This document shows positions 1 through 64,000 of a stretch of DNA of 64,000 nucleotides, piece after piece. Made by a program: the position numbers and the translations under genes. Source of the DNA: Methanolobus mangrovi (GTDB lineage: Archaea; Halobacteriota; Methanosarcinia; Methanosarcinales; Methanosarcinaceae). The notes below the pieces were generated by a model, which made no database searches, was not told the origin of the DNA, and saw only the letters and a program-made list of their open reading frames with translations. Location: contig NZ_CP133594.1 in NCBI RefSeq assembly GCF_031312535.1, positions 930,001 through 994,000 on the forward strand. The letters run 5' to 3'. Numbering within the stretch: position 1 is the first letter of the stretch; each line of letters begins with the position of its first letter.

Positions 1-290
1 CTGGAAATACAGAAGAGCCCGTTGTCATCCTCACACATGTACCTCCCTACGGAATTCTTGACGAGGTGGGAGGCATGCACGTAGGGTGCAAAGCCCTAAG
101 CGTATTTCTTGATAAAGCTGACATTATGGTCTGCGGACATATCCATGAAGCAAGAGGTATTCGAAACTCCGGAAAAACCATAATAGTCAATCCCGGAATG
201 GCTGCATTGGGTTTTGCAGCACTTATAGATATTAATAGAGAGAATCATGAATATGATATAAGTATACAGCTACTAGAAGCTGGCAGATAA
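1..290 (+). CDS. Metallophosphoesterase, C-terminal part (5' truncated by window edge)
   Basis: The frame that ends here is open to the left edge of the window, so only the last 95 or so residues are visible. They contain the C-terminal metal-ligand motifs of calcineurin-like phosphoesterases: a THVPPYG segment, CGHIHEARG (GHxH type) and a VNPG turn. The family uses a di-metal centre to hydrolyse phosphomono- or diesters; the substrate cannot be told from this fragment. An internal ATG at 66 is not the start, because the conserved THVPPYG lies upstream of it in the same frame. It is followed after 42 bases by a lipoprotein gene on the same strand. Confidence 0.8.
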   Translation, partial: GNTEEPVVILTHVPPYGILDEVGGMHVGCKALSVFLDKADIMVCGHIHEARGIRNSGKTIIVNPGMAALGFAALIDINRENHEYDISIQLLEAGR

Positions 291-332
291 GTTATTTAAC
301 CATCCAAATTATATTATAAAGCAGGTGATCAG

Positions 333-821
333 ATGAAAGCAAAGATTTTGCTCATTTTCCTAATATTACTCTCTTTTACCGTCATCGGATGTGTTGACGA
401 AGATAAAGAGACCCCTAATGAAACTGATATGTTGAACGAAACTACAGAAGAAGTTGTCAATGAAACGGTCACTGAAGACGCAGGTATGAATGAAAGCGTT
501 GAAGAAGTAGCAGTTGACGAAGAGGAAGACCAAAAACTTGAGATTGTAGAGTCAGAAGGTCCGAAGACCTATACAATATATATGGAGAAATTCCTGACAC
601 AGCCTAACAATATAACCATTAACACAGGAGATACAGTTATATGGTTCAACCGTAATGACCCAACAAGGCTCTTCACACTTGTAAGCAATGAAGACCTTTG
701 GGAAAATACAACCATAGGATACAGATTATCCTTCAAATATACTTTCAACGAAACGGGCACATACACATACAAAGTACTCGGTTGGGAAGAAAGGATGAAG
801 GGAACCATTATTGTTAAATAA
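333..821 (+). CDS. Cupredoxin-like lipoprotein lacking copper ligands
   Basis: A 162-residue exported protein. Residues 1-20 form a hydrophobic signal ending in IGC, a lipobox-like site, so the mature protein is probably lipid-anchored outside the membrane. An acidic, Glu/Asp/Thr-rich linker (about 21-80) leads to a beta-sandwich of about 80 residues with plastocyanin-like landmarks: an [14 protein letters not shown] strand and a GTYTY...MKGTIIVK end. Copper cupredoxins have His after the first motif and Cys-x-x-His-x-x-x-Met near the end; here these places read Arg-Leu-Phe and Val-Leu-Gly-Trp-Glu-Glu-Arg-Met, so only the Met remains. A structural, non-copper role is inferred. The following trm1 reading frame overlaps its 3' end. 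Confidence 0.7.
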
Positions 822-843
822 GAATGAATCTTCAGGGAACCGG

Positions 844-1998
844 ATGAAAGTAAGATCTATTACGGAAGGAGATACCGAAGTCCTGGTCCCCATCCCTGTG
901 GAAGGAGCTAATTTTGCGCCATCCGCAGCCCCTGTTTTTTATAATCCGGTCATGGAGATGAATCGTGATATCTCCGTAGCTGCAACATCTGCTTTTGTTA
1001 AGAGGATGGAACCTGACCCTGAGAAGACCATCACTTATGTTGATGCCCTCTCTGCTTCGGGTATCCGTGGGCTCAGGATAGCAAATGAGACAGGTATACA
1101 CACAACCCTCAATGACTGGAGCGAAGAAGCTTGTGACCTTATACAGCAGAACATAGATAATCTGGAAATCGGGCACAATACCATTGCAAGCCATAAGAAT
1201 GCGAACGTACTTCTTCACGAGAAACATTTCAATATAGTCGACCTTGATCCATTCGGCACACCAGCACCTTTCCTGGCAGCAGCTGCCCGCTCTGTCATCA
1301 ATCTGCTTGAAGTGACGGCAACGGATACTGCACCTCTTTGCGGTGCTCACCTCAATTCAGGCATACGAAAATATGCTGCAATTCCTTTTAATAACGAATA
1401 TCACAGTGAGATGGGAGTACGTATACTCCTTGGAAGGATAGCCAGGGAATTATCACTTCAGGATAAGGCTATGAATCCTCTCCTGACCCATGCTACGAGG
1501 CATTACGTACGTACCTACCTTGAGATGAAAAAAGGTGCAAAGCAAGCTGACAAAATGCTGAAGAACATGGGATTCATTGTCCATTGTCCTGCATGTGGAA
1601 ACAGGGAAGCTATCTACGGCCTTGCGGCCCATATTGAAGAGAAATGTGGTCGTTGTGGTGAAAAGAATATGCTTGGTGGGCCTATGTGGCTTGGGAAAAT
1701 ACATAGTCCCGATTTTTGTAGCGAAACCATTGCAGAACTGGAAGCTCGCAACTGCGGCACCAAACAATTAGCCATCAAGATGCTTGAATTATGCCGGGAT
1801 GAACTGGATATTCCAATGTTCTATGACCAGCACCTGATATGTAAAAAACTTGGAGTTTCCGCTTCTGCAATTGAAACAGTTATACAGGAGCTCCGGAACA
1901 GAGGATTTAAAGCTTCAAGAACACATTTTAGTGGTATTTCTTTCAAAACGGATGCAGATATATCGGATATTGAGATAATTATAGCTGATCTCCGATAG
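844..1998 (+). CDS. trm1: tRNA (guanine(26)-N2)-dimethyltransferase
   Basis: Trm1 transfers one or two methyl groups from SAM to N2 of G26 in tRNA. The protein shows the family order: N-terminal [19 protein letters not shown], an SAM-binding [12 protein letters not shown], the catalytic [12 protein letters not shown] motif, and a C-terminal zinc-ribbon-like pair CPAC...CGRC near residue 265. At about 385 residues it has full family length. The frame is open from an ATG at 811, inside the upstream gene, but the ATG at 844 sits a few bases after an AGGGA element and gives the normal N-terminus, so I prefer it. The gene may be cotranscribed with the lipoprotein gene before it. Confidence 0.93.
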
Positions 1999-2106
1999 AA
2001 ATATATACTATTTTTATTTTAATGATATATATTATAATATATAATACAAGGTATGATGATTTTTTCAACCAAGGGTTCGAAATATTATAGATAAAGGGGA
2101 ACTTTC

Positions 2107-2688
2107 ATGACAAAAGGATATGCTGAGCAATTGTTTTTACAGGAGAAACCAACCCTTGCCCTTCTGGCTATATGGTCTCTACAGAAAACCTATGCATCAG
2201 TTATTACAAAAGAGATAAATTCGACTTTTGCCCACACAACCAAAATACTATCAAAAATGGAAGATCACGGCCTGGTGCAATTTTCAGTTGAAGGGCGTGT
2301 TAAATATGTTGAACTTACCGAACATGGGTACAGAGTAGTTGATTCTCTTAAAAATCTGATAATGGCAATTGAAGGAGAAACGCCTGATAGCATAGGAGAG
2401 ACTGAGAACGAAGAGTCTGCCACACAGGATGCAGAAGTCTCAGATAATGACAAAAAACTAACCAAAGAACATATTGACAGGTTGCATGAGCAGATAATAT
2501 CTACATACAACAATCTTTTCAATGAAAATTCAGAACCTCAGGTAATGAAGATGAAAATTGGTCCCTTTAGCCGGGATATCCAGTTACTTTTAAATTCAAT
2601 AGAAGAGAATGAGAACCTTATCGACGATGAAGATCTGGATAAGCTCAACGAGATACAGAACATCTTCGACCTGGCGATGAAGCAATAA
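2107..2688 (+). CDS. Winged-helix (MarR-like) DNA-binding protein
   Basis: The first 85 or so residues form a winged helix: helices with KPTLALLAIWSLQ, a recognition segment FAHTTKILSKMEDHGLV, and a wing ending GRVKYVELTEHGYRV, as in MarR/PadR-type archaeal regulators. The rest is acidic and helical with a low-complexity Glu/Asp stretch (about 95-120) and no recognised domain. It probably binds DNA as a transcription factor; its target is unknown. It lies 16 bases upstream of the DUF2110 gene on the same strand, so the two are probably cotranscribed. The 108-base gap upstream is very A/T-rich and holds TATA-like runs. Confidence 0.7.
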   Translation: MTKGYAEQLFLQEKPTLALLAIWSLQKTYASVITKEINSTFAHTTKILSKMEDHGLVQFSVEGRVKYVELTEHGYRVVDSLKNLIMAIEGETPDSIGETENEESATQDAEVSDNDKKLTKEHIDRLHEQIISTYNNLFNENSEPQVMKMKIGPFSRDIQLLLNSIEENENLIDDEDLDKLNEIQNIFDLAMKQ

Positions 2689-2704
2689 TTGAAAGGATAA
2701 TAAA

Positions 2705-3391
2705 ATGGTCACTGTAAAACTATTATTAAAAATATATGGCAACAGGGAAAGAGCATTTCATTCTGCAGAAGTGTTGATAAGCAATGAACTAAAAGAGCTT
2801 GATGCTTCCGCAAAATTCTCCGTATCGGATGATAACTGGCTGATGGTCGATGTCAGTGGAGAGGACAGCGAATTTGCATCCAATTTCCTTGGCAGTAAAT
2901 TTGGGATGCCAGTCACAGAGCTTACTAAGAATGAAGTTTACTCCGGCGTTATACACCAGATACGTGAGAAGGAAATAATAGTTGATGTCGGGACCCTTGT
3001 TAGCATTCCCCAAAATAACCTTACAATTCTTGGAGCCGGAAATGCAAGACAGATAGCTACCCGCTTTGGAATGATCAAGCATTTGCCTGTCAAAATAGAG
3101 GTTACGGATGAATCAGCAAAAGTAGGTGCTTTTACAAAATCACAGGCAGATATCTGGTGGGGCTGGAAAAAGTCAGAACAGGACAGAGTAATAGCCAATG
3201 CAGTTACACGCTCTGAACTTAAAGCTGCCGTCAAAAGAACCGGGCACGCAAGGGATATCTACGGAATTGAAAGACTGGGACTCATGGAACATATGATAAC
3301 CTGCAGAGAAACCAGTGATGGACCTGGAATTGTTGCTGCTATTGGCAGATTTATAAAAGGAGAACTTGGCGTTATAAAAGCATCAAGTTAA
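2705..3391 (+). CDS. DUF2110 family protein
   Basis: A 228-residue protein that I recognise as the archaeal DUF2110 family, whose molecular function is not established. It has no signal peptide or membrane span. The middle (about 75-115) resembles a small beta-barrel (VYSGVIHQIREKEIIVDVG), of the kind seen in S1/OB-type RNA-binding domains, and the C-terminal part is helical; an RNA- or transcription-related role is therefore only a guess. I recall family members next to transcription-factor genes, which fits the winged-helix gene just upstream. Its stop overlaps by 4 bases the stop of the convergent msvR gene. Confidence 0.75.
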   Translation: MVTVKLLLKIYGNRERAFHSAEVLISNELKELDASAKFSVSDDNWLMVDVSGEDSEFASNFLGSKFGMPVTELTKNEVYSGVIHQIREKEIIVDVGTLVSIPQNNLTILGAGNARQIATRFGMIKHLPVKIEVTDESAKVGAFTKSQADIWWGWKKSEQDRVIANAVTRSELKAAVKRTGHARDIYGIERLGLMEHMITCRETSDGPGIVAAIGRFIKGELGVIKASS

Positions 3392-4128
3392 AGCAGAATC
3401 ATCTGGAAATGACAGGCATCACAATCATCATCACATTTTCCAAGCATCTGCATTATACATTCTATACCCAGTTTTTCTTTGAAAACACCTTCGAAAACAC
3501 CCTGTGCAAACGAGCATAAGGTCTTTTCCTTAATTGGTATAGAACGGCAATCAAAAAAGTTATGAACAGCTATTTTTATGGGATCGTGGCTCAGGACTTT
3601 AAAACTTCCGATGTCATGCTCTTCCCAGAAAGCCATCATTTCCTTCAGGATCTGTCCTTTTTCATTTGAAACGAAATTCCTGGAAAGACTGGCTCCGACA
3701 TCGTTCCCTATTTTTCGCATGATAGGATCACAATTCACCCCATGGGCACGGAAACCATATTGCACAGCATGGAACAAGCATTTCAAACAACCAAAGGAAT
3801 TCATATCAGGCGAGCCTATTACTTCCAGCATCTCACCATAGTGTTTCATGCCGGGTTCCTGAGAACATGCCACGTACTGACATTTTAAAAAGTAGACCTT
3901 TTTCCTCTTATCATGAACATCGGTTGCTTCTTCAAGGAGGTTTTGTGATTTTAAATCGTTAAGATGAACGGAAATTGTGGATTTGGCCTTTCCGGTGTGC
4001 TGAACGATCTCATCGAATGATCTGCAGCCACCTTTGAGAAAGTCAAGTATTTTAATCTTTACAGAACCATTAAGAGCAATAAATCCAATATCAGTGGAAA
4101 AAATAGCAGTGTTATCCCCGTTGTTCAT
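3388..4128 (-). CDS. msvR: MsvR-type redox-responsive transcriptional regulator (wHTH plus V4R)
   Basis: Residues 20-85 form an ArsR-like winged helix (IVQHTGKAKSTISVHLNDLKSQ is in the recognition region) and residues 110-243 a V4R domain rich in cysteine: Cys114, 117, 133, 194, 205, 224, 232, 236 and 239. This architecture and the 246-residue length match MsvR, a methanogen regulator whose V4R cysteines sense oxidation and which controls oxidative-stress genes and its own promoter (family knowledge). Directly upstream lies a perfect TTCG-N8-CGAA inverted repeat beside the TATA box, which fits autoregulation. The gene is transcribed convergently with the DUF2110 gene and divergently from the taw2-like gene. 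Confidence 0.87.
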   Translation of the reverse strand: MNNGDNTAIFSTDIGFIALNGSVKIKILDFLKGGCRSFDEIVQHTGKAKSTISVHLNDLKSQNLLEEATDVHDKRKKVYFLKCQYVACSQEPGMKHYGEMLEVIGSPDMNSFGCLKCLFHAVQYGFRAHGVNCDPIMRKIGNDVGASLSRNFVSNEKGQILKEMMAFWEEHDIGSFKVLSHDPIKIAVHNFFDCRSIPIKEKTLCSFAQGVFEGVFKEKLGIECIMQMLGKCDDDCDACHFQMILL

Positions 4129-4152
4129 GCAATACTCAATAAACCGACAATC

Positions 4153-4160
4153 TATTTAAA
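4153..4160 (-). promoter_or_regulatory. TATA box of msvR
   Basis: On the minus strand this reads TTTAAATA, about 25-30 bases before the msvR ATG, the usual distance from an archaeal TATA box to the transcription start. It implies a very short or absent leader. Confidence 0.6.
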
Positions 4161-4162
4161 TG

Positions 4163-4178
4163 TTCGCTATTAAGCGAA
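4163..4178. promoter_or_regulatory. Probable MsvR operator, TTCG-N8-CGAA
   Basis: The sequence TTCGCT-ATTA-AGCGAA is a perfect inverted repeat with 6-base arms. It fits the TTCG-N(7-10)-CGAA element described for MsvR in methanogens. It sits two bases upstream of the msvR TATA box, where a bound dimer could block or steer TBP/TFB, and it also lies in the leader side of the divergent taw2-like gene. Confidence 0.7.
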
Positions 4179-4262
4179 TGAGTTGTTACCGATATTCAAA
4201 GCCTTCTGTATCGTTTAAGTATCATCTATCAAACAAGAAAATCAGACAATTGCCAGATAATT

Positions 4263-5276
4263 ATGACTAAAATCATTCGCGTACCAGTAAAAGAAGCAGA
4301 AATCGTAAGACTCAGGATAATAGAAGATGGCAAGCTTGACCCGGAAAGAAAGATAAAGGTCATTGATGCTGATGAACGCTTCCTTGAAATACCTGTCACC
4401 GATGATATCGAAGGATTTGAGACTTACCAGCAGGAAGATGCCCTTTTCTACAATAAATGGCGCTCACTCAAAGAAATACTAAATGGAAGTATTAAGGAAA
4501 ATGAACTTGAAATGCTGCCTTCCGGCTGGCAGATACTTGGAGAGATAATTGTTGTTACCATCGACCCTGCAATAGAGCACTTGAAACTGAGAGTTGCAGA
4601 GGCCCTGCTTCAGATGTACCCATACTGCAACACAGTAGTACGTGACCTGGGAATAAGCGGTCAGTTCAGGTTACCTGAGAGAGAGATACTTATTGGAAAC
4701 AGTACGGAAACTATCAACAAAGAGAATGGCTGTTTTTTTAAACTCGATGTTACAAAGGTAATGTTCTCAAAGGGAAACCTCCACGAAAAAGCACTCATGA
4801 GCAGGATAGGCAAACATGAGACCATAGTTGACATGTTTGCAGGCATCGGATACTTCACCATCCCTATGGCGGTTCATGCAAAACCTGCAAGGATAATCGC
4901 CATTGAGATTAATCCCCAATCATACGCATACCTCCGAGAGAACATAACTCTGAATCACGTGGAAAACATAGTTGAAGCAAAGAACGGCGATTGTGCTGAA
5001 CTTACACCTGAGGGAATAGCAGACAGAGTAATTATGGGATATGTTGGCACCACACACCATTATCTTGAACAAGGCATCAAAGCCCTGAAAGAAAGTGGCG
5101 GTATACTCCATTACCACGAAACCACACCGGAGAGTCTGATATTTTCCAGACCTATAAGCCGCATTGAGCATGCCGCCTCAGAAATAGGCAGGCATGTGGA
5201 AATAATGGATTGCAGGAAGATCAAAAAATACTCTCCCGGCATCTGGCATGTGGTAGTAGATGCCCGGATCAGTTGA
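4263..5276 (+). CDS. taw2: Taw2/Trm5-family tRNA(Phe) G37-modifying enzyme, probably Taw2
   Basis: A 337-residue protein of the Trm5/Tyw2 fold. The N-terminal part holds LPSGWQILGEI; the C-terminal SAM-binding domain holds DMFAGIGYFTIP (about 190-201), AIEINPQSYAYLRENI, and later a DRVIMGYVG segment (about 255-263). Trm5, which makes m1G37, usually has an N-[LP]-P motif at the last position; the MGY form is typical of Taw2/Tyw2, which transfers the aminocarboxypropyl group of SAM onto the wyosine precursor at position 37. I therefore favour Taw2, with Trm5 as the alternative. It is divergent from msvR across a 134-base promoter region. Confidence 0.65.
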   Translation: MTKIIRVPVKEAEIVRLRIIEDGKLDPERKIKVIDADERFLEIPVTDDIEGFETYQQEDALFYNKWRSLKEILNGSIKENELEMLPSGWQILGEIIVVTIDPAIEHLKLRVAEALLQMYPYCNTVVRDLGISGQFRLPEREILIGNSTETINKENGCFFKLDVTKVMFSKGNLHEKALMSRIGKHETIVDMFAGIGYFTIPMAVHAKPARIIAIEINPQSYAYLRENITLNHVENIVEAKNGDCAELTPEGIADRVIMGYVGTTHHYLEQGIKALKESGGILHYHETTPESLIFSRPISRIEHAASEIGRHVEIMDCRKIKKYSPGIWHVVVDARIS

Positions 5277-5324
5277 ATCAAAATAAGGTAAAGTGAAGCA
5301 ATTACCAATTACGGAGGAATTTAA

Positions 5325-5798
5325 TTATGCTTTTTTGACCTCATTGGTAAGGTCTGCATCTATAATATAATCAAAATCTATTACTTCGGGCCATTTCTGA
5401 TCAATCAGCATAGACTGGAAACAAACACCTATCACAAGTTTCTTTTCAGTGTCCCGTAATAAGTCATCTACAAGCACTTTCATCTTTTCAGGTTCAACGC
5501 CTATCTTTGGCATTGCAAGCCCACCCAGCAGAACCACGGTATCTGCTGAAGGATCTGCTATATCACCAAGCTGCATTCCCTGAGGAGATGAAACTATAAT
5601 GCGTGCTTCACCAGATTGCAGATTTGGAAGGAATATTGATTCTTTTCCTGTTTCCCTGAGGACGAATGCCATCAGTTCTGCAAATGGTGTACAGAAACCA
5701 ACAGTACCGATAAAAGTAATCCTTTTGGATCCGTTCACAAGTTTTCTGAATTCTGTAAGCTGGCCACCGATACCTTTTGAAGTACTTATGATCTCCAT
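5325..5798 (-). CDS. DUF2124 family protein, downstream partner of mch
   Basis: A protein of 157 residues recognised as DUF2124, a methanogen family of unknown function. It has a Rossmann-like look: RITFIGTVGFCTPFAELMAF, then SADTVVLLGGLAMP and KLVIGVCFQSML, alternating strands and helices, without signal or membrane span. The frame stays open up to 5957 inside mch, but the family-like protein begins at the ATG ending at 5798 (MEIISTSKGIGG), 74 bases after the mch stop. The position behind mch suggests cotranscription and a role tied to one-carbon metabolism, which is inference only. Confidence 0.7.
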   Translation of the reverse strand: MEIISTSKGIGGQLTEFRKLVNGSKRITFIGTVGFCTPFAELMAFVLRETGKESIFLPNLQSGEARIIVSSPQGMQLGDIADPSADTVVLLGGLAMPKIGVEPEKMKVLVDDLLRDTEKKLVIGVCFQSMLIDQKWPEVIDFDYIIDADLTNEVKKA

Positions 5799-5871
5799 TA
5801 GACTGTCTCCAAAAGAAAAAAGTAATACAACCTTTAAGGTTGTATCGGTATATTTTAAACCTGTTAGAAAG

Positions 5872-6843
5872 TTAGACTTCTTTGATGCCAAAGGATTCCA
5901 GGAGAATACCAGGGTTGATCCTTCCGCTTGTAAAGGACTTCTTGCTCTTGGTATCATTCACTGTTATCTTGGCTGGTGCAAACATGCCTGCATCAACCTT
6001 GAAGAAGTCGAATTCTGCTTCCTTGAAAGTTGTGTAGAATGGCTTACCAAAGTCCCTTGATGTTGTAGATGGAGCTTTCTTTACAAAGTCTTCCAGCTTC
6101 TCTGCATCTCCGTACTCAACGGTGTAGTATGTCTCACCACAGTAGATGATACAGTCATTTGTGGAGCCCATGCATTTTGTGTCGTCGCCGACAACAGGTG
6201 CAATAGGAGCAACACCGAAACCGCTCTTGATTGTGTTTATGTCGTATCCGATGGATTCGAGCTTGTGGATACCTGTCTCAACAACACGTGCGGATATCTG
6301 AACGCATCCTGCAATTGAAGCTGTAGGTGCAACAGCAATGTAAATGTTCTCAGCATCGACACTGCAGTGTTTTGCAATGTAGTCAACAACCTCTACGGTT
6401 GGTATTGCGCCTGATTCCATTACAAGGACTGCAAATTCAGAATCATCTTTGTAACCTATTTCTTCATACAGTTCTTTTGGCTTAAGTCCCAGAGCCCTTG
6501 CAGGACCTGAACCCATTCCAAAATACTTGCCGACTGCAATTCTCCAGCCTGCATACTGGGAACCCATACATGCAATGGTAGGATTATCAGTAGCTACCTG
6601 AATAGCAGGTACTGGGATACCGTCCAGATCGAACTTGGTGTAGCTTATGTCTGCAAGGTCTGCAAGACAAAGACGGGACAGATACATTCCAGCATCGTAG
6701 CCACCTTCTACATTCACACCACAGTCAATAACGGTAGCACCGTTCTCAAGCTCTATGGACTCGACTTTCAGTTCTTCTTCCCAGTCAAGCATCTCATCGA
6801 TTATTGCTAATCCCTTTTCGTTAACACTTATCACGTTTATCAC
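5872..6843 (-). CDS. mch: Methenyltetrahydromethanopterin cyclohydrolase
   Basis: Mch catalyses the reversible hydrolysis of methenyl-tetrahydromethanopterin (or its sarcinapterin form) to the N5-formyl compound, a cytosolic step of methanogenesis. All 323 residues align by eye with the family: the N-terminal [32 protein letters not shown], the MGSGPARAL turn and [15 protein letters not shown]. Length is normal and no key region is missing. The gene leads a probable two-gene unit with DUF2124. A TATA box lies about 40 bases upstream. Confidence 0.97.
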
Positions 6844-6880
6844 TCTTAACCTGTTGATCGAGTGACATTAGGCCGTTAAG

Positions 6881-6890
6881 AATATATAAT
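6881..6890 (-). promoter_or_regulatory. TATA box of mch
   Basis: On the minus strand this reads ATTATATATT, 38-47 bases before the mch start, which would give a leader of roughly 12-15 bases. Confidence 0.5.
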
Positions 6891-6974
6891 TGACGATTCT
6901 TTGCGAACATCGGATACTTTCTTTTCGCTAAGCAGTGGCATTTAACTATGATGTGTAATTAAGTCTACATCCAT

Positions 6975-6994
6975 AAAAAAGGTGGGAAAACCCC
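6975..6994 (-). terminator. T-run terminator of the hybrid kinase gene
   Basis: On the minus strand the kinase transcript would run into a weak GGGG-TTTT-CCC hairpin followed by six T, 13 bases after the stop codon. Archaeal termination depends mainly on such T tracts. Confidence 0.45.
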
Positions 6995-7006
6995 AGAATA
7001 ATGAAG

Positions 7007-8479
7007 TCATGAGTCTTTTTTGAGTGTCAGCCAGAAAACACTGCCTTGACCTTCGGGATTATCATCGACAGCTATGGTTTCCTTGTGCAGGTCCATGATC
7101 CTTTTTACAATGGCAAGACCAACACCAGTGCCGCGTATATCTTCTTTATGCAGACGCTTGAAGCGTTCAAAGACAGAAGATTTACTGGCATTCGGTACTC
7201 CGTCACCCTGATCTGTGAAACTTATCTTCCATTTATCACCAATATCGGCAACCTCTATTGTTATAGTGCTGCCCCTGGGACTATACTTTATCGAATTAGA
7301 TAACAGATTAACGAATACTCTCTCGATCATAGGATTGCCAACAGCATTGCATTCGTTTTCCATGCGAACCTTGACATTCATGTTCTTGTCTTTGATCTGA
7401 TGCATAAAGCCATCCACAGTTCCAGCTAGTATTGAATGAATATCAACTTTAACAAAACTAATATCATCCACAGATTCCAGTTTCGCCAGATGTGCTGCAT
7501 CATCTATCATCGCAATCAGTTTTTCAGTTGCATCATTCACATTTCCAAGCAAGCGTTTCTTATAATCATCGGATTCTATTTCAACAAGCAGTTCAACAAA
7601 AGATTTGATAAGGCCTGCCGGATTTAGCAGGTCATGTCGCATAACATCTGTAAAAAGATCTTTTAGGTCGTTTGACCGCTCCAACTGGACAGCATATTCT
7701 TGAAGTTGCTTTTCAGCTTTTTTAATCTCAGTGATATCTTCCCCGGATATCAGAATTCCTGTGGCGTTACCCGAATCATCAAGCAGTGGAGAATCATACC
7801 ATCTGAAAAGCCGTTCTTCACCATTGCTTATGATAACAGGGAATTCACAATACCCATAAGGTTCTATCAGCCCTGATACAAGACCACCATAATGTTTTAG
7901 TATAGCATTTACCGAATCTTTTGGAATAAATGATTCCACCCATTCACGACCAATCAATTTATCGGAATTGTAGCCCAGGAAATCAGACCCTTTCTTATTG
8001 ATGTGCGTGATCCGATAATCAATATCAAGTACTGCAACAAGTACACCGACATAATCAAGATAATGATAGGCTTTGTTCTTTTCCGTAAGGAGACTATCAT
8101 GCTGCTTCTTAATCCTCAGAAGAGAGGTTATCTTCTTGTCAAGTTCGAACTTGCCGATGGGTTTCTTTAAGAATTCATCTGCCCCTGCCTCAATTCCCTT
8201 CTGATGATCAGCCCTGCCAGTTAGAGCTGTCACCATTATTATAGGAATAAAATCGATCTTAAAATCATTACGGATGGTACGGCAAACATCATAACCATTC
8301 ATATCCGGCATCATTACATCAAGGAGTATCAGATCAGGGCACTCGTTTTGAACTTTTTTAAGTGCATCCTCACCGTTGTATGAAGTTACGATATCGTAGG
8401 TATCCCCTAGATAGACAGAAAGTAACTCGACATTCAGCGGTTCATCGTCCACTATAAGAATCTTGTATTTGGAAGGCAT
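7007..8479 (-). CDS. Hybrid sensor: receiver-PAS-histidine kinase
   Basis: A 490-residue cytoplasmic signalling protein. The receiver domain is at about 1-125, with VDDEP near residue 11, phospho-acceptor Asp54 in LILLDVMMPD and the switch Lys in FLKKPIG. A PAS domain (about 140-255) with a PAC-like GEDITEIKKAEKQ end follows. The HisKA box VMRHDLLNP carries the phospho-His near residue 282, and the HATPase shows an N box (LLSNSIKYSP), DQGDGVP and GTGVGLAIV. There is no membrane span, so the PAS domain probably senses an internal cue. Placing REC first means it may receive, rather than only send, phosphate. I use the ATG at 8479; a GTG directly before it is possible. Confidence 0.9.
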   Translation of the reverse strand: MPSKYKILIVDDEPLNVELLSVYLGDTYDIVTSYNGEDALKKVQNECPDLILLDVMMPDMNGYDVCRTIRNDFKIDFIPIIMVTALTGRADHQKGIEAGADEFLKKPIGKFELDKKITSLLRIKKQHDSLLTEKNKAYHYLDYVGVLVAVLDIDYRITHINKKGSDFLGYNSDKLIGREWVESFIPKDSVNAILKHYGGLVSGLIEPYGYCEFPVIISNGEERLFRWYDSPLLDDSGNATGILISGEDITEIKKAEKQLQEYAVQLERSNDLKDLFTDVMRHDLLNPAGLIKSFVELLVEIESDDYKKRLLGNVNDATEKLIAMIDDAAHLAKLESVDDISFVKVDIHSILAGTVDGFMHQIKDKNMNVKVRMENECNAVGNPMIERVFVNLLSNSIKYSPRGSTITIEVADIGDKWKISFTDQGDGVPNASKSSVFERFKRLHKEDIRGTGVGLAIVKRIMDLHKETIAVDDNPEGQGSVFWLTLKKDS

Positions 8480-8505
8480 CACTAGACTTACAATATATTT
8501 CTACA

Positions 8506-8515
8506 TTTATATAAA
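8506..8515 (-). promoter_or_regulatory. TATA box of the hybrid kinase gene
   Basis: TTTATATAAA lies 27-36 bases before the kinase ATG on the minus strand, predicting a start of transcription only a few bases before the coding region. Confidence 0.5.
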
Positions 8516-8609
8516 GATGTCTGATTAAATAGTACACCTATCTGGACAAACTGCATAAATCCCGAATAGGGATTCTTTATCTGCCACAGTAATCATAAAA
8601 TGCTAGCAC

Positions 8610-10091
8610 CTAGAACTCATCATCCTGTGAATAACTTCTTCCCAGTTTCAGGGCAATTTCAGCTTTTTTGAGTTCCTGCCCCAGATAAGCAGCGTGTTCC
8701 ATTCTTGAAACAAGCTCCATTTTAAGAATCGTATCCATGACCTCTCTTGCATTCTTTCCGACAATGGATGCACTATCATGTTCAGCAAGGATGAAACCTT
8801 CTTTTTTCCCATGGATGTCGGGGATTATGCTTATCCTGATACTTCCTTTGGGATCCAGAGTCCACATTTTATTTTTTTCCGCTGGAACGAAGTTTTCCGG
8901 GAAAACAGAATCTGTACGCCTTCTTTTCTCTTTTATCTCGATTAGGTCGACGCCAAGGTCTTTTGGTGAACTCTGGCGTTCCTTTGAGAGTACCATCATC
9001 TGGGAAGCCCGTTTCAGCTCATTGATCGAACCCTGCGTCTTGTTGCTGTATTCGGGTGTGAAAAGGATGCTTGCACCGACATCTGCACCGATACCGCACA
9101 AAGTTGCATTGACACCTGTAGAATCAGCATCAATCAGTTCTGTTACATTACCTACACCGAAGAAAATAGGAATATTCGGATTCTGTTTATGGAAATCCAT
9201 ATACCGGACAAGTGAACCTGCAATTCCGTGGCCAATCGGATCAAGGACAGGGTCTGCTATAAGGTTAATTATACCTGATGCACGTGCTAATTCTATGTTC
9301 CGGACAAGGCTCTCAAAGCCTTCTCCCGGATCAGGAATGACCACAGCAGACGTGCCTGCTTCGGCAATTTCAGAACCTATATCATTAATATTGCTGCTGG
9401 CAAGACTCAGGACAAGGTCAATACCGCATTTCAGGGCTTCCCTGATAAGTATAATATCAAGTGTGTCTATGCTCAGAGGGAGATTGGTGGTGTCCCGGGC
9501 TATCCCGATAGCACGTTTTACGTCTTCAGATGTAGCATGCAGGGAAGCACCAAGGTCTATTATATCTGCACCTTTCATCTCAAAACTGCGTATCCTCAGA
9601 GCAAGTGCCTCAGGTTCCAGGCCAGTGGCATCTACTACCTCAGCCATCACTTTCATGCGAGAATTGCCACCTATTTTCAAATTCCCGAGCATCATAGGAA
9701 CAACTGCGGCATCTTCAAGTTCCTGCACTTTTTCAAGAGCCATTTCCCTCCTGACATCTGCAAGCAGTTCACATGCAGGCACAGTTGTGGAAAATTCCAT
9801 CTTTGCTACAAAAGGAAGTACAAAACCAAGGTCATAGGCATGTTTCGGCCCCAGACGTATCTTGCATCCAAGTTCATTCTCAGCTTTTGTAAAATTACCG
9901 GATACAAGACCAGGAATGAACATAATATCATAATCAAAAGAAGATAGCTCATCCGTTATTGCTGTAAGCAGTTTACGAGGGGTGATGAATGCGGCTACCT
10001 TAGTATCAACAATAAGCACATCGGCAAGGTCACCGACAGCATTCCTTACAGTCTGTTCTGCAAGCCTGCCCGTAGCTACCAGTATTTTCAT
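8610..10091 (-). CDS. Archaeal dihydropteroate-synthase-like protein
   Basis: This 493-residue protein belongs to the archaeal DHPS-related family (MJ0107-like), in which an extra N-terminal domain (about 1-145, MKILVATGRLAEQTVR) precedes a pterin-binding TIM barrel (about 160-420). Barrel signatures include GNSRMKVMAEVVDA, GADIIDLGASLHA (the DIGA region of DHPS) and LPLSIDTLD. The C-terminal 90 residues are family-specific. A role in pterin or other one-carbon cofactor metabolism is plausible, but the reaction is not known to me. The frame is open upstream to 10160; the ATG at 10091 gives the conserved N-terminus and lies after the ftsZ terminator hairpins. Confidence 0.85.
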   Translation of the reverse strand: MKILVATGRLAEQTVRNAVGDLADVLIVDTKVAAFITPRKLLTAITDELSSFDYDIMFIPGLVSGNFTKAENELGCKIRLGPKHAYDLGFVLPFVAKMEFSTTVPACELLADVRREMALEKVQELEDAAVVPMMLGNLKIGGNSRMKVMAEVVDATGLEPEALALRIRSFEMKGADIIDLGASLHATSEDVKRAIGIARDTTNLPLSIDTLDIILIREALKCGIDLVLSLASSNINDIGSEIAEAGTSAVVIPDPGEGFESLVRNIELARASGIINLIADPVLDPIGHGIAGSLVRYMDFHKQNPNIPIFFGVGNVTELIDADSTGVNATLCGIGADVGASILFTPEYSNKTQGSINELKRASQMMVLSKERQSSPKDLGVDLIEIKEKRRRTDSVFPENFVPAEKNKMWTLDPKGSIRISIIPDIHGKKEGFILAEHDSASIVGKNAREVMDTILKMELVSRMEHAAYLGQELKKAEIALKLGRSYSQDDEF

Positions 10092-10125
10092 GAGTGGAAA
10101 TAGCAGTGAAAGTAAAAAAGAATAA

Positions 10126-10158
10126 CTGCCAGAAAGGCAGGTCCGGCCTGAGCCGGAC
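10126..10158 (-). terminator. Tandem terminator hairpins after ftsZ
   Basis: Two perfect hairpins lie back to back: GTCCGGC-CTGA-GCCGGAC (10141-10158) and CTGCC-AGAAA-GGCAG (10126-10140). On the minus strand they are followed by a T-rich stretch (TTATTCTTTTTT). They would end or attenuate the ftsZ transcript before the DHPS-like gene. Confidence 0.6.
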
Positions 10159-10172
10159 AAGTAGTTTAAAAA

Positions 10173-11378
10173 TCAGTGGATAATGTCTATTATTGAACCA
10201 CCATTTGTGCTGGTGTGCATTGGCTCCACAACAGGACGGCTTACCCTGTTAACGGATGTACCTGCACGCCTGTATGAACGTGGTGCTTCAGCGACCCTGT
10301 TTGAAACAGGTGTACTCTCACGGACAATATTGCACTGTGGGTGACCAAGTATCTGTGCTGACTGAACACCAGTCATGATAGCCATTACACGAACCTTGCC
10401 TTCGTACTCATTACTGATACGTGCACCCCATATGACATTTGCACTGGGTGACAGCTCATATGTAAGTGAAGCAGCGATCTCTTCAGCTTCCTTGAGACTG
10501 AGGTCAGGTCCTCCTGTGATGTGTACAAGACTGCCTGTTGCGCCTCTGTAATCTACATCGAGAAGTGGGTGGTTGAGTGCTGCACGGACTACATCGTCAC
10601 TCTTGTCCTGATTCTTGCTCTCACCAACAAGCATTACAGCAACGCCGCCACAGCTCATGATAGCTCTGATGTCAGCATAGTCGATGTTGATAAGTGAAGG
10701 CTGGGTGATGGTCTCTGTGATACCTTTTACAGTCTCGGAGATGATCTGGTCCATAACTGAGAATGCTTGGTCTATTGGAAGGTTTGGCACATACTCAAGG
10801 AGCCTGTTGTTATCAAGTACGATAACTGTGTCTGCAGCGCGGCGGAAGTCTTCAAGACCTTCTTCTGCCTTTACAGCTCTTGCCCTTTCAACTCTGAAAG
10901 GACTGGATACCATACCTACAACAATTGCGCCCTGTTCTTTTGCGATCTCAGCAACTACAGGAGCTACACCAGTACCGGTTCCTCCTCCCATACCAGCTGT
11001 GACGAAAACAAGATCTGCATTCTTGAAGATCTCTTCAAGGGTGCCGCGTGCAAGTTCTGCTGCCTTGGCACCAATTTCCGGATAACCACCGGCACCAAGA
11101 CCACGGGTGAGTGTTTTTCCCACAAGGATCTTCTTGTCTGCACGGATAAGGTCGAGATGCTGTTTGTCAGTGTTGATTGCCACTGTTTCGGCACCTTCGA
11201 TACCCATATTGTAAAGTCTGTTAATAGTGTTATTACCTGCACCGCCGCATCCAACGATCATAATCCTGGGCTGGCCAAGGATGTCACTGAACTGGTCGTT
11301 AACTGCGATCGACTGGCGGTATTCTTTCTCTTTCTCTGTGTGTTTTAATGCTTCCTGAACTATTGACTGCACATTCAT
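10173..11378 (-). CDS. ftsZ: Cell-division GTPase FtsZ
   Basis: FtsZ polymerises at mid-cell to build the division ring. The 401-residue protein has the tubulin-type G box GGGTGTG at residues 131-137, the N-terminal [14 protein letters not shown] nucleotide-binding turn (about 42-55), and the synergy-loop region [11 protein letters not shown]. An N-terminal extension of about 35 residues and a Pro/Ser/Arg linker (about 355-390) lead to a hydrophobic C-terminal peptide ending SIIDIIH, probably the site that binds membrane-anchoring partners. It stands alone on the minus strand, ends in a double hairpin, and has a long upstream region. Confidence 0.96.
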
Positions 11379-11850
11379 CCCCTCACGGATATGTTACATT
11401 TCGGTATAGTGTTATGGTTTCCAGTTGTTGCTCGAATATTACTGTAACCATTTATCAACGTTTATCAACGTTTTGAAATTCTGTAATTGCCTTATTTCCC
11501 TTATTGTTTTTATACTTATCCTTTTATGCAATTTAATAATCGATAAAATGAAGACAACTTTAAAATCCCGAGTGTCAAACGTTTCATATATTATCCTTGC
11601 ATTAGCCCCCGTATAATAGGGACGGAAAGCAGACAAGCATCTGATAGTACATTTAAAAATGCACATATATAAATTTAACCCGTATTTTATTATATTTGCG
11701 ATTAATATATAAACATCTGCATCACTAATTTACCCACACACCTTGCCTGAAAAAGTATATATCCATTCTACAAGGTAAAGTGACAAAGATATATACCTTA
11801 TAAAAAGAATTAGGACCATATATAATTAACACTAATGGCGGAGAGTTTTT
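11379..11850. other. A/T-rich divergent promoter region between ftsZ and the site-2 protease gene
   Basis: No gene is seen. A TATAAAAA on the minus strand (11507-11514) could serve ftsZ with a leader near 100 bases. TTATAAAAA at 11798-11806 could serve the protease gene with a leader near 25 bases. A 10-base direct repeat TTTATCAACG occurs twice in tandem (11451-11470), and an AAGGTA/TACCTT pair separated by 16 bases flanks the region before the protease TATA box. Confidence 0.5.
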
Positions 11851-13599
11851 TTGGACGGAACAAACATTGCATTTACACTATTTTTACTTTACTGGATGGC
11901 AGTAATAGTGCTTGAAAGGAAAGGAACATTGAAAAAGTATAATATTAGTACCTATGGACCTGTCCTGATGATAAGGACAACACATGGACTGAAACTTCTG
12001 GACAAGCTTGCAATTCCAAAGAAAGCATGGAGAATCTATGCAGACATAGGCATCAGGCTGATGTTCATTGGAATGATAGCAATGTTTCTTGTTATCATAT
12101 TGTCCGACATTGCAATGATAGCTTCCATCGGAAATAATTCAATGCCGGAACCAAGTAAATTCAACGAGGCAAGGAATATTTTCCTCATACCCGGAGTCAA
12201 TGAGTTCATACCACTGACCTGGGGCATAATCGCACTTGTTGTTACCCTTATAGTTCATGAGTTCTCACACGCCATACTCTGCCGCGTTGAGGACATCAGA
12301 GTGAAATCCATGGGAATACTGCTTGCAGTGGTTCCAATCGGAGGTTTTGCCGAACCTGATGAAGAGGAACTTTTTGGTAAACAGGAAGAAGAATATAATG
12401 AGGCAGATGATCCATATGGTGATCGTAGGCTTGGAATATTCATAGGTGAGGATGAAGAGAAGAAAGTTGCCAGCAAAGTCGTCAAAAATAATGATAAAGT
12501 TGCAAGCCGTAAACAAAGAGCGCGTATCCTTGCAGCAGGAGTAATGGCAAACTTTGTTGTGGCACTTCTGGCCTTCGGTCTTCTGTTCGGTCCGGTACTT
12601 GGATCACTTTCCCCACTTGGCGACACCATGATAGTTGGTGTACAGGAAGAAAGTCCTGCCTATGCAGCAGGTCTGCGGGAAAACATGGTCATCACACAGC
12701 TAGATGATACTCCAATAAGCAATGTCAATGAGATGTTGGAATATCTTGACGGACTTGAAACCGAAACACAGGTTACAGTTCATGCGGCATCCGACAGGGA
12801 AATATCCAGCTATGAAGCAAAGGTCATCAACACAGACATTGAACCTGCAGGTATACTTATACAGAGCATAGTTGACGATTCACCGGCATCAGCAGCAGGA
12901 CTTGAAGCAGGTATGAACATCCTGTACATAGATGAACTCCCGATACGTTCATACACGGATTTCAGGAACATAATGAATAACAGTGAACCCGGGCAGGAAG
13001 TGATCGTTGAACTTGGAACAGAAGATGTTGAAGGTACGACAAAATACAATGTTACCCTTGCAGAACACCCTGATGTTGAGAACAAAGGCTTTTTGGGTGT
13101 CGTTACAAGCGTGGACGGGCAGATAGAAACTTCCCTTGGGATCACTGTCGGAGAGTTCCCCGCAACTGCTTACCTTGACCTCTTTAAGAGCATACCACAG
13201 ATGCTTACAGGCGTAACAGGCTGGATAATACTTCTCGGACTGCCGATCATCGGTTTTGCAGGAGAAGGATTCCCAGGTTTCAGTGGAACCCTGGCACAGT
13301 TCTACGAACCTGTAGGATGGGCAGAACCTTTCGGAATTGGTGTGTTCTGGCTTGCAAACGCCCTTCTGTGGATAGGATGGCTGAATTTCTATGTAGGTCT
13401 TTTCAACTGCCTGCCTGCTGTACCCCTTGATGGAGGACATGTATTCAGAGATTACATGAATGCATTCTTATTCAGGATAACAGGCAATGAAGAAAAGGCA
13501 GAGCATATATCCGCACTAATAGCCGCTACCTTTGCAATGCTGATACTTCTGTCATTCCTGTTCATGATATTCGGACCGTATATCGTACATGGTTTCTGA
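11851..13599 (+). CDS. Site-2 protease family membrane metalloprotease with PDZ domains
   Basis: An M50-family protease that cuts substrates within the membrane. The zinc motif HEFSH is at about residues 136-140 within a transmembrane segment, and the second metal-binding motif LDGGH is near 526-530. Between them lie a charged cytosolic insert rich in Glu/Asp, a further membrane span and two PDZ-like repeats (about 255-330 and 335-410; ESPAYAAGLREN and DSPASAAGLEAG). Several other spans bring it to 582 residues. The start is a TTG preceded by GGCGGAGAG at proper spacing; no in-frame ATG fits. Substrates are unknown; processing of membrane-bound regulators is the usual role. Confidence 0.9.
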   Translation: MDGTNIAFTLFLLYWMAVIVLERKGTLKKYNISTYGPVLMIRTTHGLKLLDKLAIPKKAWRIYADIGIRLMFIGMIAMFLVIILSDIAMIASIGNNSMPEPSKFNEARNIFLIPGVNEFIPLTWGIIALVVTLIVHEFSHAILCRVEDIRVKSMGILLAVVPIGGFAEPDEEELFGKQEEEYNEADDPYGDRRLGIFIGEDEEKKVASKVVKNNDKVASRKQRARILAAGVMANFVVALLAFGLLFGPVLGSLSPLGDTMIVGVQEESPAYAAGLRENMVITQLDDTPISNVNEMLEYLDGLETETQVTVHAASDREISSYEAKVINTDIEPAGILIQSIVDDSPASAAGLEAGMNILYIDELPIRSYTDFRNIMNNSEPGQEVIVELGTEDVEGTTKYNVTLAEHPDVENKGFLGVVTSVDGQIETSLGITVGEFPATAYLDLFKSIPQMLTGVTGWIILLGLPIIGFAGEGFPGFSGTLAQFYEPVGWAEPFGIGVFWLANALLWIGWLNFYVGLFNCLPAVPLDGGHVFRDYMNAFLFRITGNEEKAEHISALIAATFAMLILLSFLFMIFGPYIVHGF

Positions 13600-13657
13600 C
13601 CACATCAGGCAAACACATAAGTAAATGAAAATAAGCTGAAATGTAAAGGCGAAATAT

Positions 13658-14671
13658 ATGATAAAAAGACATCTCTGGCATATGACCTTGCTAAGATCAG
13701 TCACCGGAGCTCTTGCCATCATATTGTTCTACATGCTTCTTTTCATAAGGATAATGATCCATGAAGGTCAGACCGCGCATGCAAACCTTTACGATGCTTT
13801 TTACTGGGTGATCACCACCCTTACAACAGTAGGATACGGAGACATCACCGTAACCTCCCCGCTGGGAAAAATATTCTCAGTCTTTGTACAGTTATCAGGG
13901 ATCCCTCTTGTTTTTGGAATACTTTTCACCCTGATAATCATACCCTGGATGGAAAAGATGATCCATTCGAACATACCCACCAAAGCTCAGAAAAACCTCA
14001 AGGACCATATCATAATCTGCGGCTATAACAGGCTCATAGAAACACTTATCGAGGAACTGAATGGGAATAATGTTCCCTATATCCTGATAGAAGAGGACCC
14101 TGAACTTGTAAAGGATCTGCTTAAAAGAAATATACATGCCATATTTGGTGCTGTACACGAAGAAGAGACTCTGAAATATGCAAATATCAGAGATGCACAT
14201 TTCCTGATCGCAAACCGTTCAGATGAAATGAACGCAAATATCGTACTGACAGCCCGTAATATCAGCGATCTTAATATAATAGCCATGGTTGAAGACAGGT
14301 CAAATAAGAAATACCTGAAATATGCCGGTGCCACCAGTGTTGTTTCCCCAAAGGAGATGTTTGGAAGGTTCATCGGAAGAAAAGCAGCTGATCCTTTTGT
14401 AAACAGGCTGACAGGAGCCACCGAGTTCTTTGAAGGCGTTAGCATCGTGGAATTGCCCATATACCCGAAAAGTCCTCTGGTAGGAAAAACAATGAAAAAT
14501 GCAGCCATCAGGGAAAAGACCGGCGCCAATGTTGTGGGTATGTGGAAAGGAGGAAGCCTTACCTTCATTATCAGATCGGATGAAGTGATAAAGGACAATT
14601 CTGTTCTGCTGGCAATAGGTTCAAGTGAGCAATTATCCCGTCTGAAGAAACTGACACAATATATGGAGTGA
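13658..14671 (+). CDS. Potassium channel with RCK (TrkA-N/TrkA-C) domains
   Basis: Two membrane spans flank a pore loop with the K+ selectivity filter TTVGYGD (about 55-61), followed by a cytosolic RCK domain: TrkA-N (HIIICGYNRLIETLIEEL, about 113-230) and TrkA-C (about 255-337). This is the MthK/Kch-like arrangement in which ligand binding to RCK opens the pore. The 337-residue length is normal. Its TGA overlaps the GTG of the next gene (GTGA), so the two are translationally coupled; the partner is another TrkA-type protein, which could join the gating ring or regulate it. Confidence 0.92.
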   Translation: MIKRHLWHMTLLRSVTGALAIILFYMLLFIRIMIHEGQTAHANLYDAFYWVITTLTTVGYGDITVTSPLGKIFSVFVQLSGIPLVFGILFTLIIIPWMEKMIHSNIPTKAQKNLKDHIIICGYNRLIETLIEELNGNNVPYILIEEDPELVKDLLKRNIHAIFGAVHEEETLKYANIRDAHFLIANRSDEMNANIVLTARNISDLNIIAMVEDRSNKKYLKYAGATSVVSPKEMFGRFIGRKAADPFVNRLTGATEFFEGVSIVELPIYPKSPLVGKTMKNAAIREKTGANVVGMWKGGSLTFIIRSDEVIKDNSVLLAIGSSEQLSRLKKLTQYME

Positions 14672-15375
14672 CAGGAATGGGAAATGTAAGTGACAAAGGA
14701 TATCTGGTCGTACTCGGATGCGGAGATGTTGGCAGGCGCGTAGTGGAAACTCTCAAGTATGCCAATATCATGTTCACAGTTGTGGATTCTAATGTTCACA
14801 ATTTCGAAAATGCAGATTACAACTATGTTGTGGGCAATGCAACAGAAGAAGAGATCCTTATACAGGCAGGCATCCCGGATGCTTCCACGGTGATCGTATC
14901 CCTGAATGAAGATACCGATGTCATGTTTGCTACACTTATAACCAGGGGATTAAATCCAAAGTCTACCATTATAGCACGGGCAAATTCCTACAAATCAATT
15001 GACAAGATCTACAAGGCCGGTGCTGATTATGTTGCAGCACTGCCAATAGTCGCTGGCCAGATGCTTGCAAAAATGACATCTCGTTGCCTTTTTGATATTG
15101 AATGTAAGAAAATGGATGAAGATATCATGCTGTATGAAGGTATAGATATCGAGAAACATACAGTTACAGATGATAAAGAGCTTGCAAATAAAACTGTCTT
15201 GGACATTGACCTGAGAAATAAAGTAGGATGCACAATAATCGGAATTGAAAGAGATGAAAAAATAATCACAGACATACTGCCATCTACAGTAATATTGAAA
15301 GGAGATATTGTTGCGGTAGTAGGCGGAAAAGAAGAAATTAAGATGTTCAAGGATAAGTATGTCAAGGTCAAGTGA
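14668..15375 (+). CDS. TrkA-N/TrkA-C domain protein (K+ channel/transport regulator)
   Basis: A soluble 235-residue protein with an N-terminal Rossmann TrkA-N domain (VVLGCGDVGRRVVETL, GxGxxG type, about 14-130) and a C-terminal TrkA-C domain (about 150-235). Such proteins bind NAD(H) or nucleotides and regulate Trk/Ktr or channel pores. Here no Trk/Ktr pore gene is near; the adjoining channel gene already has its own RCK domain, so this may be an extra regulatory subunit. I keep the GTG start that overlaps the upstream stop; the ATG at 14677 is an alternative. Confidence 0.85.
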   Translation: MTGMGNVSDKGYLVVLGCGDVGRRVVETLKYANIMFTVVDSNVHNFENADYNYVVGNATEEEILIQAGIPDASTVIVSLNEDTDVMFATLITRGLNPKSTIIARANSYKSIDKIYKAGADYVAALPIVAGQMLAKMTSRCLFDIECKKMDEDIMLYEGIDIEKHTVTDDKELANKTVLDIDLRNKVGCTIIGIERDEKIITDILPSTVILKGDIVAVVGGKEEIKMFKDKYVKVK

Positions 15376-15410
15376 TATACAAAAATAATTACCTCGTCGG
15401 ATCGTTTCTA

Positions 15411-16160
15411 ATGGAAATAATAATTCTTGCTCTCATCGTATTCTGTACATCTGCCCTTTTCTCAATGATCGGGCTGGGTGGAGCCATATTCTATGTACCT
15501 TTCTTTTACTGGCTCAGTGGAGATTTTATTTCTTCAGTCACCATTGCACTGCTTCTGAACACTATCACCTCAGGATCAGCAGCCATCACTTATGTGAGAA
15601 AACAGATGGTTGAGTTTAAAATAACAATACCATTCATAATTGCTTCAATGACAGGAGCACAGATTGGAGCATATTTTACGAAGATAGTACCTGTAAGTCT
15701 ACTTCTATTAGTATTCTCGCTGCTCATGCTCTTTGTCGGTGAAGAGATGATATTTTCCAGGGCACAGGTCATGTACAGGGAAAAGCATATCGATGGAAAT
15801 AAAAGATATTTACTGATAGTCATCTGCGGATTTCTGATAGGAACCGTATCAGGTATGCTTGGAATTGGCGGTGGCACATTTATTGTTCCTTTGTTACTGA
15901 TACTCGGGTTCAATATCAAAAGAGCTGCAGCCAGTTCAGGATTTATAGTACTGTTCACGTCCCTTTCTGCATTCACGGCACACGTATCTTCATGGGAGCC
16001 TGATCTGCACATGGTAGCTGCGGTTGTAGTGGCATCGTTTTTGGGAGCACAGCTGGGTTCTCACCTGATGCACGAAAGGATAAAGGCAGAAACGCTCCAG
16101 AAGATGTTTGGAACCATACTCCTGATAATGGCACTCAGAATGCTATCGGGACTCTTATGA
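15411..16160 (+). CDS. TauE/SafE-family anion exporter or permease
   Basis: A polytopic membrane protein of about 250 residues made of two repeats, each opening with the family signature: GLGGAIFYVPFFYWL (N-terminal half) and GMLGIGGGTFIVPLLL (C-terminal half). TauE/SafE proteins move sulfite, sulfonates or related organic anions; the substrate here is unknown. A GTG at 15372 overlaps the previous stop as GTGA and would add 13 residues (translational coupling), but the ATG at 15411 begins exactly at the first span. It is the last gene before tRNA-Arg. Confidence 0.82.
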   Translation: MEIIILALIVFCTSALFSMIGLGGAIFYVPFFYWLSGDFISSVTIALLLNTITSGSAAITYVRKQMVEFKITIPFIIASMTGAQIGAYFTKIVPVSLLLLVFSLLMLFVGEEMIFSRAQVMYREKHIDGNKRYLLIVICGFLIGTVSGMLGIGGGTFIVPLLLILGFNIKRAAASSGFIVLFTSLSAFTAHVSSWEPDLHMVAAVVVASFLGAQLGSHLMHERIKAETLQKMFGTILLIMALRMLSGLL

Positions 16161-16204
16161 TAGAAACCTTTAATACAGGCTGTAGCAATCAGTAGTTGCC
16201 TTGC

Positions 16205-16301
16205 GGGCTCGTAGGGTAGCCAGGATATCCTGATGGGCTTCGATGTGACCAAAAAGGTCCGGAGATACCCATCGACTCGTGTTCGAATCGCGGCGGGCCC
16301 G
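16205..16301 (+). tRNA. tRNA-Arg(UCG) with a 23-nt intron
   Basis: The acceptor stem pairs GGGCTCG (16205-16211) with CGGGCCC (16294-16300), with G as discriminator and no encoded CCA. The D arm is GGGT-AGCCAGGAT-ATCC; the anticodon stem ATGGG pairs with CCCAT; the T arm is TCGTG-TTCGAAT-CGCGG. The mature anticodon loop CTTCGAA gives anticodon TCG at 16240-16242, reading CGA. The loop is interrupted after A37 by an intron. A T-rich run (CTATTTTTG) follows and a TTTAATAC element lies about 30 bases upstream. Confidence 0.93.
16244..16266 (+). other. tRNA intron with bulge-helix-bulge fold
   Basis: The 23 bases between A37 and A38 fold as an archaeal splicing substrate: CTTC of the anticodon loop pairs with GGAG in the intron (one T-G pair), flanked by the 3-base bulges GAT and ATA, and the intron closes with GACC/GGTC around an AAAAA loop. 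This is the canonical 37/38 site cut by archaeal tRNA endonuclease. Confidence 0.85.
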
Positions 16302-16432
16302 TTCTAATCTATTTTTGTGATACTGTTTCGGTAGTAGGTAAACTCATTCTTAATTGTGAACTCGGACTGAACGGATCTTAGTATGATAATGGGACAGCAA
16401 TTATATATAAAAATAAACTATATTATAATGTC

Positions 16433-17017
16433 ATGCCATATCCAGCCTTTCACCTGAGCTTCTTCATATTCTGCATTTCTCTTGTTGGAGTCTTTGCAAT
16501 TGCAGGAAGCGGTTTTCGCAGGGAGATTGGTTTTAAGGATGTGAAACATTTGAGTCTGCTCTTGTTTGTAGGAAGTGTAGGTTCGGTGTTCCCGGATGTG
16601 CCTGCAGTGTGGAACTATTTATTATACGGAAACCTCCAGCACACAAGCATCGGCACGGTTCCGACACATTCATTGTTCTTTGGCCTGGTGGCATTCATAC
16701 TAGCATTGGCACTGGGATACATAATATACAGGAATATCTCAAAGGCATCATCCTTAGGGATCTTTGCAGAAGCTGCTTTTCTTTCCCACCTTTTGCTGGA
16801 TGACATTGCCGATGGTGGCCTTACTTACCTGTATCCGGCGTACAATGAACCATTGAGCATTTTTGTTTTTATGAACGTTCAACTTTCCGGAGTGAACTTT
16901 TTCTACTATAACTTCGCTTGTTTTTTATCAGTGTTCTTCATCTTCTGCGTGATGTTCATGGCACTGCTTGCACTGAAGGACCTGGGATTCGGGTTTCGGT
17001 ATGAACCTATCGAGTGA
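16433..17017 (+). CDS. YdjM/DUF457-like membrane-bound metal-dependent hydrolase
   Basis: A 194-residue protein with about five membrane spans. It shows the family pattern: GSVFPDVP (about 46-53), a THS motif near 78-80, and SHLLLDDIADGG with a following YP (about 116-133), which supply His/Asp residues for a metal site near the membrane face. Members are called metal-dependent hydrolases, but substrates are mostly unknown. It follows the tRNA gene by 131 bases with its own A/T-rich promoter (TATATATAAAA-like region near 16400-16410) and has no clear operon partner. Confidence 0.65.
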   Translation: MPYPAFHLSFFIFCISLVGVFAIAGSGFRREIGFKDVKHLSLLLFVGSVGSVFPDVPAVWNYLLYGNLQHTSIGTVPTHSLFFGLVAFILALALGYIIYRNISKASSLGIFAEAAFLSHLLLDDIADGGLTYLYPAYNEPLSIFVFMNVQLSGVNFFYYNFACFLSVFFIFCVMFMALLALKDLGFGFRYEPIE

Positions 17018-17266
17018 AATTATTTTATGCATATTAATCTCAGGCTTTTCTGAATCAATAACGGTGGAATATAACACCTAAAACAAGAGGGGCATGTCCA
17101 CATACCCTAAATCAATGCAAACTCATACAATGCAATTTGACAAACACATATACTTGATTATGAAACAGGCCTTTTGTAGCAGGAATCAACAAAACACGAT
17201 CAAAAATACAAAAAAATGCAACCAAAATAGTCAGTAAATCAAAATTAAAAAAGAAAATGACAGACC

Positions 17267-18889
17267 TCACTGGTCCATCAGATTGATCTCAAATCCAACA
17301 ATAGGCTGTCCAAGTCCGAAGTTGACTATTACCTGAGGGAACAGTTCCCCCATAACACCTATCTTCTTGCCGTCAACGATAATGTCGGCCCTCCTGCCTT
17401 CCATGAAAGCAGAATCATCTGATTCAGCGATTTCATATTCTACCAGACGTTCACGCATCAGGGCATCCACCAGTTCCCTTACTTCAGTAAAATTGGCCTG
17501 TGCATGAATGGATACAGCCCCCAGATGCAGGCCGTTCTTGCCATCAATTACAACATCCCCAGCCTCGAATATACGTTGTGGCAGTTCCCTGTGCTGGTTC
17601 ATGGAAAGGATCTCCACAAGGTTTGGCAATATGGTTGTCCTGACCATAGTCTGGTCCTCGCTTATTGGATGCAGAACGTATGTCACATCATCTGTCCTGT
17701 CCCTGCACATCCAGTCAAAGTGCACCTTCTCGCTTGTAAGAGTGAATGGCATAACCTGTGAATAACCAAGTCCGGTCATTATTTCGCGCATATCGGAACT
17801 TATATCGGATATCCTGTGGGATTTACCCACAGTTGCATTCATCGGGAATACGGCAGGTATCTTATCAAAACCATATCCGACTGCTATATCCTCAATGATG
17901 TCAGAATTATCCAGAATATCAGCACGATAACGAGGAACCATGACCTCAATCCGACCATCCTCAAGTTCCTTTGCTCCAAATCCCATCCTATTAAGCTGTT
18001 TTATTATCTCGGCAACCGGAAGTTCCATACCAATAAGGCCATCTATCTCGGACCTGCTCAGTGCCTTCACCATTGGACTAAGGTCCAGTGGAATTGATTC
18101 TGTGCCATCGGCATTTACCACTTTCACATACTCTATCTGGCCGCCACGCTCTGCAAGTGCTGTTGTCACAATATTAAGCGCAGTGTAGACCTCATTGCTC
18201 AGACCGGTAACATCCACCAGAAGGTCAGTGGTCTCTTCTGTGACCATTGTAAGAGTGCCGTTAATAATTGGCGGGAACGAAAGAACATTATCGTTAGCAT
18301 CAATGATCAGAGGATACTTGTCAAAACCATCAAGTATATGTGCGAAACGCGTGCCTTTTGGATGCTTTTCAAGTATCTCCTTCATAGTCATTGGTTCTGT
18401 GAAGTCAAGAGGAACAAAACTGTACTCAGGGTCTGCTGCAATATAGCGGAAAGGCGCTTGAACCTTTGAAAGGTCATGAACACCTATGGACACCTTTTTA
18501 CGGTCACGTCCAAGTCCCCAGTGAAGGGATTCCTGAAGGTCCATAAGGGTCTTTATGGAACTGGAACTAAAGGTAACACCTCTGACAATGGCACAGCCAA
18601 ATATCGGGCGTACAGAATCAATGTCCTTGTCCTTTGTAATTTCAACAGTGTATGGTTTTACTTCATACTCACAAAAACCGGTTTCAATATCCAGAAAACC
18701 ACGTAGTGCACGTGCCACACCTTCTACACTATAAAGATCCGGGCGGTCGGGGAAGAACTCAATATCTATAGATTCATCTTCTATGCGCTCGATATCTGCG
18801 CCTATCATAGGCACGCGCTTAATTATAGTATCCTTGTCTGTTCCTGTCAATACTTCAAGGTCATTATATGGTAAGGTTATAATCGGCAT
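17267..18889 (-). CDS. pheT: Phenylalanine-tRNA ligase beta subunit
   Basis: Archaeal-type PheT of 540 residues, which with PheS forms the alpha2-beta2 enzyme that charges tRNA-Phe. The N-terminus [16 protein letters not shown], the [20 protein letters not shown] segment (B3/B4 domain region) and the [16 protein letters not shown] motif of the B5 domain are diagnostic. The C-terminal third is the catalytic-like core fold, ending with [16 protein letters not shown]. pheS is not in the window, so the two subunits are unlinked here. The 249 bases after its stop hold nothing I recognise. Confidence 0.96.
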
Positions 18890-19017
18890 CGGGTTTTCCT
18901 CTTTCCTTCCCTGGTTACTTCTATCTGTAATCTAGCAGAACATATCCAGCTTTACATTTAATGTTTTTGTTTATATTGCAAATTAAAGAGACAACCTACC
19001 GAATTCAAATTTATTCC

Positions 19018-19929
19018 TCAGAACATGATATTGAGCATAGAAATGGATCTTCCCGCAAAGATAAGCAGTGCCCACATAATAGGTTCGCATGCCGCAAAGA
19101 CGTATGAAGAATAATTTTTCCTTGATTTTACCACTTTATCAATATACGTGACAGCATAGTAGAACATTGGCATAATGGCCAGCGTAAAGAACGGAAGCAA
19201 GCCCTGAATAACGCACACAAGGACAAAGAGTATCGATACGAAATTGATCAAACGCAAAATGAGAAGGTATTTTCTTTCCCCAAATAAAGCAGGAATTGTC
19301 AAAAGACCAGCTGCAATATCCCCTTCCACATCCCTTACATCAAAAAGTATCTGGATATTCACCATCCTGATGAAGATAAAAAGTGCAAGCATAAGTGCAC
19401 CATAGGTTATGGGAAGCGAATAATACACAAACAGGAACAATGCCAGGAAGGACCATACCATGGAAACAAAAATATTCTTAAATGCAGGTATCTTTTTTGT
19501 GAGCTTCTTAAAATGACTGCCGTAAAGAAGACCAAGTACCAGAATGCTCAGACCGATCAGGGTTGTAATGGTATTTGCAAAGATGAGAAGCGCCAAAAAC
19601 AGAATAACAGATACTATGAAAACTATACATTTGCTCCTACTTTTGCATTGAAGATACCGGGCTCGTCCCTCATTTGTCAGCTCATCTGAAGACGCGCCTG
19701 CTGAATAATCATACAAATATATCGCGTAGAACAAAAGATAAGATACAAACAGAATATCCAGACTTACCGGAATCATAAATACAGTAGCACAGGCCATTAT
19801 TACAGATACAGAACCCGTTGCGAACAGATGGCCGCCAAAGATAATTTCTTTCCATACCAGACCCATAAACTTTACAATATAGTTATTGTATTCGGACCCA
19901 AAACCAATTGAATGTACATTAAAACTCAT
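19018..19929 (-). CDS. UbiA-family prenyltransferase
   Basis: A 303-residue integral membrane protein with about eight or nine spans. The two Asp-rich motifs of the UbiA superfamily are present but divergent: YDYSAGASSDE (about 93-103) and DVRDVEGDIAAG (about 217-228). These bind the Mg-diphosphate of a prenyl donor. In archaea such enzymes make digeranylgeranylglyceryl phosphate or prenylated quinone/heme-type products; this copy is divergent, so the acceptor cannot be assigned. It stands alone, with a strongly A/T-rich upstream region shared with the divergent secretion ATPase gene. Confidence 0.75.
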   Translation of the reverse strand: MSFNVHSIGFGSEYNNYIVKFMGLVWKEIIFGGHLFATGSVSVIMACATVFMIPVSLDILFVSYLLFYAIYLYDYSAGASSDELTNEGRARYLQCKSRSKCIVFIVSVILFLALLIFANTITTLIGLSILVLGLLYGSHFKKLTKKIPAFKNIFVSMVWSFLALFLFVYYSLPITYGALMLALFIFIRMVNIQILFDVRDVEGDIAAGLLTIPALFGERKYLLILRLINFVSILFVLVCVIQGLLPFFTLAIMPMFYYAVTYIDKVVKSRKNYSSYVFAACEPIMWALLIFAGRSISMLNIMF

Positions 19930-20210
19930 GCATACTAATAAATTTGTACATGCATGTTAAAATAATGAATATATTTATACATTTATACTGTTTTTTATGT
20001 ACATCTAGTATATACATATGAACATACAAAGTTCAGGGCAATATTAAGAATAAAAGCGGATAACACGGTTTGGATTTAATTCCCGGGTAAAAATATACAT
20101 CCAGACAATACCTTTAATAACCATTATAAATATAATATCTGTACAATATATATGTGCATTTGACTCTCACAATTTCATAATAATCAATTTACGCATCAAA
20201 TGGTGAAACA

Positions 20211-22400
20211 ATGGCCGATGCCCAATTAAATGCTCCTGAAAATAACCATTCTAAAAGTGGCAGTAAAAATGATAATTTAAAGGAACTATCAGATGAAGAG
20301 GTGCTACAAAATGAAAATTCATCGATAGAACAAAACGGGGAAAGGGATGAAGGTATGCAGGATAATGGATTACTTGAGAATGAAGCATCTGACGACGAAA
20401 TAGATGGTCTGGATATTCTAAAAGAAATATCAAAAATAAAGGAAGATGAAGATAAATTCGAAAAGGATTTTGCACATATCCTTGACAAAAAAGAAAATGA
20501 CCCGGATCCTGAAGAAGATCAAGATCAGGATGAATCAAATGATGATGATTCAAAAGTAGAGGAACAAGGCGAGGAGGAAGAAATAGGAATATTACTTCCA
20601 AGATCACCTAATTTCGGACCTCCAAAAAGTATAAAGCATGATCTGAAAAAGGAAATTCTAATATCCTTAGAGGATGAGGAAGACGAAATTCCTGAGCTGC
20701 TCACAAAAGAAGAAGAAGAAAAAATAAAGAGTTCCACACCTTCTGAAGATGAGTCAAAAACAGACATCACGTTAGAAGAAGAAAATCCTGAAACTACTGA
20801 AGAAAAGCAAGGTGAGAAAGAAGAAAAACTGGGCTTTATTGACAAAATAAGAACTCTTTTCAAAAGAACTGAAATAGAAATAGAGCCATATGATGCTGAA
20901 ATACATGGTCCCATTACGGAATTTAAGGGTGTTGAGGGCTATCAGGAAATTGAGCGTTACTGGGTAAATGAGCCATATGCATTCATAGTTATATTATACG
21001 ATGAAGACAAAAATAACCACCTCTACTACATTGTTGAACCGGAACTAACTGAATTTGAACATACGTTCCTTCTTGAAATAAAAGACAGGCTGCGAGATGT
21101 ACTGCTTGTAGAAGATATCGATGATGCCGATGAGGACAAGGAAGCCGTCCTTGAATCAAAGATCAGGTCGATCATACAGGACTATACTATAGAGATAACA
21201 CCCCCGATGCTTGAAAAGATCTCATACTACATTAAGAGGGATTTTGTCAGGTTCGGAAAGATAGATGCCCTGATGAAAGATGATTCAATAGAGGATGTAT
21301 CAGGCAACGGTCACGATGTACCTATTTTCCTTTATCACAGAGCGCATCAGAACATTGCAACAAATGTTGTTTATGAAGAGGATGAACTCAACTCTTTCAT
21401 TATACAGATGGCACAGAGAAGTGGAAAGCACATATCTGTTGCAGAGCCAATGATCGATGCCACCATGCCCGACGGGTCAAGGATACAGATGACACTCGGT
21501 ACAAGCGTAACTGCACACGGCAGTACCTTTACCATACGTAAATTCAGTGACACACCTATCACACCTGTGGACCTTGTCAAATGGGGTACATTCTCATCAG
21601 AATCAATGGCATACCTGTGGCTGTGTATTGAGAACAACAAGAGTCTTATCTACGCCGGAGGTACTGCATCCGGTAAGACATCCTCCCTTAACGCTGTTTC
21701 ATTGTTCATCCCTGAAAAAGCCAAGGTCATTACCCTTGAAGATACAAGAGAACTCAAACTTCCACATCCAAACTGGATACCAAGTATCACAAGGGATTCA
21801 TTCACAGCAGATGAACGAGGTGCGGTTGATATGTATGACCTGTTGAAAGCTGCACTGAGACAAAGACCGGAATTCCTGCTTGTGGGTGAAGTAAGAGGTA
21901 AGGAAGCTCTCACGCTTTTCCAGGCAATGTCCACCGGACACACGACATTCTCCACCATGCACGCTGACTCTGTAGCGTCTGCAATTCACAGACTTGAAAA
22001 TCCACCGATCAGTGTCCCACGTACCATGATACAGGCACTTGATATCATGAGTATACAGTCCCAGACATATACCCAGGGTAAACGTGTAAGAAGAAATATC
22101 AAACTGGTAGAGATCATTGACATCGATCCGAATACAAGGAACATCAGGACAAATGATATCTTTGTCTGGGATTCTGAATCTGACATGTTCATCCGCACAG
22201 GTGAATCAAAAGCCCTTTTCGACATAAAAATGAGACGTGGATGGGGACAGGGAAGGATCGACCAGGAATTATATTATCGCCAGAAAATCCTTGAACACAT
22301 GGTTAGCAATGATGTTACTGACTTCCAGGAAATATCGGACATCATAAATGCTTACCAGTCAACACCGGAAAAGGTCCTGAGGAAATTGAAGCTAGCGTAA
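20211..22400 (+). CDS. Type II/IV secretion (pilus/archaellum-like) ATPase with long acidic N-terminus
   Basis: The C-terminal 500 residues form a GspE/TadA/ArlI-type ATPase that powers assembly of type IV pilus-like filaments: Walker A GGTASGKTSS (about 481-490), Asp box TLEDTRELKLPH, Walker B-type EFLLVGEVRG (about 551-560) and His-box GHTTFSTMHADS. The first 200 residues are unusual: very Glu/Asp/Lys-rich, low-complexity and probably disordered. It is followed 16 bases later by a membrane platform protein, so the two make a minimal secretion pair. No pilin, prepilin peptidase or archaellum gene lies nearby, so the filament, if any, is encoded elsewhere. Confidence 0.9.
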   Translation: MADAQLNAPENNHSKSGSKNDNLKELSDEEVLQNENSSIEQNGERDEGMQDNGLLENEASDDEIDGLDILKEISKIKEDEDKFEKDFAHILDKKENDPDPEEDQDQDESNDDDSKVEEQGEEEEIGILLPRSPNFGPPKSIKHDLKKEILISLEDEEDEIPELLTKEEEEKIKSSTPSEDESKTDITLEEENPETTEEKQGEKEEKLGFIDKIRTLFKRTEIEIEPYDAEIHGPITEFKGVEGYQEIERYWVNEPYAFIVILYDEDKNNHLYYIVEPELTEFEHTFLLEIKDRLRDVLLVEDIDDADEDKEAVLESKIRSIIQDYTIEITPPMLEKISYYIKRDFVRFGKIDALMKDDSIEDVSGNGHDVPIFLYHRAHQNIATNVVYEEDELNSFIIQMAQRSGKHISVAEPMIDATMPDGSRIQMTLGTSVTAHGSTFTIRKFSDTPITPVDLVKWGTFSSESMAYLWLCIENNKSLIYAGGTASGKTSSLNAVSLFIPEKAKVITLEDTRELKLPHPNWIPSITRDSFTADERGAVDMYDLLKAALRQRPEFLLVGEVRGKEALTLFQAMSTGHTTFSTMHADSVASAIHRLENPPISVPRTMIQALDIMSIQSQTYTQGKRVRRNIKLVEIIDIDPNTRNIRTNDIFVWDSESDMFIRTGESKALFDIKMRRGWGQGRIDQELYYRQKILEHMVSNDVTDFQEISDIINAYQSTPEKVLRKLKLA

Positions 22401-22416
22401 TTACTGGTGTGATACT

Positions 22417-24600
22417 GTGACAGAAATCAAAGAAACTTCTGAGGATCTGATCGTAAATGATCAGACCGATACTATTTCAACAGAGTCGCCAGACCTTCAG
22501 GAGCCGGAAGAGAACAGGACTGGTACAAGCCAGAAATCAAAGTCAAAGAGACCTAAAAAGAAATTTGATATTGACCATCATACTAAAAAAGCAACTATTT
22601 ATGTCAATATACTAAAAAGAATTCCTTTTGTACTGATAGGTGACAGGATAAAAGCCAGAAAAGCAAATTATCAGAACCTTCAGAAACAGTTGAATCAGGC
22701 ACGCATACCCATCTCACATGAGATGTACATTTCAAATGCCATATTCTACTCCATAATTGCAGGAATAGTCGGCGCTCTTGTAGGCCTTTTCCTGACATAC
22801 ACTGTTATTGTATTGGTAGGGTTACCGGATCAGCTAACAAATATAACATTCAGCTCCCGAATGGCTGCACTTCTTGAGTATAAGGAGATATTCCTGTCAT
22901 TTTTCATAACCATAGTATTCATGCTGGGAATGGGTGGAGTTGTCTATGCACTGTTCATGATATTCCCCGGTTTCCAGGCAAGTGAAAGAAAATCGAAGAT
23001 AGACATGCAGCTTCCCTATGCTGTCACCTTTATGTACGCATTGAGCAAGGGCGGAATGAATATCATAGATATCTTCAGAGCCATTGCAAGTGCCGAGGAT
23101 ACATACGGAGAAGTCTCAAAAGAAGTAGACTCCATCGTCAGGGATATGGATTATTTTGGTCATGACCTGAGAACAGCGCTTTCCAGCGCTTCAGAGATCA
23201 CGCCATCGGACAGATTCCAGGACCTTATATACAATCTCCTGACAGTCATTGACAGTGGTGGAAATATTCCTAATTATTTCCGCGATAAGTCTGAACAATA
23301 TCTGATAAAAGCAGAGGTTGACCAGAAAGGGTTCCTTGAAACACTGGGACTTCTGGCTGAATCATATGTTACTGCTTTTGTAGCTGGGCCCCTTTTTATA
23401 ATCATCATGGGTGTCATGATGGCTGTTATGGGTTCAGGAACAACGACTATGGTATCTGCCATCATCTACGCAGTCCTTCCTGTAGGTTCATTGATGTTTG
23501 TGGTGATGATCAGTATCATCACACCTACCGAAATGGGAGAACCTAAATTGCTCCCAACCAATGAAACACTGGATCACGGAATACCGGATATTCCCAAAAA
23601 CCTGGAGCAGACATATGATGAGAACGATGAACTCATTGATGAAAGTGAAGAAAAGGTCCGTGAAAGAAAGTACTTTGAGGGCTTCATTAAATCAAAGAAA
23701 TCGCTTGCATTTAGGAACATATTGAACAATCCGCTTGCACCGATGTATCAAAATCCACTGGCTACACTTGCAGTGACAATACCTCTTGCATTGCTTGTAA
23801 TTCTCGTCCCACTGTTCATGAATATGAACATTGCTCGCAACCCCATAATGCTCATTGATTTCATTGATGATAAATTGGTCCTGGCCTTATTCATAGTCAT
23901 AGTACCACTTTCAATATTCCATGAACTGAAGGCCAGAAGGAAAAGGAAACTTGAGAGCAGTTTTCCGGATTTCCTAAAAAAACTTGCCAGTACCAACGAA
24001 ACTGGTATGACCCTCAGGGATGCCATCAGACTTATGGCAAAGTCAGATACTGACTCATTAAGCAAAGAGATCAAGAAAATATGGCACGATATCTTCTGGG
24101 GACTTGAGATAAACGACGGACTGATCAGGTTTGCCAACCGTTTGAGAACACAGGTGGTCACAAGATCCCTTTCACTCATAACAAAAGCTAACGAGTCCAG
24201 TGGAGATATCGGAGAAGTACTCATGGTAGCTGCCAGAGATGCATCTTCAGAACAGGGAATGAAAAGAGAGCGTGGTATGAGCATGATGATCTATATTGTC
24301 ATCATTTACATATCGTTCATGGTCTTTGTTGGTGTCATATACGTTATCTCAACGACATTCCTTACAGAAATGGCAGAAGCAGGACAACAGATGGCATCAT
24401 CCGGTTCAACGGCTGGGGGATTCCTCGGAAACTTTGACCTTGAATACTACACCCGTCTTTTCAAGCATGCATCCATACTACAGGGACTCAGTTCAGGACT
24501 TATGGCAGGTGCAATGGGTGAAGGTAGCGTACTGTCAGGACTTAAGCACTCTACAATTATGATAGCCATAGGGTATACGATATTCACATTATTCATCTGA
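22417..24600 (+). CDS. Type II secretion F/TadC-like membrane platform protein
   Basis: A 727-residue membrane protein built from two T2SSF modules, each with paired helices around membrane spans: the first about 190-320 (YAVTFMYALSKGGMNIIDIFRAIA) and the second about 505-640 (FPDFLKKLASTNETGMTLRDAI). At least eight hydrophobic spans are visible. The N-terminal 65 residues are charged and cytosolic. This is the partner of the ATPase just upstream, equivalent to ArlJ/TadB-TadC. The start is GTG after a GGTG element. Doubling of the module in one chain is usual for archaeal platforms. Confidence 0.88.
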   Translation: MTEIKETSEDLIVNDQTDTISTESPDLQEPEENRTGTSQKSKSKRPKKKFDIDHHTKKATIYVNILKRIPFVLIGDRIKARKANYQNLQKQLNQARIPISHEMYISNAIFYSIIAGIVGALVGLFLTYTVIVLVGLPDQLTNITFSSRMAALLEYKEIFLSFFITIVFMLGMGGVVYALFMIFPGFQASERKSKIDMQLPYAVTFMYALSKGGMNIIDIFRAIASAEDTYGEVSKEVDSIVRDMDYFGHDLRTALSSASEITPSDRFQDLIYNLLTVIDSGGNIPNYFRDKSEQYLIKAEVDQKGFLETLGLLAESYVTAFVAGPLFIIIMGVMMAVMGSGTTTMVSAIIYAVLPVGSLMFVVMISIITPTEMGEPKLLPTNETLDHGIPDIPKNLEQTYDENDELIDESEEKVRERKYFEGFIKSKKSLAFRNILNNPLAPMYQNPLATLAVTIPLALLVILVPLFMNMNIARNPIMLIDFIDDKLVLALFIVIVPLSIFHELKARRKRKLESSFPDFLKKLASTNETGMTLRDAIRLMAKSDTDSLSKEIKKIWHDIFWGLEINDGLIRFANRLRTQVVTRSLSLITKANESSGDIGEVLMVAARDASSEQGMKRERGMSMMIYIVIIYISFMVFVGVIYVISTTFLTEMAEAGQQMASSGSTAGGFLGNFDLEYYTRLFKHASILQGLSSGLMAGAMGEGSVLSGLKHSTIMIAIGYTIFTLFI

Positions 24601-24668
24601 ACCCTTTGGCAAATCCTTTTTTTATGATTACCGGCATTGATATCGATAGTGGAACTCAGGAAGATATC

Positions 24669-25325
24669 ATGAAGATAGCTGGAATAGATGAAGCCGGGAA
24701 AGGACCGGTCATTGGACCTATGTGTGTCGGAGGAGTGCTGCTGGACGAGGCAAAAACAAACACACTGAAGAATCTTGGTGTTGCAGACTCAAAAAAGATA
24801 AGTCCTAAAAAGAGACCACAGCTTGCCGGACAGATAGAAAAATACTCGGAAAAGATATTTGTTCTTGAGATATCAGCCAGTCAGATCGATGAGCTTCGAA
24901 AACTCATGAGTATGAACGACATTATGGTCGTTGCTTTTTCAAAGGTCCTTGGGCAGTTACATCCTGAAAAAGCCTACGTTGATGCAGCCGACGTGAATGA
25001 GGAAAGATTCGGGAAAAGGCTTCTTGAAGAGTACGGAAAGAGCTACCCCGAAAAAGCCGCAGAGCTATCCATTATCTCCAAGCATCGGGCCGATGCTACA
25101 TATCCTGTTGTTTCTGCTGCGTCAATTGTAGCCAAAGTACGTAGGGATGCATTAATAGAAGAACTCAAAGAGGATTTTGGCGTGGATTTTGGCAGTGGCT
25201 ATCCTTCAGACCCTAAAACAAAACAATTTCTTGCAGACTGGTATAAGGAGCATAGAGAGCTACCGGATTTTGTAAGACATTCCTGGAAAACTGCAGAGAA
25301 TGTTATGAAACAAGAAAATGAATAA
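24669..25325 (+). CDS. rnhB: Ribonuclease HII
   Basis: RNase HII removes ribonucleotides and RNA primers from RNA-DNA hybrids. The 218-residue protein begins with the catalytic GIDEAGKGPVIGP motif (Asp and Glu near residues 6-7), has ADSKKISPKKR (about 38-48), AYVDAADV, and KADATYPVVSAASIVAKV-like sequence (HRADATYPVVSAASIVAKV) carrying further acidic residues. The frame opens 63 bases earlier with a TTG, but the ATG at 24669 follows an AGGAAG element and gives the family N-terminus. It starts soon after the secretion platform gene and converges with purQ. Confidence 0.94.
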   Translation: MKIAGIDEAGKGPVIGPMCVGGVLLDEAKTNTLKNLGVADSKKISPKKRPQLAGQIEKYSEKIFVLEISASQIDELRKLMSMNDIMVVAFSKVLGQLHPEKAYVDAADVNEERFGKRLLEEYGKSYPEKAAELSIISKHRADATYPVVSAASIVAKVRRDALIEELKEDFGVDFGSGYPSDPKTKQFLADWYKEHRELPDFVRHSWKTAENVMKQENE

Positions 25326-25356
25326 GGAAACTAAAAAGAAGAAAAAAGGAAAAGAA

Positions 25357-26052
25357 TCATTTGTTGGAGATGAACTCCACCATTGATTCAAATATTTTTA
25401 TTCCATCTTTTGAACCCAGAATTTCCTCGGATGCTCTCTCAGGGTGTGGCATCATACCAAGTACATTCTTTTTTGCACTTACGATACCGGCAATGTTTTC
25501 CTGTGAGCCATTGGGATTTACTTCATCAGTTATCTTGCCATCTTTGTCCGAATACCGGAATACTACCTGACCGTTGTCATCAAGCATTGAAAGTGTTGAT
25601 TCATCTGCATAGAAGTTACCTTCCATGTGGGCAATAGGAATACTGACAACATCTCCTTTTTTGAACTTTGAAGTGAAAGGTGTGTCTGCGGTCTCAACCC
25701 TTAGGAACTTAGGTTCACACCTGAACTTAGGGTAGTTGTTGGTTGTGAGTGCACCTGCAAGAAGTCCGGATTCTGTGAGAACCTGGAAACCATTACAGAT
25801 ACCTATTACAGGTTTGCCTGATTCTGCAAGTTCCTTGACCGAGTTCATAATAGGAGTACGTGCAGCAATAGCACCAGCCCTGAGGTAATCACCGTATGAG
25901 AAACCTCCCGGGATGACTATTCCTTCAAAACGTTTCAGGTTTTCTTCCTTGTACCATACAAGTTCAGCGTCAACTCCGATAACATCCTTCAGGACATGCA
26001 ACACGTCAAGGTCACAATTGCTGCCACCAAACTGTACAATACCTATACTCAT
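25357..26052 (-). CDS. purQ: Phosphoribosylformylglycinamidine synthase subunit PurQ
   Basis: PurQ is the glutaminase subunit of the split FGAM synthase (PurS-PurQ-PurL) in purine synthesis; it supplies ammonia to PurL. The class I amidotransferase triad is visible: Cys86 in PVIGICNGFQ and His/Glu in MMPHPERAS near the C-terminus. At 231 residues the length is normal. Its ATG overlaps the purS stop by 4 bases (ATGA), so the two are translated together. purL is not in the window. Confidence 0.97.
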   Translation of the reverse strand: MSIGIVQFGGSNCDLDVLHVLKDVIGVDAELVWYKEENLKRFEGIVIPGGFSYGDYLRAGAIAARTPIMNSVKELAESGKPVIGICNGFQVLTESGLLAGALTTNNYPKFRCEPKFLRVETADTPFTSKFKKGDVVSIPIAHMEGNFYADESTLSMLDDNGQVVFRYSDKDGKITDEVNPNGSQENIAGIVSAKKNVLGMMPHPERASEEILGSKDGIKIFESMVEFISNK

Positions 26053-26300
26053 TGCAATTCCCTCAAGGAAATGGAGTAATTATGGATTATCGGGTTGGCG
26101 ATCAGTTTCTGGCACATTTCCTCTACTGTTTCCCTTGCAGCATGGATGTTCTCTGACTGGAGATCGATAGTGTACTTTTTAGCTGTTTTCACGCTCTCGG
26201 TTTCATATCCAAGGTGTTCAAGTGCCCTTTTGATGGTTGTACCTTCAGGGTCAAGCATACCGCTTTTAAGTTCAATGGTTACATCTGCTTGATATTGCAT
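26049..26300 (-). CDS. purS: Phosphoribosylformylglycinamidine synthase subunit PurS
   Basis: An 83-residue small subunit that bridges PurQ and PurL and helps form the ammonia channel. The sequence shows the family pattern: IELKSGMLDPEGTTIKRALEHLG, then the VEEMCQKLIANPIIHNYSI end. It is the first gene of the purS-purQ pair. An A/T-rich stretch (TATATATTATTATAAG region, 26328-26342) upstream may hold the promoter. Confidence 0.95.
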   Translation of the reverse strand: MQYQADVTIELKSGMLDPEGTTIKRALEHLGYETESVKTAKKYTIDLQSENIHAARETVEEMCQKLIANPIIHNYSISLRELQ

Positions 26301-26406
26301 TTGGAATCCTCATCTCTCATTTGATGATATATATTATTATAAGATAAACTCAGGCATAAATAATAACGTCTGCTATTATAACCTTTGCATTGCAGATATA
26401 GTCTTC

Positions 26407-26994
26407 TCATGCAAGTGACCTTTTTGCATGAAGCAGCCGCTGAATCATTGTTATATGAGTAAGGATCACGATAATAACGATAGATTCTCCCAGATAACCA
26501 CTCAAAGTCCCTGCCACAAGTATCATCATGCGCTCCGGTCTCTCAGCTATCCCTATATTCATGGCTGTTGCGCCTGCTGTTTCTGCCCTTGAGCGCACAT
26601 AACTTACAAGATAGGAACCCATGATAGCAAATACGACCCAAAGCCACAGGGGAACTGAAAAGAGAGTTGTCTGTATGATATTTCCGGCAATAATCCCATA
26701 GATAATACCTACAAAAATAATAGCGTCAGCATAGCGGTCACATACTGAATCAAGAACTGCACCAAAAGCGGTCATGCAATCTTTTGCTCTTGCAACTGCA
26801 CCGTCTATCATATCAAAAAAACCGCTAAAGAGTATGAGCAAGCCGCCTGCCAGGAGATCTCCTTTTGAAAATGCGACTGCAGCCCAGATACTAATTAGTA
26901 AACCTATAAGAGTAAGTGAATTTGGGGACAAGGGAATCCATTTTACTAACGGCAAGATAGATGCTCTGACAGTATTCTTTAATTCGTTGAACAT
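26407..26994 (-). CDS. CDP-alcohol phosphatidyltransferase, probably archaetidylinositol-phosphate synthase
   Basis: A 195-residue membrane enzyme with about six spans. The CDP-alcohol transferase signature D-x2-D-G-x2-A-R-x8-G-x3-D-x3-D is complete in DMIDGAVARAKDCMTAFG followed by AVLDSVCD (about 61-86). These enzymes displace CMP from a CDP-activated lipid. In Methanosarcinales a gene of this size is usually archaetidylinositol phosphate synthase, but glycerol- or serine-type transferases look alike, so the acceptor is an inference. It stands alone downstream of purS on the same strand, 106 bases after it in gene order, without a clear operon link. Confidence 0.8.
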   Translation of the reverse strand: MFNELKNTVRASILPLVKWIPLSPNSLTLIGLLISIWAAVAFSKGDLLAGGLLILFSGFFDMIDGAVARAKDCMTAFGAVLDSVCDRYADAIIFVGIIYGIIAGNIIQTTLFSVPLWLWVVFAIMGSYLVSYVRSRAETAGATAMNIGIAERPERMMILVAGTLSGYLGESIVIIVILTHITMIQRLLHAKRSLA

Positions 26995-27263
26995 GTAACT
27001 CCGATCCTGTGACTATTCTATGCCTTTTGCAAGTCTTTCTATTTCATATCTTGCATCCATTTATTAACCGGACAAATCGAAAAATAACATCTCATTATGA
27101 TGATAATTATTAGATACTGTTGTGTAGAAAAGTATAAATATTGAATCGAGAAAACTGGAAATGTAGAACAAACACAATAGATTGTAAATTGATAGTACAA
27201 TCTCATGATTTGCATAAATATCTGTGACCTTGTATTCTGCAAAAAACAAACAGAGGCAATGAA

Positions 27264-27650
27264 ATGAAGACTGAGCGCAAAATTCTGGTATGCGAGAATG
27301 GAAAATTGGTACTCAAGAAGATATCACTGGAATACAAAGGTTCTAACGGTGAGACTGCATACCTCTTCGAGCCTGAAAAGAAGGTAGAGAACAAGACGGA
27401 AAGTATTTACGAACGTATCGAGAACAACTTTTTGCTCATAGGTCTTCTCAAAAAAGTAGATATGTCAAAACTCAGTGACGAGGAAGTTCAAAATCTTATG
27501 CTCAGAAAACACGAAAAGGAAGAAATGTTCCTCAGAAGTGGCAGAGCAAAAGGATACAGCCTTGGAGTGGACATCAATCCGGATGACATACTCAGATACT
27601 ACATCTCCCTTACACCACAGGAACGTATTGCTCTGGAATGCAAACCCTGA
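27264..27650 (+). CDS. Uncharacterised small charged protein
   Basis: I do not recognise this 128-residue protein. It has no signal peptide or membrane span and is rich in Lys and Glu. The N-terminal 50 residues look like beta strands (KILVCENGKLVLKKISLEY); the middle carries a helical ESIYERIENNFLLIGLLKK and a DEEVQNLMLRKHEKEEMF segment, and the end is GVDINPDDILRYYISLTPQERIAL. A GAGG element precedes the ATG, codon use resembles neighbours, and a pyrimidine-rich terminator follows, so it is very probably a real single-gene unit. Confidence 0.6.
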   Translation: MKTERKILVCENGKLVLKKISLEYKGSNGETAYLFEPEKKVENKTESIYERIENNFLLIGLLKKVDMSKLSDEEVQNLMLRKHEKEEMFLRSGRAKGYSLGVDINPDDILRYYISLTPQERIALECKP

Positions 27651-27656
27651 GGACAA

Positions 27657-27712
27657 CACATTTTACTTTTCATTATTTCTTCCCTTTTCTTTTTTTCTTT
27701 TCACTTCACTAT
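27657..27712 (+). terminator. Pyrimidine-rich terminator tract
   Basis: Several T tracts in a row (ending in CCCTTTTCTTTTTTTCTTTTC) begin a few bases after the preceding stop codon, a typical archaeal termination region. Confidence 0.5.
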
Positions 27713-27828
27713 GCCTTATTCGCTTTAGAGTGGTTCACAGGCTAATTACTTTATACTTAATATTACTCAAAGCCTTTATCAGACTGTAACGCTTTTCAGA
27801 AGTAAAAATAGTATTATTAACTGGAAAT

Positions 27829-30012
27829 ATGTGCTCAATTACAGGTTTTTTTAATAACGGCAATGCAATGGAACATACCTTGCAAGCTCTGGAAATAACA
27901 AAGAACAGAGGACTGGACGGTATAGGGGTTTGTACTGAGAGCGAACTTTACCGTGCAGAGAATATCAATTCCCTTGAACTTGACTCCAGTATCTCTGAGA
28001 AGAATGTTCTGGGACATCGACTTCACTCAATGGTCAATTTCGTGCTTCAGCCAATTGTTTATAATGGAAAGATCGTTGCGAACTGCGAGATATACAACTG
28101 GAAAGAACTCGCTGAAAAATATAGCCTTGAAGCAGAGAATGATACAGATCTACTGATAAAACTAATCGAGAAACAGTTATTTGATGCAGATAATAACTCA
28201 GGTTCCACATCTGACATTATGCAGACAATTGACGGGATATTACGCGAGGTCATAGGAGTATATGCGCTTGCATACTGGCTGGATGGTAATGTTTACCTCG
28301 CAAGGGATATCGTAGGTCTCAAACCACTCTGGTATAGTCTCTCCGATGGTTTCGCCTTTGCATCTGAAAAGAAAGCACTTGCAATATCCGGATATGCAGA
28401 TATAAAGGAACTCAATCCCAGGGAAATGTTTGCCTACAACATCAAAACAGGCAGCCTGGAAAAATACAACCGGGAATTCTTTTCCATAACACCACTGCAT
28501 GAAGGCAGCATCACAGAAGTAGAAGAACAGATGAGAAAACTACTGGAAAATGCTGTTTCCATACGCATGCCTGATGAAAAATTCGGCATTCTCTTTTCCG
28601 GCGGGCTGGATTCCACTATCATTGCATGTATGTGTAAAATGATGGGCAAAAAACCAGGAATTGATTTTACCTGTTACACCGCAGGCCTCTCCGAAGTACA
28701 GCTTCCTCCTGATGTGGAATACTCCCGGATGATGGCAGAAGAACTTGGACTTGACCTGAAGGTCAAAAGCATCGGACTGGATGAGGTTGAAACCTATCTC
28801 AAAGATGTGGTCCCGCTTGTTGAAGATACCAATGTACCAAAGGTTGGAGTTGCACTGACCATGTACGCAGCATGTGTAGCTGCAAAGGAAGATGGTATCA
28901 GGGTCATGTTCTCCGGATCAGGAGCCGATGAGGTATTTGCAGGCTATGACCGTCACAAGCGGTCCACCGACATAAGCAGGGATTGCTATGCAGATGTACT
29001 GAAGATATATGAGAAGAATACTTACCGTGATGATGTTGTTTCCATGAACAACAACATTGAGTTACGTGTACCATATCTTGACAAGAGATTCGTGGATTAT
29101 TCTCTCAAGATTCCACCGGAATACAAGATCAATGACGAGCAGAACAAACTCATTTTACGTCTGCTTGCCGATGAACTTGGAATTCCTGCCCAGGTCAGCC
29201 AGCGTAAAAAACAGGCTGCTCAATATGGAAGTCGTTTTGACAAGGCCATCGGCAAACTCGCAAAGAAAGCCGGATGCAAGACAAAGACAGATTACCTGAA
29301 GCAATTCTACGACCAGCCAAACCTCAAATTAGGCGTGCTTTTCAGTTCAGGAAAGGACAGTAACTATGCCATGCACATAATGCAGCAGCAGAATTATTCC
29401 ATCGAGTGCCTCATCACGATCAAGAGCCAGAACCTTGACTCATACATGTTCCACACTCCTAATATCGATCTTGCACGCCTTCAGGCAGAAGCCATGGGAA
29501 TGCCACTAATTGAAGAGTTAACAATGGGCGAGAAAGAGAAGGAAATCGATGACATGAAGAATGCCATCATTCGTGCCAAAAATGAGTATGGGATTGAAGG
29601 AATCGTCACTGGTGCCCTGTATTCCAATTACCAGCGTGAGAGAATAGAAAAGGTATGTGACGAACTCGGTCTGAAGGCTTTCTCACCCCTTTGGCACATC
29701 GACCAGGAAAAAGAGATGTACCAACTTTTAGATATCGGCTTTGAGTTCATCTTCAGTAGTGTGGCCGCATACGGTCTTGACAAAAGCTGGGTAGGACGAA
29801 TTATCGGAGAAAAGGACATCGAAAAACTTGTCAAACTCAATGAGAAAATCGGACTTAATGTCGCTGGCGAAGGCGGTGAGTTCGAAAGTTTTGTAACTGA
29901 CGGACCGATGTATCACAAAAAAATAGAGATAAGGGAAATGGAAGTTATCGAGAGGGACGAATACACAGCAAAGGTAGTTATCACCAATGCAGTGCTCGTG
30001 GACAAGGAGTGA
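27829..30012 (+). CDS. Asparagine-synthase-type amidotransferase fused to a Dph6-type ATP pyrophosphatase
   Basis: One 727-residue chain holds three modules. Residues 1-205 are a class II glutaminase with Cys2 in MCSITGFFNN as nucleophile. Residues about 225-480 are an asparagine-synthase domain with PP-loop SGGLDS (257-262) and FSGSGADEVFAGYDRH. Residues about 500-727 are a Dph6/diphthine-ammonia-ligase-like (COG2102) domain with its own PP-loop SSGKDS (506-511) and the GEGGEFESFV motif. AsnB makes asparagine using glutamine ammonia; Dph6 amidates diphthine on EF2. Fusion would let one glutaminase feed ammonia to a Dph6-like site. There is no frameshift between the parts. Confidence 0.85.
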   Translation: MCSITGFFNNGNAMEHTLQALEITKNRGLDGIGVCTESELYRAENINSLELDSSISEKNVLGHRLHSMVNFVLQPIVYNGKIVANCEIYNWKELAEKYSLEAENDTDLLIKLIEKQLFDADNNSGSTSDIMQTIDGILREVIGVYALAYWLDGNVYLARDIVGLKPLWYSLSDGFAFASEKKALAISGYADIKELNPREMFAYNIKTGSLEKYNREFFSITPLHEGSITEVEEQMRKLLENAVSIRMPDEKFGILFSGGLDSTIIACMCKMMGKKPGIDFTCYTAGLSEVQLPPDVEYSRMMAEELGLDLKVKSIGLDEVETYLKDVVPLVEDTNVPKVGVALTMYAACVAAKEDGIRVMFSGSGADEVFAGYDRHKRSTDISRDCYADVLKIYEKNTYRDDVVSMNNNIELRVPYLDKRFVDYSLKIPPEYKINDEQNKLILRLLADELGIPAQVSQRKKQAAQYGSRFDKAIGKLAKKAGCKTKTDYLKQFYDQPNLKLGVLFSSGKDSNYAMHIMQQQNYSIECLITIKSQNLDSYMFHTPNIDLARLQAEAMGMPLIEELTMGEKEKEIDDMKNAIIRAKNEYGIEGIVTGALYSNYQRERIEKVCDELGLKAFSPLWHIDQEKEMYQLLDIGFEFIFSSVAAYGLDKSWVGRIIGEKDIEKLVKLNEKIGLNVAGEGGEFESFVTDGPMYHKKIEIREMEVIERDEYTAKVVITNAVLVDKE

Positions 30013-30019
30013 TGTGACC

Positions 30020-31354
30020 TCACATCTCCCTGTTATCTATAACCCTCTTACTCTTCTTTTCACTACGTGGTAATGCTCCCACAGGAACGCATTCCACATC
30101 AACGCTTACGCCGATAAAATCATGGAAAGCCTTGTTCATCTGTTTTGACCTCAGCTTGTTATTTTCAGGATCATCGGCATTCTCTATCTCGACCCTGAAG
30201 AGCATACTATCCCTTCCGGATTCCCTTTCAAGGATTATCTGATACTCACTGCTCACACCTTCCACCCTCAGGATGACATCCTCTATCTGTCCGGGGTAAA
30301 CATTCACGCCTTTGATCTTAATGCGGTCATCTGTACGACCAAGCAGGCGATCGATACGTGGAAAAGGACATCTACACTTACATGGATCAGGGAATATACG
30401 CGTCAGATCCCTCGTCCTGTAGCGTATGAGTGGTGCACCCTCTTTTGTAAGCGTGGTTATCACCAGCTCACCGAGTGTCCCATCCGGCAAAGTTTCTCCG
30501 GTTACAGGGTCTATGATCTCAAAGAGCAGGTGGTCCGACCAGTAATGAAGACCATCATGCAGCAAGCAGTCAAGAGCAATACCGGGACCATATATCTCGG
30601 TCAGACCAAAAATATCATAGGTATCTATTCCCAGTTCATTCTCGATCCGTGCCCTCATCTTCGGGCTCCAGCGTTCTGAGCCGATTATACCGACCTTCAG
30701 GTTAATTTTATCCTTTAGTCCCCTTTTTGTGATTTCTTCCGCAAGCAGGAGGGCATAGGAGGATGTACTTGCAAGTGCCGTTGACTTAAGGTCGAGCATC
30801 ATCTGGAGCTGTTTCTCGGTATTTCCGGGCCCCATTGGAACGGCCATTGCACCAAGAAGTTCCGCACCTGCCTGGAATCCGATGCCTGCGGTCCATAAAC
30901 CATACCCGGGGGTGATCTGTATCCTGTCGGTATTCGTGAGCCCTGCCATCTTATAGCAACGCATCATCATATCAGCCCATACTTCCACATCTTGCTTTGT
31001 GTATGGAATGATAACCGGGCTTCCGGTGGTTCCTGAAGACGAGTGTATCCTCACGATATCCTCGTCCGGCACAGCCTGAAGTCCCAGGGGATAGGCATCC
31101 CTGAGTTCCTCTTTTGTCGTTAAAGGTAATTTACTGATATCTTCAAGCGTTTTTACTTCATTGATATCCACGCCTGCTTCTGCAAACTTTTTCTGATAAA
31201 ACGGACTGCCTTCTGTAACTCTTCTCAGAAGATCGATGAGACTTGAAGTTCTCTTTTCCACGGATATATCATAATCACAGAGATTCCTGTCCTCTGCAGT
31301 ATTATTTTTATTCCCTGCAAACTCCCGGCTGTTGTTATCGTGACAATTACACAT
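30020..31354 (-). CDS. paaK: Phenylacetate-CoA ligase family protein
   Basis: An adenylate-forming enzyme (444 residues) that makes aryl-CoA from aryl acids with ATP. The AMP-binding P-loop HSSSGTTGSP, the FGLTEIYGPG motif and the C-terminal GRTDDRIKIKGVNVYPGQIE are all present; a 45-residue N-terminal extension has a CNCH start. It lies 16 bases downstream of iorB in the iorA-iorB-paaK operon. In methanogens, aryl-CoA ligase with indolepyruvate oxidoreductase run backwards can build aryl pyruvates from aryl acids for aromatic amino acids (family knowledge); that use fits this context. Confidence 0.92.
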   Translation of the reverse strand: MCNCHDNNSREFAGNKNNTAEDRNLCDYDISVEKRTSSLIDLLRRVTEGSPFYQKKFAEAGVDINEVKTLEDISKLPLTTKEELRDAYPLGLQAVPDEDIVRIHSSSGTTGSPVIIPYTKQDVEVWADMMMRCYKMAGLTNTDRIQITPGYGLWTAGIGFQAGAELLGAMAVPMGPGNTEKQLQMMLDLKSTALASTSSYALLLAEEITKRGLKDKINLKVGIIGSERWSPKMRARIENELGIDTYDIFGLTEIYGPGIALDCLLHDGLHYWSDHLLFEIIDPVTGETLPDGTLGELVITTLTKEGAPLIRYRTRDLTRIFPDPCKCRCPFPRIDRLLGRTDDRIKIKGVNVYPGQIEDVILRVEGVSSEYQIILERESGRDSMLFRVEIENADDPENNKLRSKQMNKAFHDFIGVSVDVECVPVGALPRSEKKSKRVIDNREM

Positions 31355-31370
31355 TCATCTCACCCTGCGA

Positions 31371-31979
31371 TCAATCCTTATTAATCACCTTGCGGTTATT
31401 CCCTGAAACACTTTCAATAGCCCTGTCAAATACCCTGCGATTAACATCCCTGTACTTTTCAGGAATCATTTTCTCAAGCACACCCCACAGATATTCTGTG
31501 GAGAATGGCAAAAGACCAGCACCTGCTGCAGCTGCTATCATGGCAACATTAGCCGCTTTATAGGTACCCGCATCCTTTGCAAGTTCAGTAAAATCAGCAG
31601 TGATGGTTCCCGGACAACTGCTCTTCAGGAAATCCAGTATCATCTCCGGGTCGTATTCATCACAACCCTGTGTGGAAGGCATTATGGCATGTTCATTGAC
31701 AACCATGTTGCCGTCCTTTCCGAGGAAAAGAAGGTTCCTTGCAGTTTCTGCTGGCTCAAGGCCGATAAGCAGGTCTGCCTTTCCCTGAGGAATAAGTGAA
31801 CCGCATACATCATCACCAATCCTTACATGACTGGTTACAGACCCTTCCCTCTGTGCCATTCCTATGGTCTCAGCCGTAGCCACATGGAAACCTGCGTCCA
31901 TTGCTGCTGTTGCAAGCAAACGGGAAGCCAGCACTACACCCTGGCCACCGACACCTGCAATGAGAATATCGAATTTCAT
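31371..31979 (-). CDS. iorB: Indolepyruvate ferredoxin oxidoreductase, beta subunit
   Basis: The gamma/beta-type subunit (203 residues) of the enzyme that interconverts aryl pyruvates and aryl-CoA with ferredoxin. It starts with the family nucleotide-binding turn FDILIAGVGGQGVVLASRLL and has ETIGMAQREGSVTSHVRIG. The frame is open to 32135, but the ATG at 31979 overlaps the iorA stop as ATGA and gives the conserved N-terminus. It is cotranscribed between iorA and paaK. Confidence 0.94.
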   Translation of the reverse strand: MKFDILIAGVGGQGVVLASRLLATAAMDAGFHVATAETIGMAQREGSVTSHVRIGDDVCGSLIPQGKADLLIGLEPAETARNLLFLGKDGNMVVNEHAIMPSTQGCDEYDPEMILDFLKSSCPGTITADFTELAKDAGTYKAANVAMIAAAAGAGLLPFSTEYLWGVLEKMIPEKYRDVNRRVFDRAIESVSGNNRKVINKD

Positions 31980-33865
31980 TGTGAAACCTCCTTCAGTACA
32001 ATGGCATCTGACGGACATATCTGTGCGCACAGGCCACACCCACTGCATGTATCCTGAATTACCGGAAGTCCTGAGGGTATTGAGAATATTGCAGGACATC
32101 CAAGCTGGCTGATACACAGTTTGCAGCCGGTACATTTGTCCTCATCAACGATATACTGCCCTGTTCCCTTGCATATGGCAACACATTTGCCTTTGAACAC
32201 CACAGCAGACGGACCTTCAAACTTCATTGCTTCTGTGGCTATATCCATGCACTTGTCAAGATCATCAGCTTCAATGGTCTTTACCATTCCGACCCCACAG
32301 CTTTTAAGGACCTCTGCAATATCGATCATCTTTGCAGGGGAGCCCATGGCAGTTATACCTATACCGGGATGAGGCTGATGTCCCGTCATTGCAGTTGTAC
32401 GGTTATCGAGGACTGCAATTGTTATGTTCGCATTGTTATAGACAGCACTGACAACAGCAGCGATACCAGAATGGAAGAATGTGGAATCACCGATAAAAGC
32501 CACCTGTTTTGCATTCAGACCATTGCCGAATTCCTGTGTATGTGAAAGACCGGCTGCAATACTTATGCCGGCGCCCATACACAGACAGGTGTTAACCATG
32601 TTCAGAGGACGGGCATTTCCAAGTGTATAACATCCTATGTCACCGGAGAATACTGAATCAACACCGGTTTTTGATCTCATTTTAGCGGCAGCCTTCTTGA
32701 AGCCGTAGAATACTGTCCGATGCATGCAACCTGCACACAAAGTTGGAGCCCGAATGGGAAGTGACGGAATATCTTCTGCTTTTATGGCTGCAATCGAATG
32801 GGAAAAACGACAGGTCTTACTGCCTGTTTTGTCAAGTGCACGGTTGATGCCGTCTATGACAACATCTACATCATACTCACCACTGAAAGAGAAGGATCCA
32901 TCTTTCTTTCCATGAATATTGATAGTTAGGTGGTGTCTGCCTGCTATTTGCAGGAACTGTTCTTCCATGTAAGGGTCCAGCTCCTCCACAACTATCAGGT
33001 CAGATATCCCTTTCATAAAATCAAGAGCTGCTTTTTCGGGAAATGGGTAAGCGGTGGCAGTCTTAAAAAAGGAGAATGTTCCGGGATGATCCTTTATTGC
33101 CTCCTGGACGTAAAGGCTTGAAACACCGGATGCTGCAATTCCTATATTGCTGCTTCCCTTTGTGATAGAATTAAATGAATTATCGGTAAAGTACTCTGAA
33201 AAACGGTCAGACATTTTAACCTGTAGCTCTTCCAGAAGCGGATGACGCTGGGCCGTCAGTTTTGGGAAGATGGTCCACCTTGTATCTTTCACAAATCCCT
33301 CAATGTCCCTGGGAACCGGGTCAATATCTTCTATGATAACATCTGCACAACCATGGGAAACCCTTGTGGTGGTCCTCAGTATTACAGGAGTTTCCAGTTC
33401 ATGTGATAACTTAAAGGCTAATTTTGCCATGTCATAGGCTTCCTGCGGAGTTGAAGGATCAAGTACAGGAATATTAGAAAAATGCCCGAATGCCCGTGTA
33501 TCCTGCTCTGTCTGGGATGAATGCGGACCCGGATCATCAGAAACAAGGATGACAAGTGAACCTTTCACCCCTATGTAGGAAAGGCTCATAAGAGGATCGG
33601 AAGCCACGTTAAGACCTACCTGTTTCATGGTGACTATGGCATTTGCACCCGAATATGCTGCACCTACTGCAGTTTCAAGTGCTACTTTTTCATTTGTGGC
33701 CCATTCAGCATAGATACCATATTCCTTTGCATGTGAAATGATAGTCTCCATGACCTCACTTGATGGTGTCCCAGGATATCCACTTGCGATCTGAAGACCA
33801 GCCTTCATAGCTCCAAAAGCAATGGCTTCGTTACCCATTAATATACGTTTACCGGTCAATGTCAT
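31976..33865 (-). CDS. iorA: Indolepyruvate ferredoxin oxidoreductase, alpha subunit
   Basis: The 629-residue catalytic subunit. It has the pyruvate-oxidoreductase-like N-terminal domain (GNEAIAFGAMKAGLQIASGYPGTPSSE cut here into GNEAIAFGAMKAG and SGYPGTPSSE), the thiamine-diphosphate site GDIGCYTLG...MGAGISIAAG, and a C-terminal ferredoxin domain with CTGCKLCISQLGCP and CSGCGLCAQICP (about 575-620) for two [4Fe-4S] clusters. It oxidatively decarboxylates aryl pyruvates or, in reverse, carboxylates aryl-CoA. It is the first gene of the iorA-iorB-paaK operon. A GAGGA element abuts the ATG, so the spacing of the start is unusually tight. Confidence 0.95.
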   Translation of the reverse strand: MTLTGKRILMGNEAIAFGAMKAGLQIASGYPGTPSSEVMETIISHAKEYGIYAEWATNEKVALETAVGAAYSGANAIVTMKQVGLNVASDPLMSLSYIGVKGSLVILVSDDPGPHSSQTEQDTRAFGHFSNIPVLDPSTPQEAYDMAKLAFKLSHELETPVILRTTTRVSHGCADVIIEDIDPVPRDIEGFVKDTRWTIFPKLTAQRHPLLEELQVKMSDRFSEYFTDNSFNSITKGSSNIGIAASGVSSLYVQEAIKDHPGTFSFFKTATAYPFPEKAALDFMKGISDLIVVEELDPYMEEQFLQIAGRHHLTINIHGKKDGSFSFSGEYDVDVVIDGINRALDKTGSKTCRFSHSIAAIKAEDIPSLPIRAPTLCAGCMHRTVFYGFKKAAAKMRSKTGVDSVFSGDIGCYTLGNARPLNMVNTCLCMGAGISIAAGLSHTQEFGNGLNAKQVAFIGDSTFFHSGIAAVVSAVYNNANITIAVLDNRTTAMTGHQPHPGIGITAMGSPAKMIDIAEVLKSCGVGMVKTIEADDLDKCMDIATEAMKFEGPSAVVFKGKCVAICKGTGQYIVDEDKCTGCKLCISQLGCPAIFSIPSGLPVIQDTCSGCGLCAQICPSDAIVLKEVSQ

Positions 33866-34237
33866 TCCTCTTGAATGAAGATAATAGAAGTTAGAAAATG
33901 AATATACATCAGCTCCACATCAGGGATATGAAACATTGCATATATCGATAAATCAATGCTGTCCTATGCACTTATTTGATGAAATATAAATGTTTTGACA
34001 CTGGGTTTTTGAGCTTGCAGGATGAACAGGATACAGGCTGATCAACCCAACACCTGTTTAAGAGTAAATGCCTTTGAAAAAGGAAAACAACAAAACATTT
34101 TTAAATGTATATATGTTTCATTGCGCATCAAAGTACATATTAGTTCATTAAGATGAGGAATACCTGATGTTGATACACAATATAATCACAGAATCCATTG
34201 CCACATCCCGATCAGTGGATGAACGGAGGAAAAACTA
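33866..34237. other. Divergent intergenic region between iorA and the symporter module
   Basis: No gene of useful size is seen in these 370 bases. TTTTTAAATGTATATATG (34098-34115) is a likely TATA region for the symporter transcript, leaving a leader of roughly 100 bases. The iorA side carries several A/T-rich stretches. No strong hairpin or operator-like repeat stood out. Confidence 0.4.
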
Positions 34238-34327
34238 ATGCCATTACCATATCTATACCTGATAGCATCTGTCATAATTATGCTGGGAATTACTTTCTTT
34301 TTCATATTGAGGCGTAACAATGCTTAA
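34238..34327 (+). CDS. 29-residue one-span membrane micro-protein coupled to a symporter
   Basis: A very short gene with a strong ribosome site, GGAGG at 34225-34229, eight bases before the ATG. The product is almost entirely one hydrophobic helix (residues 4-24, LYLIASVIIMLGITFFFIL in the core) followed by a positive RRNN tail, so it is a single-span protein with its C-terminus probably inside. Its last eight bases overlap the symporter start, giving translational coupling. Two other symporters in this window also follow micro-genes of this kind (55857 and 62404), which argues that it is a real accessory subunit. Confidence 0.75.
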   Translation: MPLPYLYLIASVIIMLGITFFFILRRNNA

Positions 34328-35732
34328 TCAACTACTTCTGGCACTATATGTTATCGGGATCCTGCTGTTGTCGTTAAAACTTAAACAGGGAACATTTTCT
34401 GGATTTGTGATCTCAGACCGCAATATCACACACCCTGCTGTCATAGGCATCGCATACATGGCAGCATATTTCAGTGCAGCTTCATTCCTCGGTGGCGGCG
34501 GATACGGACTTGTTGCCGGCCTCCCCTGGGTTATCTGGGCAGTATTCTTCCACGTCGCATTTGCGTGTATCGCTTTTCTGGTTGCACCAAAAATATGGGC
34601 AGCTTCACAGCAGTACGATGCAAAGACAGTGCCACAACTTCTGGAACGCCGCTATAATTCACAGAAAGGAAAGGTGTTGCTTGCAGCTATAATGCTTTTG
34701 ATGTACACTGTTTATCTGGTTGCGATCTTCAAAGGATGTGCAAATCTTTTCCAGGGCCTTCTTGGAGTAACCTATGTCCAGGGCCTGATAATAGCTGTAA
34801 TAATTGTCGCTCTTTATTATGTAATAGGCGGACTTCCTGCAATTCTCTGGATAAGTTTCCTTCAGGGACTCATCATGATCGTTGGTGCTGTATTCCTGTA
34901 CGGAGGACTTATTTCAAGTGGTAACGGAATGACTGCTATATGGGACGCGATCCCTGCCAACATGCTGAGCATGAGTGGAGCTATGGTTCCATGGCAGAAG
35001 ACATTTGGAACTGCCTTTGCCATAAGTCTCGGACTTCTGGCATTACCTGACCTGCTTATCATGTTGTTCTCTGCAAAGGACAAGAAAGTTGTACGTTTTG
35101 CAGGTATCTACGGGCCTATTTCCATCACAATCTATGCTCTTTGTATCTTCTCACTGGGAATACTGGCATACGGAGCCTTCAGCCAGGAACAGCTTGCTCC
35201 TTACATCGCAAACCCTGATGGTCTGGTGCCATTCCTTGCAACGTCACTGCTCCCTACGGGATTTGACAGTATCGTACTGCTTGCAGCGATTTCAGCCGCA
35301 ATGTCCACAATGAGTGCTATTGTACTTGTTACCACAACATCCCTTACTTCAGACATACTGAAGTACTTTAAACCCGAAACAACCGACGATAAGATACTCA
35401 AGATTACAAGGATAGTCGGAGTTGTGATCATTATTGTCTCTGCTTTCTTTGCAATTGATGTGCCACAACTTATCGTACCACTGGTTTCCGCAAGTATGGG
35501 AGTTATTGCATGCTGTGTTTTTGTACCACTTTTCTTCGGACTTTACTGGAAACGCGGTACATCAACAGGGTTCATTGCAAGTCTCATTGCAAGTTTTGGC
35601 TCAATTGTTCTGTGGCAGCTCTTTGGTAACCCGCTTATCCATCCGGTTTTCATCGGACTTATATGCGGAACCGTGGCTTATCTGGGCGGCAGCCTTGCAA
35701 GTTCTGCACCTGCAACCGGAACAGACAATTAA
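34320..35732 (+). CDS. Sodium:solute symporter family transporter
   Basis: A 470-residue polytopic protein (about 13 spans) of the SSS family, which couples Na+ entry to uptake of a solute. Visible family features are the FVISDRNITHP loop after the first span, AAYFSAASFLGGGGYG in the second, and the AMSTMSAIVLVTTTSL helix (about 325-340), which corresponds to the Na2-site region. The substrate is not evident; betaine, proline or organic acids are all possible. It begins inside the stop of the 29-residue micro-gene and ends with a strong hairpin terminator. Confidence 0.9.
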   Translation: MLNQLLLALYVIGILLLSLKLKQGTFSGFVISDRNITHPAVIGIAYMAAYFSAASFLGGGGYGLVAGLPWVIWAVFFHVAFACIAFLVAPKIWAASQQYDAKTVPQLLERRYNSQKGKVLLAAIMLLMYTVYLVAIFKGCANLFQGLLGVTYVQGLIIAVIIVALYYVIGGLPAILWISFLQGLIMIVGAVFLYGGLISSGNGMTAIWDAIPANMLSMSGAMVPWQKTFGTAFAISLGLLALPDLLIMLFSAKDKKVVRFAGIYGPISITIYALCIFSLGILAYGAFSQEQLAPYIANPDGLVPFLATSLLPTGFDSIVLLAAISAAMSTMSAIVLVTTTSLTSDILKYFKPETTDDKILKITRIVGVVIIIVSAFFAIDVPQLIVPLVSASMGVIACCVFVPLFFGLYWKRGTSTGFIASLIASFGSIVLWQLFGNPLIHPVFIGLICGTVAYLGGSLASSAPATGTDN

Positions 35733-35750
35733 TTAACAGAATAGAAGAAG

Positions 35751-35787
35751 GAACAATGCGGAGAATTACTCCGCAACGTTCTTTTTT
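35751..35787 (+). terminator. Hairpin plus T-run terminator of the symporter unit
   Basis: GAAC-AA-TGCGGAG-AATTA-CTCCGCA-AC-GTTC forms a hairpin with perfect inner and outer stems, followed directly by six T. Confidence 0.75.
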
Positions 35788-35869
35788 ATACATTATTGTA
35801 GCTACCTGAAAGTGCATCACAAAAACAGTTTTAACTATTTAGATCTATGAAATTATCAGGTGTTCTGAT

Positions 35870-36226
35870 TTGAAGAATGTAATAAGCAAGAGTTTCGAGA
35901 TCAAAGACTATATGCTTGATAACACTGTAATGAATGGCTTCTGGATGAATCTCATAGACAGGGAGAAGCTGACCACGGAAGTTGTTTATTCTCCTGTTGG
36001 CGCTGGAGGTTTCAGTTCAGATGAAATTAAAAGACTTATCGCAGAGATAACAGGTAAATGCAATAATTTCAAATCACAGCTTCCTGAGAACATAAACTGT
36101 GAAGTTGTCTTCAAAGACTTTGATGACCTGAAGTATTCAGCAAATGATGATGAACTTAAATTTGATTCAAGAGAATTGGATGAGATAAGGGTTGTTTATC
36201 GTTTCTGTGTCGGATACCATATCTGA
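35870..36226 (+). CDS. Uncharacterised 118-residue protein
   Basis: I do not recognise a family. The protein is soluble, slightly acidic and mixed alpha/beta: SFEIKDYMLDNTVMNGFWMNLIDREK is probably split helix and strand, followed by FSSDEIKRLIAEITGKCNNF (helix), NCEVVFKDFDDLKY and DEIRVVYRFCVGYHI (strands). The start is a TTG seven bases after an AGGTG element; an upstream ATG in frame is lacking. It is a single gene between two terminators and converges with the large surface-protein gene. Confidence 0.55.
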   Translation: MKNVISKSFEIKDYMLDNTVMNGFWMNLIDREKLTTEVVYSPVGAGGFSSDEIKRLIAEITGKCNNFKSQLPENINCEVVFKDFDDLKYSANDDELKFDSRELDEIRVVYRFCVGYHI

Positions 36227-36254
36227 CAAATTGTCTGATTTTAAAAAATAATTA

Positions 36255-36273
36255 AAAGGGCATGATGCCCTTT
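36255..36273. terminator. Bidirectional hairpin between convergent genes
   Basis: AAAGGGCA-TGA-TGCCCTTT is a perfect 8-base-pair hairpin; on the minus strand it is followed by TTTTAATTATTTTTT, on the plus strand by a T-rich stretch, so it can end both neighbouring transcripts. Confidence 0.65.
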
Positions 36274-36290
36274 CTTGTGTTTCCTTGTTC

Positions 36291-39200
36291 TTATTTCTGT
36301 TTTCTGCTCACAAGGAAAGCAAGTGAAACAAACACGACTCCTGTAAGAGCAGTGAATCCCGGAGTGCTGGAAGTTTCTTCTTCCTCTACTGGTTCATCTA
36401 CTTCTTCAGCCACTGATGTTGCTGAACTTTCCACTGTATCTGCCGGAGTATCGCTTACTTCATCACCTAAAACACTGAAAATTGAGAATCCAGGAGTCTC
36501 AGCGTAGAAATAGAAGTATTCACCATCTTCACTTTTCTGAGAAGTTGGAAGATCATTCCACTGGTCATCATTATATCTTGTCATGCGGATGGTGGAAACA
36601 TCAATGTTGTTATCTTCTATCCACTGCTTGCTCACCTTGAAGCTGATCATGACATTGTCAGCACTATCTGAAGAGATAGTTCCTTCATTTCCAACATCAA
36701 TGCTCATCATCTGGTAGGAGTTACCGGATGGAGATGGAACGCCTTCTGGAGCACTGGAAAGTACCTGAACTTTGGCAACTACAAGACCCTTATCTTTCTT
36801 TGCGTCAAAGCTGATTCTAAGAACCGGGGTACCGCTGTCTGAGAAGTCGTAGTTAACTTTTGAGCCGCCTGTTACACGCTTGACAGATGAAGCAGACTGT
36901 GACACGATCTTTGGATCCTGACCCTGACTTACTGATGCACGAGTTCCTGAACTTGAACTGCTTGAACTTGGTACGTCTGTTACGGTTATGGTCATGTTAC
37001 TGCTGAGATTGCTTCCCGCAAAATTACTTGCATTCAAATTTACGTAGTAGGTTCCTGTGGAACTGAAACTATGAGTAGGGTTCTGGGAAGTGGAATTAGT
37101 TCCATCACCAAAATCCCAGAACCACGATGTTGGAGTATTGCTGGAATTATCTGTGAATACAACAGTTAGCGGAACATATCCTGAACCAGTGCTTGCAGTG
37201 AAATCTGCAACCGGAGTTATGACATCGTTTATGGTGATGGTCATTACCTGAGAATCGACCGAACCATAGCCGTCACTTACATTGAATTCAACATAGTAAA
37301 TTCCAGAATCATTGATGTTTGCACTCCATAAACCTTCACCGGTACTTGTATTAAAGTCGTCAAACAGAGAACTTCTGTTACAGCCAAATGTTGCTGTATC
37401 GCCATCGACATCTGTGAAGTTAATATCAAAGTTGATAGTTTCTCCTTCACTGCTTGTGATGTTTGTTACATCGAGAATACTTATCTCGTTGTTTGGAACC
37501 TGAACTGTGGAATTAGCTCCGGCTGACAGTACTGAGTACGTGATATTGTATGCATAAACTGTTATGTTAGACCATGCATGAGCAGAGAGAGCGGTATGGT
37601 TGAAACTGTTTGTTGTTCCATTCAGCCAGCTTGCATTATAACTCACGTTATAGGAATCAATTTCAATTCCTGTGCCTGCATTCCAGCTATGGTTCACCCA
37701 GAAATTACCAGTTGTATTTGTGAAGCTTTCAGGAGCTGAAATTGGTTCAACTGTGATGAACATTATCTGAGAATCAATTGAACCATAACCGTCACTTACA
37801 TTGAATTCAACATTGTATGTTCCAGCTTCACCTAAACTGATGTTCCATGAACCAATACCAGTACTTGTGTTAAAGTCATCAAACAGGGAACTCTGGTTGC
37901 AGCCAAATGTTGCTGTGTCACCATCGGCATCTGTGAAGTTAATGTCAAAGTTGATACTTGCTCCTTCACCTGTGGTGATGTCTGTTACATTGAGAATGCT
38001 TATCACGTTGTTCGGTATCTGAACTCTGGAAATGGCGCCTGCTGAAAGTGTGGAATCCGTAGCATTGTATGCATAAACTGTTATGTTTGACCAGGCATGA
38101 GCTGAGAGTCCGGTATGATTGAAATAGGTAACAGTGCTGTTCTGCCAATTTCCGTCATAACTCACATTATAGGAATCGGTCAGATCTCCTGCACCTGCAC
38201 TCCAGCTATGGTTCACCCAGAAATTGCCAGTTATATTTGTGAAACTTTCAGGTGTTCCTGCAAGTGAAATCGGATCTTCCTGATACTGGAAATATGGAAG
38301 AGTATAACCGCTTATTATTTTCCACACGTAACCAGAATTATCTGCTGTTGTGATTACATTCTGTGTACCGCTTGCATTCCAGTTAAGACCTGTATCTGAA
38401 ACAAAGGCAAAACTGAGGAAGTTTACATAGGAAGTAGAAGTTCCCTCACCTGTAACCGGAGTACCGGAATAATACCCATCGGTAACACTGCCGCCACTAA
38501 GATAGCCGACAAGACCACCATTACTAGTACCAGTAGCAGTACCTGTAGCAAAACTCTTGCTCACTGTGGCGCTTCCAGCATTCTGTCCGACAAGACCGCC
38601 GACATACTGAGAACCAGTAGTTGCATTACCAGTAGCATAACAGTTGCTGATAGCACCCCAATTCTTCCCAAGAACACCACCGACAGAATCGCCAGAACCT
38701 GTGACATCGCCAGTGGCATAACTGTTGCCAATAGTACCAGTATTACCATTTTCACCGACAAGACCGCCGACTTCACCTGAGCCTGTAACAATACTATTGG
38801 CATAACAGTTGCTGATAGTATTAAGATTATAACCGACAAGACCGCCGGCATAATTAGAAGCACCAGTGACATTACCAGTAGCAAAACTGTTGCTAACAGA
38901 ACCAGTGTTGGCATTTTCTCCGGCAAGGCCACCGACATAAGAAGCACCAGTGACATTACCAGTAGCATAACAGTTGCTAAGAGTACCGCCATTATTATTT
39001 GTACCGACAAGACCGCCAGCATAATTCAGAGAAACGGTAGCATTTCCAGTGGCAGAACTGTTGGTTACAGTACCGTAATTATCCCCTATAAGAACACCAG
39101 CATAGCCACCTGTAGTAACAACACCATCTGAGCTTGCTTCTACTCTCAGATCATAGATGTTAGCACCGATTGTTACGCCAAAGAATCCGGCATAGTTAGT

Positions 39201-40499
39201 GGTCTCATAAACAGTCAGATTCAGTATTGAATGTCCATTTCCGTTAAAGTCACCTGTGAAATAAGGTGCTGTTTTACCAATTGGAGTGTGATTACCCACA
39301 AGCGTAATGTCTTGTGTTAGTGTAAAGTTCATTCCCCAGTCAGCAGAAGTTGCTGAAAGTTCGTCAATATCGCTGTCGCTTGAAAGTAAATACGGGTCAT
39401 CGACTGTACCGCTACCGCCGGAGTAAGTAACGTTTTGATACTGCAAGTATGGAAGAGTATAACCATCTATAATCCTCCATATGAAACTTGTATTCTCTTC
39501 TGTTGTGATAATGTCACCACTTCCATTCCAGTTAAGACCTGAAGCTCCTGATACAAAGGCAAAATCCATAAAGTTGGCATAGGAAGTAGAAGTACCAGCA
39601 CCTGAAGCAGGTGTTCCTGAATAATAACTGTTAGTAACAGTGGCAACATTTAACCCGATCAAAGCACCGTAATCTGATGTGCCATCTACAGTACCTGTGG
39701 CAAAACTGTTGCTCACTGTGCCAGCCTCATTATACCCGATAAGACCGCCAACCTGCTGAACACCGGTAACATTGCCTGTGGCATAACAGTTGCTAACAGC
39801 CACCACCCAAATTCTCCCAATAAGACCACCGGTAAACTGATCACCACCACTAATAACATTACCTGTGGCATAACAATTGCTTACTACAGAATGCTCACTT
39901 GCGGCGCCTATAAGACCGCCGACATGATAGCTAGAACCAGTGACAGTAACATTGGCATAACTGTTGCTTACAGTACCCTCAGCATAGCCAACAAGACCAC
40001 CGACATGCTGACCAGAGCCAGTGACAATTCCAGTGGAAGAACAATTGCTAATAGTGCCGCCAATATTACAGCCAACAAGACCACCGACATATTCAGTTGT
40101 TGAAACAACACCATCTGAACTTGTTTCTACTCCAAGATCATGGATATTAGCACCAAAATTTGTGTAACCAAAGAATCCAGCAAGGCCACCGGTATTATAA
40201 ACGGTCAGATTACTTATTGTAGATCCATTTCCGTCAAAATCACCTGTGAACTGAGTGCTGCCATCACCAATAGGAGTATGATTACCCACAAGTGTGATGT
40301 CATTTGTTAGTTGGAAGTATTTGCTCCAGTCAGCAGAAGTTGATGACAATTCATCGATATCACTGTCACTTGAAAGCAGATACGGGGTTCCGCTTGAACC
40401 ATCACCGCCGGAGTAAGTGCCTGCTGAAACTGTACCAATGCATGCTATTAAAATGCATATGAATAATGCTAATGAAAAGTGCCCTCTCTGTGAAATCAT
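36291..40499 (-). CDS. Large surface protein: GLUG repeats, fn3/Ig-like repeats, PKD, PGF-pre-PGF and PGF-CTERM
   Basis: About 1,400 residues. A signal peptide (HFSLALFICILIACIGTVSA) is followed by two long blocks of GLUG-type repeats (about 30-360 and 370-730; GGLVG and SNCYATGNVTG recur), each opening with a YLLSSDSDIDELS motif. Then come two near-copies of a 160-residue fn3-plus-Ig-like unit (about 745-1065), a PKD domain (SWFWDFGDGTNSTS), a PGF-pre-PGF domain, an acidic linker and a TPGFTALTG helix with RKQK tail, a PGF-CTERM sorting signal for archaeosortase and lipid attachment. N-glycosylation sequons are abundant. I choose the ATG at 40499, because the ATG at 40541 lies within the TATA box. 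Confidence 0.88.
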   Translation of the reverse strand: MISQRGHFSLALFICILIACIGTVSAGTYSGGDGSSGTPYLLSSDSDIDELSSTSADWSKYFQLTNDITLVGNHTPIGDGSTQFTGDFDGNGSTISNLTVYNTGGLAGFFGYTNFGANIHDLGVETSSDGVVSTTEYVGGLVGCNIGGTISNCSSTGIVTGSGQHVGGLVGYAEGTVSNSYANVTVTGSSYHVGGLIGAASEHSVVSNCYATGNVISGGDQFTGGLIGRIWVVAVSNCYATGNVTGVQQVGGLIGYNEAGTVSNSFATGTVDGTSDYGALIGLNVATVTNSYYSGTPASGAGTSTSYANFMDFAFVSGASGLNWNGSGDIITTEENTSFIWRIIDGYTLPYLQYQNVTYSGGSGTVDDPYLLSSDSDIDELSATSADWGMNFTLTQDITLVGNHTPIGKTAPYFTGDFNGNGHSILNLTVYETTNYAGFFGVTIGANIYDLRVEASSDGVVTTGGYAGVLIGDNYGTVTNSSATGNATVSLNYAGGLVGTNNNGGTLSNCYATGNVTGASYVGGLAGENANTGSVSNSFATGNVTGASNYAGGLVGYNLNTISNCYANSIVTGSGEVGGLVGENGNTGTIGNSYATGDVTGSGDSVGGVLGKNWGAISNCYATGNATTGSQYVGGLVGQNAGSATVSKSFATGTATGTSNGGLVGYLSGGSVTDGYYSGTPVTGEGTSTSYVNFLSFAFVSDTGLNWNASGTQNVITTADNSGYVWKIISGYTLPYFQYQEDPISLAGTPESFTNITGNFWVNHSWSAGAGDLTDSYNVSYDGNWQNSTVTYFNHTGLSAHAWSNITVYAYNATDSTLSAGAISRVQIPNNVISILNVTDITTGEGASINFDINFTDADGDTATFGCNQSSLFDDFNTSTGIGSWNISLGEAGTYNVEFNVSDGYGSIDSQIMFITVEPISAPESFTNTTGNFWVNHSWNAGTGIEIDSYNVSYNASWLNGTTNSFNHTALSAHAWSNITVYAYNITYSVLSAGANSTVQVPNNEISILDVTNITSSEGETINFDINFTDVDGDTATFGCNRSSLFDDFNTSTGEGLWSANINDSGIYYVEFNVSDGYGSVDSQVMTITINDVITPVADFTASTGSGYVPLTVVFTDNSSNTPTSWFWDFGDGTNSTSQNPTHSFSSTGTYYVNLNASNFAGSNLSSNMTITVTDVPSSSSSSSGTRASVSQGQDPKIVSQSASSVKRVTGGSKVNYDFSDSGTPVLRISFDAKKDKGLVVAKVQVLSSAPEGVPSPSGNSYQMMSIDVGNEGTISSDSADNVMISFKVSKQWIEDNNIDVSTIRMTRYNDDQWNDLPTSQKSEDGEYFYFYAETPGFSIFSVLGDEVSDTPADTVESSATSVAEEVDEPVEEEETSSTPGFTALTGVVFVSLAFLVSRKQK

Positions 40500-40540
40500 C
40501 CTATCAACATCCTTTATTATAAAATCAATCTGTTCAATCA

Positions 40541-40550
40541 TATAAATATA
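40541..40550 (-). promoter_or_regulatory. TATA box of the large surface-protein gene
   Basis: TATATTTATA on the minus strand, about 42 bases before the chosen start. It predicts a transcript start downstream of the alternative ATG at 40541, ruling that start out. Confidence 0.5.
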
Positions 40551-40678
40551 TTAGATTGTGAATAATTAGTATTGTTGATATTTATAATTATATAATTATA
40601 GTGAATGCATTATAACAAAAATGGACTGAAATCAGTGATTTCTGACTAAAAGATAAAATAAAAAAAGATGAGAGTTTA

Positions 40679-40698
40679 CTGCTCTCCCGGAAGAGCAG
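40679..40698 (-). terminator. Terminator of the Fe-S protein gene
   Basis: CTGCTCT-CCCGGA-AGAGCAG hairpin four bases after the stop codon on the minus strand, followed by a TTTTTTTATTTTA tract. Confidence 0.65.
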
Positions 40699-40702
40699 AG
40701 TA

Positions 40703-41824
40703 TCATAAGTTGTTTCGTTTAGTAAAATGATCACCAAGCACACTTTCCGCCAGCAGCACCGAAACGTCCTTTATCTTCATTTCCTCACCCTTTGACTCAC
40801 AGGCACCTGACATGTGATGCACACAGAAAGGACAGTACGATGCAAGCATGTCAGCCTTATCCTTATAACTCTGCACCGTCAGCATGGCGATGTCATTTGC
40901 AATATCCGGGAAGTTTGGTTTAAGACCGGCTGGTCCTCCACAGCATACCTGTTTACCATCAAAGAGTTCCTTAATTTCCACACCCATACTTGTAAGGATA
41001 CTCCGTGGAACGTCCTTTGTTTCTCTCAGCGGACAGGCATCCCTTACAGCAACTGTAAGATCGAGTTTCTCTGGTTTCAGGATGCCTTTATCGATCATAT
41101 CCTTAAAGACATTCAGGGAATGTTCAACCTCAAAGTTCAGTTCACGATAAAGCTCAGGATAATCATGACTCAGGACAAGATAGCAACCAGGACATGAAGC
41201 TATTACCTTCTTTACTCCCAGTGACTCAATGTAATCCACAAACTTCTTTGCATGCTCTGCAGCCTGCCCAAAATGACCACTATCAATAAGGAAAAGTCCG
41301 CAGCATTTCTCTTCCTTGAGTATCATGGGTCTTATTCCTGCATGGTTGAGCAGGCGGATAGTGGCTCTGGCAACCTCTTGCTGACTATATGATACCCAGC
41401 AGCCTGCCATGTAAGCGATCTCTGAACTTTCGGCAATGTCAAGATCATCGGTTATCCAGTCAAACCTTTTTGAAGGGTCCTTGGCTCCGGGACTGTTGTG
41501 CTCAATGATGTTATTTGAGATAGCTGTAGTCTTTGCAGGCTCCCTGCCCTGCTTTGCCAGAAGCTCTCTCTCATACTGTATGATATCTGTGATAGGGATT
41601 TTCACAGGACAAACATCATCACAGGCTCCACACCTTGTGGAAAGATAGATATTGTCCATTTCATCCTTTGTAAGCTCCTCACCTGCAACGATCTTTGCAA
41701 GGGTCGCGATCTTTCCCTGTGGAGTAAAACGGTTACCATCTGTGACCATATTGACCGGACAGACATCCCAGCATTTACCGCAATCTATACACGAATATAT
41801 TTCTTCCTGAAAACGATACATCAT
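40703..41824 (-). CDS. (Fe-S)-binding protein with two CCG domains, HdrD/GlpC-like
   Basis: A 373-residue protein of the heterodisulfide-reductase-D/GlpC/LldE type. The N-terminal ferredoxin part has one complete [4Fe-4S] motif (Cys12, 15, 18, 22) and a second with only three cysteines (Cys65, 68, 72; Ser at the expected fourth place). Two cysteine-rich CCG domains follow: EEKCCGLFL...SCPGC and QVCCGGPAG...YCPFC, which in HdrD/HdrB bind the catalytic non-cubane cluster. An electron-transfer role to an unknown disulfide or dehydrogenase partner is likely; no flavoprotein partner is adjacent. It is followed upstream by DUF523-DUF1722, possibly in the same transcript order. Confidence 0.85.
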   Translation of the reverse strand: MMYRFQEEIYSCIDCGKCWDVCPVNMVTDGNRFTPQGKIATLAKIVAGEELTKDEMDNIYLSTRCGACDDVCPVKIPITDIIQYERELLAKQGREPAKTTAISNNIIEHNSPGAKDPSKRFDWITDDLDIAESSEIAYMAGCWVSYSQQEVARATIRLLNHAGIRPMILKEEKCCGLFLIDSGHFGQAAEHAKKFVDYIESLGVKKVIASCPGCYLVLSHDYPELYRELNFEVEHSLNVFKDMIDKGILKPEKLDLTVAVRDACPLRETKDVPRSILTSMGVEIKELFDGKQVCCGGPAGLKPNFPDIANDIAMLTVQSYKDKADMLASYCPFCVHHMSGACESKGEEMKIKDVSVLLAESVLGDHFTKRNNL

Positions 41825-41849
41825 ATCACCTTAAACAAAAGAAAACGAA

Positions 41850-42818
41850 TCACTTATCCCAGTAGTCTTTATCCCTGCTCTCATCAACCTGTCCCTTGAT
41901 CTCTTCGGGATATGGGTACAGGAAAGTGTCCTCATAAGAATCCACTCCATAAAAGCGCGATGAGAACATCCTTAATACTTCAATAACAGCATCTTCACTT
42001 ATCCAGTTATTCTTGAAACGTCCGAGCATGTCCTCAAAGAAAGAATTCTCCGCCTGTGTTGTATCTGCAAACATGGAGAACATGTTTCTTGCAGTTTCAA
42101 TTTTCAAGATCAATGAACCGGGCTTTCTCATTAGCTGCTTTAGCAGAGACTCATATTCCCCGAACAAACTTCCGGTTTCTTTCCCTGACCCCAGCAATTC
42201 TGACATACCTATGAGAATTTCAGTATTATAGGTCATGAACAGAAAACGGTTATTTTTATGGAACTCAAGCAATGCATCAAGAGAATATTCCGCTTTCACC
42301 TGCCTGAAAGCCGCAAAAGTGTATAACTGGGTCAGGAAATGATGGCTTATACGGCTATTACGCAATCTCTCATTCTCTTCAATGGGATATCCTGGATACC
42401 GCGCAATCACCTGTCTGGCAAACAATCCTGCACTTCTTTCAACTACCGGAGCCATATATGCGCCTGCATAGACCTTGACATCGTCGACTCCCATACTGGG
42501 AGAAATGCCTTTGAATATGAAACCATCAATATCCCCAAGCTTGTCAAGGAAATTGCATGTAAAAGTATTCATCCTTTCAGTAAGGTCTTCACCTGTCTTT
42601 GGCTGAATAAGCCGATATTCGCCATTCTTCTTAATGAGTCTCAAAGAATCCCTGGGTACCCCAAGGCCGATCTCAATTTCCGGACATACTTTTATGAAGT
42701 CTACAAATGGCATGAGATCGCGTACTATTTGAGAATGAACAATCTGTGCATTATAACGCACATTATCAAACTCAAGACACTTGCTTACAAGAACAGTTGG
42801 CCTTGGGAACTTTCTCAT
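41850..42818 (-). CDS. DUF523-DUF1722 protein (TudS/YbgA-like)
   Basis: The N-terminal 140 residues are DUF523 (VLVSKCLEFDNVRYNA, FIKVCPEIEIGLGVPR, GFIFKGISPSMG), which carry conserved cysteines and in the related TudS protein bind an Fe-S cluster for 2-thiouracil desulfuration. The C-terminal 170 residues are DUF1722 (LTQLYTFAAFRQVKAEYSLDALLEFHKNNRFLFM cut here: LTQLYTFAAFRQVK, FHKNNRFLFMTYN), as in YbgA. The combined length, 322 residues, is normal for the two-domain form. It lies 25 bases upstream, in transcription order, of the Fe-S CCG protein, so the two may share a transcript. Confidence 0.85.
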   Translation of the reverse strand: MRKFPRPTVLVSKCLEFDNVRYNAQIVHSQIVRDLMPFVDFIKVCPEIEIGLGVPRDSLRLIKKNGEYRLIQPKTGEDLTERMNTFTCNFLDKLGDIDGFIFKGISPSMGVDDVKVYAGAYMAPVVERSAGLFARQVIARYPGYPIEENERLRNSRISHHFLTQLYTFAAFRQVKAEYSLDALLEFHKNNRFLFMTYNTEILIGMSELLGSGKETGSLFGEYESLLKQLMRKPGSLILKIETARNMFSMFADTTQAENSFFEDMLGRFKNNWISEDAVIEVLRMFSSRFYGVDSYEDTFLYPYPEEIKGQVDESRDKDYWDK

Positions 42819-42848
42819 ATAATCAACATTGAACCTTATAGATTATAA

Positions 42849-44333
42849 TCATGACTTCTTCTGCTTTCCCTGACGTGTGCTATTTTCGTCTTGAAATGAA
42901 GCAAGCAAAGCAACCATAAGATCCCATACCTTCCTGACCGATGGGATATACATCCGTTCATCAGGAGAATGCGGATTCTTTATGGTAGGACCAAAAGAGA
43001 TCATATCCATCCCCTCATATTTCGAACCTATAACAGCGCATTCCAGGCCTGCATGGATAGCTTCGATCCTTGCATGTTCCCCGAACACAGAGGAATATAC
43101 ATCCATACATCGCTGAAGAAGAGGCGAAGACATATCAGGTTGCCATGCCGGATAACCCGAACCATGTGAACAGTTCGCCCCATACTCTACGGCAACCGAT
43201 TCAACTTTTCCGGTGATCTCTGCAAGTCCCGTGTCAGAAGAACTGCGCTGGCTTGATACTACCACCAGTTTACCATCCTCTATATTGACAATCGCCAGGT
43301 TACTTGAGGTTTCTACAAGGCTTGGTATTGCCGGAGATATGGAAGCTACCCCATGTGGCAATGACATCAGAAGACCTATGACCCGACGAGCAATAGAAGT
43401 ATCGATTGCCTTCATTTCAACATCAGTACCGGATTCTTCAAGAGCTATTGAAAGAGAAGGCTCAAGACCTGCATATTCAGACCTGAACCTGCTTTCAAAC
43501 CCGGCAATCAATGAAATAATAGTCTCTTTCAGATCCGGGGAAAAAGCAATGATTGCTTCCGCATGTCGTGGAATGGCATTATGTGCAGAGCCGCCTTTTA
43601 TATCAAGCAACATGAGGTCGTATTCTTCCATAAGTGATTGCAAGACCTCTGCAAGCAGCTTGTTGGCATTTGCTCTCTTTTCATGAATATCAACACCTGA
43701 ATGGCCTCCTGAAAGACCATTCACAACCAATCTGAAAAATAATACATCCTCAGGTACCGATGAATATTCAAGTGGCATCCTGATAGTCGTGTTCAATCCT
43801 CCGGCACAGCCAACTGTAAAAACACCCTCTTCCTCCGAATCCACATTCAACAGTATCTTCCCGGTGATGAAATCAGGCATCAGCGCATTAGCTCCTGTAA
43901 GTCCGGTTTCTTCATCCACGGTAAAAAGCAGCTCAAGTGGAGGATGGTTTACACCCATATCTTCTGCAAGGGCAAGGGCAATTGCGAGTGCTATTCCGTT
44001 ATCTGCGCCCAACGTTGTTCCCTCAGCCCTGAGCCAGTCAGTTTCGATGACAGGTACAATTGGGTCTTTTGCAAAGTCATGCATACTGCCACAGGCCTTT
44101 TCGCATACCATATCCATGTGCCCCTGAATCACTATTGAAGGCAGGTTCTCATAGCCTTTTGAAGCGGGTACCCCAATGACTATATTGTTGACACTATCGA
44201 ACTTTACGCTAAAACCTTTTGATAGACCCCATTCTTTCAGCCATGTGGCTATTCTCTCTTCCTGACCTGATGGTCGGGGAACGCTGCTTATTTCCCTGAA
44301 AAGGGTGAGGATCTTTTCTGTGACTTCATCCAT
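42849..44333 (-). CDS. pepD: Aminoacyl-histidine dipeptidase (M20C, PepD-like)
   Basis: A 494-residue cytosolic zinc dipeptidase. Metal-ligand motifs of family M20 are present in order: VIQGHMDMVCEK, GADNGIALA, DEETGLTGA and, late, IHAGLECAV; the dimerisation domain lies between. It hydrolyses Xaa-His or similar dipeptides. The frame opens 126 bases earlier, but the ATG at 44333 is preceded by GCAGGT at ideal spacing, while the ATG at 44348 has no ribosome site, so I choose the shorter form. It is divergent from the macro-domain gene. Confidence 0.9.
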   Translation of the reverse strand: MDEVTEKILTLFREISSVPRPSGQEERIATWLKEWGLSKGFSVKFDSVNNIVIGVPASKGYENLPSIVIQGHMDMVCEKACGSMHDFAKDPIVPVIETDWLRAEGTTLGADNGIALAIALALAEDMGVNHPPLELLFTVDEETGLTGANALMPDFITGKILLNVDSEEEGVFTVGCAGGLNTTIRMPLEYSSVPEDVLFFRLVVNGLSGGHSGVDIHEKRANANKLLAEVLQSLMEEYDLMLLDIKGGSAHNAIPRHAEAIIAFSPDLKETIISLIAGFESRFRSEYAGLEPSLSIALEESGTDVEMKAIDTSIARRVIGLLMSLPHGVASISPAIPSLVETSSNLAIVNIEDGKLVVVSSQRSSSDTGLAEITGKVESVAVEYGANCSHGSGYPAWQPDMSSPLLQRCMDVYSSVFGEHARIEAIHAGLECAVIGSKYEGMDMISFGPTIKNPHSPDERMYIPSVRKVWDLMVALLASFQDENSTRQGKQKKS

Positions 44334-44500
44334 GAATTGACCTGCCATAATCTTGAATCTTAAAATCTTACTCCATAAATTTTGCATTAATGAGATATAG
44401 TCTATTGCCTGCTCTGTACCAAATATATCATACAACAAAGATAAGAATAATCTTGACAATTCTTTCCTTAAAGATTATGAACCGGAAAAGAGGAGATCAT

Positions 44501-45043
44501 ATGGATATTTCCGACATTGTCAGTGTGATAATGGGAGACATAGTGGAACAGGAAGTTGATGCTATAGTAAATGCAGCCAACAATTCACTTCTGGGCGGGG
44601 GAGGCGTGGACGGAGCCATACATTCTGCAGCTGGTCCGCAACTTCTCGAAGAATGCCGTACACTTGGAGGATGCCCGACAGGAGAAGCCAGGATCACAAA
44701 AGGATACAGGCTTCCTGCTAAGTGGGTGATACATACCGTCGGACCTGTCTGGAATGGAGGAAATTTCAGAGAGGAACAACTGCTGACCGATGCATACAGG
44801 AATTCACTCATTCTTGCAGAAGAATATGACGTCAGAAGCATTGCCTTTCCAGGAATAAGTATCGGAGCCTATGGTTTTCCCGTGTACAGGGCATCGGGAC
44901 TTGCATTGAGAACTATAATTGGACATCTTAAGGATGGCAGCTCACTGGCAGATGTCAGGCTCATCTGCTTCAATGAAAATGCACATCATTTTTATTCGAA
45001 TGCACTATGGGAGCAGGCTTCCTTTATAAAAAACAGCAGATAA
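44501..45043 (+). CDS. Macro-domain ADP-ribose hydrolase (MacroD/YmdB-like)
   Basis: A 180-residue single macro domain. Ligand-binding motifs are AIVNAANNSLLGGGGVDGAI (about 21-40), the GEARITKGYRLPAKWVIHTVGP segment (split: GEARITKGY, WVIHTVGP) and FPGISIGAYGFP. These match MacroD-type proteins that remove ADP-ribose from acetyl-ADP-ribose or mono-ADP-ribosylated proteins. The frame opens 111 bases upstream, but the ATG at 44501 follows a strong GAGGAGAT and gives the usual N-terminus. It is divergent from pepD with a 167-base promoter region between. Confidence 0.92.
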   Translation: MDISDIVSVIMGDIVEQEVDAIVNAANNSLLGGGGVDGAIHSAAGPQLLEECRTLGGCPTGEARITKGYRLPAKWVIHTVGPVWNGGNFREEQLLTDAYRNSLILAEEYDVRSIAFPGISIGAYGFPVYRASGLALRTIIGHLKDGSSLADVRLICFNENAHHFYSNALWEQASFIKNSR

Positions 45044-45434
45044 TCTATATCCAAACAACAAAACACTCCATCATCATGATGATTAGCATATGCCGTATGA
45101 TAGATATTTTTAAATAATATGAATGTGTGAAGAACTCTTGTTAAGTTAAACCATACGCAATAAAATTGTAGACTAACGATTGTTCGTTTGGTGAGATTGG
45201 TTGGAGGTACGGCAAATATGACAGGTGGTACCATAATTTGCCAAAAACGTAACTCAATTGGTCAGGATTTCCTTGATTAGAAAAAACGAAATCAAGAAAG
45301 TTACCATTTCAAAAATAATCAGGAATCCTGACCGTTGGGAATCTTCTTTTTCTGAATTCATTTTATCTGACATGGCATTTTTTAGCGGCTTCTACTCATA
45401 AACAATTTATTTTACAAACCAGATATAGGAATCC
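45044..45434. other. Gene-free region with possible leader or small RNA
   Basis: No convincing gene is seen in about 390 bases. A TATA-like TTTTTAAATAATAT is at 45107-45120, a perfect palindrome ATCATCATGATGAT at 45070-45083, and a long inverted repeat at 45260-45333 that could form mutually exclusive hairpins. The only open frame, starting with a GTG near 45192, encodes 29 residues without family features. Confidence 0.4.
45260..45333. repeat. Long imperfect inverted repeat with an alternative inner hairpin
   Basis: GGTCAGGATTTCCTTGATT (45260-45278) pairs with AATCAGGAATCCTGACC (45317-45333), perfect except for two single-base bulges. Its inner half, CTTGATT, can instead pair with AATCAAG at 45290-45296. 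Only one of the two structures can form at a time. Confidence 0.65.
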
Positions 45435-46142
45435 ATGAACCTGCTGATCGTAAAGAACATTTCAAGGGAAGGTCCCGGGATATTAAAAGATATTCTGGAT
45501 GAAAATAATATTTCTCACGACATCATCGACCTTGATTCCGGAGATAAAATCCCGAACCCTGAAAACTACTCTGCGATAATGGTTTTCGGTGGACCGGACA
45601 GTGCCAACGACACAACCGGGAAAATGTTGCAAGAACTTGAAATGATAAAGCAGGCAATTGATGCAGGCACACCTTACCTTGGTATCTGTCTTGGCATGCA
45701 GGCACTTGTTAAGGCCTGCGGAGGTTCTGTGCATGCAAATGATGTAAAAGAGATAGGTTTTCGTGGAGAGGACGGTAACTATTATTCGATCGACATTCGA
45801 AAAGAACATTCACATGACCCTCTGTTTGCCGGTCTTGAAACTTCTCTGAAGATATTCCATTTGCATGGTGAAACAGTAAATATAACCGAAAAGATGCAAT
45901 TGCTGGCTACCGGAAAGTACTGTCAGCACCAAATAGTAAAAGTCGGTGAAAATGCCTACGGGATCCAGGGGCATTTTGAACTGACACCCGAAATGTTTGG
46001 TGTATGGCTGGACAACGATCCTGAACTCATGGAAATGGACAGGGATAAACTCAAAACCGATTTTGAATTGCTTTCTGATGAATACAATAACACTGGGAGA
46101 AAGCTGTTCAGCAATTTCCTGAAGATTGCAGGATTGCTCTGA
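45435..46142 (+). CDS. Class I glutamine amidotransferase domain protein (GuaA-N-like)
   Basis: A stand-alone amidotransferase of 235 residues. Nucleophile Cys85 is in YLGICLGMQA, and His180/Glu182 are in GIQGHFELTPE, completing the triad; the usual GxQFHPE is altered. Such proteins resemble the glutaminase part of GMP synthase but act in various or unknown pathways, and some are gamma-glutamyl hydrolases. No synthetase partner is adjacent. It follows a region with a strong inverted repeat that might control it, and is followed by a GNAT gene 63 bases on. Confidence 0.85.
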   Translation: MNLLIVKNISREGPGILKDILDENNISHDIIDLDSGDKIPNPENYSAIMVFGGPDSANDTTGKMLQELEMIKQAIDAGTPYLGICLGMQALVKACGGSVHANDVKEIGFRGEDGNYYSIDIRKEHSHDPLFAGLETSLKIFHLHGETVNITEKMQLLATGKYCQHQIVKVGENAYGIQGHFELTPEMFGVWLDNDPELMEMDRDKLKTDFELLSDEYNNTGRKLFSNFLKIAGLL

Positions 46143-46205
46143 TACATTCATTGTTGTCCTGAGCAATGGATAACTTTTTTGTATCAGTCAGATAAATATT
46201 ATTTC

Positions 46206-46739
46206 ATGAAGATCCCACAATCCATAAACACAGAACGATTGGTAATCAGAAGATATGTGGAAGATGATCTTGACAGGTTACACCTTTTTTTCAACAATGA
46301 AGAAGTAACCAGTTCCACGGATATGCCTCTGCACAGAAGCATTGAGGAAACAAAAGAATTCCTTGACATACTTATACAATCATATAATTCGGATGAACCA
46401 CTCTTTGCAATGGCAATTTCCAAAAAGGATAATGGAGAAGTGATTGGTTCATGTGGTTTTGCACCACTTGAATTTTCTCAGGATACACAGGTATATTATG
46501 CTCTTGAACCGGAATTTCGAGGTAAAGGATACGCAACAGAAGCAATGGAAAAAATGATAGAATACATGGTCCTTGTCCTTGACATCAACAGGATAGCAGT
46601 TTATTGTTCTCCTGAGAACAGTAATTCGATAAACCTGGCAAAAAGAGTGGGAATGGAATATCAGGGCACTGTCAAAGTAGAAGACAGGGATTCCGAGTAT
46701 TTCCTGCTGACAAGGGAAAAATATCTCAGTGTTAATTAA
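46206..46739 (+). CDS. GNAT-family N-acetyltransferase (RimJ/RimL type)
   Basis: A 177-residue acetyltransferase. It opens with INTERLVIRRYVEDDLDRL, typical of RimJ/RimL-like proteins, has the acetyl-CoA pyrophosphate-binding motif PEFRGKGYATEAM (Q/R-x-x-G-x-G/A) and the late NSNSINLAKRVGMEYQG segment. These enzymes acetylate ribosomal proteins or small amines; the target is unknown. A TTG 27 bases earlier is in frame, but the ATG at 46206 gives the family start. Confidence 0.88.
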   Translation: MKIPQSINTERLVIRRYVEDDLDRLHLFFNNEEVTSSTDMPLHRSIEETKEFLDILIQSYNSDEPLFAMAISKKDNGEVIGSCGFAPLEFSQDTQVYYALEPEFRGKGYATEAMEKMIEYMVLVLDINRIAVYCSPENSNSINLAKRVGMEYQGTVKVEDRDSEYFLLTREKYLSVN

Positions 46740-46832
46740 GGCAACATCTTTCATTTCTCAATATAAGTGTTTAGAATAATATGACTGCTTATGTGCATAT
46801 CTGCACAGAAAAACCGTCGCAGCATATCAAAA

Positions 46833-46842
46833 ATATTATATA
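46833..46842 (+). promoter_or_regulatory. TATA box of the 46867 gene
   Basis: ATATTATATA ends 25 bases before the ATG at 46867, which predicts an almost leaderless transcript. Confidence 0.5.
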
Positions 46843-46866
46843 GAATTATATTAACTTTGTAGTTAT

Positions 46867-49002
46867 ATGAGGTTGGATATATTATTTATTTGTATTTTAA
46901 TAGTTGTTTCGATGTCTGTACCTGTAACTACAGCAGAGTACAACTATGAAGAAGTAAGAACGATAATCTACGAAGCCGGGGTAGAGGTAAAACCCGGTTT
47001 AACTGAAGATCTTGTATGGTATGTCGGAGATGAAGAACATTCAGGAGTAGTGGGTTTCTGGGAAAATGGTCATCTTGAGGCTGAGATGAAGAACGTGGAT
47101 TACTGGAATGTAGATGATCCGATGACTATAATGACCGCAGAAACGACAGATCAATTTGATATCACGACAAGTTATGCTTCATTCACAGCTCCAACTCCCG
47201 GAGGAGATCTGGTTTATGTGACCATTGATGGCTATAAACTTCATTTGTCTGAGATTAAGCCGGTAGCTGATAATATATTTATCAGACTTGTAGAGGAATC
47301 AGCAGCAAGTGGTGCTATTTCAGTATCTGTGAATACAATATACATTGAATCAGAAATCTATAATGAAGTCGTTGAAGCTATAAGAGATATCAAGCCCGGT
47401 TTCAATGATGACGGATACTGGTATGTTGGCGACGATGAACATGCAGGCGCAGTCGCCTATTCTGAACTGATCCTGGAACCTGAAATGAAAGATCCCGATT
47501 ACTGGGATATCAGTGAACGAATGATCATGTCTGAAAATCCAGACATGCTGATCAGTAGTGATATTACGTTTGATGCACCAACACCTTATGGAACCAGAGT
47601 TTATGTCACTGTAGATGGCTATGATGTTCCTCTTTCTGAGATATGGCCAGTAGCAGAGGTCATCTATAATACACTTGTAGAGCGATCCTTTGAAAGTGGT
47701 GCTATTGGTAACGGAGTATCAGGAGATGCAGTCACACAGGATGCTTCCATAGGAACTTCAATTGGAGATATAGAAAGCGATTCCCTGCAGGACACTGTCC
47801 CTGATGATATTCCGACGGTTACGGATGACGGGGTAGAATATGATGAAGATTCCACAGATGATGATAATCTCGAAGACAAGCTTGCTGAGATAGATGAACT
47901 GTTTTCATTATATGATGATCTGTTAGAAAAAGGACTTCTCGAATATGAAAAGGAAATGGATGTCGATGATATTGGAAAACAGGACATCGAAGATTTCCAG
48001 AACATCCAGATGAATTATATTCTTCCTGAGGAATTCGTAGAATCAATGCAGGAGCAGGCTATAATCATCGATATGCTAAGAGATGAGAGCTCCGAAGACA
48101 TAGATAAACTTGATGAAATAGATACAAGCGAAGAGCAAGATACCGAGACTAATAGAGCTATTATCAAAGATGTTTTTGGAAATGATTTTAACTTTGATGC
48201 CGGAAGCTCTGTAAGTGTTGGAAGCGGACCTGAGTATGAAGGCAAGGAAAAGGTTGCTGAAAAACTCAGCGAGAACCTGTATCTTGATGCACTGGACAAT
48301 ACCAGAAAGGAAAGCATGGAGAAGTTGAAGACCGGACACGAAGCAGCATCTTTCTTTTTGGATAGTTACGGAGACTCAAAAATAGCAAAGAACTTTGAGA
48401 AAATGGACAAGATCAACAGTGTGAAAGAAGAAGTGGACAAGTATGTAGGTGCCTACAAAGATACAAAGAAGCTAAGTGAAATGAAAGGAGCTTCAGGGAC
48501 ATCTACAAAAGCTCTGTATGCCCTTGCAAAAAGTGGTCAGGAAGTTGCTGATAAAATTCCCGTAGTTGGTAGCATTATTAAAACAGAATTAGAAGTCGTT
48601 GAAAAGGTGGTTATGGTTATACCTGAACTTGATGACGCTATAAAGAACAGCGATGCAAGACAGGGAGTTATAACAAACGGTCCGATTGGAACTTCCACAC
48701 CTAACGCATTCCTGGATTCTTATGGAAAAATGACACCAACCCAGGATGGACCATCTTATTCTTTGCCTTATACCGATGAAAATGGAAAAGAGCATGAGAT
48801 CAGCCCGGACCACTGGAAGAAGGTCACAACAAAAAGTGGAACCTATTACGTGCCAATGGATGAAGACGAGAATCCTGTTGGTGATATTGCTCTTAAAGAC
48901 TCCGCAAGCAGTTGGAAACCATGGAAATGGGATAACTGCCATGTGGTCAAGCGTAGCAATCCTACGATAATCTACAATAACGGGGAGGAATACGACCTAT
49001 GA
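46867..49002 (+). CDS. Uncharacterised exported protein with tandem repeats and helical C-terminal half
   Basis: I do not recognise the family. The 711-residue protein starts with a signal peptide (LDILFICILIVVSMSVPVTT). Two homologous repeats follow (about 23-150 and 158-282), each with KPG, WYVGD-x-EH-[SA]-G, an APTP-x-G motif and DGY...LSEI-x-PVA. Next is a Glu/Asp-rich helical region (about 300-440), then a helical part with a hydrophobic segment ADKIPVVGSIIKTELEVVEK (about 560-580), and a polar C-terminal 110 residues with GPIGTSTPNAFLDSYGK and several Trp/Lys. There is no C-terminal anchor. Its stop overlaps the next gene by 4 bases. Confidence 0.6.
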   Translation: MRLDILFICILIVVSMSVPVTTAEYNYEEVRTIIYEAGVEVKPGLTEDLVWYVGDEEHSGVVGFWENGHLEAEMKNVDYWNVDDPMTIMTAETTDQFDITTSYASFTAPTPGGDLVYVTIDGYKLHLSEIKPVADNIFIRLVEESAASGAISVSVNTIYIESEIYNEVVEAIRDIKPGFNDDGYWYVGDDEHAGAVAYSELILEPEMKDPDYWDISERMIMSENPDMLISSDITFDAPTPYGTRVYVTVDGYDVPLSEIWPVAEVIYNTLVERSFESGAIGNGVSGDAVTQDASIGTSIGDIESDSLQDTVPDDIPTVTDDGVEYDEDSTDDDNLEDKLAEIDELFSLYDDLLEKGLLEYEKEMDVDDIGKQDIEDFQNIQMNYILPEEFVESMQEQAIIIDMLRDESSEDIDKLDEIDTSEEQDTETNRAIIKDVFGNDFNFDAGSSVSVGSGPEYEGKEKVAEKLSENLYLDALDNTRKESMEKLKTGHEAASFFLDSYGDSKIAKNFEKMDKINSVKEEVDKYVGAYKDTKKLSEMKGASGTSTKALYALAKSGQEVADKIPVVGSIIKTELEVVEKVVMVIPELDDAIKNSDARQGVITNGPIGTSTPNAFLDSYGKMTPTQDGPSYSLPYTDENGKEHEISPDHWKKVTTKSGTYYVPMDEDENPVGDIALKDSASSWKPWKWDNCHVVKRSNPTIIYNNGEEYDL

Positions 49003-49451
49003 AGAAAAGAACAATTGCAATTATAGGAATAGTATTGTTGTTCCTCCTGTTCTCAGGCGGGGAGGATGACAGCTCATCTAGTGCTGAATGGGATTCAATG
49101 GTATCAGACAGTTATGATGTTGACAGGGCTGCAAGCATGTCAATTTATGAATCCCTTGCATTCCAGGGAATCGATGATGCCATTGTAGAAGTAACTGAAG
49201 AACATGTGCTTGTCAAATATGACCAGCCACCAGTGAAATCAGATACCGATGCACTCATTATATGGTTCTATATCATGGGAATTGCAGCTGAGACAGCACC
49301 TGATACTGATGAGGTTATCATCGAGATGTACGATGGAACCGAGCCACTCTATGAAGTAACAGCACAGACCTCTGATATCAGGGATTATCTGGATTCTTAC
49401 ATGACTCTCGAAGATTTTAAGGCAAAAGTAGATGTCAGAGCAGTAATGTGA
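48999..49451 (+). CDS. Uncharacterised small membrane-anchored protein
   Basis: A 150-residue protein with a single N-terminal hydrophobic helix (TIAIIGIVLLFLLF, about 4-18), then a polar Ser/Asp spacer and a compact external domain of about 115 residues (YDVDRAASMSIYESLAFQGI, ALIIWFYIMGIAAETAPDTD, VIIEMYDGTEPLYEVTA). No family is recognised. The ATG overlaps the preceding stop as ATGA, so it is translated together with the 711-residue exported protein, and the two probably act at the same place. Confidence 0.55.
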   Translation: MKKRTIAIIGIVLLFLLFSGGEDDSSSSAEWDSMVSDSYDVDRAASMSIYESLAFQGIDDAIVEVTEEHVLVKYDQPPVKSDTDALIIWFYIMGIAAETAPDTDEVIIEMYDGTEPLYEVTAQTSDIRDYLDSYMTLEDFKAKVDVRAVM

Positions 49452-49467
49452 TTTCAGGAGACAAACT

Positions 49468-49910
49468 GTGGGAATCATTGGTTCAATAGCAGACAGGACC
49501 CTTGATACATTGATAGATGACCAGCAGGCAAATCTCAGGAAGTGCTCAACAATCAGGGACCTGAGATCAAAGGAGTATGGGAAACAAAGGAGGGATTCCT
49601 CTTTGGTTCCCCTCTTTCTTTAGATATCCTGGACAAGAACAATATTGTCTATGAAGAAACAGAATTCTGCTGGGACGACAATTCAGAGGAATCAGATACT
49701 ACTGCACTTGTAATTCTCCTCTGGTTCCTTGATAAGAATGAAACATTCCTGAGAAAGAAAACTTTCCTTCAGGATTTTGTTATGAAATTCCTACAGGAAG
49801 ATTTTGAAACAACGTTTAATTGTGAATACTGGCTAAACTGCAAGACCCAAAGGTGGGGACACATGGCAAAGCCGCTTTTTGATTATGCGTATTCAGTAGA
49901 TGATGACTAA
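49468..49910 (+). pseudogene. Third gene of the secreted cluster, apparently frameshifted
   Basis: A strong AGGAG element seven bases before a GTG at 49468 starts a sensible N-terminus (MGIIGSIADRTLDTLIDDQQ), but this frame soon turns into unlikely sequence and stops at 49618. From about 49530 a different frame carries a good acidic protein to 49910 (GVWETKEGFLFGSPLSLDIL, SDTTALVILLWFLDKNETFL, a Trp/Cys-containing end). A -1 shift near 49537-49542 joins them into about 147 residues. Alternatively the downstream part starts alone at the GTG at 49542 (122 residues), whose ribosome site is poor. No family recognised. Confidence 0.55.
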
Positions 49911-50054
49911 GGTACATTACCAAGCTACTTGATTTGCCTATCTTTTCATGTCAATATCTAAACACCACTACTGTAAAGTATGGGCGATTAAAATAACAAA
50001 ATATAAATATATATTAGCATATACTATTTTTGAATGATTGTTGGGTGTGTGCGG

Positions 50055-51323
50055 ATGAACAGAATGAAATATTCCCCTGATTCTTACAGAAAAATAATGT
50101 TTCTTTTTTTTGTGTTAATACTTATCTATGCTTGCATTCTAACCACGTCAGCAGAATCTGTTGTTAGCATATCACCCTCCAGCCAGAGCATAGGTGCAAA
50201 CCAGGAATTTGATGTATACATAAATATAGACCCGGAAACTCCCATTGCCGGTGCACAACTTGACATACTGTATGACCCGGACATGCTTTCAGTAAGCAGC
50301 GTTAATGAAGGGGATTTCTTCAAGCAGGATGGGACCATGTCGATCTTCATTGGGGGAACAGTGGATGATTCTCAGGGAAGAGTCAATGGGCTCTTTGCAG
50401 TAACCCTTGGCAAAGCCGAAATAAGTACAGAAGGGACCTTTGCCCACATTACATTCATAGCTTCCGATACAAAAGGAGATTGTGTCATCGATATTTCCAA
50501 TGTAATATTAAGCAATTCAGATGGTTTGTCCGTTCCCGTAACTACTCATACCGCACAGGTCACTATCAATGAAAATACGCCCTCTTCTCCAATAGATGAA
50601 ACAACTGCCAGCTCTGGTGGTGGCGGTGGCGGAGGAGGAGATACCGGCGAAGATGCCAATAACATTGCCCTTAAAGAAGTTAAAAAAATCTATATTATCG
50701 CAGACACCGATATCATTTATTCCTTTGATGAGAACTCAAACCCTATCAGTTCAATCAATTACAGGTCGCTGAAAAATGCCGGTTTCATAACAAGCACCAT
50801 TGAGGTACTTAAAGATGTATCTTCCACCGTTTCAGAAAAACCGGAAGGACTTATCTACAGGAACATGAATATCTGGATCGGAAAAGCAGGCTATGCCACT
50901 GGAACCAATATGGATGATATGAGAATATCTTTTGTTGTTCTTAAAAACTGGATCACAGTCAATGATGTAGATCCAGAGAACATACACCTGAAAAGATACC
51001 ATGCCGGAAAGTGGGAAACTCTTGACACCGAAATAAAAGGAGAAAATGAGGATTTTATCATTTTTGAAGCAAAGACTCCTGGATTCTCACCGTTTGCTAT
51101 CACTGCAGAAGCGCCATCTTATATTATGGAAGATGAAGTGTTATTAAATGAAGAATCTGACAGCAAAATTACAGACCAGGAAGAAGAGAACAGCATCAGT
51201 ATAGATAACTCTGTTTCCGGTTCAACTGAAACAAGTTCCGCAAAGCTTGCACAGAACAGCTCTTTGCTTTTTTGTACTTCCATGCTCATTATTTTATTTT
51301 TAAGACGTGGCAAACTCATTTAG
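50055..51323 (+). CDS. Exported cohesin-domain and PGF-pre-PGF surface protein
   Basis: A secreted protein of about 420 residues. After a signal peptide (IMFLFFVLILIYACILTTSA) comes a cohesin-like beta sandwich (about 35-165: VSISPSSQSIGANQEFDVYI, AGAQLDILYDPDML, GTFAHITFIASD). A Gly-rich hinge of nine or so glycines leads to a PGF-pre-PGF domain (about 205-360, with GLIYRNMNIWIGKAGYAT and the KTPGFSPFAI end). The C-terminus is hydrophobic (SLLFCTSMLIILFL) with an RRGK tail but lacks the PGF motif, so it may be held as an ordinary membrane anchor. The ATG at 50034 is an alternative start. Confidence 0.8.
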   Translation: MNRMKYSPDSYRKIMFLFFVLILIYACILTTSAESVVSISPSSQSIGANQEFDVYINIDPETPIAGAQLDILYDPDMLSVSSVNEGDFFKQDGTMSIFIGGTVDDSQGRVNGLFAVTLGKAEISTEGTFAHITFIASDTKGDCVIDISNVILSNSDGLSVPVTTHTAQVTINENTPSSPIDETTASSGGGGGGGGDTGEDANNIALKEVKKIYIIADTDIIYSFDENSNPISSINYRSLKNAGFITSTIEVLKDVSSTVSEKPEGLIYRNMNIWIGKAGYATGTNMDDMRISFVVLKNWITVNDVDPENIHLKRYHAGKWETLDTEIKGENEDFIIFEAKTPGFSPFAITAEAPSYIMEDEVLLNEESDSKITDQEEENSISIDNSVSGSTETSSAKLAQNSSLLFCTSMLIILFLRRGKLI

Positions 51324-51394
51324 AGTAACCGATGCAAAATACTGAAAAAGAATAAATCCTGTCCACACCTTCTTTAAAGAGGAGAAGTGGAAAA

Positions 51395-51883
51395 ATGATA
51401 GGAATAATGGCTGACTCACACGATAATATGGATGCGATCAGGACTGCTGTGGAATTGTTCAATAAGAAAAAGGTAAGGACTGTACTGCATGCCGGAGATA
51501 TCATATCACCGTTTACGGCAGCAGCTTTCAGCAAACTGGATGCGGATATGTACTTTGTATTCGGGAACAATGATGGTGACAGATTACTTCTCAAACAGAA
51601 ATTTGATGAGAGCGGTGCACAGTGTTGTGGCGATTTCGGTGACCTGGAGATTGAAGGAAAGCGCATTGCACTCCTTCATGGAATATACGAACCACCGGTA
51701 AACGCTTTGGCAGAATCAGGAGACTTTGATATAGTTGTCAGGGGACACACGCATCATGCAGGTGTCACTGAAACAAATGAAACACTGCTTATAAATCCGG
51801 GTGAGACTGCCGGAGTACTCACAGGAAAACGAACGGTGGCAATCCTTGACCCCGAAATTGGTGTAGAGATAATAGAAATATGA
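51395..51883 (+). CDS. YfcE/MJ0936-type phosphodiesterase
   Basis: A 162-residue metallophosphoesterase with all five metal motifs: MADSHDN (D-x-H), LHAGDI (GD), FGNNDGD (GN-x-D), LLHGI (H) and RGHTHHAG (GHTH). MJ0936-like enzymes hydrolyse phosphodiesters in vitro and depend on Ni or Mn; the natural substrate is unknown. A GAGGAG element precedes the ATG. It is a single gene, converging with the DGC-protein gene and separated from it by hairpins. Confidence 0.9.
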   Translation: MIGIMADSHDNMDAIRTAVELFNKKKVRTVLHAGDIISPFTAAAFSKLDADMYFVFGNNDGDRLLLKQKFDESGAQCCGDFGDLEIEGKRIALLHGIYEPPVNALAESGDFDIVVRGHTHHAGVTETNETLLINPGETAGVLTGKRTVAILDPEIGVEIIEI

Positions 51884-51941
51884 ATCCTGGCATTTGTTTC
51901 AGGATTCAGAAAAGAATTAATGTCTCAGAGCAGCTCTGAGA
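51881..51941. terminator. Pair of terminator hairpins between convergent genes
   Basis: TGAATCCTG (51881-51889) pairs perfectly with CAGGATTCA (51900-51908), and TCTCAGAG (51923-51930) with CTCTGAGA (51934-51941). The first stem includes the last bases of the plus-strand stop and the second includes the minus-strand stop. Confidence 0.6.
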
Positions 51942-52320
51942 CCTTTGACAGGACTTCCTTAACCTGTGAGGGATCAAGGTCAAGATTCTTGTTCTTTTTT
52001 ATATCAAGATCCGTCAGAAGGATGTGTTTTCCAATTGGAATACCTGCTTCTTCCATAGTTGCTTTAGCACAGTTCACAGGGCATCCGTCTATTACTATTA
52101 TAGACTCACAGCCTTCCGCAGATTTAAGCAGGCCAGGCCTCTTACCACCGATACCTACAGTACACATCATGTTGCCCACGCCCTGCTTGTGTAATTCGAT
52201 TGCAACAGCATTGCTTAACTGACCAACATTGGATGCACCGGCACATGGGAATATTCCCACAATATCAGAGCCACATGAACATTTTACATTCCCGGACATA
52301 GGTATTACTTTGTTATCCAT
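51925..52320 (-). CDS. DGC-domain putative zinc-binding protein
   Basis: A 131-residue protein of the DGC family. Conserved cysteines are at positions 14, 16, 26, 53, 71, 80 and 84, with the naming motif IDGCPVNCA at 78-85. Family members are predicted to bind zinc; their function is not settled. It overlaps the thioredoxin-like gene by 16 bases and is the last gene of a five-gene minus-strand unit with a permease, a phosphoesterase, a ferredoxin and a thioredoxin. The company suggests thiol, metal or metalloid chemistry. Confidence 0.88.
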   Translation of the reverse strand: MDNKVIPMSGNVKCSCGSDIVGIFPCAGASNVGQLSNAVAIELHKQGVGNMMCTVGIGGKRPGLLKSAEGCESIIVIDGCPVNCAKATMEEAGIPIGKHILLTDLDIKKNKNLDLDPSQVKEVLSKVSELL

Positions 52321-52538
52321 TCGATAACCTCTTCGACCTTTGGTACTCTGCCAGCGATCTTTACATCACCGTCAACAACAACAGCGGGCGTAATCAAGAC
52401 GCCATATGCCAGTATGCTGTCCATATCTTCCACCTTTACTATCTCAGCATCGACACCAGTTTGCTCAACTGCTTTTTCAACTGAATTCTTAGCTTTGTTG
52501 CACTTTGGGCAACCGGCACCTAATATCTCTATTTTCAT
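52305..52538 (-). CDS. Small thioredoxin-like redox-active disulfide protein
   Basis: A 77-residue thioredoxin fold of the redox-active-disulfide-protein-2 type, with Cys10 and Cys13 in GAGCPKCNKA and a cis-proline region LITPAVVVDG. It lacks the extra N-terminal strand of classical thioredoxin. Such proteins reduce disulfides or pass thiols, and in archaea they are commonly paired with DUF318/ArsP permeases. Its 3' end overlaps the DGC gene by 16 bases, so the two are coupled. Confidence 0.92.
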   Translation of the reverse strand: MKIEILGAGCPKCNKAKNSVEKAVEQTGVDAEIVKVEDMDSILAYGVLITPAVVVDGDVKIAGRVPKVEEVIEWITK

Positions 52539-52555
52539 ATTTTCATCTCTTTAAT

Positions 52556-52738
52556 TTAAATAAACACTTTTATAGCATAAAATTCGCAGGATCTCACGCA
52601 ATTAATACAGTATTTGCACGAACTCATCCTTGCAGGGAAACATATCCCGTCCTTCAGTTCAAGTACATCATTCTGACATGCATCCACACATGAACCACAA
52701 CCAGTACATTTGTCATCGTGAACAGTGATAAGTACCAT
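52556..52738 (-). CDS. Two-cluster [4Fe-4S] ferredoxin
   Basis: A 60-residue ferredoxin with two complete C-x2-C-x2-C-x3-C motifs: Cys11, 14, 17, 21 and Cys41, 44, 47, 51. The residue after the last cysteine of each motif is Gln and Glu in place of the usual Pro, and the spacing between clusters is longer by an FPARM segment. It is a small soluble electron carrier, and its place just before the thioredoxin-like gene suggests that it supplies electrons to that protein or to the DGC protein. Confidence 0.9.
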   Translation of the reverse strand: MVLITVHDDKCTGCGSCVDACQNDVLELKDGICFPARMSSCKYCINCVRSCEFYAIKVFI

Positions 52739-52772
52739 TTAGTCAACACTTCCTAATTAATTAAAGGGAATG

Positions 52773-53462
52773 TCAGTACCCTCTCTTTAATATTGTTATC
52801 AGTTCATCAGAGTTGGGCATGTTTTCCTTTATTTTTTTACATGTTGTATCCATATCATAATCACAGCGTATGATCTCAGCTTCTGAACTGGAAGTATCAA
52901 ACACCACACAACTGGCACGCCAGTCACCATCCCTGGGCTGACCTGTCGACCCCGGATTTATTATAAGCATATTCTGGAATTTCCTGATAAATGGATGGTG
53001 TGAATGACCTATGAACAGAACATCTGCATCAATTTCAGATACCATTTCCTCAATTTCAGATTCTGGTATTTCCGGCTTCATGTATTCATAATTGGACCTC
53101 GGACTTCCATGTGTGAAATAAAGCCTCAGACCATCTATCTCTTTCTGAATGCTGAAAGGAAGCTGGCGAAGGAATTCCATTTGCTCTTCTGTTATCACTT
53201 CCCTTGTATAATCCCTGGTAGCAACTGAAAGATGTTTGTACTTATACCCACATCCGCATTCTATTCCGGAACCCACGGCTGCATCATGATTACCTAGAAC
53301 TGTTTCGATCCCCTGTTGCATGATAAGGTCTATACAGTCTGATGGAGAGGGACCATAATCAGCAAGGTCACCAAGGCAGATGACCTTATCATGAGGAATA
53401 TCCAGCACTGCATCCAGAGCTTCTTTATTGCCATGGATATCTGATATCAGTAGTATTCGCAT
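52773..53462 (-). CDS. Calcineurin-like metallophosphoesterase
   Basis: A 229-residue phosphoesterase with complete metal motifs: LISDIHGN, CLGDLADYGP, VLGNHDAA, YFTHGSP and FIGHSHHPF, then a NPGSTGQPRDGD segment typical of the YfcE-like COG0639/COG0622 group. The substrate is unknown. Cys residues are few. It stands between the permease gene (79 bases upstream) and the ferredoxin gene (34 bases downstream) on the same strand, so it is likely part of the same operon, although its link with redox or metal functions is not clear. Confidence 0.88.
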   Translation of the reverse strand: MRILLISDIHGNKEALDAVLDIPHDKVICLGDLADYGPSPSDCIDLIMQQGIETVLGNHDAAVGSGIECGCGYKYKHLSVATRDYTREVITEEQMEFLRQLPFSIQKEIDGLRLYFTHGSPRSNYEYMKPEIPESEIEEMVSEIDADVLFIGHSHHPFIRKFQNMLIINPGSTGQPRDGDWRASCVVFDTSSSEAEIIRCDYDMDTTCKKIKENMPNSDELITILKRGY

Positions 53463-53541
53463 TTTTTCACCAAGATTTTTACCAGAATTTTACCAAACTC
53501 TTCCTTCTGAACTTGTCCTTGTTTCCTAGATATATTATGCA

Positions 53542-54579
53542 TTATATCAGGTACGTTCCAAACACATATCCTGATATCGTGGCAATCACAACGACAAGTG
53601 AAATGTATGTCAGGCCTTTCTGGACACCCATGATCCTGCTTATCACGATCATATTAGGCAGACTCAGAGCCGGACCTGCCAGCAGCATGGATAGTGCAGG
53701 ACCCTTACCCATACCAAGAAGTGTGAGTGCACTTATTATAGGAACCTCTGTCAATGTTGAGAAATACATGAGTGCTGCAGCAACAGATGCAATTATGTAT
53801 GACATAAAAGTGTTGCCTCCTACATATTTAACGACATATTCTGCAGGGAGGAGTTCAACCATGATACCGGCAAAGAACACTCCTATCAGCAGAAGGGGAG
53901 TTATCTGCTTTACGAGGAACCAGGTCTCAGTCATCCAGCTTTCAAGCTCATCCTTAGAGAACCATTTGAGAGAGACGTATATGGTAATAAGTATCAGTGG
54001 AATTTCCACAAATAGCATTGGATTCCATGTAGGCAGTATCTCAGGTGTCACAAGTATTGCCAGAAGCAGCAGGAAAAGCCAGACTGTGTGAGCGTGTTTC
54101 TCTTCACCGAATGTCTTGATGCTCTTTCTTTCGCCGTTATATTTCTCATATATGAATGCCATCATAATACCGATAAACACTGAAAGGAGAATTGCTATAA
54201 CTGCCCTTGCAACTCCAAGGTCATAGCCCAGTATCTTAGCGGTATAAACTATGGCAAGAATATTGATAGCAGGCGCCGAGAACAGGAAGGTGGTTGCCGG
54301 ACCAATTCCCGCACCTCTTTTATAGATTCCTGCAAATAGAGGTAGAACGGTACAGCTGCACACAGCGAGCAGACACCCGGAAACGGCTGCTACTGTGTAG
54401 GAAACATATTTAGGTGCATCAGCCCCGAAGTATTTCAGGACCGACTCTTTGGAAAAGAGCGATGCTATAGCTCCTGCCAGGAAAAAGGCAGGTATAAGGC
54501 ACAAGAGTACATGCAATGCAAGATACTCCTGAAGTGATGCAATACCAACATAAGCCAGGTCTACGAGATAAGAGGTCAT
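53542..54579 (-). CDS. DUF318/ArsP-type permease
   Basis: A 345-residue membrane protein with eight or more spans. The family signature, AVCSCTVLPLFAGIYKRGAG with SAPAINILAIVYT (about 95-130), and a second half with STLTEVPIISALTLLGMGKG and AGPALSLPNMIVI are present. Members include ArsP, which exports organoarsenicals, and related permeases often found with thioredoxin-like proteins; the Cys-x-Cys in the first motif is conserved. It heads the five-gene unit. Its promoter is bracketed by two identical operators, and the ATG is only two bases from the first, so the transcript is probably leaderless and tightly repressed. Confidence 0.88.
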   Translation of the reverse strand: MTSYLVDLAYVGIASLQEYLALHVLLCLIPAFFLAGAIASLFSKESVLKYFGADAPKYVSYTVAAVSGCLLAVCSCTVLPLFAGIYKRGAGIGPATTFLFSAPAINILAIVYTAKILGYDLGVARAVIAILLSVFIGIMMAFIYEKYNGERKSIKTFGEEKHAHTVWLFLLLLAILVTPEILPTWNPMLFVEIPLILITIYVSLKWFSKDELESWMTETWFLVKQITPLLLIGVFFAGIMVELLPAEYVVKYVGGNTFMSYIIASVAAALMYFSTLTEVPIISALTLLGMGKGPALSMLLAGPALSLPNMIVISRIMGVQKGLTYISLVVVIATISGYVFGTYLI

Positions 54580-54581
54580 TG

Positions 54582-54599
54582 TTTCAAAATATGTTGAAA
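54582..54599. promoter_or_regulatory. Operator 1, TTTCAA-N6-TTGAAA
   Basis: A perfect inverted repeat with 6-base arms lying between the TATA box and the permease ATG, over the expected start of transcription. Confidence 0.7.
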
Positions 54600-54602
54600 T
54601 GC

Positions 54603-54610
54603 TATTTATA
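54603..54610 (-). promoter_or_regulatory. TATA box of the permease operon
   Basis: TATAAATA on the minus strand, about 27 bases before the permease ATG and between the two operators. Confidence 0.65.
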
Positions 54611-54618
54611 GGTTATGG

Positions 54619-54636
54619 TTTCAAATCTTTTTGAAA
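54619..54636. promoter_or_regulatory. Operator 2, TTTCAA-N6-TTGAAA
   Basis: Same half-sites and spacing as operator 1, with the arms extended to 8 bases (GTTTCAAA/TTTGAAAC). It lies just upstream of the TATA/BRE region; the two operator centres are 37 bases apart. Confidence 0.7.
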
Positions 54637-54714
54637 CGCTTTGGATGTATATTTCAGGAATATGCACTTTCGGAATACCACTAAAAGTATATCTAAAAAA
54701 CACAATTGAAGCAT

Positions 54715-55578
54715 ATGTCATTCAAACCCATTGGAAAGGTATCAAATTTTGCAGATGAAAAGACCATGCAGCTTCTTGCACTCTGGAAAGAGAGCGTAAG
54801 TGTTGTGGAACTGGATGAAACAGATGCAGAAGCATACCTCTATGAAGACTATTCACATTACATAGTGATCCATGACCCCCTGAAAATGGAGTTCCCTGAG
54901 AAAAGAAAAGAATGGAACAGAAGGTTCTGCAGGGATGCAAGCGTTTCAGTTGTTGAGCTTATAAAAGTGAATGAGAACAAGATATATTTCAAAGGTCTCT
55001 TTGCCATAAACGAGTCTTCCATTTACGGCATTGTCCCTTACACCTCTTTTGACAATTATGAAGCAGATTTCCCTGTTGCTGAGATGGAAATACTCAAGAA
55101 GCAGACAATGGATGTGGCACTTCCCCAGGCAACCGGAAAGACAATACTTGATGTAGGGTGTGGTGTTGGCAGCATTACGCTACAAATGGCAAGGATGAAT
55201 CCCCTGTCACAGGTCATGGGAATCGACCTGATGGAAGAAACTATGGAGCAATGCCAGTTAAATGCTGCTGCCTACGATGTGACAAATGCATCTTTCAAAG
55301 CTGCAAGCGTCTACGAACTTCCATTTGAGAAGGGAGATTTTGAAACTATAACCTGCTTCTTCATGCTTCATCACCTTGACGACATACCAAAGGCTCTTTC
55401 CGAAGTTAAAAGAGTGCTTGCTACAGGTGGAAAGGTCCTGGCAGTTGAGCCTCTGGACCATAATCATGGAACTGAAAGGAGAATACAGGACTGGGTAGAT
55501 CAGTTTGAGAATGCAGGTTTTTCCGTTGAGACCGAACAGATAAGCAGGGCCGTTTTCGTACAGGCAATGTTGAAGTAA
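54715..55578 (+). CDS. TrmO/TsaA-like domain fused to a class I SAM methyltransferase
   Basis: A 287-residue protein with two parts. Residues 1-118 follow the TsaA/TrmO beta-barrel pattern: FKPIGKV start, SVSVVELDETDAEAYLYEDYSHYIVIH-like line (VSVVELDETDAEAY, YEDYSHYIVIHDP), and ASVSVVELIKVNENKIYFKG leading to VPYTSFD. The SAM-contacting RPNPIG of true TrmO is replaced by CRDASV. Residues 130-287 are a class I methyltransferase: DVGCGVGSITLQM (146-158), GIDLMEETME, FFMLHHLDD and AVEPLDHNHG. The substrate is unknown. The ATG at 54715 is preferred over a TTG nine bases earlier. It is divergent from the permease operon. Confidence 0.72.
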   Translation: MSFKPIGKVSNFADEKTMQLLALWKESVSVVELDETDAEAYLYEDYSHYIVIHDPLKMEFPEKRKEWNRRFCRDASVSVVELIKVNENKIYFKGLFAINESSIYGIVPYTSFDNYEADFPVAEMEILKKQTMDVALPQATGKTILDVGCGVGSITLQMARMNPLSQVMGIDLMEETMEQCQLNAAAYDVTNASFKAASVYELPFEKGDFETITCFFMLHHLDDIPKALSEVKRVLATGGKVLAVEPLDHNHGTERRIQDWVDQFENAGFSVETEQISRAVFVQAMLK

Positions 55579-55595
55579 AAAGAAACAAGGGAGGA

Positions 55596-55614
55596 GCGGG
55601 TGCACCACACCCGC
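55596..55614. terminator. Hairpin after the methyltransferase gene
   Basis: GCGGGTG-CACCA-CACCCGC, a perfect 7-base-pair stem 18 bases after the stop. No T run follows on the plus strand, so termination is only probable. Confidence 0.45.
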
Positions 55615-55856
55615 AATAAAAACAGATGTGCAATATTCTTTTCCATCAAGAGGTAAACCATCTGGAGAGTTTGTTTTTCCTTGATTGCACTTTAGTGTTA
55701 CAAACACACATGGTTTTTAACACTAAATTTACTATGGACCTTTTTTATTTATAACTTATGCCAGCTGAAAAAGGCAGCTAATTCCTCCATAATATCGAAA
55801 AGTTAAAGTACGTAACATGGCAAGTGATTACGTTGCTATTTATTGGAGACACAAAA

Positions 55857-55973
55857 ATGCTAGGAATAACAGATCCACAAATATGGATCGCCTATATATT
55901 ATGTTTCGTAAGTGCCATAGGATGTATAATCTATGGCCTGATACACTGGAACGATAAAGAGGATGATAACTGA
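55857..55973 (+). CDS. 38-residue symporter-associated membrane micro-protein
   Basis: A short gene with GGAG at good spacing before its ATG. The product begins MLGITDPQIWIAY, has one hydrophobic span (about 9-28) with Cys16 and Cys23, then IHWND and an acidic end. Its TGA shares one base with the ATG of the following symporter (TGATG), so they are translationally coupled. The micro-gene at 62404 encodes a protein with 30 identities over 38 positions, also directly before a paralogous symporter. I recall such proteins being named symporter small accessory proteins, but cannot check this. Confidence 0.88.
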   Translation: MLGITDPQIWIAYILCFVSAIGCIIYGLIHWNDKEDDN

Positions 55974-57562
55974 TGGCTGTCAGTACACCCATTCTTGGAA
56001 TATCTGTACTAGCCTACATGATGGTGGTTTTCTACTTTGGATGGCTTGGTTACAAACAGACAAAGGACACTGACGACTACATGCTGGCCGGAAGGAAAGT
56101 CAATCCTTTCGTACTTGCTTTCTCCTATGGAGCCGCATTCATCAGTACCTCTGCGATAATAGGATTCGGAGGATATGCCGCTGCATTTGGTATGGGAATC
56201 CTGTGGCTTGTTGCCATGAACATAGTTGTCGGCATCTTCATCGCTTTTGTCATATTCGGTTCAAGGACAAGGCGTATGGGATTCAACCTTAAGGCTGTTA
56301 CATTTCCCGAACTTATAGGAAGAAGGTTCCAGTCAAGATTCATACAGGGATTTTCAGGTGCTCTTATTACCATATTCATGCCACTCTATGCAGGCAGTGT
56401 CCTGATAGGAGGAGCACGTTTCATGGAAACTGTCCTTGGTATTGAATACAATACCGCTGTTCTCATGCTTGCCATAATCGTTGCAGCTTATGTTATAACA
56501 GGCGGACTTATTGCAGTTATGTACACAGATGCTCTTCAGGGTGTATTGATGTTCATTGGAATGGCCATACTGCTTGTACTTACATATGCAAAACTTGGAG
56601 GTGTTGTTGAAGCACACCAGGCACTCACAAATATGGCATATCTCGTCCCAGATAATCTTGCAGCCGTCGGACATACCGGATGGACCTCGATGCCAGCCTT
56701 TAACTCACCTACATGGTGGACACTTGTATCAACCATTATACTTGGAGTGGGCATCGGTGTACTTGCACAACCGCAACTTGCCGTACGTTTTATGACTGTG
56801 GAGAGCACCCGTTCACTTAAAAGAGCTGTTCTTTCAGGTGGTCCTTTTATCTTTATGATGGCAGGAGTTGCCTATATCGTGGGTGCATTATCAAATGTAT
56901 ATTTCTTCAATACACAGGGAATGATATCCCTTGATGTTGCAGGCGGTAACATCGATAAGATAATCCCGGAATATATCAACAGTGCAATGCCTGATTATTT
57001 TGTTGTGTTCTTCCTGCTCACCCTTCTGGCAGCAGCCATGTCAACACTGAGTTCCCAGTTCCATGCTATGGGTACTGCATTCGGACATGATTTCTACCGT
57101 GAGGGTATTATGAAGGGAAAGATCGCAAAGACAATAAATGTCACAAGAGCAGGCATTGCAACGACCATCATGATCAGTGTAATACTTGCATATATTCTCC
57201 CACCAGGAATTATTGCACGTGCAACAGCGATATTCTTCGGACTCTGTGCAGCAGCTTTCCTTCCAATGTACACAGGAGCGATCTTCTGGAAACGCATGAC
57301 AAGACAGGGAGCGACTGCAAGCCTTCTTGTGGGTACTTTCGCCAGCCTGTTCTGGCTTACATTCGTTCACGCAAAGGAAGCAAGCGCATTGGGCATAAGC
57401 CAGGCACTGTTTGGTAAGGTAACATTGCTTACAGGTACATGGACTGTTGTAGACCCAATACTGGTAGCTACACCACTGGCCATTATTGTTGCCATAGTAG
57501 TGAGCCTCATGACAAAACCTGAATCAAAAGAACATATTGAACTGTGCTTTAAGAGAGAATAA
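55973..57562 (+). CDS. Sodium:solute symporter family transporter
   Basis: A 529-residue SSS-family transporter with about 13 spans. The early loop DTDDYMLAGRKVNPFVLAFS, the span SYGAAFISTSAIIGFGGYAA, a YVITGGLIAVMYTDALQG segment and the AAAMSTLSSQFHAMGTAFGHDF helix are typical. It is much closer to the symporter at 62529 than to the one at 34320. Substrate unknown; a carboxylate, amino acid or betaine is possible. It is coupled to the 38-residue micro-gene and is followed by T tracts and a long hairpin. Confidence 0.92.
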   Translation: MAVSTPILGISVLAYMMVVFYFGWLGYKQTKDTDDYMLAGRKVNPFVLAFSYGAAFISTSAIIGFGGYAAAFGMGILWLVAMNIVVGIFIAFVIFGSRTRRMGFNLKAVTFPELIGRRFQSRFIQGFSGALITIFMPLYAGSVLIGGARFMETVLGIEYNTAVLMLAIIVAAYVITGGLIAVMYTDALQGVLMFIGMAILLVLTYAKLGGVVEAHQALTNMAYLVPDNLAAVGHTGWTSMPAFNSPTWWTLVSTIILGVGIGVLAQPQLAVRFMTVESTRSLKRAVLSGGPFIFMMAGVAYIVGALSNVYFFNTQGMISLDVAGGNIDKIIPEYINSAMPDYFVVFFLLTLLAAAMSTLSSQFHAMGTAFGHDFYREGIMKGKIAKTINVTRAGIATTIMISVILAYILPPGIIARATAIFFGLCAAAFLPMYTGAIFWKRMTRQGATASLLVGTFASLFWLTFVHAKEASALGISQALFGKVTLLTGTWTVVDPILVATPLAIIVAIVVSLMTKPESKEHIELCFKRE

Positions 57563-57576
57563 TACTTTTCTTTTTT

Positions 57577-57622
57577 AGAGAGGCGACCAATCAACGAGTT
57601 TAGTTGATTGATATGCCTCTCT
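57577..57622. terminator. Long two-part hairpin after the symporter
   Basis: AGAGAGGC (57577-57584) pairs with GCCTCTCT (57615-57622); inside, AATCAAC (57589-57595) pairs with GTTGATT (57603-57609), with a small internal loop. A TTTTCTTTTTT tract lies directly before it. Terminator or stable RNA end. Confidence 0.55.
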
Positions 57623-57818
57623 TGATTTCTGAATTGGCAAATTAGAAGCTAGTGTTTTGAGATGGAAGGATTGTTGTTCTGGATACCATATACAGGTAGC
57701 TGTATCCTGGCAAGTTTCTTTTGTTGGGATTTCACTTGTTATACAGTCGTTATGGAATGGTTCAATTAGTAGCAAATTACTTTAATCAGCAACCTCAAAT
57801 CACATAGGGGGTATAAAT
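57623..57818. promoter_or_regulatory. Upstream region of the cytochrome gene
   Basis: No gene is seen. A hairpin ATACAG-GTAG-CTGTAT is at 57690-57705, with GGATAC/GTATCC overlapping it (57681-57707). AGGGGG at 57806-57811 is the ribosome site of the cytochrome gene. No clear TATA box stood out. Confidence 0.35.
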
Positions 57819-58364
57819 GTGACAAAAGCAACTTTTATCATATTCTTTCTAGTTGGAATATCATTGGTGGTTTCAGGCTGCGTGAATCATATGAATGACA
57901 ACTACAATATGCCTGGTCAAACCTATGGGTGGCATGAACCAGGGTACATGTATCCAGAACAATATGATCCCTCCGTAAGTTCTAACATAATTACGGAATT
58001 TTCATCTAATGGAGAGATGATCTATTATACTGGTTTTAATGAAAGCGGACAACAAATATCTATCAGAGATGGCATGCCATGGTTATATGTTCACGGAGGC
58101 AGCTGCGTTAGTTGTCATGGAGTAGATGGTAAAGGCGGAGTTCCTATTATGATGAGCAATGTTATTCCTCCTGATATAACCTATGAAGCTTTAACCTCTG
58201 AAGATGAGCATGAAGAGCATCCCCCATATACTGACAAAACTATAAAAGTTGCAATAAGGGAAGGCAAGGACCCTTCTGGCGAAGAGCTTGATAACTCAAT
58301 GCCTAGATGGGATATGTCGAACGAAGACGTTGATGATTTGATAGAGTATTTAAAGACCCTTTGA
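57819..58364 (+). CDS. Monoheme c-type cytochrome lipoprotein
   Basis: A 181-residue exported protein. The signal peptide ends in VVSGC (Cys21), a lipobox-type site, so it is probably anchored on the outer face of the membrane. The single heme-binding site is CVSCH at 96-100, in SCVSCHGVDGKGG; the distal ligand is probably Met161 or Met166 in LDNSMPRWDMSNEDVDDLIEYL, the classic end of class I cytochromes c. The 75 residues before the heme domain are Tyr/Pro/Met/Asn-rich. Start is GTG. It probably carries electrons at the cell surface; no oxidoreductase partner is adjacent, but small envelope proteins follow on the same strand. Confidence 0.88.
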   Translation: MTKATFIIFFLVGISLVVSGCVNHMNDNYNMPGQTYGWHEPGYMYPEQYDPSVSSNIITEFSSNGEMIYYTGFNESGQQISIRDGMPWLYVHGGSCVSCHGVDGKGGVPIMMSNVIPPDITYEALTSEDEHEEHPPYTDKTIKVAIREGKDPSGEELDNSMPRWDMSNEDVDDLIEYLKTL

Positions 58365-58529
58365 TATGCTTGTGTTCTACAAAGGCAGAGGACCTTTACT
58401 TTCTTTTTTTGCCTCAAAGAATCTCTTTATCTACTCTGAATAATAAAATCTAATCAAAGCAACTTAAAGTTCATATTTTTTTGTGAATTACCTGTTTGTT
58501 CGTAACCTATATAACATATTACGTACATG

Positions 58530-58547
58530 TGTAGTATATAGACTACA
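58530..58547. promoter_or_regulatory. Operator-like inverted repeat TGTAGT-N6-ACTACA
   Basis: A perfect 6-6-6 inverted repeat located 14-30 bases after a CTATATAAC TATA-like element (58508-58516) and before the start at 58599. It would overlap the transcription start and is a candidate site for the ArsR-type regulator encoded at 59979. Confidence 0.5.
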
Positions 58548-58598
58548 TATGCAAAACAATAAGTCATGTGTAGCTATGAGATGATAATGGTGAAAAAC

Positions 58599-59093
58599 AT
58601 GAAAAGAACAACAATGCTGCTTGCTATTGGAGCACTCATTCTACTTGTCAGTGGAATGGGGGCTGTAAACGCAGAAACAAATGAAAATGCCAATGCTTGG
58701 TACGGTCCGATGTACAACTGGATGGCTGACCATATGGGAAGCTATGGCTATGGACCTGGCGCATGCTGGGGTGGCTATGGATCCAGCTATGCATATGCAG
58801 ATACAACACAGGAAATTGCTGTCCCAACCGTAGAAGATGCTTATGATATTGCAAAGACTAAGATAAGCGCAGATGTGTCAATGGACAACATTTACCAGAT
58901 GAGTAGGTGGTGGGTCGTTTATTACACAGACGCTGATGGTGCAATAAAACAGGGACGTATTGATTCATTCACAGGTGAAGTCGTTCAGGATTTCAACACT
59001 TACTCCAACACATACGCCAGAAATTACCAGTCTGGAACCTCCAGTCGTAATTACAGAGGTGGAATGGGTACAGGTATGATGTATGGCTACTAA
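58599..59093 (+). CDS. Exported Gly/Tyr/Met-rich protein with PepSY-like domain
   Basis: A 164-residue secreted protein. The signal peptide ends at AVNA (about 24). Residues 30-70 are rich in Tyr, Gly, Trp, Met and one Cys (WYGPMYNWMADHMGSYGYG, GACWGGYG). Residues 78-130 look like a PepSY-type unit: TVEDAYDIAKTKI, then RWWVVYYTDADGAIKQGRID and SFTGEVV. The C-terminus is again Gly/Met/Tyr-rich (RGGMGTGMMYGY). The start at 58599 is chosen because GGTGA lies five bases before it; ATGs at 58566 and 58587 are upstream in frame. The Met/His/Trp-rich segment could bind metal, which is inference. Confidence 0.7.
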   Translation: MKRTTMLLAIGALILLVSGMGAVNAETNENANAWYGPMYNWMADHMGSYGYGPGACWGGYGSSYAYADTTQEIAVPTVEDAYDIAKTKISADVSMDNIYQMSRWWVVYYTDADGAIKQGRIDSFTGEVVQDFNTYSNTYARNYQSGTSSRNYRGGMGTGMMYGY

Positions 59094-59133
59094 GCCATGC
59101 ACATAGATCTATTTAGAAAAACAAGGTAATATC

Positions 59134-59343
59134 ATGATGTACGGAGGCTATGGCAGCTATGGACTTTTCGGAGGATTCGGTATGATATTTTTTATACTTA
59201 TCATCATAGCAATAATCTGGGCTGCTTCTTCAGGCTTTGGAAGAAATGGCAGAGATGACTATGATTCAAGGATCTCAAGAATTGAAAGATCTCAGGAAGA
59301 GAACAAAGAGAAGCTGGATAAGATTCTTCAGAAACTTGAGTAA
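59134..59343 (+). CDS. Small one-span membrane protein with coiled-coil tail
   Basis: A 69-residue protein. The N-terminus is Gly/Tyr/Met-rich (MMYGGYGSYGLFGGFG), the middle is a strong membrane span (MIFFILIIIAIIWAA, about 17-33), and the C-terminal 30 residues form a charged helix with heptad-like pattern (RISRIERSQEENKEKLDKIL). It resembles the small proteins that carry SHOCT-like or coiled-coil tails in metal-stress loci. It lies 40 bases after the PepSY-like gene and shares its Gly/Tyr/Met style with the C-terminus of that product. Confidence 0.72.
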   Translation: MMYGGYGSYGLFGGFGMIFFILIIIAIIWAASSGFGRNGRDDYDSRISRIERSQEENKEKLDKILQKLE

Positions 59344-59393
59344 AAACTCACATAAGGTCTGATAAGTTAAATCAATTGCAAGGATAGAACAAA

Positions 59394-59624
59394 ATGACAG
59401 AGAAAAACATAATTCCTGTTCTGAACAATATGCCAGACAAGAACGAAAAAGAAAATGTGGAATGTAATTCTTGTGGGAAAGGTAGCTGTTGTGGTGGATT
59501 TGGGATTAAGGCAGGATCTGAAAAAGAGGTAGTATACAGGAACATATTCCTGTACCTGACTATGGGAATCATTATATTCGTAACTGCCTACCTCATAATG
59601 AAACTCTTGACATGGCTAACATAG
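59394..59624 (+). CDS. Small one-span membrane protein with a CxxC...CC motif
   Basis: A 76-residue protein: a polar N-terminal 45 residues with CNSCGKGSCCGG (Cys24, 27, 32, 33), then one membrane span (about 50-72, FLYLTMGIIIFVTAYLIMKLL). The cysteine set is suited to bind a metal ion or an Fe-S cluster. No family is recognised. It has an AGGA element before the ATG and lies between two small membrane-protein genes on the same strand. Confidence 0.65.
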   Translation: MTEKNIIPVLNNMPDKNEKENVECNSCGKGSCCGGFGIKAGSEKEVVYRNIFLYLTMGIIIFVTAYLIMKLLTWLT

Positions 59625-59712
59625 TCCATTAAATGTTTAGCATCGGCCTATAATTAATCCCATTCTCCATTTACTTATTTTAAAATAAACCAATTTAAAA
59701 GGTGATATTTAT

Positions 59713-59931
59713 ATGATGGATAGCTTCATGTATGGAACATACGGCTCCGTATGGGGTTTGCTTTTGAACATATTACTTATCCTCCTAGTAGTCTGGATAG
59801 CAGTAACTCTACTGAACAGATCAGATAATGTTGGTTCAGTAAATAGTGAACGTCTTACAAAGGTTGAAAAGAATGCAGAAGACATAAAAAAGATGGTAGC
59901 TGATATCAAAGAGAAACTAGATGAGATTTAA
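59713..59931 (+). CDS. Small one-span membrane protein with coiled-coil tail, paralogue of the 59134 product
   Basis: A 72-residue protein with MMDSFMYGTYGSVWG, a membrane span (LLLNILLILLVVWIAVTLL, about 16-34), and a helical tail RLTKVEKNAEDIKKMVADIKEKL-like (split: RLTKVEKNAEDIKK, MVADIKEKLDEI). The design, short aromatic/Gly start, one span and a 30-residue charged helix, equals that of the protein encoded at 59134, so they may form hetero-oligomers through their tails. GGTGAT precedes the ATG. Confidence 0.7.
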   Translation: MMDSFMYGTYGSVWGLLLNILLILLVVWIAVTLLNRSDNVGSVNSERLTKVEKNAEDIKKMVADIKEKLDEI

Positions 59932-59978
59932 ATCTCTAAGACTCTAATAGGTTCAGCTCTAGAAAAGAAGGATTATAG

Positions 59979-60269
59979 ATGACAATGACACTTCAACAGA
60001 TCACAAAGATAGGGGAAGCAATTTCGCATCCTGTACGATTGAAACTGTTGTATTTGCTCTCTGAGAATGAAAGATATGTGTACGAGTTATCCAAAGATCT
60101 GAATCTGTCCAGACAGGTGATACAGCTACACCTAAAACGTCTTGAGAACGCAGGCTTTGTTGAGAGTGACCTGAGACTTGAAGATGATGATAATCGGGCA
60201 AAGAAGTTCTTTAAGCTAAAAGAATTTGATTTTAAGCTGGATATTGAAGATCTGGTAAAATTATTCTAG
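59979..60269 (+). CDS. ArsR-type winged-helix regulator without cysteines
   Basis: A 96-residue winged-helix protein: ITKIGEAISHPVRLKLLYLL, then ERYVYELSKDLNLSRQVIQLHLKRLENAGF (split: YELSKDLNLSRQVIQ, LHLKRLENAGFVES) with the recognition helix, and a charged wing (LRLEDDDNRAKKFFKL). It is ArsR/MarR-like in shape but has no cysteine at all, so it cannot use the usual ArsR/SmtB thiolate sites. It is the last gene of the small envelope-protein unit and probably regulates it; a 6-6-6 inverted repeat near 58530 is a candidate target. Confidence 0.82.
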   Translation: MTMTLQQITKIGEAISHPVRLKLLYLLSENERYVYELSKDLNLSRQVIQLHLKRLENAGFVESDLRLEDDDNRAKKFFKLKEFDFKLDIEDLVKLF

Positions 60270-60283
60270 TAATTTTACAATCA

Positions 60284-61918
60284 TCAGGAGCGTAGTATGG
60301 AATATACTCCTGTTAGGGCTCCAACGATAAAAGCGGTAATTCCTATCATAGAGATAATTCCCTCTCCCCTTATCATCAAATATGCAGAGAGACTTAGCAG
60401 GACCAGCAGGAACAACGTTTTAGATAGGTCTTTTATGGGTCCGTATTTTTGGATAATGTTGCTCTTGCGTTCTAATTTCTCTATCCTGTATCCTCTTATT
60501 GTCTTCACCACATCTGCAAACCCTTTAGGTATTTCCTTTATAATGGTCAGATATTCATCAGCTTCGAACTGAATTCCTTCCACTGCTTTCTTGGGAGAAT
60601 ATCTTTCTCTGAGAACTTTGCTGATAAGTTCTTCTGCATCGGACATTATATTGTAATTCGGATCTAACTGGAGACTGACTCCTTCTATAAGCAGGACTGC
60701 ACGTTCGAGTGTTGAGAATTCTGCAGGCAGGGACAGGTCATATTTCAAAGCAAGTATAGCATAGCTATCACTTTTTCGACCACCTGCTCCATAATGCTGA
60801 TCAGCTATCAGGTCATCCATGTCTCTTTTCAGTCCTCGGATATCAACATCCTCTTCATCAGTATCTGCGATCTTCAGGAGCATTTCAGTCGCCATATCCG
60901 TATTTTGTTTGTATATGGCATAAAAGAAATTCATCATATTCCGCTTCAGATCATCGTCAACAGTCCCTACAGCACCAAGATCTATGAAAGCAACAGTACC
61001 ATCTTTTACTATTATGTTACCACCATGTGGATCAGCATGGTAGAAACCGTCAAGGTACACCTGTTTCAAATAGCTGGAAGATATTATTCTTGCATATTCT
61101 GCTCTTGTCCTTTGGTCAACTCCAGTTAGATTCTTTACAGAAGTGCCTTCCACATAATCCATAACAAGAATGTTCTCACGATTATAATCCATGTATGAAT
61201 CAGGAATTATCACGTTGTTTACATCTTTGAAGTTCTCACGTAAGCGTTTCATATTTACGGCTTCATACCTATAATCAAGTTCCCGATGTAACATTTCCCT
61301 GAATTCTCGCAGGAAAGCGTCAATGTTGAAATTTGATCCCAATCCAAGGATCTTAACAAGAATAGGTTTCATATCATCTAAAATGGAAAGGTCCAGGTTG
61401 ATTGTATCAATGAGGTTTGGACGAGCTATTTTAACAGCAACATCCTTTCCGTTCAGAACTCCGCGGTATACCTGCCCGATAGATGCGCTTGCAATAGGTT
61501 TTGTGTCAAATTCATCGAAAATATCCAGCATGTCATTACAATGATAGCAAGTAGGGTTATGTTCATGCTGGCATTCTGATATTTCACAAATACATTCTGT
61601 GCTGAAAGAAGCACGCATTTCATCAAAATCAAGAGCCATAACTCTATCCTGTAATTTCTCCAGTTCAGTGACGTAGGTAGGTGGGAGCAGATCAGAACGC
61701 TTACTTAGCGTTTGTCCTAACTTTACAAAACAAGGCCCTAGCTCTTCAAAAGCAAGCCTTAGTTTAATAGCATTGCTACGATTATCCAAATCATAGGAAC
61801 AGGTACATTTTTTAAATGATATATGATCCCGATGTATGTCCTTGTAGATCAGGGAGAATAAATTGTATTTTGTGAAAACTTTAAGAATTGTGATATATCT
61901 TTCCAATTTTCTAAGCAT
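60284..61918 (-). CDS. ABC1/UbiB family kinase-like protein
   Basis: A 544-residue atypical kinase of the ABC1/ADCK/UbiB family. Family motifs are present: the N-terminal FVKLGQTLSKRSDLLPPTYV (KxGQ), the Ala-rich region IASASIGQVYRG, the ATP Lys in DVAVKIARP, and YHADPHGGNI with AFIDLGAVG. Two C-terminal membrane spans (about 495-544) anchor it. An extra Cys/His cluster (CICEISECQHEHNPTCYHC, about 105-125) sits in the N-terminal half and may bind zinc. The family supports quinone or other lipid biosynthesis; methanogens would use methanophenazine, so that link is inference. It converges with the ArsR-type gene. Confidence 0.9.
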   Translation of the reverse strand: MLRKLERYITILKVFTKYNLFSLIYKDIHRDHISFKKCTCSYDLDNRSNAIKLRLAFEELGPCFVKLGQTLSKRSDLLPPTYVTELEKLQDRVMALDFDEMRASFSTECICEISECQHEHNPTCYHCNDMLDIFDEFDTKPIASASIGQVYRGVLNGKDVAVKIARPNLIDTINLDLSILDDMKPILVKILGLGSNFNIDAFLREFREMLHRELDYRYEAVNMKRLRENFKDVNNVIIPDSYMDYNRENILVMDYVEGTSVKNLTGVDQRTRAEYARIISSSYLKQVYLDGFYHADPHGGNIIVKDGTVAFIDLGAVGTVDDDLKRNMMNFFYAIYKQNTDMATEMLLKIADTDEEDVDIRGLKRDMDDLIADQHYGAGGRKSDSYAILALKYDLSLPAEFSTLERAVLLIEGVSLQLDPNYNIMSDAEELISKVLRERYSPKKAVEGIQFEADEYLTIIKEIPKGFADVVKTIRGYRIEKLERKSNIIQKYGPIKDLSKTLFLLVLLSLSAYLMIRGEGIISMIGITAFIVGALTGVYSILRS

Positions 61919-62403
61919 TTAATTTATATTGTAATTTTTTAACTAAATATAAGTTGGCATTGTAACAATCTAATATTAATTTCAAGAATCAAACATAATT
62001 TAGACTAACTTTAACGTGATTAATTAAAGGATCCTATTTTCTTCAATTCAGTACAAGAAATGCTCAACATATTCTCTGCTGAATACCATCGGAATCCTGC
62101 TTTAGCAGTATAATCAGTTTTCTAAAATATGTAAATTTCCTTACCTACAGAAACAAGGAACCTTAATCAATTCCTTTTCACTCCCCATTTTTCCCCATAA
62201 CAACAGATCGTTACTACAAAATTTATAGAAAGTATATACCCATTTGAAACTACTGGAAGTATCCTCATCTTTTCGAAGTATCGACTATTTTTATCAGGCG
62301 CATGCATGTTATATCTTTTACTAAACTTTAAATAGAGTGGCATGCTAACAAATGACATGTTGACAATTATCATGATTTTTTATAAAGAAAGGAAGGAGAA
62401 AAA
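61919..62403. other. Long promoter region between the ABC1 kinase and the last symporter module
   Basis: No gene is seen in about 485 bases. It is A/T-rich; a TATA box is at 62327-62334 on the plus strand. The kinase side has AATATAAATTAAAT-type sequence (61921-61935 on the minus strand) as its likely promoter. Short palindromes such as GCATGC occur but no strong operator-like repeat was found. Confidence 0.4.
62327..62334 (+). promoter_or_regulatory. TATA box of the last symporter module
   Basis: TTTAAATA, giving an expected leader of about 45-50 bases before the micro-gene at 62404. Confidence 0.5.
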
Positions 62404-62529
62404 ATGCTTGGAATAGATGACCCACAAATATGGATTGCTTATGTACTTTGTTTTGTAAGCGCCATAGGCTGCATAATCTATGGAGCCCTCAAATGGAACG
62501 ATGGTTCTGATGACGGAGAGGTGGAATGA
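62404..62529 (+). CDS. 41-residue symporter-associated membrane micro-protein
   Basis: A paralogue of the 55857 product: MLGIDDPQIWIAY start, one span with two cysteines in CFVSAIGCIIYG, KWND and an acidic tail. GGAAGGAG lies six bases before the ATG. Its TGA shares one base with the following symporter ATG (TGATG). Conservation of sequence, gene order and the one-base overlap with the 55857 module shows that micro-gene and symporter were duplicated together. Confidence 0.88.
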   Translation: MLGIDDPQIWIAYVLCFVSAIGCIIYGALKWNDGSDDGEVE

Positions 62530-64000
62530 TGGTATTGAGCACACCCGTACTTGGAGTTATCATACTGGTCTATCTGATGGTAATCTTTTACCTTGGATGG
62601 CTCGGATATAAGAAAACAAAAGAAACTGAAGATTACATGGTGGCAGGAAGGAAGATACATCCTTACATACTTGCATTATCCTACGGTGCAACTTTCATCA
62701 GTACTTCAGCCATAATCGGATTTGGTGGAGCCGCCGGCGCTCTTGGTATGGGACTGTTATGGCTTGCTTTTATGAACATCTTTGTCGGAATATTCATAGC
62801 ATTCGTTGTATTCGGTTCAAAAACACGCCGTATGGGCCTGAATCTAAATGCAGTTACATTTCCTGAGCTGATTGGAAGACGTTTCCAGTCCAGATTCATC
62901 CAGGGATTCTCAGGAGCACTTATAGGCATATTCATGCCACTTTATGCAGGTATCGTACTTATCGGAGGCGCAAGGTTCCTTGAATCCACCCTCAATATAA
63001 ACTATGATGTTGCCGTTCTTATTCTCACTGTTATCGTTGCCGCTTACGTTATCACAGGCGGACTTATTGCTGTTATGTATACAGATGCCCTGCAAGGCAC
63101 ACTGATGTTTATAGGAATGATCTTCCTGCTCGTATTCACTTACGCCAAACTGGGAGGAGTTAGTGCAGCTCACTCTGCTCTTACAGCCATGAATGACCTT
63201 GTGCCTGAAAGTCTCACTGCCGGAGGACATCTTGGATGGACATCAATGCCGGTATTCGGATCACCCATCTGGTGGACCCTGATATCAACACTGGTCCTTG
63301 GTGTTGGAATTGGTGTGGTGGCACAGCCACAGCTTGCAGTCAGGTTCATGACAGTAAAGAACGATACAGCACTGAACAGAGCAGTACTTGTCGGAGGACC
63401 ATTCATCCTAATGATGACAGGTGTCGCATTTACTGTTGGTGCACTCTCCAATGCATATTTCTATGAAACACTTGGTAAGATATCAGTAGTAGTTGCAGGT
63501 GGCAATACAGATCTTATCATGCCTGAATTCATAAACAGTGCAATGCCGGATACCTTCGTTGTCCTGTTCATGCTAACCTTGCTTGCAGCAGCCATGTCCA
63601 CGTTAAGTTCCCAGTTCCATACAATGGGAACATCCATAGGCCATGACTTCTACCGCGAGTACATCAAGAAAGGAGAACTCGGTCAAACTATCAACATAAC
63701 CAAAGTAGCAATTGCAGGCACCATTCTTGCAAGTGTTATTCTTGCATACATACTTCCAATTAGTATCATCGCACGTGCAACGGCAATTTTCTTCGGACTT
63801 TGTGCAGCAGCATTCCTGCCAATGTACGCAGGTGGCCTTTTCTGGAAACGCATGACCAAAGAAGGTGCAATTGCCAGTCTGCTGGTAGGAACATTCTCAA
63901 GTCTGTTCTGGCTCGCATTCGTACACAAATCAGAAGCTGTACCACTTGGAATAAGCAAAGCGATATTTGGTGTTGACACGATCCTGACAGGTACCTGGAC
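62529..64000 (+). CDS. Sodium:solute symporter family transporter (3' end beyond window)
   Basis: At least 490 residues of an SSS-family transporter; the frame is open at the window edge. It parallels the 55973 protein closely through its whole visible length: TEDYMVAGRKIHPYILALSY, TFISTSAIIGFGGAAGALGM, YVITGGLIAVMYTDALQG and AAAMSTLSSQFHTMGTSIGH. A small number of residues are missing at the end. It presumably has a related but not identical substrate. Coupled to the 41-residue micro-gene. Confidence 0.92.
   Translation, partial: MVLSTPVLGVIILVYLMVIFYLGWLGYKKTKETEDYMVAGRKIHPYILALSYGATFISTSAIIGFGGAAGALGMGLLWLAFMNIFVGIFIAFVVFGSKTRRMGLNLNAVTFPELIGRRFQSRFIQGFSGALIGIFMPLYAGIVLIGGARFLESTLNINYDVAVLILTVIVAAYVITGGLIAVMYTDALQGTLMFIGMIFLLVFTYAKLGGVSAAHSALTAMNDLVPESLTAGGHLGWTSMPVFGSPIWWTLISTLVLGVGIGVVAQPQLAVRFMTVKNDTALNRAVLVGGPFILMMTGVAFTVGALSNAYFYETLGKISVVVAGGNTDLIMPEFINSAMPDTFVVLFMLTLLAAAMSTLSSQFHTMGTSIGHDFYREYIKKGELGQTINITKVAIAGTILASVILAYILPISIIARATAIFFGLCAAAFLPMYAGGLFWKRMTKEGAIASLLVGTFSSLFWLAFVHKSEAVPLGISKAIFGVDTILTGTW

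Follow-up and report, generated by a model that had tools for sequence, protein, structure and literature searches.

Six small genes that follow one another on one strand of the Methanolobus mangrovi chromosome raise the question of whether they form a single envelope system and, if so, what controls it and what it answers to. They lie at 57819-60269 of the 64,000-nucleotide stretch analyzed here, which we call the window and to which unprefixed positions refer. An earlier note on this DNA had taken them for surface or membrane products plus one regulator, possibly a metal or redox envelope-stress system. The genes and their convergent neighbor are as follows.

57819-58364, + strand: cytC, GTG start; lipoprotein with lipobox VSGC and one class I cytochrome c domain (CVSCH)
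58599-59093, + strand: exp; exported Gly/Tyr-rich protein of 164 aa with a signal peptide and a PepSY-like core at about residues 71-130
59134-59343, + strand: s69; one-span membrane protein with a coiled-coil tail
59394-59624, + strand: cxxc76; CxxC...CC protein with a C-terminal span
59713-59931, + strand: s72; one-span membrane protein with a charged coiled-coil tail
59979-60269, + strand: arsR; ArsR-type winged-helix regulator of 96 aa with 0 Cys
60284-61918, - strand: UbiB/ABC1-family atypical kinase, convergent with arsR (Pfam ABC1, E 1.6e-57)

All six ORFs were found on the + strand, as had been noted, and comparison with relatives revealed purifying selection on each of them (pN/pS 0.06-0.41; 0.22-0.26 for exp and 0.16-0.41 for s69), indicating that even the tiny ORFs are genes. 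The intergenic gaps within 58599-60269 measured 40, 50, 88, and 47 bp, in keeping with the 40-90 bases given earlier. The six do not form one unit. Between cytC and exp lie a TATA-like box and an operator, described below, and cytC should therefore belong to a separate transcription unit. The island sits between two sodium:solute symporter genes (55824-57562 and 62404-64000) that are ~75% identical, with a small accessory protein of the symporter encoded ahead of each (an NF045580 match for the second; the first recognized by eye), and it looks as if it had been inserted between tandem duplicates. Elsewhere in the window, 36294-40541 and 50034-51323 encode PGF-pre-PGF domain proteins, of which one has 1416 aa.

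The regulator matched Pfam HTH_5/ArsR with 52.4 bits (gathering score 22; E 4.9e-14), and its orthologues are 59-92% identical. Its structural model had a mean pLDDT of 88.7 and a fold matching Phr, HlyU, and CzrA. Among 31 orthologues 29 positions were invariant, including S44-R45-Q46 and L50-H51. The absence of Cys reported for the window protein was borne out, and no Cys was conserved among the orthologues, suggesting that direct sensing of a soft metal is unlikely. A search for plasmid copies of this ArsR returned distant matches only.

The start of exp was placed at 58599 (MKRTT, with GGTGA ahead of the start), the mechanical ORF opening at 58566, and its signal peptide was recognized by eye. 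A PepSY-like unit had been suspected in this protein. Pfam PepSY (PF03413) matched 11 of 19 exp homologues, at best with 6.5e-5, the window protein itself remaining unmatched, and the best PDB match of the confident core in the AlphaFold model was the PepSY protein YpmB (2gu3; probability 0.94, E only 0.083). These matches favor a PepSY-like unit, the fold match being weak by its E value. The flanks of the core are disordered, Gly/Tyr-rich, and of low complexity. The Met/Trp/His-rich segment to which attention had been drawn is missing from Methanococcoides-type homologues and is not conserved; what is conserved instead is a single Cys and a YxMxRWW motif (Tyr99, Met101, RWW).

The two one-span proteins, s69 and s72, had been thought to share one design, and they are indeed paralogues, which fell into two separate clades in a tree (support 100/99). 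The s69 clade occurs only in enlarged operon copies and is retained where ArsR is lost, whereas s72 lies immediately 5' of ArsR in 47 of the 48 named loci, the exception (L249) having a truncated ArsR. The small proteins have Gly/Tyr-rich N-ends, and the distribution of charge suggests that the tail of s72 is cytosolic. With ~70-80 aa, one span, and then a charged helical tail, s69 and s72 resemble PspB and SHOCT-type proteins. Neither had a significant Pfam match, and weak PspB matches appeared in 3 of 22 members. Their identification as SHOCT proteins was rejected, since the C-terminal SHOCT motif (PF09851) is absent from the window proteins and from the family listings for the 22 members; a true SHOCT protein fills the slot beside cytC in an ANME locus (L161). 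The remaining small gene, cxxc76, duplicates a gene found throughout the family, in 81 of 112 genomes, and the second copy in the same genome (C1:1863480) adjoins an apparent RNase P protein gene and an MBL-fold gene, both identified by eye. The CxxC...GFGIKAGSEKxVVYRN protein, which has no Pfam or NCBIfam match, is a family-wide single-copy gene product (e.g., L149:8057-8629 and L150:6334-6564); in several genera it is encoded close to an apparent RNase P protein gene and an apparent MBL-fold gene. The island is built of an ArsR-fold regulator, a protein with a PepSY-like fold, and families of small membrane proteins; exp, s69, s72, and cxxc76 of the window all fell below every Pfam and NCBIfam cut-off.

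The region upstream of exp contains the following elements.

58508-58514, + strand: TATA-like box TATATAA; such boxes stand ahead of the palindrome, at similar spacing, in nearly all exp promoters
58526-58551, no strand: palindrome CATGTGTAGTATATAGACTACATATG, with a 24-mer core at 58527-58550; operator, the predicted ArsR site
58566-58573, + strand: possible extra half site ATGTGTAG, 3' of the operator, from the promoter alignment

The palindrome spans 24-26 bp and follows the pattern ATATGTAG-N8-CTACATAT, with CATATGTAGTGT-NN-AGACTACATATG as its best form, and half sites like ATGTGTAG were seen in some copies of the window type (L011, L076). The exact pattern occurred at 46 sites in 44 of the 112 Methanosarcinaceae genomes scanned, 45 of the 46 being at exp, and the reversed-pattern control yielded no site in the 112 genomes. 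The one further exact match, in G080 (C1:2895953), differs in its inner sequence and was attributed to chance. With up to three mismatches allowed, the palindrome was present in 58 of 61 distinct 250-bp regions upstream of exp, compared with 2 of 1220 mononucleotide shuffles. The M. mangrovi genome itself has just two one-mismatch sites, one per operon copy. A wider regulon was rejected, as a two-mismatch site at C1:1337174 is asymmetric and the reversed control is equally frequent at that looseness. Given the position of the TATA-like box and the usual distance from TATA box to start in archaea, the operator is predicted to overlie the transcription start of exp. Judged from these comparisons, the palindrome is a dedicated operator, found at the operon's own promoter, with a regulon of one operon per copy.

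The neighborhood is conserved, a point that an earlier proposal to search for homologues across Methanosarcinales was meant to test. In the 112 family genomes we found 86 exp homologues and 81 ArsR orthologues, which formed 79 same-strand pairs with 0.3-1.5 kb between the partners. Scattered homologues, named earlier as an outcome that would refute the envelope-system reading, were thus not what the genomes showed. Both genes were present in 73 genomes, ArsR only in 1, exp only in 5 (two of which, G051 and G111, are contig ends), and neither in 33 (Fisher 6e-22, a value that ignores the kinship of the genomes). The order exp, s72, ArsR is conserved across Methanosarcinaceae and ANME-2 relatives of the same order, and no other constant neighbor of this block was found beyond genus-level synteny. 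The M. mangrovi genome carries a plain exp-s72-arsR copy at C1:339703-340886 (L069), and the window copy is an enlarged version, exp-s69-cxxc76-s72-arsR. In Methanosarcina-type loci (L033, L081), ~500 bp separate exp from s72, a far longer distance than in Methanolobus.

This distribution bears on a structural reading of the locus, according to which exp and the small proteins would make up a Gly/Tyr-rich scaffold at the surface or in the membrane, with ArsR only keeping their level constant. Such a role would suit the low-complexity, disordered regions of exp outside its PepSY core, the Gly/Tyr-rich N-ends of the small proteins, and a regulon of one operon per copy. However, exp and ArsR are both missing from 33 of the 112 genomes, which would be odd for a basic structural part, and the conservation of the PepSY core points to binding or regulation, so we regard this explanation as quite improbable.

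Natural losses were informative about how the parts belong together. An exp gene without an ArsR orthologue occurs in G008, G071, and G073, and in both of the ArsR-less copies that were read s72 was missing as well, with the operator decayed in G008 (L086) and absent in G073 (L085). Second copies in G062 and G064 have lost ArsR and s72 and have kept s69, cxxc76, and the operator; each of these genomes has another ArsR that could act in trans. Joint losses of ArsR, operator, and s72 are what a dedicated repressor-operator pair would lead one to expect, and the pattern suggests that s72, not s69, is the companion of ArsR, although s72 and arsR are adjacent small genes and their joint loss could be one deletion. 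From the strong comparative evidence of conserved layout, genome-unique operator, and co-loss of parts, we infer that exp-s72-arsR is a dedicated autoregulated operon.

How such an operon might work is suggested by the SdpC-SdpI-SdpR system of Bacillus subtilis, in which an exported protein prompts a membrane protein to sequester an ArsR-type autorepressor (PMC1626106). The M. mangrovi operon likewise encodes an exported protein, a membrane protein, and a small ArsR-type regulator that would repress it, a layout that suggests the same logic. By contrast, SdpI is a polytopic immunity protein and SdpC a toxin, the operon here encodes one-span proteins only, and no sequence relation of s72 or exp to the Sdp proteins was found; the regulator scored 25.4 bits against the SdpR autorepressor model (NF033789), below its cut-off of 100. 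The island is therefore Sdp-like in its working at most, and membership in the Sdp system fails. Our preferred reading, which we hold at a little under an even prospect, is that 58526-60269 is an autoregulated envelope operon built on the exported PepSY-like exp, the one-span s72 with a cytosolic coiled coil, and the ArsR-type repressor. On comparative grounds, ArsR would silence the operon by binding the palindrome that covers its predicted transcription start. By analogy with the Sdp proteins, exp would take up a cell-surface signal and pass it to s72, whose tail would then hold ArsR at the membrane and so free the promoter. The enlarged copy in the window would serve metal or redox stress.

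ArsR-type regulators commonly work otherwise. Direct sensing is the rule for most members of the family, and ArsR might itself sense a cytosolic ligand or a physical state (a small molecule or temperature), with exp, s69, and s72 as the controlled effectors. The closest structure is Phr of Pyrococcus furiosus (2p4w), an archaeal ArsR-type heat-shock regulator for which temperature sensing has been proposed, and it was the best PDB match in both fold and sequence. Phr, however, is about twice as long as ArsR and has a heat-shock regulon, not one confined to an envelope operon, and ArsR scored only 29.9 bits against NF053602 (cut-off 320). Moreover, no conserved ligand site was recognized in ArsR, and self-sensing leaves unexplained why s72, and not s69 or exp, vanishes with ArsR. 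We consider it unlikely on balance, while granting it an appreciable share of our confidence.

No description of the operon was found in the open-access literature, which was the literature covered. One candidate was the bicistronic MM2440-MM2441 of Methanosarcina mazei, from the same archaeal family, reported as a protein of unknown function and an ArsR-family regulator whose overlapping ORFs are a target of sRNA162 and are thought to control methylamine genes (PMC3510493). We rejected it as the same system on the reported gene structure, its ORFs being overlapping. That source's description of the pair mentions no PepSY protein, and the two are set apart by this description only (PMC3510493). 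The conserved neighborhood, the genome-unique operator, and the co-loss of parts give the earlier view, of a coherent envelope system without a described counterpart, firmer support than the sequence alone had offered.

The cytochrome c lipoprotein had been recognized correctly, its lipobox being accompanied by a Pfam Cytochrom_C match (E 3.6e-9), and its family has a copper context. Of 43 cytC-family loci read with ~6 kb flanks, 16 contained a copper ATPase (14 of CopB type and 2 of CopA type, mostly adjacent to cytC), against a chance expectation of ~1%, which is an estimate from two such ATPases in the 2.6-Mb M. mangrovi genome and not a permutation result, loci of the same genus not being independent. 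In eight genomes (G000, G019, G020, G021, G025, G033, G038, and G052) cytC adjoins the exp operon, and cxxc76 adjoins a Cu ATPase in G020, G021, and G025. In G020 and G021, cxxc76 and the copper ATPase lie 3' of arsR on the same strand, the ATPase of G020 being a TIGR01511 member. A UbiB/ABC1 kinase gene is a repeated neighbor of window-type copies and of cytC; the product of 60284-61918 is an ABC1-family member, its 318.8 bits against TIGR01982 falling below the equivalog cut-off of 487.6. No copper ATPase was found near the window island, and the CopB homologue of this genome (C1:2098063) has no operator. Several further observations concern metals. A gene pair of a CopB-type copper ATPase and a monoheme cytochrome c recurs in Methanosarcina, Methanolobus, and other genera (L301, L302, L304, L306-L308, L314, L317, L319, L321, L324-L326), and the cytochrome is a possible redox partner of copper export. 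An ArsP_1-family permease (53545-54579; Pfam E 3.7e-80) is encoded 3 kb upstream of cytC and resembles, with scores under the respective cut-offs, the SO_0444 Cu/Zn and SaoE efflux models; it gave no meaningful BLAST match to the permease upstream of exp in L074/L083 and was rejected as its kin. In some genomes of Methanolobus and of the Methanococcoides type, FTR1-family permease genes adjoin the operon (L069:6676-7485, Pfam FTR1 E 1.6e-51; L078:6386-7204, by sequence likeness).

Were this a classical metal-sensing operon for copper/silver (or arsenic) tolerance, ArsR would bind the metal directly, and exp and the CxxC protein would bind it outside. Such a reading accords with the Cu ATPases that lie within or next to the operon in G020, G021, and G052 and with the placement of the cytC family. 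The ArsR/SmtB metalloregulators CzrA, SmtB, and CadC also share with ArsR the winged-helix fold and a palindromic operator over their own promoter. Unlike them, ArsR has no Cys or recognized metal site and scored 42.7 bits against the metalloregulator model NF033788, below the cut-off of 55. In addition, the Met/His segment of exp is unconserved, and most core exp-s72-arsR operons have no metal gene or copper ATPase within 8 kb. We therefore judge this explanation improbable, and the metal or redox label first given to the island survives only in part: copper ATPases recur beside the cytC family, cxxc76, and window-type copies, which speaks for the label, whereas the core operon and its regulator do not support it. 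Copper neighbors at window-type copies and their rarity at core operons suggest that copper is likely the theme, or context, of the window-type copy rather than a proven ligand or a property of the core. Returning to the relay reading, the window copy, with s69 and the CxxC protein and beside cytC and the UbiB gene, probably serves metal or redox (copper or silver) envelope stress.

Sensing at the cell surface is the probable function of the operon, and the route from surface signal to transcription is poorly known in archaea. In a broader proposal, which we advance tentatively and with less confidence than the relay itself, the locus would represent a form of archaeal transmembrane signaling with a PepSY-like sensor, a single-span coiled-coil relay of ~70 residues, and a membrane-held Cys-free ArsR, with a duplicated copy of the locus drawn into electron transfer linked to copper (cytochrome c, UbiB). 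As the parts are small, present in one or two copies, found in tractable genera (Methanosarcina), and provided with one unique operator per copy, DNA binding, regulon, and signal are easily testable. If the proposal is true, the small families of exp, s69, s72, and cxxc76 would gain a function, and the island further suggests that methanogens have a cytochrome c associated with copper.
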